Source of the DNA: Bacillota bacterium
GTDB lineage: Bacteria; Bacillota; Clostridia; Oscillospirales; Acutalibacteraceae
Length of the DNA: 35,460 bases
Assembly (NCBI GenBank): GCA_021771115.1
Contig: JAETPP010000011.1
Span: 1 to 35,460, forward strand
Direction of reading: 5' to 3'
A program made the translations under genes and the position numbers. Every line of letters begins with the position of its first letter. Position 1 is the first letter of the stretch. Under the pieces are notes generated by a model. It worked only from the letters and a program-made list of their open reading frames with translations, searched no databases and was not told the DNA's origin. Of the stretch, positions 1 to 35,460 are shown piece by piece.

Positions 1-225
1 CATGGCCGTGTTTTTGGCATAGGAATAAAGGTACACCCCATAGGGCACCCCAGCCGCCTCACACTTTCGCACATTGGCCTCATACTGGCTGTCGTCCTGG
101 TTCGTATAGTCGCTGCCATAGCCGCAGCGAATGATCACAAACCCGATCTGCCCCTTTAGGGCGGCGATATCCACATCGCCGTTGAATTCCGAAATGTCAA
201 TGCCCGTTACCGGTAATTCTGCCAT
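1..225 (-). CDS. GH25 family muramidase (lysozyme-like), N-terminal part only
   Basis: The first 75 residues are visible; the gene runs off the left edge. The start MAELPVTGIDISEFNGDVD, followed by GFVIIRCGYGSDYTNQDD and GVPYGVYLYSYAKN, is the beginning of a glycoside hydrolase family 25 barrel. The first strand (GIDIS-x-xxG-x-VD) carries the early Asp of the active site, and IIRCGYG is strand 2. Enzymes of this family cleave the beta-1,4 bond between MurNAc and GlcNAc in peptidoglycan. There is no signal peptide at this start, so the protein is either cytoplasmic until lysis (phage or spore type) or exported by another route. The ATG at 225 is preceded by AGAAGGTG at good spacing. It is divergent from the riboswitch-controlled gene to the right. 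I see no convincing promoter for it. Confidence 0.85.
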   Translation of the reverse strand, partial: MAELPVTGIDISEFNGDVDIAALKGQIGFVIIRCGYGSDYTNQDDSQYEANVRKCEAAGVPYGVYLYSYAKNTAM

Positions 226-325
226 ACTGGTATTTCACACCTTCTTTCTCTGCTTTCTGTTGGAGTATATGCTGATTACCCCACTCTTATGGTATTCGCG
301 AGGAGGAAAAGTTGTCCGCTTTTTT

Positions 326-350
326 TAGATGCTGGATTCTGGAGAAGGGC
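326..350. repeat. Short heptanucleotide array near the GH25 gene
   Basis: TAGATGC (326-332), TGGATTC (333-339), then TGGAGAAGGGC. It lies in the otherwise featureless gap between the GH25 gene and the riboswitch promoter. Confidence 0.65.
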
Positions 351-447
351 ATAAGGTCTCTCCGCCTCTGCTTTTTTCTCTTTGCATCTGTCCAATAGGG
401 ATCCGTACCCCTGCAAAAAGCGCTTTACAAAAAAGCTGAAAGACCTC

Positions 448-476
448 TTGAAATCTTCTTTTCTTTGTGATAGAAT
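448..476 (+). promoter_or_regulatory. Sigma-A type promoter for the cobalamin-riboswitch transcript
   Basis: TTGAAA (448-453), a 17-nt spacer, and TAGAAT (471-476). Transcription would begin near 483, just before the first aptamer, which makes it the natural promoter for both riboswitches and the gene at 1054. Confidence 0.65.
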
Positions 477-495
477 AGGCAAAAATTTTATAGTA

Positions 496-612
496 TGTGA
501 GCATTGTTCCCGGGTTTCCGGCGGCGGAACGGGGTGAGATTCCCCACAAGCGGGTTACTGTGATGCCTTCTGCGAAAGGCTTAGTCAGATACACCGTGCC
601 AGCAATGGCTGT
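496..612 (+). promoter_or_regulatory. Cobalamin riboswitch, copy 1 of 2
   Basis: Contains the conserved blocks of the cobalamin aptamer in order: GGAACGGGGTGAGATTCCCC (533 region), GGTTACTGTGA, and AGTCAGATAC near 590, with a variable P-stem (GCCTTCTGCGAAAGGC) between the last two. It is followed within about 60 nt by a strong intrinsic terminator, so it should act by transcription termination when a corrinoid binds. The outer limits are approximate because the P1 pairing is not clear by eye. Confidence 0.85.
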
Positions 613-667
613 CTTTGTTCACGGCATCTGCCCATCACCGGATGCCTCGCTGCGTGTGCGCACGTGT

Positions 668-713
668 AAAAGCGCTCGTCCGGGGGAAAGGTGTGTCCGG
701 ACGGGCGCTTTTT
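668..713 (+). terminator. Intrinsic terminator of riboswitch 1
   Basis: The 16-bp arms at 668-683 and 697-712 pair with a single G-U wobble and run into a T tract. It sits between the two aptamers, so it can stop transcription before the second aptamer is made. Confidence 0.85.
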
Positions 714-801
714 CTGCGCCGCCGCACCGGGCGGAAAAAGGCCGGGCTTTACCGTGGGAGCTTCCTTTCGGGCGGCGCCGGCCTCACAACTGCATATCGA
801 C

Positions 802-899
802 AAAACAGCATGAGAAAGCGGAATGGGGTGAAAATCCCCGCGAGACGGTCACTGTGAAGTCCGCTCCGGCGGAATAAGTCAGATACGCTGTGCTGTTTT
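802..899 (+). promoter_or_regulatory. Cobalamin riboswitch, copy 2 of 2
   Basis: Second full aptamer: AAAGCGGAATGGGGTGAAAA, then GGTCACTGTGAAG, a variable hairpin (TCCGCTCCGGCGGA), and AAGTCAGATACGC. A 9-bp P1 closes it (AAAACAGCA at 802-810 with TGCTGTTTT at 891-899). Its core blocks align with copy 1, but the peripheral stems differ, so this is not a very recent duplication. Both copies read toward the gene at 1054. Confidence 0.88.
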
Positions 900-937
900 C
901 CGTACCCTGCCATCTCCGGGGGACTGAGAGGTTTATC

Positions 938-968
938 CGCACAGCCCAGGGGTGTTGTGCGCTTTTTT
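938..968 (+). terminator. Probable terminator of riboswitch 2
   Basis: CGCACA (938-943) pairs with TGTGCG (956-961), followed by a run of six T. It lies between aptamer 2 and the start codon at 1054, as expected for an expression platform. The stem is shorter than that of terminator 1. Confidence 0.6.
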
Positions 969-1053
969 GCGCCCATCACTCCCTGAAGCCGAAGGGTCTG
1001 CCTGTCCTGGGATGGTTTATCATATAAAAACTCCCGGAAAGGAAAAACGATTT

Positions 1054-4000
1054 ATGAGAAAAAGAATTTTATCCCTGGCACTGGCGCTGGCCATGGTGCT
1101 CAGCCTGCTGCCGGCCGGCTCTTTGACAGCCTGGGCCGCGGACACGGAGCCTGCCGAGATCTCCACGGCGGACGATCTGAAGCAGCTGGAAACTGCCGCC
1201 GCGGGCAGCAGCTTTATTCTGGCGGCGGATATTACGCTGCCGGAGGACTGGTCTCCGGTAGCGGCAGGTTATATTGACGGCCTTGTGCTGGACGGAGGCG
1301 GCCACACCATCACGCTGAACGGCGCGCCTTTATTTGGAAATATGGGCAGCAGTACGGTCACCAACCTGGTTCTAAGCGGCCAGGTCACCGGTGACAGCGG
1401 GGATATTGCCTCTTTGGCGGCCATCAGCAGAGGAACTGTCCGCAACTGCGTTTCCTACGCCGATGTGACCTACACCGGCGCCGCCGGCGAAGGCTATGCC
1501 CCAAGATTTGCGGCAGGGCTGATCGCGCAGTTTTCAGGCGCCGGTACCCTGGATAACTGCGTCTATGCCGGCACACTGTCTCACGGAAACGCGGAAGCCT
1601 ATGGCTCTCTGGCAAATACGGCCTTCTTTGTAAGCGCCGTGATAAAAAACTGCGTGGGCGTTGGTTCCGCACGGATCGGCTCGGCGGAGGGAATGTCTGC
1701 TCCCACGGAAATTGAAAAAGGAACAAACACCCTGGTGATAAGCGCCGCCGACTTTGACCCTTCCGCATACGTAGCCCAGCTAAACTCCAACCGCGACGCC
1801 GCCGCCGGTGATCTGGAGTGGGAAGTAAAGGACGGCCGCCTCTCCCTGAAGCGGGGAGCGGAAGCCCCGGAGGCCACGGCAGAGGAAATTGCCGCCCTGC
1901 AAACCGCTGTCGGGCAGCCTGTTGACGGCGGAAAAATCTACACGGCGGACAGCTGGGCGGCCTATCACGAGGCGCTGAGCAAGGCGCAGAACATTCTGGC
2001 GCAGGAAGGCGCCAAGCAGAGCACGGTCGTAAACGCCACCAATACCCTGAATGCAGCTTACAGCGGTCTGACGGAGCGTTCCCTGTCCGCAGTGAATCTG
2101 GCGGGACAGGAGGTGGTTTCCGTCACATCGGCAAGCCAGCTGGAAAGTCTAACCGCGGGAAAGTACTACCGTCTGGACGCGGATCTTGAGATCACGGGCA
2201 TGTGGTTTGGAACGTTTGAAACCATGAACGCCGTTTTAGACGGCAATGGCCACACGATCACGCTGAATACTTCCAATCACAGCCATTTGTGGTCCGCCCT
2301 GGGCCCCGATGCTGTCGTTCAAAACCTGGGCGTTCTGGGGAGCGTATCGTATTCCACCTCCTCCGGCTCTCTTGCGAATTCCAGCCAGGGCCTGATCGTC
2401 AACTGCTGGTCTCGGGCAGATGTGAGCCCCGGCGGAAATGTGAGCGCCGGCGGCTTTGTGGGCACGCTGAAGTCCGGTGGAGCTATCGTCAACAGCTATG
2501 TGGGCGGCAGCGTGACAAGCAGCGGCAGCCCGGGAGTGTTGGCGGGAAACACCGAGGGAAACAGCCTGCTCTCCTTCTGCTACGGTCTGACAGAGAATTT
2601 TAAGGGCGCCGGAGAGGGCGCTGTCAGGGACTGCCAGGTCAAAACACGGAAGGATTTCTACAGCTCAGAGTTTCTCGCCCTGCTCAACCAAAACCGGGGC
2701 GCCTGCGGCAAGGAATGGACCCTCTCCTCGGAAGGCTATCCCCATCTTGGCCCGGCGGAAAGCTACACTCCGCCGGAAGCAAAGGAGATTACTTTTACCT
2801 ATCTGGACGGCGGCACGGTCACCTTTAAAAGCGACGAAGGGCTGACCGTCAGCCTGCAGGATGTTTCCGGGTACGCGGTGGGCAGGTTCTCCATGGAGGG
2901 CGCGGCCCGCTGGCAGGACACCATCGCCGGCAACAAAGATGTGCTTCTGGTCAACGAAAACGGCACGCTGAACATCTATCAGCCCGGCAGCGCGGATGTG
3001 GTGGCCATCAGCTCGGAAGCAGACGGCTCCAAAGAGCTGGTGCGCTTTACCGTCACCGTGGTGGAGGGAGGCGCAGTCGACGGCTTCCGCCTGACCCTGG
3101 AGGGACAGGCGGTAGGGGATTCCCTGACGCTGCAGGGCAGCGAGCAGGTCACCCTGCTTCCCGAGATCCTGCGAGGCACGGTTTGGAGCTCTATTTCTCC
3201 CTCTCAGGTGCAGTTTTCCCACACCGGCGCTCTGCACCGGGTAAACGGCACCTTCTATGCAGAGGAGCCGGGGGAAATGACGCTGAGCGCCGGCTATATG
3301 GATAAAACGGTCACCGTCAAGATCATTTCCGCCTTTGTCCCGGTAACAAAGATCTCCCCAGCCCCCAGCGGCGTTTACAAGATCCACCAGCACAATCCCA
3401 ACAGTGAAAATTTGGGGAATTTTCTGGATCTCACCCTATCCCACGGCGCAGGCGACGTGGTGGTGGAGCCGGAAAACGCCAGTTACCGCGACCGGTGGAC
3501 CATGCATTCCAGCGATCCCACCGTGGCGGAGTATATCCCCAGCATGATCCGGGCGGTGCTGCCCTATCAGGCGGGAACCACCACCCTGACCGCCGTAGTG
3601 GAGGCTGACGGCCAGCAGCCCCGGGTTACGGGAAGCAGCAGCATCACCATCGAGTACGAAAACCCTGTGGCTTCTGTCAGCGTTTCTCCCGACGCCCTTA
3701 CTGTCAGGGAAAACGAAAGCCTTTCTCTGCCCATCACCTTTACGGGGAAAAGCTCGGGCGATGTTACCGAACCGGCCATGGACTGGGCCTTTTCCACCAC
3801 CGACGGCGGCCAGGTGGAGATCGTTCGCGACGGAGCGCTGGGCCTCTGGGAAGAGGACGGCCAGGGAAATAAGCCCTGTATAGCAAACCCCAAATATAAA
3901 ATAAACGGCGTGACGGCCGGTACGGTCACTGTTACAGGCACGCCCCGGGATCAGACCGGCGGCGCTCAGGCCGTCACCTTTACCGTCACGGTGGAGACCG

Positions 4001-6300
4001 GCACACCCCTGGAGCCTGCCGATAACGCCGCCCTGACCGCGGCGGGCATCGCCAACGGCCGGACATATCTCACCTCCGCTGCCACAGAGTACCGCTACGG
4101 CAGCGAGTGGGAGATCTTCAGCCTGCGCCGCTCCGGGCAGACCATTGCCCAGGAGAAGCTGGACGGATATCTGGACTCGGTGGAAAGCACCTATAAAAGC
4201 AGCCCGGACGCTGCCGCCATGAAGCCCACCACCATTGCCCGTGTGGCGCTGACTTTAGGGGCGCTGGGGCAAAACGCGGCTAACTTCCGGGAACTGAATT
4301 TTATCGAAATGCTCTACAACAGCGCCAGAATCCAGGAAGGCGGCAACGAGCTCATGTGGGCCCTGATCGCCCTGGACAGCCGGGAGTACGCCGTACCGGC
4401 CGGCGCACAGTGGACGCGGGACAAGCTGATCACCCAACTGATCACGACCTATCAAAGCTCTGAGGGCGGCTTCGGACTCAACGACAACCGTACCCTCAGC
4501 GTGGATATGACCGCCATGGCCATTCAGGCCCTGGCTCCCTACTACGATTCCCGGCAGGAGGTAAAAGCGGCTGTGGACAAGGCTCTTTCCTACCTCAAGG
4601 GACAAATGAGCTCCGGCTGCGGCTTCAACGATAACGCCGAATCCACCGCTCAGGTGGTGATCGCCCTTGCGGCGCTGGGGCTGGATCCGGTGGACAGCGC
4701 AAACGGCTTTGTCCGCAACGCTGCGGTGAACCTGCTGACCAATCTCACCGGCTTTGCGCACACCGACGGCGGCTACAAGCACTATTCCACCGACCAAGGC
4801 GCGCAGCCCATGAGCACCACCCAGGCTTTACTGGCCTTTGAAGCGTATCGCAGATTCTCCGCCGGGGAAAATGCCCTGTACGATCTGACCGACGCGGCGG
4901 ATACCCGCTCTGTGCTGGCCCAGCGCCTTGCCGAGGCGAGCGCGCTGCAGGCGTCCGATTACACGGCGGAAACCTGGGCTGTTCTGCAAAAGGCCGTAGA
5001 AGAGGCCCAGGCCGTTTTGGAGGACGAAGCTTCCGAGGAAGCGGCGCTGAAAGCGGCTGATACCGCCCTGGCCGCCGCTCTGGCCGGTCTGAAGAGCGCC
5101 TCCTCCGGCGGCAATACCCCCGTCATGCCCCAGAACACCATCACGGTCAAATTCCGCCTGATCGGCGATACCCTGCACAACAGCGCTTCCGGGCACAACG
5201 GCTATGTCAACTGGATCCGCACCATGTCTGTGACCGTTCCGGAGGACGCCACGGTGTACGACGCCTTTGCGAAGGCTCTCAGCCAAAAAGGCCTGCGGTT
5301 TGAAGAAAGCCTCAGCGGCTACATCGGCGGTATCCAGGCCCCGGCGGCTTTGGGCGGCTACTGGCTGCGGGAGTTTGATAACGGGCCCACAAGCGGCTGG
5401 AAATATATGGTCAACGGCAGCTATCCCGATGTGGGGCTGCGGTATTACCGGCTGCAAAACGGCGATTCCGTGATCTGGCGTTATGTGGACGACTACACCG
5501 ACCCGGCGGACAATTCCACCAAGTGGCAGGAAGCGGCGGATGTAGATCCCTCCGGCACGGGCACGGCGGGAGCCGTGGAGGAGGTCATCGCCCTGATCGA
5601 CGGGATCGGCACGGTCACAGCGGACAGCGGCGGTGCGATCTCCGCCGCCCGCAAGTCCTATGACCTGCTCAGCAGGGAGCAGAAAAAGCAGGTTACAAAC
5701 TACGCTTTGCTCACTGCGGCGGAGGCGGCCTATGCCAAGCTGACGGGAAAGCTTCCCTTTGTGGATGTGGCGGACGGCGTGTGGTACCGCAGCGCGGTGC
5801 AGTATGTCTACGAGGAACAGCTTTTCAGCGGCACCTCCGGCACGACCTTCTCTCCCCATGAAAAGATGAGCCGTTCTATGATCGCCGCGGTGCTTCACCG
5901 TCTGGCAGGCAAGCCATCGGTTTTCGGCGACAGCGGCTTTGTGGACGTGGGCACAGATACCTGGTATACCGACGCGGTGATCTGGGCCGGCAAAAACGAT
6001 ATCGTCAGCGGTTACGGCAACGGACGGTTCGGCCCCTCCGATCCCGTCACCCGGGAACAGCTGGCGGCCATACTCTACCGCTACGCCAAGCTCATGGGAT
6101 ACGATACCGGCGCCGCCAAGGATCTTTCCGGCTATACCGACGCCTCCAACATCAGCGGCTGGGCAAGGGAAGCCATGAGTTGGGCAACTGCAAACGGGCT
6201 GATCGTCGGCCGCACCTCCACCACCCTGACCCCCCGCGGCACCGCCACCCGCGCCGAAGCAGCCGCCATTCTCATGCGCTTTGCCGCATTGGAGAAATAG
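1054..6300 (+). CDS. Giant SLH-anchored surface protein with transcobalamin/intrinsic-factor-like core (alpha-barrel + DUF4430)
   Basis: 1,748 residues. The start is the ATG at 1054 with AAAGGA upstream. Residues 1-28 form a Sec signal peptide (MRKRILSLALALAM..., AWA-AD cleavage). In order follow: beta-helix/GLUG-like repeats at about 78-199 and 396-496 (LDGGGHTITLN, LDGNGHTITLN), a FIVAR-like helical module at about 278-344, bacterial Ig-like domains at about 579-986, and an all-helical prenyltransferase/squalene-oxidase-like barrel at about 993-1269 (EGGFGLNDNRTLSVDMTAMA, CGFNDNAESTAQVVIALAAL). Then come a second helical module at about 1285-1349, a DUF4430 (transcobalamin C-terminal-like) domain at about 1360-1486 (TSGWKYMVNGSYPDVGL, GDSVIWRYV), and three SLH repeats at about 1566-1746 that bind wall polymers. 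Barrel plus DUF4430 is the domain pair of intrinsic factor and transcobalamin. Control by two cobalamin riboswitches makes extracellular corrinoid capture the best inference. No B12 transporter genes are visible nearby. Confidence 0.85.
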   Translation: MRKRILSLALALAMVLSLLPAGSLTAWAADTEPAEISTADDLKQLETAAAGSSFILAADITLPEDWSPVAAGYIDGLVLDGGGHTITLNGAPLFGNMGSSTVTNLVLSGQVTGDSGDIASLAAISRGTVRNCVSYADVTYTGAAGEGYAPRFAAGLIAQFSGAGTLDNCVYAGTLSHGNAEAYGSLANTAFFVSAVIKNCVGVGSARIGSAEGMSAPTEIEKGTNTLVISAADFDPSAYVAQLNSNRDAAAGDLEWEVKDGRLSLKRGAEAPEATAEEIAALQTAVGQPVDGGKIYTADSWAAYHEALSKAQNILAQEGAKQSTVVNATNTLNAAYSGLTERSLSAVNLAGQEVVSVTSASQLESLTAGKYYRLDADLEITGMWFGTFETMNAVLDGNGHTITLNTSNHSHLWSALGPDAVVQNLGVLGSVSYSTSSGSLANSSQGLIVNCWSRADVSPGGNVSAGGFVGTLKSGGAIVNSYVGGSVTSSGSPGVLAGNTEGNSLLSFCYGLTENFKGAGEGAVRDCQVKTRKDFYSSEFLALLNQNRGACGKEWTLSSEGYPHLGPAESYTPPEAKEITFTYLDGGTVTFKSDEGLTVSLQDVSGYAVGRFSMEGAARWQDTIAGNKDVLLVNENGTLNIYQPGSADVVAISSEADGSKELVRFTVTVVEGGAVDGFRLTLEGQAVGDSLTLQGSEQVTLLPEILRGTVWSSISPSQVQFSHTGALHRVNGTFYAEEPGEMTLSAGYMDKTVTVKIISAFVPVTKISPAPSGVYKIHQHNPNSENLGNFLDLTLSHGAGDVVVEPENASYRDRWTMHSSDPTVAEYIPSMIRAVLPYQAGTTTLTAVVEADGQQPRVTGSSSITIEYENPVASVSVSPDALTVRENESLSLPITFTGKSSGDVTEPAMDWAFSTTDGGQVEIVRDGALGLWEEDGQGNKPCIANPKYKINGVTAGTVTVTGTPRDQTGGAQAVTFTVTVETGTPLEPADNAALTAAGIANGRTYLTSAATEYRYGSEWEIFSLRRSGQTIAQEKLDGYLDSVESTYKSSPDAAAMKPTTIARVALTLGALGQNAANFRELNFIEMLYNSARIQEGGNELMWALIALDSREYAVPAGAQWTRDKLITQLITTYQSSEGGFGLNDNRTLSVDMTAMAIQALAPYYDSRQEVKAAVDKALSYLKGQMSSGCGFNDNAESTAQVVIALAALGLDPVDSANGFVRNAAVNLLTNLTGFAHTDGGYKHYSTDQGAQPMSTTQALLAFEAYRRFSAGENALYDLTDAADTRSVLAQRLAEASALQASDYTAETWAVLQKAVEEAQAVLEDEASEEAALKAADTALAAALAGLKSASSGGNTPVMPQNTITVKFRLIGDTLHNSASGHNGYVNWIRTMSVTVPEDATVYDAFAKALSQKGLRFEESLSGYIGGIQAPAALGGYWLREFDNGPTSGWKYMVNGSYPDVGLRYYRLQNGDSVIWRYVDDYTDPADNSTKWQEAADVDPSGTGTAGAVEEVIALIDGIGTVTADSGGAISAARKSYDLLSREQKKQVTNYALLTAAEAAYAKLTGKLPFVDVADGVWYRSAVQYVYEEQLFSGTSGTTFSPHEKMSRSMIAAVLHRLAGKPSVFGDSGFVDVGTDTWYTDAVIWAGKNDIVSGYGNGRFGPSDPVTREQLAAILYRYAKLMGYDTGAAKDLSGYTDASNISGWAREAMSWATANGLIVGRTSTTLTPRGTATRAEAAAILMRFAALEK

Positions 6301-6373
6301 TGCGCCGAGAGAACGAAGCAGATAATCACCAGTCCTAAAAGAGCATACTACAGCAGTTCCTGAAGGCATGCAG

Positions 6374-6413
6374 CAAGAAACGCCAGCCACACATTGTGGT
6401 TTGGCGTTTCTTG
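6374..6413 (+). terminator. Terminator after the surface-protein gene
   Basis: Twelve-bp arms (CAAGAAACGCCA at 6374-6385 with its complement at 6402-6413) and an inner CCAC/GTGG stem. It lies 73 nt after the stop codon and is followed by a T-rich stretch. Confidence 0.75.
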
Positions 6414-6452
6414 TTTCATTTCTTCGCCAGAAAGATTTTCCTCCCTCGAGAC

Positions 6453-6481
6453 TTGACTTACGGATAAAAACCTGCTATACT
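6453..6481 (+). promoter_or_regulatory. Promoter of tRNA-Val
   Basis: TTGACT (6453-6458), a 17-nt spacer, and TATACT (6476-6481). The mature tRNA begins 13 nt downstream. Confidence 0.8.
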
Positions 6482-6493
6482 GTTTCCTGTTAT

Positions 6494-6570
6494 GGGGGCA
6501 TAGCTCAGCTGGTTAGAGCGCCTGCTTCACACGTAGGAGGTCACAGGTTCGAGTCCTGTTGTCCCCACCA
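6494..6570 (+). tRNA. tRNA-Val (anticodon CAC), CCA encoded
   Basis: A 77-nt cloverleaf. Acceptor GGGGGCA pairs with TGTCCCC (one G-U). D-stem GCTC/GAGC. Anticodon arm CCTGC-TTCACAC-GTAGG reads CAC, which decodes GUG valine. T-arm ACAGG-TTCGAGT-CCTGT. Discriminator A, then CCA encoded in the DNA. The 3' end TTGTCCCCACCA reappears twice downstream (6714-6725 and 7799-7810), which suggests the gene is or was an integration target. Confidence 0.97.
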
Positions 6571-6573
6571 TAA

Positions 6574-6610
6574 AAGAAGAGACAACCCTTGTGGGTCGTC
6601 TCTTCTTTTT
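6574..6610 (+). terminator. tRNA-Val terminator
   Basis: AAGAAGAGACAACCC (6574-6588) pairs with 6593-6607 with one mismatch, followed by a T run. Related GAGACAACC/GGTTGTCTC hairpins recur at 7665 and 9779. Confidence 0.85.
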
Positions 6611-6725
6611 CGTGCAGATTCTCACAGGACTCGAACCTGTGACTTTTTAATAGGATAGTTTCCCGTCAGGGAAACTTGAGAAAAGCTCTCCCTCGGAGAA
6701 CTTTTTGGCCTGCTTGTCCCCACCA
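6574..6725 (+). repeat. tRNA-derived att-like module, copy 1
   Basis: About 150 bp made of the GAGACAACC-type terminator, an inverted copy of the tRNA T-arm (CACAGGACTCGAACCTGTG), two small hairpins (AGTTTCCC...GGGAAACT and a GGAGAA-CTTTTT stem), and finally TTGTCCCCACCA, identical to the tRNA-Val 3' end. A closely similar module lies at 7661-7810. The two flank the SLOG / ribbon-helix-helix genes like left and right junctions. Confidence 0.75.
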
Positions 6726-6726
6726 G

Positions 6727-6758
6727 AAAAAGCCGATTGCATAAGCAATCGGCTTTTT
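6727..6758. terminator. Perfect bidirectional hairpin after att-like module 1
   Basis: A 14-bp perfect stem AAAAAGCCGATTGC (6727-6740) with GCAATCGGCTTTTT (6745-6758) and loop ATAA. It has A and T tracts on both sides, as in a bidirectional intrinsic terminator. Confidence 0.75.
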
Positions 6759-6764
6759 CAACGA

Positions 6765-6935
6765 AATAAATCCCTGACGGGATTTGTGAAATGCCCTGCG
6801 GGCGTGAAATATGGCTTCGCCATGTGAAATGCCTGGGGGCGTGGGTGGATTTATTTCATTTCACTTTCCGCATAAGCGGAAAATTTCACAAAGGCCCCAG
6901 GCCTTTCCTTCACGTTGCGAAGCAACACTTCACGC
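6765..6935. repeat. Chain of hairpins separated by constant GTGAAAT / ATTTCAC spacers
   Basis: Left half: hairpin AAATCCCTGACGGGATTT (6768-6785), GTGAAAT, hairpin GCCCTGCGGGC, GTGAAAT, hairpin ATGGCTTCGCCAT, GTGAAAT (6824-6830). Right half uses the reverse complement spacer: ATTTCAC (6858-6864), hairpin TTTCCGCATAAGCGGAAA, ATTTCAC (6883-6889), hairpin around GGCCCCAGGCC, CTTCAC, hairpin GTTGCGAAGCAAC, CTTCAC. The whole is thus a mirror-symmetric array of different stems with one constant linker. No gene is evident inside. The stretch 6571-6972 holds only this and the module before it. Confidence 0.8.
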
Positions 6936-6972
6936 CCTTAGCCTCTAGCGGCATGAGTCAAATCTTTCAATA

Positions 6973-7317
6973 TCATGTCTTGCCTTTATAGGGCATAAAG
7001 ACTTTTACCGGAACATCCAGTCTCTTGCAGTTGTCGATCACGTATTTTGTCCCATGGGAGACTCCATCCCAGAAAGCCAACACCAGATCGGCGTTTTCTA
7101 TGATCGTAAGGTTTCTCTTGAGCGGCGCAGAACGCCCGTACTTATCATATTCTGGAAGAAACTCAGTCAGCTTGATCTCATTTTCTAAAGCATAAGCTCT
7201 TGCACAACTGTCAATCCCTTTTGCGCCGCCGGATACGATCTCTATCACTCCATCAGGAAGATATTTTCCGAGATCGTTTACCCAAAGCCCTCTTGACCCG
7301 ATTACTGCCACACGCAT
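6973..7317 (-). CDS. Small SLOG-domain (DUF2493/YAcAr-like) protein
   Basis: 114 residues. The start MRVAVIGSRGL was chosen because GAGAGGTGAAACGAAA precedes it; a longer reading frame upstream lacks a ribosome site. It is a compact Rossmann-like SLOG fold: GSRGL at the N-terminus, then VSGGAKGIDSCARAYAL (the GGA-x-GID nucleotide/phosphate loop typical of DprA, YpsA and DUF2493 relatives), FLPEYDKYGRSAPLKRN, and ADLVLAFWDGVSHGTKYVID, where the D-G/S-x-GT segment closes the pocket. SLOG proteins bind nucleotides or nucleotide derivatives; no substrate can be read here. It is divergently transcribed from a ribbon-helix-helix gene, with an inverted repeat between them, and both sit between the two tRNA-derived modules. 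It is more AT-rich than the chromosomal neighbours. Confidence 0.8.
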   Translation of the reverse strand: MRVAVIGSRGLWVNDLGKYLPDGVIEIVSGGAKGIDSCARAYALENEIKLTEFLPEYDKYGRSAPLKRNLTIIENADLVLAFWDGVSHGTKYVIDNCKRLDVPVKVFMPYKGKT

Positions 7318-7341
7318 TTTCGTTTCACCTCTCAAATTATT

Positions 7342-7360
7342 TAGATATGCCATATATCTA
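7342..7360. promoter_or_regulatory. Candidate operator between divergent genes
   Basis: Perfect inverted repeat TAGATAT (7342-7348) and ATATCTA (7354-7360) with a 5-nt spacer, in the 110-bp gap between the SLOG gene and the ribbon-helix-helix gene, about 25 bp upstream of the SLOG start. It could be the binding site of the neighbouring ribbon-helix-helix protein; this is inference. Confidence 0.45.
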
Positions 7361-7381
7361 CTTTGCACATTGTAACACATA

Positions 7382-7410
7382 TTGACTATAAAATAAACAC
7401 ACAATATGTT
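7382..7410 (+). promoter_or_regulatory. Promoter of the ribbon-helix-helix gene
   Basis: TTGACT (7382-7387), a 17-nt spacer, and TATGTT (7405-7410). The ribosome site GAGAGG and ATG at 7428 follow immediately, leaving a very short leader. Confidence 0.55.
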
Positions 7411-7427
7411 TACAGAGAGGTACCCAT

Positions 7428-7631
7428 ATGGCTATCAAAAGCGTTTCCATACGCATGGAAGAAGAAATGCTGAAAAAAATCGGCTTTGTTGCCGATTACG
7501 AAGGCCGCAGCGTAAACAGCCACATTCTTGTTTTGGTCAGGGAGAGCATTCAAAAATTTGAGGAGCAGAATGGCGAGATCAAAGGAACGATCAAGCCGGA
7601 GGTCAATGTAAAACCGGCAGGGAAACACTGA
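7428..7631 (+). CDS. Arc-type ribbon-helix-helix DNA-binding protein
   Basis: 67 residues. MAIKSVSIRMEEEMLKKIGF gives a beta strand (KSVSIRM) and helix 1. GRSVNSHILVLVRESIQKFE gives the GRSVN turn and helix 2, the Arc/MetJ-like arrangement of a 45-residue dimeric fold. A polar tail of about 20 residues (EIKGTIKPEVNVKPAGKH) follows. The ATG follows GAGAGGTACCCAT. Proteins like this usually act as autorepressors or antitoxins. The divergent SLOG gene and the TAGATAT inverted repeat between them fit an autoregulated pair, but no toxin fold is recognisable. The gene ends 33 nt before the terminator of the second tRNA-derived module. Confidence 0.75.
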   Translation: MAIKSVSIRMEEEMLKKIGFVADYEGRSVNSHILVLVRESIQKFEEQNGEIKGTIKPEVNVKPAGKH

Positions 7632-7660
7632 AAACGGTAGTACCCCGCCTTGCATGAGGT

Positions 7661-7810
7661 GAAAAGAGACAGCCTTCGCGGTTGTCTCTTCTTTTCTGCG
7701 CAGATTTTCACAGGACTCGAACCTGTGACTTTTAAATAGCAGAGTTTTCCGAAGGAAAACTTGATAAAAGTTCTCCCTCGGAGAACTTTTTGTCCTGCTT
7801 GTCCCCACCA
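7661..7810 (+). repeat. tRNA-derived att-like module, copy 2
   Basis: Second copy of the module at 6574-6725: terminator hairpin AGAGACAGCC/GGTTGTCTCT (7665-7689), inverted T-arm (7708-7728), AGTTTTCC...GGAAAACT hairpin, GTTCTCC...GGAGAAC-TTTTT hairpin, and TTGTCCCCACCA (7799-7810). The repeat distance between copies is about 1,085 bp. Paired changes in the hairpin stems keep the folds intact. Confidence 0.75.
7665..7694 (+). terminator. Terminator after the ribbon-helix-helix gene
   Basis: Ten-bp stem AGAGACAGCC (7665-7674) with GGTTGTCTCT (7680-7689), loop TTCGC, then CTTTT. It forms the first part of att-like module 2. Confidence 0.75.
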
Positions 7811-7900
7811 GACCTGCGGCCGGCAAGTCGCGCTGCTGAATCTTTTCTACGTTTTACTGCGCGGCACGCGCTGAAAATATTATTATTACGGCAGCATCCC

Positions 7901-7946
7901 ATAAGCCAACGGGCAGCCCTTTCGAATAGGCTGCCCGTTGGCTTAT
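7901..7946. repeat. Perfect 18-bp inverted repeat
   Basis: ATAAGCCAACGGGCAGCC (7901-7918) and its exact complement (7929-7946) enclose a 10-nt loop. No T run follows on either strand, so it is not a classic terminator. It could be a structured RNA, a recombination site or a terminator remnant between module 2 and the satD operon. Confidence 0.6.
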
Positions 7947-8009
7947 CTGTAAATCGTGCAAACTATCGGCTTCTATGTCCATAGACAACGAAACCGAGTT
8001 TGGTTGCAA

Positions 8010-8060
8010 ATCAAAAAAGCAATCGAAATCGGTTGCTTTTTTTGCTGCGTGTGCTATACT
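8010..8060 (+). promoter_or_regulatory. satD-operon promoter overlapped by a hairpin
   Basis: TTGCTT (8033-8038), a 16-nt spacer, and TATACT (8055-8060) precede the satD-like gene. The -35 lies in the right arm of an inverted repeat in which AAAAAAGCAA and TTGCTTTTTT flank TCGAAATCGG (about 8013-8042). The inner motif GCAATCGAAATCGGTTGC recurs with two changes just beyond the operon at 9701-9718. The hairpin may end incoming transcription or be an operator. Confidence 0.55.
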
Positions 8061-8081
8061 TACCTCAGAGGTGAGTGCAAC

Positions 8082-8927
8082 ATGCCGCGAGATTATGCAG
8101 CGCTAATGATTGACCTAAAAAAATCAAGAAGCTATACAAAAAAAGATCGAAATTCCATTCAACACTATATTATGGATGTCGTCAATTTACTTAACACGCT
8201 TTATCATCGGGAAATTGTACGCAAGGTTGATTTCAGTGCAGGAGATGAAATACAGGGTCTATTCGCATCCCCCAAAGCTGCTTATCTTTATTACAGGATG
8301 TTTTCGATCTGGCTGCATCCGGTAGAGATCAGAGCAGGCATTGGCGTTGGGGGGTGGGATGTGCAAATCGACAAGAAGGGCACAACCAGCCAGGATGGTC
8401 CTGCTTACCATAACGCAAGGCTGGCAATTCAAAACGCAGATGACAGTGAAGGATACCCTGTTCTTCTTTTCTCCGGCAGCCGTTCCGATATCACGGTCAA
8501 TACGATTATCGGCGGAGCAGCCTCCCTTATGGCAAAACAGAGCGCATATCAGAATCAAATTATGCTGCTCACTGAATTGCTATTCCCCATTTGCAATGAC
8601 TATATCCGTGAGTATAATGATGATATAGAACCTTTTTTGTATCAGAAATCAAAATTTAACCATGAAATGGACAAAATTACAAAACCCCTGCCGCTTGACC
8701 GCTTAACACGCAGCATTATGGAAATATTTGATCCTGTCCATGCGGAAGAAGCGCGGGACAAAAAGTTTTATATAACAAGCGGAAAACAACGGGGAATGCC
8801 CACAAAGCTGGCAAGTATTATGGATATCAGCAGGCAGACAATTGAGAAAACAATAAAAGCCGGTAATATTTATACAGCCAGAAATATGGCGATCACCGCA
8901 ATCAGCGAAATGACAAATTTACGATAG
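8082..8927 (+). CDS. SatD-family protein; divergent class III nucleotidyl-cyclase-like fold plus C-terminal HTH
   Basis: 281 residues. The start at 8082 follows AGAGGTGA; upstream in-frame codons lack a site. It matches the SatD family (named from the Streptococcus sat operon, function unresolved). By eye the first 130 residues follow the class III cyclase pattern: ALMIDLKKSRS (first-strand Asp, D11, like FxDIxxST), VDFSAGDEIQGLF (GD at 54-55, like the K-x-x-GD metal Asp motif), RAGIGVG (84-90, like RxGIHxG), and GPAYHNARLAI (106-116, like GxxVNxAARL). Arg113 is kept, but the usual catalytic Asn position is Tyr109. The tail has an HTH (KLASIMDISRQTIEKTIKAG, 242-261). It forms an operon with the DUF3307 gene 13 nt downstream. 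Family call good; cyclase reading is inference. Confidence 0.8.
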   Translation: MPRDYAALMIDLKKSRSYTKKDRNSIQHYIMDVVNLLNTLYHREIVRKVDFSAGDEIQGLFASPKAAYLYYRMFSIWLHPVEIRAGIGVGGWDVQIDKKGTTSQDGPAYHNARLAIQNADDSEGYPVLLFSGSRSDITVNTIIGGAASLMAKQSAYQNQIMLLTELLFPICNDYIREYNDDIEPFLYQKSKFNHEMDKITKPLPLDRLTRSIMEIFDPVHAEEARDKKFYITSGKQRGMPTKLASIMDISRQTIEKTIKAGNIYTARNMAITAISEMTNLR

Positions 8928-8940
8928 GAGAGATAGGGAA

Positions 8941-9660
8941 ATGTCCTTATGGCTTCTTTTATCTGCACATTTTATTGCAGATTTCTTTCTGCAGTCTGCC
9001 GGCTGGGCAGAAAAGAAAACTCAAAAATTGCGGTACCTGATAGGGCACGCACTGGCTTATTCAGTTGTTTTTGGGTTGGCCGCTTTCCTGTGTATCCCTG
9101 CTGATATAGTTTGGGTCCCTTTCGTAATCATTGTACTGTCCCACTTTATTATCGACTGGATCAGAGTGCGTGCTGATAAAAAGTTTACGGCTTCAGCTTC
9201 ACAATTCGCTTCTTTTCTCATCGATCAGGCACTTCATATTTTCATTATTTTCATTTTGGTCTGTGTGTTTGATCTGAACGGGCATAATAAGAGCTGGATT
9301 TCTGATTTGGCGTCACTGATCTCATTGGAGCAGATTTTACGGTATGCCTTGATCTTTATCGTAATTCTTAATCCGGCCTCCGTTTTTGTAAAGAAACTAT
9401 CCGCCTGTGTTTCCAACAGCACAAATAGTGGCAGTACAAAAAGTGAGCCGCCTGTCGGAAGCATTATCGGGAAACTGGAGCGAATTATCATTGCAATTCT
9501 GGTGATCTGCGGTGAGATCGGAGCAATCGGCTTTGTACTTACCGCCAAGAGCTTGGCCCGCTACAAACAACTCAGCGAGAAGGACTTTGCCGAAAGGTAT
9601 CTTGTCGGCACACTGTCCAGTACGGCCATTGCGATAATTACAGCGCTTCTGCTCAAATAA
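8941..9660 (+). CDS. DUF3307 multi-pass membrane protein
   Basis: 239 residues with about six or seven hydrophobic segments: about 2-18, 32-52, 58-76, 95-115, 130-150, 180-205 and 220-238. Near-membrane His/Asp/Gln residues typical of DUF3307 are present: SAHFIADFFLQS at the N-terminus, VLSHFIIDWIRV, and FLIDQALHI. The start ATG follows AGGAGAGATAGGGAA. It lies 13 nt after the SatD-like gene and must be co-transcribed. SatD and DUF3307 proteins commonly occur as a pair. A nucleotide-related regulator plus membrane partner is a plausible reading, but the biochemical function is unknown. A terminator at 9779 follows. Confidence 0.8.
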   Translation: MSLWLLLSAHFIADFFLQSAGWAEKKTQKLRYLIGHALAYSVVFGLAAFLCIPADIVWVPFVIIVLSHFIIDWIRVRADKKFTASASQFASFLIDQALHIFIIFILVCVFDLNGHNKSWISDLASLISLEQILRYALIFIVILNPASVFVKKLSACVSNSTNSGSTKSEPPVGSIIGKLERIIIAILVICGEIGAIGFVLTAKSLARYKQLSEKDFAERYLVGTLSSTAIAIITALLLK

Positions 9661-9700
9661 CAACATGAAATACATTCTTGAATGGCTGCAAAGCAGAAGT

Positions 9701-9718
9701 GCAATCGAATTAGGTTGC
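9701..9718 (+). repeat. Downstream copy of the motif at the satD promoter
   Basis: GCAATCGAATTAGGTTGC differs from the motif at 8019-8036 in two positions. The pair brackets the satD/DUF3307 operon. Confidence 0.45.
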
Positions 9719-9778
9719 ATTCAAAAGTTTTTTTCAAAAGCGTGCAGGCACGTATCCTACCCACTGCACACCTAAGAC

Positions 9779-9808
9779 GAGACAACCACAAGAGTTGTCT
9801 CTTTTTTT
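9779..9808 (+). terminator. Terminator closing the accessory region
   Basis: GAGACAAC (9779-9786) pairs with GTTGTCTC (9794-9801), then seven T. It resembles the terminators at 6574 and 7665, so it may mark the original chromosomal sequence displaced by insertions at tRNA-Val. Confidence 0.75.
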
Positions 9809-9868
9809 GCGCGATTTTGCGGATCCGGAACATTTTGGGATTTTTCCCACTTCCTTGCTTTTTTCCTA

Positions 9869-9897
9869 TCGACTTTCGGAAAACGATAGGGTACAAT
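9869..9897 (+). promoter_or_regulatory. Probable promoter of the GH4-kinase operon, with inverted repeat
   Basis: TCGACT (9869-9874), a 17-nt spacer, and TACAAT (9892-9897). CCTATCG (9865-9871) and CGATAGG (9884-9890) form an inverted repeat within the promoter, a possible operator site for a sugar-responsive regulator. No regulator gene is adjacent. Confidence 0.5.
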
Positions 9898-9948
9898 GGT
9901 ACTGTGCAGCGGTGCATGATATTTGACAAACCTGGGAGGGATCGGAAT

Positions 9949-11214
9949 ATGGAAGGAATGAAATTTACCATTGTGGGGGCGGGAAGCTCTTACACTCCGG
10001 AGCTGCTGGAGGAAATGGCCGCCCGCAGGGAACAGCTTCCGGTGAGGGAGCTGATGCTTTACGACATCGACGAAAAGCGCCTGGAGATCATGGAAGGCTT
10101 TTGCAAGAGATTTGCGGGCAAGCTGGGGCTTTCCCTGGAAATCAAAAGCACCACCGATTTAAGCCGTGCCCTTTACGGGGCGGATTTCGCGGATACCCAG
10201 ATCCGGGTCGGGGGCAATAAGCAGCGGGTAAAGGACGAAAAGATCCCCATGCGATACGGCCTGGTGGGCCAGGAAACCACAGGGGCAGGCGGCATGATGA
10301 AGGCCTTCCGCACCATTCCGGTGATGCTGGAGGTGGCAAGAAGGATGGAACAGGAATCTCCTGACGGCTGGCTGATCAATTATACGAACCCCACCGGGCT
10401 GGTGACGGAGGCCGTAACAAAATACACCCATGCCCGCATCGCCGGGTTTTGCTCCGGAGGGATTTTCCCGAAAATGTGGGCAAAGAAGGCTTTGGGCGTT
10501 CCCTATGAACAGGTGCAGTACGATTATGTGGGCTTAAACCACATGAACTTCATCAGCAATATCACCATTGACGGCCGCCCGGTCACGGAGGAGGAATTCC
10601 TGAAGATCGCGGCGGAGGACCACGATGTGGATCTGGAGCTCATCAAGCTTCTGGGCGTGATCCCCAGCCCTTATCTGCAGTGGTATTTCCACACCAACGA
10701 AAGGGTGGAAGGCTGCCAAAAAGCGCCACAGACCAGAGGGGAATATGTGCAGGACCTGGAAAAAGAGGTGTTCGCCGCCTACGGGGATGAAACAAACTGC
10801 GACAAACCGGCGGCCCTGGCAAAGCGGGGCGGCGGCGGATATTCCGAGGTGGCCATGGGCTTTGTAAACGCGGTCTACAATAACGTGGATACGAAAATGG
10901 TGGTCAATGTGCCGAACCAGGGGGCGGTCCCCTTCCTGCCGGACAGCGCGGTGGTGGAGATTGGGTGCCTGGTCAACAAGACCGGCATGCAGCCTCTGCA
11001 TGTGGCAAAGGTCCCCGAAATGTGCTGGGGGCTGATCGCGGCGGTGAAAAATTACGAGCAGCTTGCGGTGGAGGCCGCGGTAGAGGGCGATATCCGCAAA
11101 ATGAAGCTGGCCCTGCTGGCCCATCCCCTGGTGCGGCAGTGGGAGTACGTGGAAAAGCTGGTTCCGGAGCTTTTGGAAGCAAACAAGGAATACCTGCCCC
11201 AATTTCACTTGTAA
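9949..11214 (+). CDS. GH4 family 6-phospho-beta-glucosidase-like enzyme
   Basis: 421 residues, close to the family's usual 420-450. The start at 9949 follows GGGAGGG; ATG 9958 is an alternative. GH4 enzymes use NAD and a divalent metal to cleave phospho-glycosides by a redox-elimination route in the cytoplasm. Visible motifs: the NAD-binding loop IVGAGSSYTPELL at the N-terminus, ADFADTQIRVGG, the TTGAGGMMKAFRTIP segment, INYTNPTGLVTEAV, then GFCSGG with Cys168 and GLNHMNF with His198 as the expected metal ligands. Where most 6-phospho-beta-glucosidases read C-N-x-P, this one has CSGG, so substrate choice may differ. It is followed after 15 nt by a BadF-type kinase, probably in one operon; no PTS genes are in the window. 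Confidence 0.88.
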   Translation: MEGMKFTIVGAGSSYTPELLEEMAARREQLPVRELMLYDIDEKRLEIMEGFCKRFAGKLGLSLEIKSTTDLSRALYGADFADTQIRVGGNKQRVKDEKIPMRYGLVGQETTGAGGMMKAFRTIPVMLEVARRMEQESPDGWLINYTNPTGLVTEAVTKYTHARIAGFCSGGIFPKMWAKKALGVPYEQVQYDYVGLNHMNFISNITIDGRPVTEEEFLKIAAEDHDVDLELIKLLGVIPSPYLQWYFHTNERVEGCQKAPQTRGEYVQDLEKEVFAAYGDETNCDKPAALAKRGGGGYSEVAMGFVNAVYNNVDTKMVVNVPNQGAVPFLPDSAVVEIGCLVNKTGMQPLHVAKVPEMCWGLIAAVKNYEQLAVEAAVEGDIRKMKLALLAHPLVRQWEYVEKLVPELLEANKEYLPQFHL

Positions 11215-11229
11215 GCCGGGAGACAGGAT

Positions 11230-12225
11230 ATGAACTATATTTTGGGGATCGACCAGGGAGGAAGCAAGACCCACGCTATTATAGCAGATGAGCGGGGAAG
11301 GCTTCTCGGCATGGGGAAAAGCCATGGCGCCTGCCACTCCAGCGACGGCCTGGAATACGCGGTGGGGGCCATTCTTGAGGCCTCCGATCAGGCTCTTACC
11401 CAGGCTAACTTACAGCGGGAAAATGTGACTGTGGCCGTGGGGGGACTGACCGGCATCGATTGGGACTATGAGGCGGAGCTTTTGGAAACGGCGCTTCATC
11501 CATACTTTCCGCTGGCGGAAAAGCAGATGGTAAACGACTGCATCATCGCCATGCGGGCGGCCACGGGGAAAAGCCGGTGCGGCATTTTGTGCGCCGGCTC
11601 CGGGTTAAACTGCGCCGTGCAAAACGGAGAGGACTGCTTTGCCTATGGATTCTACATTCCGGACGAATACCAGGGCGGAGCAAGCCTCGGAAAAAAAGCG
11701 GTGCAGGCCGTATTCGATTCCCACATGGGCCTGCTTCCGGAAACCGGCCTGACAAGAAGGCTCCTGGACTATTTTCAGGCAGAGAGTGTGGATCAGCTGC
11801 TCTTTCTGCGGGTAAAGGAAAAAATAAGCGGCAAGGATTACCTGTACCTGCCCAGAATTCTGGAGGAAGAGGCCCTTGCCGGAGACCGGGTATCCATGGA
11901 TCTCTGGATTCACTACGGCCACACCATAGCGGGGTTTTTGACAGCGCGCATGAAGAAAATGGGGATCACCGGAGAAGCCGTGGACGTGGTGCTTTCCGGC
12001 AGCATTTTCAAGTGCAGGTTCCGGCAGTTTCAGGAAGCTGTCAAAAAGGAGATCCTGCGGTGCGTGCCGAAGGCCAATATTGTGGAAGCGGAATACGAAC
12101 CGGTCGTGGGCGCTATCGTGCTGGGACTGCGGCGGCTGTACGGAGAGATCCCGGAAGAGATCTACCAAACAATGAAAGAAACCAGCAAGCAATTTCCGCT
12201 GAGAAGACTGCCGGAAACGCCGTAA
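11230..12225 (+). CDS. BadF/BadG/BcrA/BcrD ATPase family, N-acetylglucosamine-kinase-like sugar kinase
   Basis: 331 residues with the ASKHA (actin-like) ATPase plan. The phosphate-1 loop ILGIDQGGSKTHAIIAD opens the protein. The adenosine/phosphate-2 stretch is ILCAGSGLNCAV, and the C-terminal VVLSGSIFKC plus VEAEYEPVVGAIVLGL correspond to the adenosine-site loops. Members of this size phosphorylate amino sugars such as GlcNAc or glucosamine. The gene starts 15 nt after the GH4 gene with GGGAGACAGGAT as ribosome site and ends before a strong terminator. The pairing suggests that this kinase makes a phosphorylated sugar or glycoside used or released by the GH4 enzyme. The exact sugar cannot be read from sequence. 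Confidence 0.82.
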   Translation: MNYILGIDQGGSKTHAIIADERGRLLGMGKSHGACHSSDGLEYAVGAILEASDQALTQANLQRENVTVAVGGLTGIDWDYEAELLETALHPYFPLAEKQMVNDCIIAMRAATGKSRCGILCAGSGLNCAVQNGEDCFAYGFYIPDEYQGGASLGKKAVQAVFDSHMGLLPETGLTRRLLDYFQAESVDQLLFLRVKEKISGKDYLYLPRILEEEALAGDRVSMDLWIHYGHTIAGFLTARMKKMGITGEAVDVVLSGSIFKCRFRQFQEAVKKEILRCVPKANIVEAEYEPVVGAIVLGLRRLYGEIPEEIYQTMKETSKQFPLRRLPETP

Positions 12226-12291
12226 AAGGGTAAGAAATACATCATGCTTAAATCAATCGGGCTTTGAGTGAAAACCTTTGCCCGCGCACAG

Positions 12292-12334
12292 AAACCCGCC
12301 TTCCCAAACCGAATTGGTTTGGGAAGGCGGGTTT
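12292..12334 (+). terminator. Terminator of the GH4-kinase operon
   Basis: A perfect 19-bp stem: AAACCCGCCTTCCCAAACC (12292-12310) with its complement (12316-12334), loop GAATT, ending in T. Confidence 0.9.
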
Positions 12335-12367
12335 TACATGAAACGGCAGGTGAGAATGGGTAGGGCG

Positions 12368-12660
12368 GTAAATTATTGTTTAGCGAACTAGTTGTGAGTA
12401 GTTAGTTGTTAGAGAAGGGCCATAGTATAGCGCCCACCCTTGGCTCCCCTGAAAGGGGAGCTGTCAGCCGATAGGCTGACTGAGGGGTTCTTCATGGCAA
12501 GCTGGAACCCCTCCGCCATGCTATCGCATGGCCCTCCGTCTCGCCTGTCGGCTCGGTCGGTTCGCATCAACGCCCCACCGGGGCGTGCTCACCCCTTTCA
12601 GGGGAGGCAAGGGTTTTGCGCTATTCGTTAAACCGCTAAATTCCAATTTAGCGTACTAAC
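12368..12660. repeat. Composite MITE-like repeat, family A copy 1
   Basis: Bounded by a TAAATTATTGTTTAGCG box (12370 region) and a GCTAAATTCCAATTTAGCG box (12641-12660). Inside are a heptamer array (12388-12415), an AGAAGGGC junction, and a 177-bp core (12437-12613) with terminal inverted repeats CCCTTGGCTCCCCTGAAAGG / its near-complement at 12593-12613. The core has inner hairpins such as CAGCCGATAGGCTG. No coding frame is credible. Copies lie at 22676 and 25185. Confidence 0.8.
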
Positions 12661-12673
12661 GATTCTCACTCGC

Positions 12674-12812
12674 TGTCATCTCTGAACAAAAGATGCTACG
12701 CATCTTTCCGTGAAGGATCTCGGCCAGTAGAAACCGGCGCATAAAGAAATTTGTACTCGCTCGCTGAGATATAACCGAGATTCTTCGCCACCTCCGGTGA
12801 CTCAGAATGACA
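12674..12812. repeat. MITE-like repeat, family B copy 1
   Basis: Inverted termini TGTCATCTCTGA and TCAGAATGACA. Each arm holds a variable hairpin (AAGATGCTACGCATCTT, CACCTCCGGTG) followed by a constant GAAGGATCTCGG or its complement CCGAGATTCTTC. The flank 12813-12895 is repeated at 13085-13170, so copies 1 and 2 form a tandem duplication of about 270 bp. Confidence 0.78.
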
Positions 12813-12941
12813 ATAAGAGGATGAGGCCGGTTTTACTTCCGGTCGGGCCGCATACTTACAAATGCCGCCCGCTATCTTCGCGAGTGGCTGCGGCGCCTCG
12901 CCGCTAAATTCCCATTTATCTCACTAACCACCTCTGCCTAC

Positions 12942-13084
12942 CGTCATCCTGAACAAAAGCAAAGCTTGCTTTGCTTTCAGTGAAGGATCTCGGCCAGCAG
13001 AAACCGGCGCGTGAAAAGAAATTTGTAATCGCTCGCTGGAATATGGCCGAGATTCTTCGCCACCTTCGGTGACTCAGAATGACA
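12942..13084. repeat. MITE-like repeat, family B copy 2
   Basis: Termini GTCATCCTGA and TCAGAATGAC. The left arm hairpin is AAGCAAAGCTTGCTTTGCTTT, and the constant parts match copy 1. It is the second unit of the tandem duplication. The remaining gap 12226-13177 holds no gene that I can support. Confidence 0.78.
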
Positions 13085-13177
13085 ATAAGAGGATGAGGCC
13101 GGTTTTACTTCCGGTCGGGCCGCACACTTACAAATACCGCTCACTGTCTTCACGAGTGCCTGCGGCGCAGCCGCCCC

Positions 13178-13987
13178 TTATTTCGTCAGCTCATAAAACG
13201 CCACGGCGCTGGCGGCGGCTACATTTAAGGAATCCACCCCATGGGACATGGGGATGCGCACGGTGTAGTCGCAGTGGGAAATGGTACTGGGCGCAAGGCC
13301 GTCTCCCTCGGTGCCCAGGACAATGGCCAGCTTCTTTTCCGCCGCCAGCCGGGGATCCTCAATGCTCAGGGAATCCTCCTTTAAGGCCATGGCCGCCGTT
13401 TTGAAGCCCAGCTCTTTCAGCAGCTCCTGCCATGAGCCATCCTCCGGCAGATAGGTCCAGGGCACCTGGAATACCGTTCCCATGCTCACCCGGGCGGCCC
13501 GGCGGTACAGGGGGTCGCTGCCCGCGGCGGTCAGCAGTACGGCATCGATATTCAGGGCGGCGGCAGAGCGGAAAATGGCCCCGATGTTGGTTGGGTTCAT
13601 CACGTTTTCCAGCACGGCGATCCGCCGGGCCTTTTCACAGATCGCGGCAGCGGAGGGCAGCTTGGGCCTGCGCATGGCACAAAGCATTCCCCGGGTCAGG
13701 TGAAAGCCGGTAAGCTGGGAGATCACATCACGTTCCGCCACAAACACAGGGATCTCCCCGCAGCGCAGCAGCAGCTCCTTCCCTTTTCCCTCCGCGTGCT
13801 TTTTCTCCATTAAGAAAGAAACGGGAACACAGCCGCCGTCCAGCGCCCTGCCGATGACCAGCGGGCTTTCCGCCACAAACAGCGCGTTTTCCGGGTCCGC
13901 TCGGTTCAGCAGCTGGTTTTCCGTAAGCCGGGCATAAATATCCAGCTCCGGCGCGCCGAAATCTGTAATTTCCACGATCCTTGCCAT
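13178..13987 (-). CDS. TrmH/SpoU-family RNA 2'-O-methyltransferase
   Basis: 269 residues. The start ATG follows AAAGGAGGGGGTTACC, a near-ideal site. Residues 1-110 are the substrate-binding N-terminal part (L7Ae-like, with FVAESPLVIGRAL). The C-terminal half is the knotted SPOUT methyltransferase: motif 1 NPTNIGAIFRS (131-141), motif 2 LGTEGDGLAPS, and motif 3 IPMSHGVDSLNVAAASAVAFY near the C-terminus, which form the S-adenosylmethionine pocket. Such proteins methylate ribose in rRNA or tRNA; the target nucleotide cannot be assigned. It is a single gene, facing a repeat-filled intergenic region downstream and divergent from the ATPase gene at 14297. Confidence 0.9.
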   Translation of the reverse strand: MARIVEITDFGAPELDIYARLTENQLLNRADPENALFVAESPLVIGRALDGGCVPVSFLMEKKHAEGKGKELLLRCGEIPVFVAERDVISQLTGFHLTRGMLCAMRRPKLPSAAAICEKARRIAVLENVMNPTNIGAIFRSAAALNIDAVLLTAAGSDPLYRRAARVSMGTVFQVPWTYLPEDGSWQELLKELGFKTAAMALKEDSLSIEDPRLAAEKKLAIVLGTEGDGLAPSTISHCDYTVRIPMSHGVDSLNVAAASAVAFYELTK

Positions 13988-14216
13988 GGTAACCCCCTCC
14001 TTTTTCCGCTGATAACCTTACCATAAGCGCGGGAACAAGTCAACCGAAAATACAGGGCCCGGCCTTTTGGACCGGTTTACCTATATTCGACTTTCCTTTT
14101 GTGATTCTTCCCTGCGGCAGTACAAAATGGCCCTTTGTATGCGTTTTCAGACCTGTCACCCACACTGTATGGAGAGGAAGCAGAATTTTTTGAGCCGAAA
14201 AAGTATTTGAAATCTC

Positions 14217-14247
14217 ATAGTTTTTATCGGATATCCGTAAAAACTAT
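14217..14247. promoter_or_regulatory. 31-bp palindrome overlapping the ATPase promoter
   Basis: ATAGTTTTTA and TAAAAACTAT arms around CGGATATCCG give an almost perfect palindrome centred on GATATC. Its right end overlaps the -35 at 14247. A further half-site, AGTTTTTGGATAT, covers the -10 (about 14260-14272). The arrangement looks like two operators for a repressor. The remaining upstream gap from 13988 holds nothing else I can support. Confidence 0.65.
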
Positions 14248-14275
14248 TGACTATATAAAAGTTTTTGGATATACT
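14247..14275 (+). promoter_or_regulatory. Promoter of the DUF4143 ATPase gene
   Basis: TTGACT (14247-14252), a 17-nt spacer, and TATACT (14270-14275), with the ribosome site AAAGGAGG only 6 nt later. Confidence 0.8.
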
Positions 14276-14296
14276 AATGAAAAAGGAGGCGACAAT

Positions 14297-15496
14297 ATGA
14301 TCGTTAGACCTCACTATATGGAACTGCTGAAAACCTACCGTGATGTGCCTCTGGTAAAGATCCTGGCGGGGATCCGCCGCTGCGGAAAATCCACAATTTT
14401 AGAAATGCTGCGGGAAGATTTGAGAAAGAGCGGTGTTTCCGCCGGTCATATTATCAGCATGCGCTATACCTCGGAGGATTTTGACGACGGCATGACCGAT
14501 AAGGATATGTACCGCGGCATCAGGGAAAAAATGACAGAGACCGGGCGCTACTATCTTCTCCTTGACGAAGTGCAGGAGGTCCGGGGCTGGGAAAAGGCAG
14601 TCAACAGCCTGCTTGAAAACGCCGATACGGATATTTACGTAACCGGCTCCAATTCCAAGCTGATGTCAAGTGAAATATCCACCTACCTGACGGGACGGTA
14701 TCTTTCTATTCCCGTGTTTACCTTATCCTTTGCCGAGTATATGGAGTTCAAAAAAACAGGCGGACGCACACCGAAAGAACTGCTTACCGAATATATCCGC
14801 ATGGGCGGCTTTCCTATCGTTGCGCTGAGCAATTTTGACGAGAACGCAGCCTATCAGATCGTAGAGGGCATTTACCATTCTGTTATCACCAGCGATATCA
14901 CAAAACGGCACAATATTGCGAACTTTGACCTGTTCAACCGTGTTGTAAAGTATGTCATTGAAAACGTGGGAAAGACCTTTTCCGCCAACGCTATTGTGAA
15001 GTTTCTGAAAAACGAGGGGCGTTCTCTCTCGGTAGAATCGGTTTATAATTATCTGGAATGGCTGGAAAAGGCCTTTGTGATCTACCGTTGCCAGCGGTAC
15101 GACCTGCAGGGAAAATCCGTGCTGAACACGCAGGAGAAATTCTACCTTGCCGATCCTTCGCTGAAATACTGCATGATGGGCTTCCATCCGCAGTCCATTG
15201 CCGCAATGCTGGAAAACATTGTGTATTTTGAGCTTCGCAGAAAAGGCTATGAGGTGTATATCGGCAAAAACGAAAGAAGAGAGATTGACTTTGTGGCGGT
15301 GCGGCGCGATGAGCGTATTTATGTACAGGTATGCCGTGAACTGCCGGAGGATTCTGATCGCGAGACCGCCAATTTACTTGAGATCAAGGACCACTACCCG
15401 AAATATGTGGTAACGCTGGATGAACTTGCCGCAGGCAATATCAACGGAGTAAAGATCGTGCATTTGGCAGATTTTTTGTTGCAGGAAAGCTATTGA
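14297..15496 (+). CDS. AAA_14 / DUF4143 ATPase
   Basis: 399 residues. The start at 14297 follows AAAAGGAGGCGACAAT; an upstream in-frame extension lies across the promoter and is rejected. The N-terminal AAA_14 domain has Walker A AGIRRCGKST (24-33), Walker B YYLLLDEVQEV near 90, and sensor-like IYVTGSNSKLMSSE and YLTGRY. The C-terminal DUF4143 domain contains the LEWLEKAFVIYRCQRYD stretch, FYLADPSLKYCMMG and a PD-(D/E)xK-like segment ENIVYFELRRKGYEVYIG ... REIDFVAVRR ... YVQVC, which resembles a nuclease-fold remnant. The family is widespread, often in single-gene copies, and its role is not known. A strong promoter overlapped by a palindrome points to tight control. Confidence 0.88.
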   Translation: MIVRPHYMELLKTYRDVPLVKILAGIRRCGKSTILEMLREDLRKSGVSAGHIISMRYTSEDFDDGMTDKDMYRGIREKMTETGRYYLLLDEVQEVRGWEKAVNSLLENADTDIYVTGSNSKLMSSEISTYLTGRYLSIPVFTLSFAEYMEFKKTGGRTPKELLTEYIRMGGFPIVALSNFDENAAYQIVEGIYHSVITSDITKRHNIANFDLFNRVVKYVIENVGKTFSANAIVKFLKNEGRSLSVESVYNYLEWLEKAFVIYRCQRYDLQGKSVLNTQEKFYLADPSLKYCMMGFHPQSIAAMLENIVYFELRRKGYEVYIGKNERREIDFVAVRRDERIYVQVCRELPEDSDRETANLLEIKDHYPKYVVTLDELAAGNINGVKIVHLADFLLQESY

Positions 15497-15573
15497 AGAA
15501 ATCAACGGAATACCTTCTCCTATGGGAAAATGAGAGCAGCCGGACTATTGGGAACAACTGGCTGAAAATATCA

Positions 15574-15615
15574 AAACCCACCCTTCCGCTTCTTCCGAAG
15601 CGAACGGGTGGGTTT
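15574..15615. terminator. Terminator between convergent genes
   Basis: AAACCCACCC (15574-15583) pairs with GGGTGGGTTT (15606-15615) with an inner GCTTC/GAAGC stem. It lies between the ATPase gene and the convergent membrane-protein gene and can serve both. Confidence 0.75.
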
Positions 15616-15651
15616 CATTGACGAAAGAACTAAAACTAAGAAACCAAAGCT

Positions 15652-16020
15652 TTACAGCGCCAGAAGAACCGCATCCAGCACACAGCCCAGCAGCAGCACG
15701 AAAATGCTGATGAGCAGGAATCCCAGCTGGTAGCTGAAGCACCGAAATTTCCGGCTCCAGAATTTGCTCATGCCGGAATCTTCTTTTCTCCGCCATTTGG
15801 TGAAGAAGAAGGCGGAGCACAGCATGCTGAAGCTGCCTGCCAGCATCAGGGCGCTGACCGCTCCCTGCAGGGGAGGAAAGGCCACCTCTTCCGTAAAGAG
15901 CAGCAGCCCCAGCGTAGCGCCTACCGCTGCGGCGATGGCGGAAACCAGAATTCCCGCGATCACACAGCGCAAAAGATCATGGCCTACATCGGAAGCGGTA
16001 ACCCGCTTTTTCTTCTCCAT
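15652..16020 (-). CDS. Small membrane protein, unknown
   Basis: 122 residues. After a short basic N-terminus (MEKKKRVTASDVGHD) there are about four hydrophobic segments: 18-42, 48-72 (PPLQGAVSALMLAGSFSMLC), and a C-terminal pair within 95-122 (LGFLLISIFVLLLGCVLDAV). A basic loop KWRRKEDSGMSKFWSRKFR lies between. I do not recognise the family. The start follows AAAAGGAGGACG. It begins 43 nt after oppF on the same strand, so it may be the last gene of the opp transcript, but nothing in the sequence ties it functionally to peptide uptake. Confidence 0.65.
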   Translation of the reverse strand: MEKKKRVTASDVGHDLLRCVIAGILVSAIAAAVGATLGLLLFTEEVAFPPLQGAVSALMLAGSFSMLCSAFFFTKWRRKEDSGMSKFWSRKFRCFSYQLGFLLISIFVLLLGCVLDAVLLAL

Positions 16021-16063
16021 GCCGGAACGTCCTCCTTTTCAGAACCGCTTGTTCTCCGTTTTC

Positions 16064-17062
16064 TTATTTCCCGGCAAAGTGGCAGGCCACATAATGGCCG
16101 GGAGAAACCTGCTTCAGCTCGGGGGCGTCCTTGCGGCAGCACTCCTGGGCCCTGGGGCAGCGGCTCTGGAATTTGCATCCGGGCGGTACATCGATGGGGC
16201 TGGTGACCTCGCCCTCCAGCATGATGCGCTGGCGGCTGTCCTCGATATCCGGGTCCGCAATGGGAATGGCGGACATCAGCGCCTCTGTATAGGGGTGCAG
16301 GGGGTTGCTGTAGATCTCAGAGGAGGTGGCAAGCTCCACCACAGAGCCCAGATACATGACGGCCACCCGGTCGGAAATATGCTTTACCATGGCCAGGTCA
16401 TGGGCGATAAACATATAGGTAAGGCCCAGCTCCTGCTGGAACCGGATCAGCAGGTTTGCGACCTGCGCCTGAATGGACACATCCAGAGCGGACAGGGGCT
16501 CGTCGCACAGGATGAATTTCGGCTCTACCGCCAGGGCTCTGGCAATGCCGATCCTCTGCCGCTGGCCGCCGGAAAACTCATGGATAAAGCGGTTGGCGTG
16601 CTCCTGGTTCAGGCCCACCATGCGAAGCAGCTGGCCGATGCGCTCCTGGCGCTCCGCCTTCCCGGTGTACAGGCCGTGTACATCCATGCCCTCGCCGATG
16701 ATCTCAGCAACGGTCATGCGGGGGTTCAGAGAGGCATAGGGATCCTGGAAAATGATCTGCACTTCCTTGGTAAAGGCTTTTTTCTCCGCGCCCTTTAATT
16801 CATGGATATTCTTGCCGTTATACAGCACCGTGCCGCCGGTGGGATCGTACATGCCCACACAGGTACGGCCGCAGGTGGTTTTGCCGCAGCCGGATTCCCC
16901 CACCACGCCCAGGGTCTCGCCGGGCATGATATGGAAGGAAACATCGTCTACCGCCTTCAGGGTGCGCTTATTGCCCACCTTGAAATATTTTTTCAAATGA
17001 GAGACCTCCAGAAGCGGCTGCGTGCCAGCCGCGGCGGCAGTCTTTTCCACTTCATTACTCAT
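16064..17062 (-). CDS. oppF: Oligopeptide ABC transporter, second ATP-binding subunit (OppF/DppF type)
   Basis: 332 residues. Walker A GESGCGKT (55-62), Q-loop FQDPYASLNP, signature FSGGQRQRIGIARA, Walker B FILCDEPLSALD and switch IAHDL are all intact. The C-terminal oligopeptide-transporter extension is present with its cysteine cluster (GCKFQSRCPRAQECC, then VACHF), which in related proteins can hold an iron-sulfur cluster. The start overlaps the end of oppD by 8 nt, with AAAGGAGGAGAGG inside oppD, so translation is likely coupled. It pairs with OppD to power peptide import through OppBC. Confidence 0.92.
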   Translation of the reverse strand: MSNEVEKTAAAAGTQPLLEVSHLKKYFKVGNKRTLKAVDDVSFHIMPGETLGVVGESGCGKTTCGRTCVGMYDPTGGTVLYNGKNIHELKGAEKKAFTKEVQIIFQDPYASLNPRMTVAEIIGEGMDVHGLYTGKAERQERIGQLLRMVGLNQEHANRFIHEFSGGQRQRIGIARALAVEPKFILCDEPLSALDVSIQAQVANLLIRFQQELGLTYMFIAHDLAMVKHISDRVAVMYLGSVVELATSSEIYSNPLHPYTEALMSAIPIADPDIEDSRQRIMLEGEVTSPIDVPPGCKFQSRCPRAQECCRKDAPELKQVSPGHYVACHFAGK

Positions 17063-18209
17063 GGCCCTCTCCTCCTTTCACCCGCAGAGCCTCGGCCTTT
17101 TCCCGAACCTCCGCCGGAGCGTCGTCCGCATAGAGCCAGCACATGGCGCTGTGCCCGTGGTTTTCAGGGCCCTCGCCGGGGAATTCCTTCACCGGAGGCA
17201 TTTCCGTGAGACAGACATTCATGCACAGCTCACACCGCCGGGCAAAGGGGCAGCCCTTGGGAGGCGCCACCAGATCCGGGGGAGTGCCGCGAATGGTGCG
17301 GAGCATCTGCTTGTTCTCCCAGTCCAGCCGGGGAACTGCGCCCAGCAGCGCCCAGGTGTAGGGGTGCTGAGGGTGATAGAAAATCTCTTTTCTGCTGCCG
17401 CGCTCCACGATCTGGCCGGCGTACATCACCACGATCTTATCCGCAAAGCCGGCCACCACGCCGAAGTCATGGGTGATCAAAATGATGGAGGTGCCGTCCT
17501 CGTCCCGCAGGCGCTTCAAAAGCTCCATGATCTGGGCCTGAATGGTCACATCCAGCGCGGTGGTGGGCTCATCGGCAATGACCAGCTTGGGCTGGCAGGC
17601 CACCGCCATGGCGATCATGGCGCGCTGGCGCATACCGCCGGAAAACTCAAAGGGGTACTGCTTAAAGCGGGTCTCGGCGTTGGGGATGCCCACCACATCC
17701 AGCAGACGGATGGCCTCCTCCTTCGCCTCTTTTTTGCTCATTTTGCTGTGAATGCGCAGGTTTTCCATGATCTGCTTGCCCACCCGCATAGTGGGGTCCA
17801 GGGCCACCAGGGCGTCCTGAAAGATCATGCCGCAGTCTCCGCCGCGATACTGGGAAAGCTCCTTCTTGGACATGGAAAGGACATCCTTGCCCTCAAAGAG
17901 GATCTGGCTTCCCTCCTTGATCACGCCGGGGTGGCGGATCAGGGACATGATGGAGCGGGCGGTCACGCTTTTTCCGCAGCCAGATTCCCCGATCACGGCC
18001 AAAATTTCGCCGTGCTTCACATCAAAATTGACGCCGCGGACCGACTGTACCTCGCCTGCGTAGGTATTGTAGGAAACCCGCAGATCCTTGACCTCCAGCA
18101 AAGGCTGATTGGGGTCTCCCGTCCATTTATGGGGATTGGCTTTCCAGTTTTTCCCGATCTCCCCGGCCTCTTCTTCCACGCCGGGAGCCATTACTTTTTC
18201 TTCTGCCAT
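17055..18209 (-). CDS. oppD: Oligopeptide ABC transporter, first ATP-binding subunit (OppD/DppD type)
   Basis: 384 residues from the ATG at 18209, chosen because TTGAGGAGGGAAACTACG precedes it. The TTG further upstream would itself form part of that ribosome site. Walker A GESGCGKS (74-81), FQDALVALDPTMRVG, signature FSGGMRQRAMIAMA, Walker B LVIADEPTTALD and LITHDFGVV are present, with the family's cysteine-bearing C-terminal extension (GCPFARRCELCMNVC). About 36 residues precede the usual start of the ABC domain, an acidic, glycine-containing extension of unknown role. It lies 14 nt after oppC. Confidence 0.92.
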   Translation of the reverse strand: MAEEKVMAPGVEEEAGEIGKNWKANPHKWTGDPNQPLLEVKDLRVSYNTYAGEVQSVRGVNFDVKHGEILAVIGESGCGKSVTARSIMSLIRHPGVIKEGSQILFEGKDVLSMSKKELSQYRGGDCGMIFQDALVALDPTMRVGKQIMENLRIHSKMSKKEAKEEAIRLLDVVGIPNAETRFKQYPFEFSGGMRQRAMIAMAVACQPKLVIADEPTTALDVTIQAQIMELLKRLRDEDGTSIILITHDFGVVAGFADKIVVMYAGQIVERGSRKEIFYHPQHPYTWALLGAVPRLDWENKQMLRTIRGTPPDLVAPPKGCPFARRCELCMNVCLTEMPPVKEFPGEGPENHGHSAMCWLYADDAPAEVREKAEALRVKGGEGHE

Positions 18210-18223
18210 CGTAGTTTCCCTCC

Positions 18224-19159
18224 TCAATTACGCAGCTGCGGGTCAAGCGCGTCGCGGAGAGCATCGCCCACCACGTTGAACGAAAGCACCAGCAGGCTCA
18301 ACAGCACACAGGGGACAAGAAGCTGGAAGGGGTAGAAATTCATGGTGCTCTGCCCCTGCTGCAGCATGGTACCCAGGCTGAAGTTCGGGGGCATCAGGCC
18401 GATGCCCAGGAAAGAAAGGCTGGTTTCAGAGAAGATCACGCTGGGGATCGCCTGGGCCAGCTCCAGGATCAGGAGACCCAGAGTGTTGGGCAGCAGGTGC
18501 TTCAAAATGCGGTGCATATTGGAGCCGCCCATGGCCTTGGAGGCCAGCACATATTCGCTTTCCCGCAGCTTCAAAATCTGGCCGCGCACCAAACGGGCGG
18601 TGCCGGTCCAGGAGGTGATACTCAGGGCAAACAACAGCTGGACATAGCCGTTTCCGAACACCACCAGCAGCAAGGTACACAAAATCAAGTTGGGAATACT
18701 GCTGATGACCTCCACGATACGCATCATCACATCGTCGACAATGCCGCCCAGCGTGGCCATGATGGAGCCGTACAGGCAGCCGACGATCAGCTGGATCCCG
18801 GCGGCCACAACGGCGATGATCAGAGAGGTCCTCAGGCCCACCCAGGAGCGGGTAAACAGGTCGCGGCCCATATTGTCCGTGCCCAGCCAATACTGAGAGC
18901 AGGGCCCAAGGTTTTTATCCTGGCCGTTGATGGTGATGTAATCCTTCCCGGTAATCACAGGCCCCAAAAGGGACATGACTACCAGCAGCAGCAGAATAAT
19001 CAGGAAAAACATAGCCACTTTGTTCTGCTTAAACCGCCGGACCGCATCGGCCCAGAAGCCAATATTTTTCCGGGTGATCTCATCCGCGTACAGGGTGTCC
19101 TGGTCTACAAACGCGAACCGCTCCTCCGGCCTTTTCGTTGTGATAGTATCTGTGCTCAT
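18224..19159 (-). CDS. oppC: Oligopeptide ABC transporter permease (OppC/DppC type)
   Basis: 311 residues. There is an OppC-type N-terminal cytoplasmic segment, the first membrane helix near 48-68 (VAMFFLIILLLLVVMSLLG), and a short periplasmic part ending in HxLGTDNMGRDLFTR-like YWLGTDNMGRDLFTRSWVG, a hallmark of OppC. The BPD_transp_1 domain follows with about five helices and the EAA-like loop YVLASKAMGGSNMHRILKHL. It forms the import channel with OppB. The start follows AAAGGGGGGAAAAGC, 13 nt after the oppB stop. Confidence 0.92.
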   Translation of the reverse strand: MSTDTITTKRPEERFAFVDQDTLYADEITRKNIGFWADAVRRFKQNKVAMFFLIILLLLVVMSLLGPVITGKDYITINGQDKNLGPCSQYWLGTDNMGRDLFTRSWVGLRTSLIIAVVAAGIQLIVGCLYGSIMATLGGIVDDVMMRIVEVISSIPNLILCTLLLVVFGNGYVQLLFALSITSWTGTARLVRGQILKLRESEYVLASKAMGGSNMHRILKHLLPNTLGLLILELAQAIPSVIFSETSLSFLGIGLMPPNFSLGTMLQQGQSTMNFYPFQLLVPCVLLSLLVLSFNVVGDALRDALDPQLRN

Positions 19160-19172
19160 GCTTTTCCCCCCT

Positions 19173-20132
19173 TTACTTCTCGACCAGCTTGATCCGCGGG
19201 TCTACAATGCCGTAAAGCACATCGGAAACAAAAATGGATACGATGGTAATGGCACTGTAAAATACCGTGAAGCCCAAAACCATCGGAACGTCACGCTGGG
19301 TGATGCATTCCACGTAATAGCTGCCGATCCCGGGAACGGAGAATACGCGCTCGATAAACAGAGAGCCGGACAGCACGCCGGCAATGGTGCCGGGCAGGAA
19401 GGTGACGATGGGAATAAAGGAGTTTCTCACCACATGGTGGATCATCACCTGGGTCTCGGACATGCCGATAGCCCTGGCCGTGGTGGTGCATTCCTGATAG
19501 ATGGAGTCCAGCATGGCGATCTTCGTGGTACGGGCATAGCCCGCCACATAGAACAGGGCCCCCGCGAAGGTGGGCAATATGGTAAACTGCCAGCCCCCGA
19601 ACCACAGATCCTTTCCCTTGGGCCAGCCGATAATGGGCAGATGCAGAAGCCCATCAGGCCCGGTCAGCGTCAGCTGCAGGATCAGCGCGATAACAAGAGA
19701 CGGCACTGAGGTCATGAACATACAGAAAATAAGGATAATGAAGTCCGGCGCTTTTGCTCGCTTCATGGCGGCGATGATTCCCAGGATCAGCCCCAGGGTA
19801 ACGCCTACGATCATCTGCTGGATATTCAGGCGGATCGTGGGAGGCAGCCGCTTCTCCAGGATCGAGCCCAGGGTGTCTCCGGATTTGGCGATAGACTCGC
19901 CGAAGTCACCCTTTGTCACCACATTTTTCAGGGTAAGCAAATACCGCTCTCCCGCGGGTTTATCATACCCGTATTTCTGCATAATGCGCTCCTGCGCCTG
20001 GGCAGGCAGCTTGTGGATCTTCATAGTCAGGGCGTTGCCGGGAATGGACGCCAGCAGAAAGAATGTGGCGGTAAATACCAAAAACAGCGTAATGATCATG
20101 TAGACAAAACGCTTCGCGACAAATTTCGCCAT
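19173..20132 (-). CDS. oppB: Oligopeptide ABC transporter permease (OppB/DppB type)
   Basis: 319 residues from the ATG at 20132, which follows AAGGAGGTGGGGTC. The first helix FVYMIITLFLVFTATFFLL and the OppB N-terminal motif PGNALT are present. GDFGESI and the LPPTIRLNIQQMIVG entry into the permease domain follow, then the EAA-like loop ECTTTARAIGMSETQVMIHHV and the C-terminal GSLFIERVFSVPGIGSYYV. It pairs with OppC in the membrane. The gap to oppA is 258 nt and contains a terminator and a possible second promoter, so the permease/ATPase genes may be made at lower or independently set levels than the binding protein. Confidence 0.92.
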   Translation of the reverse strand: MAKFVAKRFVYMIITLFLVFTATFFLLASIPGNALTMKIHKLPAQAQERIMQKYGYDKPAGERYLLTLKNVVTKGDFGESIAKSGDTLGSILEKRLPPTIRLNIQQMIVGVTLGLILGIIAAMKRAKAPDFIILIFCMFMTSVPSLVIALILQLTLTGPDGLLHLPIIGWPKGKDLWFGGWQFTILPTFAGALFYVAGYARTTKIAMLDSIYQECTTTARAIGMSETQVMIHHVVRNSFIPIVTFLPGTIAGVLSGSLFIERVFSVPGIGSYYVECITQRDVPMVLGFTVFYSAITIVSIFVSDVLYGIVDPRIKLVEK

Positions 20133-20181
20133 GACCCCACCTCCTTCAATCAATTCAAATTCTAAGATGGATATCTATACT

Positions 20182-20210
20182 AGGATATCATGAACTTCCG
20201 TATTTTGCAA
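20182..20210 (-). promoter_or_regulatory. Possible internal promoter for oppBCDF
   Basis: On the minus strand: TTGCAA (20210-20205), a 17-nt spacer, and TATCCT (20187-20182), about 50 nt upstream of the oppB start codon. Confidence 0.4.
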
Positions 20211-20281
20211 CATCTTTCCCCCTGAAAATAGGTGAAAAATGAATTTTTCAATGTAAAATCCTGCACTGAAAAAGAAAGAAG

Positions 20282-20310
20282 GTGCGGACAGCTCCTTCGG
20301 CCGTCCGCAC
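20282..20310 (-). terminator. Terminator downstream of oppA
   Basis: GTGCGGAC/GTCCGCAC arms (20303-20310 and 20282-20289), followed on the minus strand by CTTCTTTCTTTTT. It probably attenuates transcription between oppA and oppB. Confidence 0.75.
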
Positions 20311-20390
20311 GCTTCCCAAACCGGGGGCTTGGGCATTTCTGTAAAGACCCAAACGCCCTTTTATTTTATTTTACGGGTTTCCCGCTCTGC

Positions 20391-22169
20391 TTATTCCTCA
20401 GCGGCGAGATATACACCCTTGGGCTCCCAGTTGGAGCCGATGGTGGCGATACCCAGGCCGCGTACATTGTTCTGGCGGAACTGCCACACATCCTGAATGA
20501 ACAGGGGGGATACTGCCATATCGTCGGCCAGCTTCTGCTCCATCTGCTTGTAGAGCTCGAAGCGGGCGTTATCATCGGTAGCGGCATAAGCGTCGCGCAC
20601 CATCTTGTCATAGTCGGCATCAGAGTACTTGCCGTGGTTGGAGCCGTTGCCGGTCTCGAACATATCCAGGTAGGTCATGGGATCGTTGTAGTCGGGGGAC
20701 CAGCCGGTCTCCACGAAATCCCACTCGTTGCCTTCCATGTCGTTCAGGAAGGTGCCCCAGTCAGCGGAAACCTTCACTTCCATCTTCACACCCAGGTTGG
20801 TCTCCAGAGCCTGCTGAACAAACTCGATAACCTGTGCGTCGGTGGAGCTTTCGTTCATGGTCAGGTAGGTCAGGGTATACTGGCTCAGATCGCTGGAATC
20901 CTTGCCCAGCTCCTCCAGGCCTTCCTTGAACAGAGCCTGCAGCTTTTCGGGGTTGTTGCCGTACTCTTCGCGGCCGGCTCTCCAGGGCTCAACATTAGCC
21001 ATTTCGCGATAGTTGCCCTCGCCCATAGCCACAGGGCCGGGTACCAGCACCTCAGCGGGAGTGTAGCGGCCCATGATGGTATCGCAATAAGCCACATTGT
21101 CTATGGAATAGGCAATGGCCTTGCGGATCTTGACGTTGGAGGTGAGCTCGCGCTCGGAGTTAAAGAGGAAATAGAAAACGCTCATGGTGGAATCAGCGTT
21201 TACCATCTGGCACTCGCCGGCGGCAGCCTTATCCTTGTACTTCTGCAGATATTCGCTGCTGGCGCCCTTGAAAGCCAGCTGGCCGGCTTCGAACAGCTGG
21301 TCAGAGGTGGCCTGCTCGGCAACATAGGTCATATCGATGGTGGTGATAAATACGTTCTCGGCATCCCAGTAAGCCTCGTTCTTCTCGAACACGGCATGGT
21401 CCTTATCGCTCCACTCGGTAACGGTGTAGGGACCGCAGTAAACCAGAGACTGCCAGTTGTTGGTGTTGCCGTACTCGCCGCCGGCAGCCTCAACAATGTC
21501 CTTGCGCTTGGGGAAGAAAATGGAGTTCGCCAGCTTGCTCAGGAAGGTGGAATCGGGAGTAGCCAGAGTGTACTCAACGGTCTTCTCATCGATGGCCTTT
21601 ACGCCAACGGTGGAGAAATCGGTGGTCTTACCGGCGTTAAAGTCGGCAGCGCCTACGATACCGGTGAGGAAGAAGGAATAGGGAGCGGCCGCAGCGGGAT
21701 CCAGCGCGCACTGAGCGCCGTATACGTAGTCGTCGGCGGTAACGGGCTGACCGTCGCTCCAGTTGTAGTCGATCATCTTCATGGTGTAAACCAGGCCGTC
21801 GTCGGAAATGGTGTAGTCCGCGCAGGCAGCCTTGTTCATCATGGCGGTGCCGGCATCGTCAAAGCTGTAACGGAACCAGCCCTCCTGGGTCATGTTCACA
21901 ACCGTGCCGGAAGGAGCATCCTGTACCTGGGTGCTATCGAAGGTAGCAGCCAGCTCCTGGCTGACATAGATGGTCTGATCCTCAGCCATCTTCTCCTCGC
22001 CGGTGCCGGTATCGCTGACAGCAGCGGAGGAAGCGGGAGTGGAAGAATTCTCATTCCCACCGGTGGACGAAGGACTGCTGCTGTTTGTGTTGTCGCCGCA
22101 GCCGGACATAACCAGCGTGAGCATCAGAACAGCAGCCAACGTCAGAGACAAAATACGCTTCATGTTCAT
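20391..22169 (-). CDS. oppA: Oligopeptide-binding lipoprotein (OppA, SBP_bac_5)
   Basis: 592 residues. The start chosen is the ATG at 22169; an ATG nine bases upstream abuts its own AAAGGAG and is too close. It has a lipoprotein signal peptide ending LVMSGC (Cys lipid anchor), then a Ser/Thr/Gly linker rich in N and S, typical of a surface tether. The family-5 extracellular solute-binding domain follows, with VTADDYVYGAQCALDP, CGPYTVTEWSDKDHAVFEKN, VKIRKAIAYSID, and WDFVETGWSPDYNDPMTYLD, the usual peptide-binder landmarks. Expressed from a near-consensus promoter at 22387-22359 with a leader of about 180 nt. It delivers peptides to OppBCDF. Confidence 0.93.
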   Translation of the reverse strand: MNMKRILSLTLAAVLMLTLVMSGCGDNTNSSSPSSTGGNENSSTPASSAAVSDTGTGEEKMAEDQTIYVSQELAATFDSTQVQDAPSGTVVNMTQEGWFRYSFDDAGTAMMNKAACADYTISDDGLVYTMKMIDYNWSDGQPVTADDYVYGAQCALDPAAAAPYSFFLTGIVGAADFNAGKTTDFSTVGVKAIDEKTVEYTLATPDSTFLSKLANSIFFPKRKDIVEAAGGEYGNTNNWQSLVYCGPYTVTEWSDKDHAVFEKNEAYWDAENVFITTIDMTYVAEQATSDQLFEAGQLAFKGASSEYLQKYKDKAAAGECQMVNADSTMSVFYFLFNSERELTSNVKIRKAIAYSIDNVAYCDTIMGRYTPAEVLVPGPVAMGEGNYREMANVEPWRAGREEYGNNPEKLQALFKEGLEELGKDSSDLSQYTLTYLTMNESSTDAQVIEFVQQALETNLGVKMEVKVSADWGTFLNDMEGNEWDFVETGWSPDYNDPMTYLDMFETGNGSNHGKYSDADYDKMVRDAYAATDDNARFELYKQMEQKLADDMAVSPLFIQDVWQFRQNNVRGLGIATIGSNWEPKGVYLAAEE

Positions 22170-22358
22170 GTTCTGCATCTCCTTTTGAAAATTTGGGACT
22201 TTACCTCAGTTTTTTGATAAGCAAAACCGTACCCATCGGGAAGCCCCAACGGATACGCCATTGTACCAAAAAGCTTTTACAAGCCGGAACAACCCGAAGC
22301 CGTGCAGGCGATCCGCCCAGCTCCTGCAATTTTTGCTGCGCCGTCTTGCTTTTGCTCA

Positions 22359-22387
22359 ATTATATTTCAAAATATCTCAAAAGTCAA
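22359..22387 (-). promoter_or_regulatory. Near-consensus promoter of oppA
   Basis: Minus strand TTGACT (22387-22382), a 17-nt spacer, and TATAAT (22364-22359). The start codon is about 180 nt downstream; I recognise no riboswitch in this leader. Confidence 0.85.
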
Positions 22388-22576
22388 GGGGAATGTAGAG
22401 CGCTTTCCCATGCACCTTGTAGCAATTTGAACAAAAAAATCAATCTTTTTCCGTCGCTCTCGTTTGCATAAACCAAATCAAAAGATTGCAGTTTTGTAAC
22501 TTTCTGAATTTCAAATGCCGGGAAGGTCATTTTCAGAATGAGGAATCGGCAAGGAGCAAGGAAAGCATAAGTGGAA

Positions 22577-22668
22577 TTTGGTCTCGCCTGTCGGTTCAGT
22601 CGGCGTTGGACGGTCCGCTAAGGCTTGCAGTATTCTTGCGGCCCGCCGGGGACGGCGGGCCCTACACT
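22577..22668. repeat. Interspersed repeat family C, copy 1
   Basis: Begins GGTCTCGCCTGTCGGTTC and ends CGGCGGGCCCTAC. An inverted, related copy lies at 25575-25715. No gene is visible in 22390-23171 other than repeats. Confidence 0.65.
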
Positions 22669-22675
22669 TATTCGC

Positions 22676-22945
22676 TGCTAAATTATTGTTTAGCGAACTA
22701 GTTGTTAGTTGTGAGTAGTTAGTTGTTAGAGAAGGGCCATAGTATAGCGCCCACCCTTGGCTCCCCTGAAAGGGGAGCTGTCAGCCGATAGGCTGACTGA
22801 GGGGTTCCTCATGGCAAGCTGAAACCCCTTCGACGGCCTTACGGCCGCCACCGGAAGCTGCTCGAAGAGCAGATTTTCCCCTTCTCAGGGGAGGCAAGGG
22901 TTTTCGCTTTTCTGTTAGTGCAATAAATTCCAATCTAACGCACTA
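22676..22945. repeat. Composite MITE-like repeat, family A copy 2
   Basis: Same layout as 12368-12660: AAATTATTGTTTAGCGAAC box, heptamer array (22698-22732), AGAAGGGCCATAGTATAGCG, and a core at 22754-22900 with inverted CCCTTGGCTCCCCTGAAAGG termini. Closing box TAAATTCCAATCTAACGCAC. More than 100 bp on the left are nearly identical to copy 1, except for one extra TTAGTTG heptamer. Confidence 0.8.
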
Positions 22946-22956
22946 ACTACCCCAGT

Positions 22957-23086
22957 TGTCATCCTGAGGAAAAAAGGCGCTTCGCGCCTTCTTGACGAAG
23001 GATCTCGACCTTGAACTCCCGAGGAAAAGAGAAAAAGGACGAGATCCTTCGCGAAGATGCGAAGCATCTTTTTCTCAGAGATGACA
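22957..23086. repeat. MITE-like repeat, family B copy 3
   Basis: Termini TGTCATCCTGAG and CTCAGAGATGACA. Arm hairpins AAGGCGCTTCGCGCCTT and AAGATGCGAAGCATCTT, with constant GAAGGATCTCG / CGAGATCCTTC around the centre. Confidence 0.8.
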
Positions 23087-23102
23087 GACAAGGGCACCAT
23101 CT

Positions 23103-23137
23103 CTAACGACTAACATCTAACAACTAACGACTTATTC
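23103..23137. repeat. Heptanucleotide tandem array
   Basis: Units CTAACGA (23103), CTAACAT (23110), CTAACAA (23117), CTAACGA (23124), then CTTATTC. These are the complement of the TTAGTTG-type arrays elsewhere. It lies about 35 nt after the ribF stop. Confidence 0.75.
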
Positions 23138-23171
23138 AGTCATGACAGCTTGCCGTAACCGGTCAAGAGCG

Positions 23172-24086
23172 TTAGGGCAAGGGCGTCCGCGCCGTGATCT
23201 CTGCGGCCTGCACCGCGTTTTTCCGGATCTCGGCTTTCAGTTCCTCCAGGGAAGCAAATTTTTGCTCCGGGCGGATAAATTGCAGCAGGGAAAGCCGCAG
23301 CCTTTTTCCGTACAGGTCCCCGGACCAATCCGGGATCCAGGTTTCGGAAAGCACCCGGTCCGAACCCACGGTGGGCTTTACTCCGATATTGGTCACGCCA
23401 TAATACCAGGCGGCTTCTATCTGGATCCAGGAGGCGTACACGCCGAAGGGGGGAAGGACAAAGCCTTCCGGGATCGCCTGGTTTACAGTGGGAAAGCCCA
23501 GGCCGGTGCCGATATGGTTTCCGTGGACCACCTCGCCGGAAAAGCCAAAAGGACGCCCCAGCAGGTGGTTGGCCAGAGGGAGATCCCCAGCCTTGACTGC
23601 CGCCCGAATTCGGGTGGAGCTGATTTTTTCTCCGCTGTCCAGCACGGCGGGCAGGATGCAGAGCTCTATCCCTGCTTCCCTGCAAAGCCTTCGCAGGAGA
23701 GCCGCGTCTCCTTTCGCGCCTCTTCCGAAGCGGAAATCCTCTCCGCAGCACAGCCGGGCCGCTTTGCACCGCCCGACGAGGGTGTCCCAAAAAAATTCCT
23801 CCGCCGGGATATCCCGCACCTGGGAAAAGCAGAGAGAGTAAATCCTTCCCACGCCCTCCTTTTCCAGCAGCGCTTCCTTATCTTCCCGGGTGATCACCGC
23901 GGAGGCGCCGGAAGGGCTGCCCGAAAAGGTGAGCACCCCCGCGTGCTCTGCAAAAGGGGGCGCAAGGGCTGCCCGGATCACCGCCATATGGCCCCGGTGG
24001 AGCCCATCGAAGGCCCCCAGCGCCAAAGAGCAGGGGGTATTTTCCCGGATCTCTTTTATGTTTGTGATCGTGACCATTCTCACCAT
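23172..24086 (-). CDS. ribF: Bifunctional riboflavin kinase / FAD synthetase
   Basis: 304 residues. It makes FMN from riboflavin and ATP, then FAD. The N-terminal nucleotidyltransferase has GAFDGLHRGHMAVI (HxGH-type), CGEDFRFGRGAKGD and ISSTRIRAAVKAGDL. The C-terminal riboflavin kinase begins GRPFGFSGEVVHG, with LGFPTVN (PTxN motif), PPFGVYA, NIGVKPTVG, and SETWIPDWSGDLYG holding the catalytic Glu. Codons for M1 and M4 are both possible starts. Neither has a clear Shine-Dalgarno sequence, and heptamer repeats (units ending in GTTG) begin only a few nt upstream, in the 62-nt gap after truB. Last gene of the translation operon here. Confidence 0.92.
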   Translation of the reverse strand: MVRMVTITNIKEIRENTPCSLALGAFDGLHRGHMAVIRAALAPPFAEHAGVLTFSGSPSGASAVITREDKEALLEKEGVGRIYSLCFSQVRDIPAEEFFWDTLVGRCKAARLCCGEDFRFGRGAKGDAALLRRLCREAGIELCILPAVLDSGEKISSTRIRAAVKAGDLPLANHLLGRPFGFSGEVVHGNHIGTGLGFPTVNQAIPEGFVLPPFGVYASWIQIEAAWYYGVTNIGVKPTVGSDRVLSETWIPDWSGDLYGKRLRLSLLQFIRPEQKFASLEELKAEIRKNAVQAAEITARTPLP

Positions 24087-24088
24087 TC

Positions 24089-24118
24089 CAGTTGTTAGTT
24101 ATTCGTTGTTGGACAAGG
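24089..24118. repeat. Heptanucleotide array upstream of ribF
   Basis: CCAGTTG, TTAGTTA, TTCGTTG, then TTGGACAAGGGCG. It fills the truB-ribF gap and ends in the AAGGGCG junction shared with the other arrays. Confidence 0.6.
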
Positions 24119-24148
24119 GCGTTTTGTGCCTTGATCCGGTATCCGGGA

Positions 24149-25051
24149 TCAGCACAACAGCTTCAGAAACAGAAGCTCGCCTTGCCGGGGATCTGCCTTT
24201 GCCAGCCCCAAAAAGCGGCCTCCGGCCTCATACACACACAGCCGGTCTCCCTCCTGCAGGGCGGTGCGCGGCATTTTCAGCCGGTTCATGGAAAGGGAGC
24301 CGCCGTTGCAGAACCGCACGGCCTGGGCCGGGGTGACCGTTACCGCGGGGTATTCCTCAAACAGGCTTTCCGTGGAGCGCAGAACGCTTCCCAGGCTGCC
24401 GCCTTCCGCTCTTTTTTTCAGCTCCTCCAGAGGCAGTGCCTCCGTTTCTGAAAAGCCGCAGGCCCTGGTGCGCCGCAGGGAGGTCATGGTGCCGCAGGAG
24501 CCCGCCGCCCTGGCGATATCCTCAAGGAGCACCCGGATATAGGTACCCTTGGAGCAGACCGCCAGCAGCACGCCTTCCCGCTTTTCCCTGTCATATTCCA
24601 AAAGCTCCAGGCGGCTGATGGTGATCCGCCGGGGCTTTCTTTCCACCTCAATGCCTTTGCGGGCCAGTGTGTACAGCCGCTTTCCGCCGATGGAAACCGC
24701 GGAATACATGGGAGGGATCTGGCCGATCTCGCCCAGAAAGCCTTTCATGGCTGCTTTCAGTTCCTTTTCGGAAACAGGAGCGCTGTCCGTTTCCACTACG
24801 GCTCCTGTAATATCCCCGGTATCCCGGCGCTCTCCCAGGCGAAACCCCGCCCGGTATTCCTTCTCCGTATCCGGCAGCAGCTCCGCCGCCTTGGCCGCCC
24901 TTCCCAGCAGCAGAGGAAGCACCCCGGTGGCCATGGGGTCCAGAGTGCCGGTGTGGCCTATTTTCTTTTCATGGGTCAGCCCCCGCATGACCTGCACAGC
25001 GTCAAAGGAAGTAAAATCCGGAGGCTTGTCCAGTATGATCACTCCGTTCAT
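24149..25051 (-). CDS. truB: tRNA pseudouridine-55 synthase
   Basis: 300 residues. TruB makes pseudouridine at position 55 of the tRNA T-loop. The catalytic Asp38 is in GHTGTLDPMATGVLPLLLG. The other TruB marks are MNGVIILDKPPDFTSFDAV at the start, EKEYRAGFRLGERRDTGD, QIPPMYSAVSIGGKRLYTLAR, and CSKGTYIRVLLEDIA. The C-terminal part is a PUA-like domain. The start follows GCGGAGCGATCGCC. In most Bacillota truB follows nrnA directly; here 1,044 bp of repeats come in between. Confidence 0.94.
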   Translation of the reverse strand: MNGVIILDKPPDFTSFDAVQVMRGLTHEKKIGHTGTLDPMATGVLPLLLGRAAKAAELLPDTEKEYRAGFRLGERRDTGDITGAVVETDSAPVSEKELKAAMKGFLGEIGQIPPMYSAVSIGGKRLYTLARKGIEVERKPRRITISRLELLEYDREKREGVLLAVCSKGTYIRVLLEDIARAAGSCGTMTSLRRTRACGFSETEALPLEELKKRAEGGSLGSVLRSTESLFEEYPAVTVTPAQAVRFCNGGSLSMNRLKMPRTALQEGDRLCVYEAGGRFLGLAKADPRQGELLFLKLLC

Positions 25052-25068
25052 GGCGATCGCTCCGCTTG

Positions 25069-25145
25069 TTAGAATTTAGTTGTGAGTAGCTAGTTGTTAA
25101 AAAGGGCGTTTAGATGCTGGATTCTGGATTCTAGATGCTGGACGG
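25069..25145. repeat. Two adjoining heptanucleotide arrays
   Basis: Array 1: TTAGAAT (25069), TTAGTTG, TGAGTAG, CTAGTTG, TTAAAAA, ending in GGGCGTT. Array 2: TAGATGC (25111), TGGATTC, TGGATTC, TAGATGC, TGGACGG (to 25145). Two different seven-base families lie in register side by side, just upstream of truB on the minus strand. Confidence 0.8.
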
Positions 25146-25184
25146 TGGCGGCCTTGCTTTCGCAAGGCAATGAAGGAAGGGCAG

Positions 25185-25564
25185 TAAATTATTGTTTAGC
25201 GCTCTCTCTTGGCCCTCCTGAAAGGGGGGCTGTCACGGCGAAGCCGTGACTGGAGGGTTCTGTATGGCCAATGGGTAAACCACAGACTTTATGCGACCTT
25301 TAAGTGAGCTAGAACCCTTCCACCATGCAAAGCATGGTCCCCCGTCTCGCCTGTCGGCTCGGGTGCTGTGCCCCAGTGGGGCACGCCCAGCACCGACCGA
25401 AGCGAAAGCGTAGACCGGTTCGCGTCAACGGTCTCGCCTATCGGCTCGGTCGGGTCAGAACGGTCTCCACCGGAGACCTTCCCCCCACCGGGGCGTGCTC
25501 ACCCCTTTCAGGGGAGGCAAGAGCTTCAGCCTTTCTGTTAGCACGCTAAATTCCAATGTAGCGC
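25185..25564. repeat. Composite MITE-like repeat, family A copy 3
   Basis: TAAATTATTGTTTAGCG (25185-25201) to GCTAAATTCCAATGTAGCGC (25545-25564). The core at 25208-25521 has inverted CTTGGCCCTCCTGAAAGG termini and hairpin TCACGGCGAAGCCGTGA. It is longer than copies 1 and 2 because of extra GTCTCGCCTGTCGGCTC-type sequence inside. Confidence 0.75.
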
Positions 25565-25574
25565 TTAGTTAAAA

Positions 25575-25715
25575 AGTGACTTTGTAGGGCCCGACGTCCT
25601 CGGCGGGCCGCGGAAATACTGCAAGCTTCGGCGGACCGCCCGGAGGGCGTTGGTCTCCGGTGGAGACCGTCTAACGCCGACCGAACCGACAGGTGAGAAC
25701 GGTCCCTACGCCTAC
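25575..25715. repeat. Interspersed repeat family C, inverted copy
   Basis: Reverse-complement relative of 22577-22668 (GGGCCCGAC ... ACCGACAGGTGAGA), with additional short hairpins such as GTCTCCGGTGGAGAC inserted. The segment 25743-25855 repeats GTCTCGCCTGTCGGCTCGGG once more. Confidence 0.6.
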
Positions 25716-25859
25716 TCTCCGGCAAATTCCAATTTAGCGCACTGACTACCCGTCTCGCCTGTCGGCTCGGGTGCTGTGCCCCGGTGGGGCACGCCCAGCA
25801 CCGACCGAAGCGAAAGCGTAGACCAGTTCGCGTCAACGCTCCACTGGAGCGTGCTCACC

Positions 25860-25978
25860 TGTCATCCTGAGGAAAAAAGGCGCTTCGCGCCTTCTTGACG
25901 AAGGATCTCGCCCTTCCTTCCTGAGGAAAAGGGCAAAAGGACGAGATCCTTCACCGCCTGCGGCGGTTCAGGATGACA
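25860..25978. repeat. MITE-like repeat, family B copy 4
   Basis: Clean termini TGTCATCCTGA and TCAGGATGACA. Arm hairpins AAGGCGCTTCGCGCCTT and ACCGCCTGCGGCGGT are entirely different from each other, while GAAGGATCTCG / CGAGATCCTTC next to them is constant. Confidence 0.82.
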
Positions 25979-26026
25979 GGGAGGGGCGATTCAGAATGAC
26001 AGGGAAGTGTGTGCATCCATGCCTTT

Positions 26027-26068
26027 CATTATTCATTATTCATTATTCATTTTTCATTGCTCATTTTC
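26027..26068. repeat. Heptanucleotide array, CATTATT type
   Basis: CATTATT three times (26027-26047), then CATTTTT, CATTGCT, CATTTTC. It is followed shortly by CCCTAACGCCCTT, the complement of the common array junction. Confidence 0.85.
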
Positions 26069-26089
26069 CCTTGCCCTAACGCCCTTCTC

Positions 26090-26117
26090 CAGCATCTAGT
26101 ATCCAGCATCCAGAAGC
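26090..26117. repeat. Heptanucleotide array forming the 3' end of nrnA
   Basis: CAGCATC (26090), TAGTATC (26097), CAGCATC (26104), CAGAAGC (26111). Read on the minus strand it encodes the last residues and the TAG stop of nrnA. Confidence 0.75.
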
Positions 26118-27055
26118 TCTTCTTCGCTGGCCGCTTTCATTTTTTCCGCCGCTTCCTCCAGGGAAATGCCGGAAAAGGAGCAGCCCGCCGCACCGGTATG
26201 GCCGCCGCCGCCGAACTTTGCGCACAGCGCCGCGGCGTCCGCCGGAGGATTGGCCCGGACGGACACCTTGACCGTGCCGTCTTCTTTTTCTTTTACGGTA
26301 ATGCCGAACAGCACGCCCTTAACCTGCCGGGGCAGGGCTGCCACACCGTCCAGGTCGCTGTCCTTCACGCCGGTTTTTTCCAAAATGGAGCGGGGCACCC
26401 GAAGCATGGCGCATTTCCCATCGCAGAAAAACTCCAGGCCGTTCAGGATCAGCCGCTCCGCTTCCAGCTGGGCGCGGGTCTTGCTTTCCCACATGACCCG
26501 GTTGATTTCCGCCCCGTCCGCCCCCGCTTCCAAGGCTTCCGCCGCGATGCGGTAGCTGCGGGGCGTGGCGTTGCGATAGCGCAGACACCCGGTATCCGTG
26601 CTGATGCCGGTATAAACGCAGTCCGCCATGGCCTTGTCCGGTTTTACGCCCAGCTCCTGTAAGAGCAGCCAGATCATTTCCGCCGTGGCGCCGCTTTCCG
26701 GTTCGATCCAGCGGCGCTCCGCAAAAACCTTGTGGGTGCCGTGGTGGTCGATGGCAAGCTCGATCTTCCCCTCATATTCCCCTTTCAGGGAACCCAAAAG
26801 GGAAAGATCCGCCACATCCACTGTCAATATGTGCTCGGGAGAAAAGCCGCCTAGGGGGATCCCCTGAAACAGGTAGGTAAATTTCTCCGGGATCTCGTCC
26901 GCGCAGCGGAAATCCACCTGCTTATGGAGGGAAACAAGCCCCCGCATCAGGGCGCAGGCGGAGCCCAGAGTATCTCCGTCCGGAGAGGCATGGCTCAGGA
27001 TCAGAATACGGTCCCAGCCCCGCAGAAGGGCCGCGGTCTGTGCGCAGTCCATCAT
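26096..27055 (-). CDS. nrnA: DHH-family bifunctional oligoribonuclease / pAp phosphatase (NrnA type)
   Basis: 319 residues. It degrades nano-RNA and removes the 3'-phosphate of pAp. Metal-site motifs are in order: LSHASPDGDTLGSA (Asp26, Asp28), TVDVADLSLLG, AIDHHGTH (DHH), and VYTGISTDTGCLRY. The C-terminal DHHA1 domain has GGGGHTGAAGCSF. The start ATG overlaps the rbfA stop (ATGA), so the two are translationally coupled. The C-terminal tail LLDAGY and the stop codon are encoded by heptamer repeat units, so the original end was probably replaced or extended by the repeat. Confidence 0.92.
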   Translation of the reverse strand: MMDCAQTAALLRGWDRILILSHASPDGDTLGSACALMRGLVSLHKQVDFRCADEIPEKFTYLFQGIPLGGFSPEHILTVDVADLSLLGSLKGEYEGKIELAIDHHGTHKVFAERRWIEPESGATAEMIWLLLQELGVKPDKAMADCVYTGISTDTGCLRYRNATPRSYRIAAEALEAGADGAEINRVMWESKTRAQLEAERLILNGLEFFCDGKCAMLRVPRSILEKTGVKDSDLDGVAALPRQVKGVLFGITVKEKEDGTVKVSVRANPPADAAALCAKFGGGGHTGAAGCSFSGISLEEAAEKMKAASEEELLDAGY

Positions 27056-27438
27056 AGGGTGTCCCCTTCTTCTTCCGAAGCCTCTTCCTCCGTGGGAAGC
27101 TCCAGGTCGTTTAAGATGCGGGAAATATGAGCGCCGTACTCAATGGAATCGGTAGGCTTGAAGATCAGCTCCGGCACATGGCGCAGAGTAAGCCGCCTGC
27201 CCAGCTCCCGGCGGATATAGCCCGCCGCAGACCGGAGCCCCTTTACCGCCGTTTTGGTCTGCTCCATTCCCTCCATGGTGCTCACGTACACCGTGCAGTA
27301 GGAAAGGTCGTTTGTGACCTCCACCCGCACGATGCTCAGAAAGCAGTCCTTCACCCGGGGATCCTTCACCTCCCGCAAAATAGCGGAAAGCTCCCGCTTC
27401 ACGTCCTCTGTTACACGATCTATCTTATAGCTCGGCAT
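27052..27438 (-). CDS. rbfA: 30S ribosome-binding factor A
   Basis: 128 residues, the family's usual size. RbfA assists late 30S subunit assembly and 16S 5'-end maturation. The KH-like fold shows RVTEDVKRELSAILREVKDPRV, then VEVTNDLSYCTVYVSTM, AAGYIRRELGRRLTLRHVPELIFKPT cut by family-typical spacing, and the DSIEYGAHISRIL end. An acidic tail EEEASEEEGD follows. The start follows CCGGAGGTGACCGAAAA. Heptamer repeats (27460-27487) sit directly upstream of this site. The gene is 258 nt after infB with a terminator between them. Confidence 0.95.
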   Translation of the reverse strand: MPSYKIDRVTEDVKRELSAILREVKDPRVKDCFLSIVRVEVTNDLSYCTVYVSTMEGMEQTKTAVKGLRSAAGYIRRELGRRLTLRHVPELIFKPTDSIEYGAHISRILNDLELPTEEEASEEEGDTL

Positions 27439-27459
27439 TTTTCGGTCACCTCCGGATAC

Positions 27460-27487
27460 TAGATTTTAGATGCTGGATACTGGATAA
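27460..27487. repeat. Heptanucleotide array upstream of rbfA
   Basis: TAGATTT (27460), TAGATGC, TGGATAC, TGGATAA (to 27487). Same family as the arrays at 326-345, 25111-25145 and, inverted, 26090-26117. Confidence 0.75.
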
Positions 27488-27530
27488 AAGAGCCATCGTC
27501 TATGCGGTAGTGTACCCCAGAGACTATGAA

Positions 27531-27568
27531 AAAGAATGTTCGGCAACCTTTGCCGAACGTTCTTTTTC
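27531..27568. terminator. Bidirectional terminator between infB and rbfA
   Basis: GTTCGGCA (27538-27545) pairs with TGCCGAAC (27551-27558), flanked by AAAAAGAA and TTCTTTTT. On the minus strand it follows infB and would reduce read-through into rbfA. Confidence 0.8.
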
Positions 27569-27698
27569 CGTCCAGTTTGTGAATTTTAGAACACCAATGG
27601 CCATAGAACAGTGTCCCCGTGAGGAACTGAAAAAAATATGGTTTTGCAACGCAAAATCACAGCTTTTCAAGCTGGGAAATATTTTTTCCGTCCAGTTT
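27563..27698. repeat. Direct repeat pair at the infB 3' end
   Basis: TTTTTCCGTCCAGTTT occurs at 27563-27578 and 27683-27698, 120 bp apart. The second copy overlaps the infB stop codon. A CAGCTTGAAAAGCTG hairpin lies between. Confidence 0.6.
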
Positions 27699-30060
27699 AA
27701 TCTCTATATTCTTCCATTTCGTAGGCTTCCAAAACATCGCCCTGCTTGATATCGGAGAATTTTTCCAGGGTAATGCCGCAGTCGTAGCCGTCGGCCACCT
27801 CCCGCACATCGTCCTTAAAACGGCGCAGGGAGGCGATTTTATCGTCCGCCACAATGATGCCGTCGCGCACTACACGCACCAAAGCGCTGCGGGTGATCTT
27901 ACCGGAGGTCACATGGCCGCCGATGACAATGCCCACGTTGGAGATCTTATAGGTCTCCCGGCACTCGGCCTTGCCCAGGGCGATCTCCCGGTACTTGGGC
28001 GCCAGCATGCCCTTCATGGCGGACTCGATCTCCTCGATGCAGTCATAGATAATGCGGTACAGCCGCAGATCCACACCGTCCCGCTTGGCGTTTTCCTCCG
28101 CCACCGGATCGGGCCGCACATTGAAGCCCACCACAATGGCGTTGGAGGCGTTTGCCAGCATCACGTCGCTTTCGTTGATAGCGCCTACCGCGCCGTGGAT
28201 GATATTGACGCGCACCTCTTCATTGGTCAGCTTCTCCAGGGACTGGCGCACCGCCTCCACAGAGCCCTGCACATCGCCCTTGACGATGATCTTCAGCTCC
28301 TTCATGTCCCCTTCCTTCATCTGGTCGAACAGGTTATCCAGCGTCACCTTGGTCTGAGACCGGAAGGCCTCTTCCTTCTGCTCGGTCAGGCGCTGCTCCA
28401 CCAGCTCTCTGGCCAGGCGCTCATCGGAAACGGCGTTGAAAATATCGCCGCCCACAGGCACGTCGCCCAGGCCCGTGATCTCCACAGGCACAGAGGGACC
28501 TGCTTCCGTTACCTTTCTGCCCTTATCGTCCATCATGGAGCGGACACGGCCCACCGTGGTGCCTGCCACGATAATATCTCCGGCATGGAGGGTGCCGTTC
28601 TGCACCAGAACCGTGGCGATGGGGCCCATGCCCTTATCCAGGCGGGCTTCCACCACGGTGCCCTTCCCGGCTCTTTCGGGATTGGCCTTCAGTTCCATCA
28701 TATCGGCAGTGAGAATGATCATTTCCAGCAGGTCATTGATGCCTTCCTTGGTATGGGCGGAAACGGGGATGCAGGGGGTTTCTCCGCCCCAGTCCTCCGG
28801 CACCAGACCGTGCTCGGTGAGCTGCTCCTTCACCCGCTCGGGGTTTGCGCCTACCTTATCCATTTTATTGATGGCAACAATAATGGAGACTCCCGCCGCC
28901 TTGGCATGGTTGATGGCCTCCACTGTCTGAGGCATAATGCCGTCGTCCGCAGCCACGACCAGCACGGCGATATCCGTGACCTGGGCGCCTCTGGCCCGCA
29001 TGGTGGTAAAGGCGGCGTGGCCGGGGGTATCCAGGAAGGTCACGTCCCGGTCGCCCACTTTTACCCGATAAGCACCGATATGCTGGGTGATGCCGCCGGC
29101 TTCTCCTTCAGTCACGTTGGAATGGCGGATCACATCCAGAATAGAGGTCTTGCCGTGGTCTACGTGGCCCATAACAACCACAACGGGCGCTCTTCCCACC
29201 AGGTTGGCCTCATCGTCCTCGCTGTCGTCGATGATCCGCTCTTCGATGGTGACGACCACTTCTTTTTCCACTCTGGCGTGGAACTCATCGGCCACCAGCA
29301 CGGCGGTATCGAAATCGATGGTATCATTGATGGTGGCAAACACGCCCAGAGCCATCAGCTTTTTGATGACCTCGGGGGCCGTTACCTTCAGCCGCAGGGC
29401 AAATTCGCCCACGGTGATCTCCTCCGGCACCTCGATGGTGATGTGCTTCGCCTTCCGCTCCTGGGCGATACGCCGCAGCCTTTCGGCCTCCGTCTCCCGC
29501 TTGCCTCTGCGCTGCTGGCCCCTGCGCTGCTGGTTGCGGCTCATGAACTTCTGCTTTGTGACCACATTGTCGGTTTTTACCTTCTGGTCGGCCAGGCGGT
29601 CATATTTTTCATTGTAGCGGTCGATATTCACATTGGAGGAACGGGTATCGATGACCCTGCGCACCGGCTGGGTATGCTCCACCACCGGGGCGGGCTTCTC
29701 CTGGGGCTTGGGCTTTTCCTGAGAAGCGGGCTTCTCGGGGGCCTTTTCCTTCTGCTTTGCCGCAGGGGCTTTTTTCTCCGCCGGGGCGCTCTCCTTCGGG
29801 GCGGGCTTTTCCGGCTCTTCGGAAACCGGCTCCGCCTCCACGGTGATCTCCGGCTGCTCCCTCTCCGCGAAATAGGCGTCCAGCGTTTCCAGATTTCTTT
29901 TCTGGGTAAAGGTTTCGAACACCACGTCCAATTCCTCTTCCGTCAGCACGGTCATATATTTTTTCGGCTCTGTAAAATATTCCGCCAGGGTGTCGATCAC
30001 CTCTTTGTTGGGAATATCCAGGTCCTTGGCGACTTCCCGCACTCTGTATTTAATCATCAT
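27697..30060 (-). CDS. infB: Translation initiation factor IF-2
   Basis: 787 residues from ATG 30060, preceded by AAGGAGGAACGACCTT. IF-2 is the GTPase that brings fMet-tRNA to the 30S subunit. Residues 1-60 are an IF2_N domain ([19 protein letters not shown]). A Glu/Pro/Lys/Ala-rich linker follows to about 150, then an Arg-rich stretch ([19 protein letters not shown]) and a second IF2_N-like module. The G domain begins near 296 with [12 protein letters not shown] (G1), [11 protein letters not shown] (G3), NKMDKV (G4) and SAHTKEG (G5). Domains II-IV end in EYRD. The start overlaps the ylxQ end by 11 nt. Confidence 0.96.
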
Positions 30061-30391
30061 AAGGTCGTTCCTCCTTCTCTTGTAGCCCTTGTTCCATCGC
30101 GTTTTGCAGCGCCTCGGCAAAGCCCGGCTCCGTTACCGCCAGTACCCCGGCTCTTTTGATGCCGCAGGCTCTGCCCGTTTCCGCCATATCGGTTTTCAGC
30201 CGCAGGACGGGCACGCCTGCCCGTTCCCCTTCGTAGCGTAAATTTTTAAAGGTTTTTTCCGAAATATCCCCCGCCGCCAAAAGCAGCCGGGCCTTTTTGT
30301 TTCTGGCGGCGGAAGCGGCGGCGTCAAAGCCCAGCTCCAGCTTTCCGGCCCGCCGGGCCAGCCCCAAAAGGGACATCTCTTTATGTTCCAT
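30050..30391 (-). CDS. ylxQ: L7Ae-family RNA-binding protein YlxQ
   Basis: 113 residues. The L7Ae/L30e fold is seen in [57 protein letters not shown] and [17 protein letters not shown]. Such proteins bind kink-turn RNA; the role of YlxQ itself is not settled. The start [10 protein letters not shown] overlaps the ylxR end by 11 nt, and the gene overlaps infB at its 3' end, as in the standard nusA-ylxR-ylxQ-infB block. Confidence 0.9.
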
Positions 30392-30683
30392 TTTGCCCGA
30401 TCTCCTCCTCCATCTGCGCATAGACCTCATCGGAGATCCTGCAGGAAAAGGCTCTTTCCAGCCGCCGGGCTTTTCTGGCCGCCCGCAGGCATTCCGGGTT
30501 CCTGCAAAGGTAGGCGCCCCGGCCCGGCTTTTTTCCCGTGAGATCCAGGGAAATTTCCGGCGGCAGAGGGTTCCCGGCCTCATCCTGCTTTTCCGGGGCC
30601 TTCACCACCCGCACCAGCTCCTTTTTCGGCTTCATTTCACCGCAGCCGGTACACATGCGCAAAGGTATTTTCTTAGGGCGCAT
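30381..30683 (-). CDS. ylxR: YlxR (DUF448) RNA-binding protein, RnpM type
   Basis: 100 residues. The DUF448 motif RMCTGCGEMKPKKELVRVV is followed by DLTGKKPGRGAYLCRNPECL, with the GRGAYxC core and further cysteines, then a basic helix (RAARKARRLERAF). Members of this family bind RNA, and a role in modulating RNase P has been proposed for Bacillota. The start MRPKKIPLR follows AAAGGGAGGGATC. It lies between nusA and ylxQ as expected. Confidence 0.93.
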   Translation of the reverse strand: MRPKKIPLRMCTGCGEMKPKKELVRVVKAPEKQDEAGNPLPPEISLDLTGKKPGRGAYLCRNPECLRAARKARRLERAFSCRISDEVYAQMEEEIGQNGT

Positions 30684-30751
30684 GAATGATCCCTCCCTTT
30701 CTTCCGGAACCTGTTAAAACAGCTTCCCGGCCTGACCTGGCGGCAGTTCTC

Positions 30752-31831
30752 TTATTCTTCTCCGAAGAAGCCGCTTTCCGGCTTGATATCGATTTTCCAG
30801 CCCGTCAGCCTTGCCGCAAGCCTGGCGTTCTGGCCCTTGTTGCCGATGGCGAGAGACAGCTGATTGTCCGGCACCGTGACCTTGCAGGAGCGGGAGCCGT
30901 CCTCGGCCACCTCCACGGAGATCACGTTGGCGGGAGAAAGGGCCGCCGCGATAAAGGTACCGGGGTCCTCGCTGTATTCTATGATATCGATCTTTTCTCC
31001 GCCCAGCTCATCCACGATCTCAGAAACTCTGGCTCCTCTGGCGCCGATGCAGGCGCCTACCGCGTCCACATCCGGGTTGTGGCTCAAAACCGCCAGCTTC
31101 GTCCGGGAACCGGCCTCTCTGGAAACGGCCTTGATCTCCACGGTGCCGTCATAGATCTCCGGCACCTCTGTTTCAAACATGCGCTTTACAAGATCGGGAT
31201 GGGTCCGGGAAATAATGGCCTTGGGGCCCTTTTCCGTTTCCCGGACGTCCACGACATAAACCTTGATGTAATCGCCCTCGCGCACCGTTTCCTCGCCGAT
31301 CTGCTCGTTTTTGGGCAGCACGGCCTCCGCCTTGCCGATGCGCAGGGTGATGGCACCTGTTTTTAAGTCCACCCGCTCCACCAGGCCGCTGACCAGCTCC
31401 TGATGCTTACTCTGGAACTCCTGCATCATCTGGCCCCGTTCGCTGTCCCGGATGCCCTGGCGGATAATGTTTCTGGCGGTCTGAGCCGCCACCCGGCCGA
31501 ACTGCTTGGTGTCCAGCTTCAGCTTGACAAAGCCGCCCACCTCGGCGGCGGCATCGTCCTCCTTCGCCTTGTCCAGCAGGATCTCCCGGTTGGGGTTCTC
31601 CACCTCTTCCACGATCTCCTTTTTCAAAAAGACGTCGAACTTCCCGGCGGCGGGGTCGATCTCGATCTCCACATCTTCATTTCCGTAATTGTTCTTGCAG
31701 GCGGTAGAAATGGCCTTTTTGATCTTATCCAGCATGAACTCCGCCGGAATTCCCTTTTCCTTTTCCAGCAGCTCCAACGCCAGGAACAGCTCTTCATTCC
31801 CCTGCTTTTCCGGTTCTTTTTTTCTTGCCAT
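30752..31831 (-). CDS. nusA: Transcription termination/antitermination factor NusA
   Basis: 359 residues, the length of NusA lacking the C-terminal acidic repeats, as in other Bacillota. The start MARKKEP follows AAAGGAGAGAAACATACC; a longer frame upstream lacks a site. The N-terminal RNA-polymerase-binding domain covers about 1-125 (FLALELLEKEKGIPAEFML). An S1 domain near 135-205 (LVSGLVERVDLKTGAITLRI) follows, then two KH domains, with GACIGARGARVSEIVDELGGE and LAIGNKGQNARLAARLTGWK as GxxG loops. It lies 67 nt after rimP. Confidence 0.95.
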   Translation of the reverse strand: MARKKEPEKQGNEELFLALELLEKEKGIPAEFMLDKIKKAISTACKNNYGNEDVEIEIDPAAGKFDVFLKKEIVEEVENPNREILLDKAKEDDAAAEVGGFVKLKLDTKQFGRVAAQTARNIIRQGIRDSERGQMMQEFQSKHQELVSGLVERVDLKTGAITLRIGKAEAVLPKNEQIGEETVREGDYIKVYVVDVRETEKGPKAIISRTHPDLVKRMFETEVPEIYDGTVEIKAVSREAGSRTKLAVLSHNPDVDAVGACIGARGARVSEIVDELGGEKIDIIEYSEDPGTFIAAALSPANVISVEVAEDGSRSCKVTVPDNQLSLAIGNKGQNARLAARLTGWKIDIKPESGFFGEE

Positions 31832-31898
31832 GGTATGTTTCTCTCCTTTTCTCCGGTTTTGGCCGGTCCCCCTACAGGAACTGGTCCTCAAAAAGACC

Positions 31899-32387
31899 TT
31901 ACAGCTCTTCTATCACGTTTACCGCGGAACATTCCTTTTTTTCCAGGGTCACGCTGGTTTCCTCATCCAGCTGAAGCTCAAATTCCCCTCCCGGCTCGGC
32001 CCGAAGCAGAATTCCCTCCAGCACTCTGCCGCCGTTTTCCAGTGGGCGGATCAGCTTTACCCGAAGGGGCTTCCCCAAATAGGCCGCAAAATGCTCCGGC
32101 CGGGTGAGCTTTCTCTCCCAGCCGGGGGAAAAGATCTCCAGCATGTATTCCTGGGGGATGGGATCCTCCCGATCCAGCACAGGGTTTATGGCATGGGTCA
32201 TATCCACGCAGTCGTCAATGGATACGCCGCCCTCCTTGTCAATGAAAATGCGGAGATACCAGTCCGCGCCTTCCTTGACAAACTGCACATCCCAAATGGA
32301 CAGGCCCAGCTCCTTTGCCAGGGGCTCCGCCATGTCCCACACGCGCTCCGCCGTACTTTTCTTTTTCCCGTCCGGGCTCAAGCTCAT
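31899..32387 (-). CDS. rimP: Ribosome maturation factor RimP
   Basis: 162 residues from ATG 32387 (MSLSPDGKKKSTAERVWD). This start follows GGGAAGGAAGGG and lies after the leader hairpin; an in-frame extension would run through that hairpin. RimP is needed for 30S assembly. Family landmarks are ELGLSIWDVQFVKEGADWYL, LRIFIDKEGGVSIDDCVDMT, and YMLEIFSPGWERKLTRPEHF, where most relatives read VSSPGLxRPL. The C-terminal SH3-like domain ends in SAVNVIEEL. First gene of the operon. Confidence 0.93.
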   Translation of the reverse strand: MSLSPDGKKKSTAERVWDMAEPLAKELGLSIWDVQFVKEGADWYLRIFIDKEGGVSIDDCVDMTHAINPVLDREDPIPQEYMLEIFSPGWERKLTRPEHFAAYLGKPLRVKLIRPLENGGRVLEGILLRAEPGGEFELQLDEETSVTLEKKECSAVNVIEEL

Positions 32388-32411
32388 CCCTTCCTTCCCA
32401 ATAAGTAAACA

Positions 32412-32435
32412 AAAGAGCGGGTCGCCCCACTCTTT
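32412..32435 (-). promoter_or_regulatory. rimP leader hairpin
   Basis: Minus strand AAAGAGTGGG - GCGA - CCCGCTCTTT, a ten-bp stem with one G-U and a T run, 25 nt before the rimP start. A hairpin of this kind commonly precedes rimP in Bacillota and may work as an attenuator. Confidence 0.65.
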
Positions 32436-32540
32436 CATCATCACCTTATTACCATCAGTGATTATAGCACCGCGTTTCAGGAAAATCAAGGGTTTTTCCG
32501 GATTTCCTCTGATTTTTTGCAGGCTCTTTTCTCCATGGCC

Positions 32541-33080
32541 CTAGGCCTCCAGCTGCCGGGAGAGGAACATGGCGGCGGCCTTCAGGCTTTCCACCGCCTC
32601 GCTGCTGACTCTGGCCGGGGATTTTTCCCCTTTTAAAAGCACCACGGCGCCCATGGCGTCTCCCACGGAAACCACCGGAAACACCGCCAATGCCGCCGCA
32701 GGGGTGTCCTTGCAGATCAGCACGGTGTTTTCCCCGGCGGTCACAAAATTCCGGCGGCCCTGGATCAGCTCGTCCAGCTGAGGCGCCAGGGGCTTATGCA
32801 GCAGCTCCTTTTTCGCGGGCCCCGCAATGGCGATGATCTGCTCCGTGTCGCATATGGCGGCGGCGTGCCCGGTAAGGTTTACCAGGGTTTCCGCGTAAGC
32901 CGAGGCCAGCTGAGACATTTCCCCCACCGGGGAGTATTTTTTCAGGATCACCTCTCCGGAAACATCCGTAAAGATCTCCATGGGCATCCCTTCCCGTATT
33001 TTCAAGGTACGGCGGATCTCCTTGGGGATCACCACCCTGCCCAAATCATCGATCCTCCGCACGATCCCTGTTGCTTTCAT
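32541..33080 (-). CDS. spoVT: Stage V sporulation protein T
   Basis: 179 residues. The AbrB-type DNA-binding half (MKATGIVRRIDDLGRVVIPK, EIRRTLKIREGMPMEIF) covers 1-52. The C-terminal half is a GAF-like dimerisation domain (about 60-178, GHAAAICDTEQIIAIAGPAK, MGAVVLLKGE). SpoVT is a forespore regulator of late sporulation genes, so the organism very likely makes endospores. The start follows GAAAGGAATGAAAAAAT. It stands alone between the rimP operon and the ABC_sub_bind lipoprotein. Confidence 0.93.
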   Translation of the reverse strand: MKATGIVRRIDDLGRVVIPKEIRRTLKIREGMPMEIFTDVSGEVILKKYSPVGEMSQLASAYAETLVNLTGHAAAICDTEQIIAIAGPAKKELLHKPLAPQLDELIQGRRNFVTAGENTVLICKDTPAAALAVFPVVSVGDAMGAVVLLKGEKSPARVSSEAVESLKAAAMFLSRQLEA

Positions 33081-33414
33081 ATTTTTTCATTCCTTTCGCG
33101 CAAGCTTTTATTGCGGCTCCCACCGGACATAAGCTTGTTACGTAGTTCCGCTTTTTCTCGTCCCTAGTCACCTGCAAGGGTAGTATTTGCACGAATTGGG
33201 AGTTTATCCCTAAGAAGGCCATAAATTCATTGCAGTTGCCTGCATAGGCCGGAAAGGTTTTTCAGGCGGCGACGGATCCGGAACTTCATTAACTTACCGG
33301 CTTCAAAAAGTAAAAAATTCTGTTTACTTTCGGAGCAAAAGTGAAGAAGTTTTCAATAACTCAACGCCGAAATTTGACTTTTGCATCAAAACTAAAATAA
33401 TCTTTTTACAAAAA
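33081..33414. other. Gene-free gap upstream of spoVT
   Basis: About 330 nt with no credible gene. A weak candidate for a forespore (sigma-G-like) promoter on the minus strand is GGGATA (33210-33205), a 17-nt spacer, and AATACTA (33187-33181). It fits the known sigma-G control of spoVT in Bacillus, but the match is partial. Confidence 0.3.
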
Positions 33415-33440
33415 CGAACGCCCCAAAAATGGGGCGCTCG
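33415..33440 (-). terminator. Terminator of the ABC_sub_bind lipoprotein gene
   Basis: A CGCCCC/GGGGCG stem extended by outer pairs (33415-33424 with 33431-33440), followed on the minus strand by GTTTTTG and more T. Confidence 0.75.
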
Positions 33441-33461
33441 CTGAAATGGTTTTTCTCTGCC

Positions 33462-34502
33462 TTACGGCTCCGCACTGCCGGCGTAAAAGTGGGCGCTGTC
33501 CAAAAGCTCTCCTGGGAAAACAGCCTTTATGGCGTCCAGCGTGGTTTGGTTTACAAAGGTCTGATGCTCTGTCAGGGTAACTGCCGGAACCTGGGAGACC
33601 GGCTTTCCTTCCACCAGCTGCACCGCCAGGTCGGCGGCCTGACGGCCCAGCTCTCCGTAATCCAGGCTCACCGCCGCCAGCGCTCCGCTCTGTACCAGAG
33701 CGTCGGTGCCCGCGTACCAGGGCTTTTTCGCCTGGTTCATGGCTTTGGAGATCGTTCCTGCTAACGTTCCCACCCCGGTGCCGATGGGGGTAAACACCGC
33801 GTCCGCCTTTCCGCACAGGGCGGAAACCGTCTGTTCCGCTTCCTCCTGCTTGGCGGCCGCAGAAAGGGTAGCTTCCTCCACCGCGAGATTTTTTTCTCCG
33901 CAATATTTTTTCGCTTCCTCCGCCTGGGCCTTGGAGATGGGCTCCTGCGGGTCATACAGCAGCCCGAAGGTTTTCAGGCCGGGATTGCCCTGCAAAGCCA
34001 GATCGATGACGGCGGCAACAGAGGATTTCCCAAAAATGCCGGTCACGTTCCCTTCCGCTGCCTGGGTATTCTGCGGGCCCAGCTCCTCCGCCGAAACAGC
34101 CAGCACCTTACTTTCACTGCCCTTTACGGCGGAAGCGGCGGCATGGATGGCCGGGTCGGAAATGGCCACGATCAGATCCACCTGATCCTTTACAAACTTT
34201 TGGCAGATCTCCTCTGCCTTTTTCTCATCGCCGCCCGCGTTCTGGTAATCGATCTTCACCAGGCTCTCATCGCAGTTCCATTCCTCCAGGCGGCTCATAA
34301 ACGTTTCCCGAACCGTATTGAAGGAAGGATACTCCATAAACTGGAGCAGACCGATGGTATACACTTTTTCCTCGGTCTTCGAGGAGACCGGCTGGGAGGA
34401 TGTGAGAGAGGATGTGTCCTTCCCATGGGAGCAGCCCTGAAAAGCGGCGGCCATCAGAAGCAGGCACAGCATTGCGCAGAGAAGCTTTTTCCCATAGTTC
34501 AT
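33462..34502 (-). CDS. ABC_sub_bind family substrate-binding lipoprotein
   Basis: 346 residues. The start MNYGKKLL follows AAAGGAGGTCTGCAAC. The lipoprotein signal ends AAFQGC-SHG, followed by a Ser/Thr linker. It has a type I periplasmic-binding fold of the PF04392 family: YTIGLLQFMEYPSFNTVRET, KKAEEICQKFVKDQVDLIVA, VTGIFGKSSVAAVIDLAL, TFGLLYDPQEPISKAQAEEA, and AVFTPIGTGVGTLAG. Relatives bind small ligands, aromatic amino acids among them; the ligand here is not readable. No permease or ATPase gene follows, since the gene ends in a terminator before spoVT, so it is an orphan within this window. Any partners would lie elsewhere in the genome. Confidence 0.88.
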   Translation of the reverse strand: MNYGKKLLCAMLCLLLMAAAFQGCSHGKDTSSLTSSQPVSSKTEEKVYTIGLLQFMEYPSFNTVRETFMSRLEEWNCDESLVKIDYQNAGGDEKKAEEICQKFVKDQVDLIVAISDPAIHAAASAVKGSESKVLAVSAEELGPQNTQAAEGNVTGIFGKSSVAAVIDLALQGNPGLKTFGLLYDPQEPISKAQAEEAKKYCGEKNLAVEEATLSAAAKQEEAEQTVSALCGKADAVFTPIGTGVGTLAGTISKAMNQAKKPWYAGTDALVQSGALAAVSLDYGELGRQAADLAVQLVEGKPVSQVPAVTLTEHQTFVNQTTLDAIKAVFPGELLDSAHFYAGSAEP

Positions 34503-34530
34503 GTTGCAGACCTCCTTTACAAAAGAGAAA

Positions 34531-34553
34531 AGCCGTGAAAGTGCCTCACGGCT
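34531..34553 (-). terminator. Terminator after the DUF4340 gene
   Basis: AGCCGTGA / TCACGGCT arms (34531-34538, 34546-34553) with AAAA on one side and TTTTT on the other, in the gap between the DUF4340 gene and the lipoprotein gene. Confidence 0.8.
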
Positions 34554-34569
34554 TTTTCCCCTGAATCTT

Positions 34570-35460
34570 TTATCCGTGCACTTCAGCCAGCTGGGAAGCC
34601 AGCTTATCGATTTCCGCTTTCCGCACCACACCGTTGAATTCTCCGTTCAGCACGGCAACGCATCTGTCGTTTTCCGCGGGATAAAATTCTATTACGTTCT
34701 CCTCGGAATTGTCAAAGTAGCCGTATTCCACCCGGAACACCGGTTCTCCCGAAAATTCCACCTTGTCCGTGGAGAGCACCGCCACACTGATCAGGCTCTG
34801 ATAGAAGAGGCGGTAATCCTCGTATTCAATATCCTTTCCTGCGGCGTTTTTCACTGTGAGGTCGTATTGGGGGGAATCCTCTGTAGATTTTTCCTCGTCC
34901 AGTGTTCTGGTCATATCGAACCGGTAGTCCGTGCCGCCCGCTGTGAAGGAAAGCTGTTTTACATCCTTGACATTGGAAAGCCAGATATAGCTCATCCGCA
35001 GCTTCAGCAGGGGGATATTCGCCCAGGATTCCACTGTGCTTGCCGCCACCCGGTACACCACGTCCCGGTCATCCAGCAGGAGATAGCGGTTCCCGTCGCC
35101 ATCCGTCTTGCCCACAGACATGGTGTGGGTATCCGCGTTCAGGGTGAATTCCACTGTGGCGTCAGGCTCCAGAAGGCCGTATTCCTCCAGCAGCTCCTCG
35201 GTGAGGTGTACCGCCGCCACGCCCAGAGCCGTGGGGGCCTTTATCCCCTCCACCAGCGTGGTGAGCCCGTTGGAGCCGGATTCCGCCTTTACCGGGGCGG
35301 TCATCAGATAACCGCTGGTCACGCTTTCATCGTACTTGATCTCCACAGTCTCCGGGTAATTTTTTCCGGAGAGCTTCAGGCTGTACAGAATATCCGGCAG
35401 GGTTTCCGTGGATTCGTTGCCTTCCTCGTCTGTGGTCACGGAGGTGCGCTCCGCAATGGA
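34570..35460 (-). CDS. DUF4340 domain-containing protein, C-terminal part
   Basis: The last 296 residues are visible; the frame is open to the right edge, so the start is outside. Repeating DUF4340-type units are seen: LTEELLEEYGLLEPDATVEFTL, MSVGKTDGDGNRYLLLDDRD and VYRVAASTVESWANIPLLKL, then KDVKQLSFTAGGTDYRFDMT and a second beta-rich unit ending in FNGVVRKAEIDKLASQLAEV. Such proteins are usually membrane-anchored at the N-terminus and often sit beside Gld-type ABC transporter genes (ATPase plus permeases). That neighbourhood, if present, is beyond the window. Function not known. Confidence 0.82.
   Translation of the reverse strand, partial: SIAERTSVTTDEEGNESTETLPDILYSLKLSGKNYPETVEIKYDESVTSGYLMTAPVKAESGSNGLTTLVEGIKAPTALGVAAVHLTEELLEEYGLLEPDATVEFTLNADTHTMSVGKTDGDGNRYLLLDDRDVVYRVAASTVESWANIPLLKLRMSYIWLSNVKDVKQLSFTAGGTDYRFDMTRTLDEEKSTEDSPQYDLTVKNAAGKDIEYEDYRLFYQSLISVAVLSTDKVEFSGEPVFRVEYGYFDNSEENVIEFYPAENDRCVAVLNGEFNGVVRKAEIDKLASQLAEVHG

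Follow-up and report, generated by a model that had tools for sequence, protein, structure and literature searches.

A wall-anchored, transcobalamin-like protein of a clostridial bacterium, and the case for a riboswitch-controlled corrinoid trap

What is a bacterium of the gut type doing with a wall-bound protein made of the same two domains as the B12 carrier of the human stomach? The question is raised by a gene at 1054-6300 (+ strand) of a 35,460-nucleotide stretch of DNA from a member of the Acutalibacteraceae (contig JAETPP010000011.1), the whole of which we call the window. An open frame runs from a GTG at 952 as far as the stop at 6300; from its ATG at 1054 it encodes a 1748-residue protein that reads as secreted, SLH-anchored, and transcobalamin-like. 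From the N terminus, the protein comprises a signal peptide recognized by eye (residues 1-28; 1054-1137); a FIVAR module (residues 296-339; 1939-2070; PF07554); an alpha/alpha toroid (residues ~991-1270; 4024-4863), delimited by an AlphaFold2 model and by Foldseek and VIA matches; a FIVAR-like module (residues ~1288-1346; 4915-5091); a DUF4430 beta-grasp domain (residues ~1362-1478; 5137-5487), identified by PF14478 (43.8 bits against a cut-off of 23.8) and by the strand order in the model; and three SLH repeats (residues ~1568-1745; 5755-6288). Pfam finds FIVAR in two stretches; the FIVAR-like module in the interval between toroid and DUF4430 matches PF07554 below threshold (E 0.00061, 20.8 bits, cut-off 29.2) and appears as helices in the model. 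The toroid is nearly invisible to Pfam, which gives it only a sub-threshold Prenyltrans match of 11.4 bits. A first interpretation of this DNA, hereafter the sequence-only reading, had placed the helical barrel at about 993-1269 and DUF4430 at about 1360-1486, which is close to the boundaries in the model, but it missed the FIVAR-like module between them. Its claim of a wall anchor of three SLH repeats is borne out by PF00395 (three stretches, 101.6 bits), and the S-layer protein Sap (6bt4) matches the same part of the protein at E 2.1e-8. Three repeats at one end, together with an export signal judged by eye, are the features of an SLH-anchored surface protein. Behind the gene lie a tRNA-Val (6494-6570) and a Gut-1 RNA, a structured RNA family (RF01706, 76.1 bits; 6759-6835, + strand), with a second Gut-1 match at 6853-6935 (- strand) whose 24.8 bits fall short of the 50 required.

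The region ahead of the gene appears to hold two regulatory units in tandem. A sigma-70-like promoter (TTGAAA, 17 nt, TAGAAT; 448-476, + strand) is proposed on a consensus match alone, at 10 of 12 positions, and a consensus scan counts four promoter-like sites between 300 and 1100 against 0.4 expected. It is followed on the same strand by a first short cobalamin-type aptamer (500-610, core ~521-602), a terminator-like hairpin with a 17-pair stem and a T run (668-712), a second short aptamer closed by a 10-pair outer stem (798-902), and a second terminator-like hairpin of eight pairs running into CTTTTTT (938-968), the last found by a terminator scan. The sequence-only reading had put two cobalamin riboswitches here. 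Both aptamer-type sites are present, but they score weakly: Rfam detects the second below its cut-off (AdoCbl, RF01482, 792-937; 28.3 bits, cut-off 50) and returns no match at the first site in its search of the window. (Further sub-threshold Rfam matches in the window include CsrC, Plastid-ycf2, and others.) We therefore rely on a custom covariance model, R1, built from 29 of 40 riboswitches retrieved from relatives; nine were left out, mostly for long inserts and with three of this genome among them, as were two more. R1 ranks 815-891 first in the window (24.3 bits, E 2.9e-5) and 521-602 second (17.4 bits, E 0.002); its third match (14.8 bits, E 0.01) lies within the nusA gene and is probably false. 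The two sites form a 76-nt direct repeat, 72% identical, and both contain, in order, a GGTGAnAnTCC loop, ACTGTGA, and the B12 box AGTCAGA, a pattern that was drawn up after viewing both sequences and that gave no match in 100 shuffles. The exact short pattern occurred in none of 160 loci, though R1 has other matches no longer than 110 nt in four (L049, L070, L110, and L113).

Folding separates these elements. The hairpin at 668-712 is strong (-30.1 kcal/mol, z -5.33, none of 200 shuffles as good), and the terminator scan catches its inner part. The second aptamer, folded alone, forms its outer stem with z -1.65 (13 of 200 shuffles as good); the first, folded alone, gives z 0.17 (107 of 200), and the stretch 898-960 around the second hairpin, with z 0.46, is no better than its shuffles. 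Two terminator-like sites were found in the upstream region and 1.9 are expected by chance, so the case for terminators rests on their position, each downstream of an aptamer. To judge from the order of these elements, two OFF switches in series are likely to stand upstream of the gene; the direction of regulation we infer.

The predicted structure ties the protein to the animal B12 carriers. Modeled by AlphaFold2 from an alignment of 88 related stretches, the segment from toroid to DUF4430 (mean pLDDT 90.3, pTM 0.69) shows an alpha/alpha toroid, the helical FIVAR-like module, and the beta-grasp domain, in that order. When the model was compared by Foldseek with 350,542 PDB chains, transcobalamin, haptocorrin, and intrinsic factor took all of the top 14 places (E 4.8e-10 to 8.4e-7). 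The PDB search with a profile made from 12 DUF4430 domains likewise has transcobalamin or intrinsic factor in its six top places, at modest E values of 0.015-0.27. The beta-grasp part of the model consists of two strands, a helix (432-442 of the model), and five strands (447-449, 455-459, 468-470, 479-484, and 503-509); read from secondary structure rather than from coordinates, this order fits a five-stranded core with a beta-hairpin after the helix, as in the bacterial transcobalamin-like members of the SLBB superfamily. The kinship of both domains to intrinsic factor and transcobalamin, which had been proposed from the sequence, is thus upheld by Foldseek, by VIA, and by the DUF4430 profile. 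Like intrinsic factor, transcobalamin, and haptocorrin (PF01122 with PF14478), the window protein carries an alpha-toroid followed by a beta-grasp domain, and both folds match; unlike them, it has a FIVAR-like module between the two and a wall anchor, and its toroid has no clear sequence match to PF01122. A direct sequence link from the toroid to the animal carriers was sought and not found: PF01122, the Pfam family of animal cobalamin-binding proteins, has no match to the window protein at E<=1 and matches two of the 88 members, at best with E 0.06.

The arrangement of the two domains is a separate matter. Joint superposition of the window model on the animal carriers leaves an rmsd of 24-26 Angstrom, so the domains match one at a time, and the VIA lists likewise contain matches per domain only. 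The closed carrier form was then looked for in the model of L054, a homologue whose linker is short (pLDDT 96.4, pTM 0.91), and was absent from it (rmsd 22-23 Angstrom); with such a pTM, the differing arrangement is a confident prediction, albeit one made without ligand. The closed clasp that holds B12 between barrel and beta domain in the animal carriers is thus in neither of the two models, both of them ligand-free, and since they are so, an apo state is possible. The sequence-only reading had made its case depend on an interface able to hold a corrinoid. Structure prediction and superposition, the check it proposed, supply the fold match of each domain but not the closed interface, and the non-closed models touch that dependence without deciding it, the ligand being absent. 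A single-chain B12 sandwich is, on these models, no more than a candidate arrangement.

Proteins of this kind have been foreseen. Burroughs, Balaji, Iyer, and Aravind described an SLBB superfamily with a transcobalamin-like clade that includes bacterial members, among them secreted Gram-positive fusions of the beta-grasp domain with an alpha/alpha toroid, and others with FIVAR (Burroughs et al. 2007; PMC1796856). In the parts of that paper on which we draw, the bacterial proteins are predicted to be B12 scavengers, their genes lie generally in operons with CbiO/CbiQ-type genes, their hosts usually lack key genes of B12 biosynthesis, and the Gram-positive proteins are proposed as the source of the animal carriers, by transfer to animals (PMC1796856). 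The window protein shares several features of the clade, namely DUF4430, the beta-hairpin after the helix, and fusion to a toroid in a secreted protein (its signal assigned by eye), and it is, like the members described in 2007, a secreted Gram-positive protein that joins beta-grasp and toroid; unlike the operon members in the portion of the paper cited, its gene stands apart from importer genes and behind two aptamers (PMC1796856). The protein therefore belongs to a kind whose role was predicted in 2007, and the idea is not new (PMC1796856). The sequence-only reading could not exclude that relatives had been described; they have been (PMC1796856). The words SLH, S-layer, and riboswitch are absent from the main text of that paper (PMC1796856). 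Particular to the present case are the SLH anchor, the putative tandem attenuators, and the position away from importer genes. Among the literature matches listed, in a search that left most subscription journals outside, no published experimental test of the transcobalamin-like bacterial family was found.

If the protein collects a corrinoid at the wall, where is the importer? Among the 30 other open reading frames of the window scanned with Pfam (of 76 of at least 100 residues), no CbiQ or ECF gene was seen. The window does hold a complete-looking ABC importer of the oligopeptide/nickel type (16064-22178, - strand), with two oligo_HPY-bearing ATPases, two permeases, and a family 5 solute-binding protein; neither Rfam nor R1 places a cobalamin riboswitch at it. 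The same genome contains five DUF4430 domains in four genes. On one other contig (C337), a riboswitch at 13257-13510 is followed by genes for an SLH-toroid protein, for a DUF4430 protein in which a single membrane stretch at the N terminus was recognized by eye, for CbiQ, and for an ABC-ABC-EcfS fusion, that is, two ATPases joined to an ECF S component that matches PF07155 and PF12822. Divergent from this cassette, a second riboswitch leads a 3046-residue protein (L009, 3338-12478) with one toroid, two DUF4430 domains, and SLH. On a third contig (C295; L011, 8499-9499), a riboswitch precedes a DUF4430 gene, a lipoprotein by eye, and a gene for a 168-residue membrane protein with no Pfam match; across the genus, short DUF4430 genes led by a riboswitch are a recurrent find. 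An operon with CbiO/CbiQ-type genes is thus found for the C337 paralogue and not for the window gene. The separate importer that the sequence-only reading had postulated is likely to be this cassette: an importer of the kind guessed is present in the genome, and its cargo would be B12.

Two features of the assembly bear on how far this can be taken. A 3.4-kb contig carries CbiD, CbiG, and a tetrapyrrole methylase, in an assembly with 5.56% contamination; with such a contig present, scavenging may not be a necessity. That the window contig is itself a contaminant we reject on the evidence of its TruB, which is 60-85% identical to the TruB of each of the 24 other genus members searched; among 15 genomes from outside the genus, identity is 40-50% in 13, and two gave no match.

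Linkage to cobalamin riboswitches extends beyond this genome. In the 28 other members of the genus, 20 of 22 DUF4430 matches have a cobalamin riboswitch no more than 1 kb upstream; more than one riboswitch match was found in only two of these genomes, and a query of toroid plus DUF4430 gave no match in any of the 28 at E<=0.001. A wider survey of 60 genomes yielded 65 DUF4430 matches and 50 riboswitch matches (RF00174). A riboswitch lies upstream on the same strand within 1 kb for 34 of the 65 and within 10 kb for 41; conversely, 39 of the 50 riboswitches have a DUF4430 match within 10 kb downstream. No RF00174 match was found within 10 kb upstream of the other 24, the window's among them. Co-presence per genome is weakly associated (both in 35, DUF4430 only in 11, riboswitch only in six, neither in eight; p 0.046). 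Across 28 genomes of the genus (G000-G027, our own included and G028 left out), DUF4430 occurs in 21 of 23 without CbiD and in two of five with it; its absence, in three of five against two of 23, gives a Fisher p of 0.027 when shared ancestry is ignored.

The toroid can also be followed on its own. We collected 79 named loci, the best of at least 548 and chosen by similarity to the toroid, and hence not a random sample. With CbiQ and EcfS called by similarity to the C337 proteins, DUF4430 is found in 73 of them, CbiQ in 55, EcfS in 54, and all three in 50; among the 44 that reach 20 kb in length, DUF4430 occurs in 41, and CbiQ and EcfS in 37 each. R1 matches at E<=1e-3 in 61 of the 79, a figure that includes some of its training members, which come from the genomes searched and match by construction, and 62 of 78 R1 matches have a toroid or DUF4430 frame within 1.5 kb downstream. 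The link to B12 claimed from the window alone is supported by these relatives and by those of the genus, and the search of other genomes for the domain pair behind cobalamin riboswitches, a check put forward in that reading, finds the pair together with such riboswitches in most of the loci examined. No riboswitch match was obtained in 18 loci. One of them is that of the nearest relative (L042, 76%), where the sequence starts just ahead of the gene and neither riboswitch nor importer is seen. Thirteen proteins, the window's included, end in toroid, DUF4430, and SLH; the loci of nine of them also hold CbiQ. In Pseudoflavonifractor phocaeensis (L043), the counterpart gene, whose toroid is 57% identical, stands divergent from an ECF cassette behind its own riboswitch; in three further loci (L063, L069, and L077) a gene of this architecture lies directly before the cassette, with no riboswitch found in L069. 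Calidifontibacillus oryziterrae encodes a 2065-residue protein (L088, 5186-11380) with ten DUF4430-like domains, nine of which, at 15-18 bits each, form a regular row, together with two toroids and SLH. Another locus (L072, 1285-4911) has three cobalamin riboswitches about 1 kb apart. The first and second are each followed by a DUF4430 frame of 144 residues, with identical match positions in the two frames, and the third by one of 460 residues.

What computation shows is the domain content, the kinship of fold, the association with riboswitches among relatives, and the presence of an importer cassette, and the context, meaning the riboswitch linkage and the ECF cassette together, is the strongest evidence we have. 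On this footing we consider it probable that the gene encodes a secreted, SLH-held corrinoid trap, controlled by riboswitches, that passes its corrinoid to the ECF importer encoded on C337. When intracellular cobalamin is low, both riboswitches would let transcription past the terminators and the protein would be made; its toroid and DUF4430 domain would then bind a corrinoid at the cell surface, the binding, the identity of the ligand, and the affinity all being presumed here; the corrinoid would be handed on, probably by way of the membrane-anchored DUF4430 protein; and uptake would follow through the ECF-type importer (CbiQ-like T component, two ATPases, and S component) encoded elsewhere in the genome.

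The separate anchoring of the two domains in the cassette, the toroid by SLH and DUF4430 in the membrane, invites a further idea. The toroid in the wall and the DUF4430 protein in the membrane could close as a two-protein clasp on one corrinoid and relay it to the ECF importer; the fused proteins would then be outer collection posts, and the single-chain animal carriers a later fusion. We offer this as speculation and think it rather unlikely.

Other readings of the corrinoid trap's parts have to be weighed. The protein might be an adhesin that holds a different ligand, such as a glycan or peptide of the cell wall or of the host, with the B12 riboswitches serving for regulation only. The Foldseek ranking, which over the whole fragment places the animal B12 carriers above all other chains, goes against such a ligand, as does the company that the same domain pair keeps in most loci examined, CbiQ/ECF genes and cobalamin riboswitches; we regard an adhesin as improbable. 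Alternatively, the system might import cobalt or some other B12-linked compound in place of whole corrinoids. Cobalt transport gave the CbiQ-like T components their name (PF02361), and cobalamin riboswitches can, according to published work, also precede metal uptake genes (PMC2667541). However, the C337 importer has an S component that matches the ECF families PF07155 and PF12822, and among the 50 structural matches shown, animal B12 carriers alone match across both domains of the fragment, so that import of cobalt or such a compound strikes us as less credible still. Finally, the toroid on its own lies closest to the squalene-hopene cyclases by sequence, and its VIA Z score is higher for these enzymes (22.3) than for the alpha domain of intrinsic factor (19.3); terpene cyclases are the best Foldseek matches of the model other than the animal carriers (E 8.2e-5). 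The motif of squalene-hopene cyclases is DxDD. HMMER aligns the cyclase DVDDTA with D-x-D-x-T-A of the toroid family, where the window protein has SVDMTAM; all 54 toroid rows keep D1151, the counterpart in the alignment of the second DxDD aspartate, and the last aspartate is replaced in 53 and kept in one. Since that motif aspartate is replaced and the protein appears to be secreted, to which may be added the fusion or linkage of the toroid to DUF4430 and ECF genes, we reject as scarcely believable the reading of the toroid as a squalene-hopene or terpene cyclase.

ECF-CbrT of Lactobacillus delbrueckii is, like the role we propose for the C337 cassette, an importer of the ECF type, taking up cobalamin and cobinamide; CbrT, an S component, relies on an ECF module that it has in common with other S components (PMC5997447). 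The C337 importer, unlike CbrT, has its S component fused to two ATPases and lies beside toroid and DUF4430 genes. BtuG and BtuH of the Bacteroidetes likewise bind B12 in gut bacteria and are linked to its uptake, and BtuG is reported to form complexes with the outer-membrane transporter BtuB (PMC8941943, PMC10404256); the likeness to the proposed trap is one of described role. Surface B12 binders of gut bacteria are, as far as these sources go, an active topic in Bacteroides. If binding were shown, the window protein and its relatives would explain how B12 is collected at the wall in many Gram-positive bacteria, and the ECF importers of B12 would gain an outer binder. The proposal of 2007, in the form quoted above, that animal intrinsic factor came from Gram-positive bacteria would then be testable at the bench.
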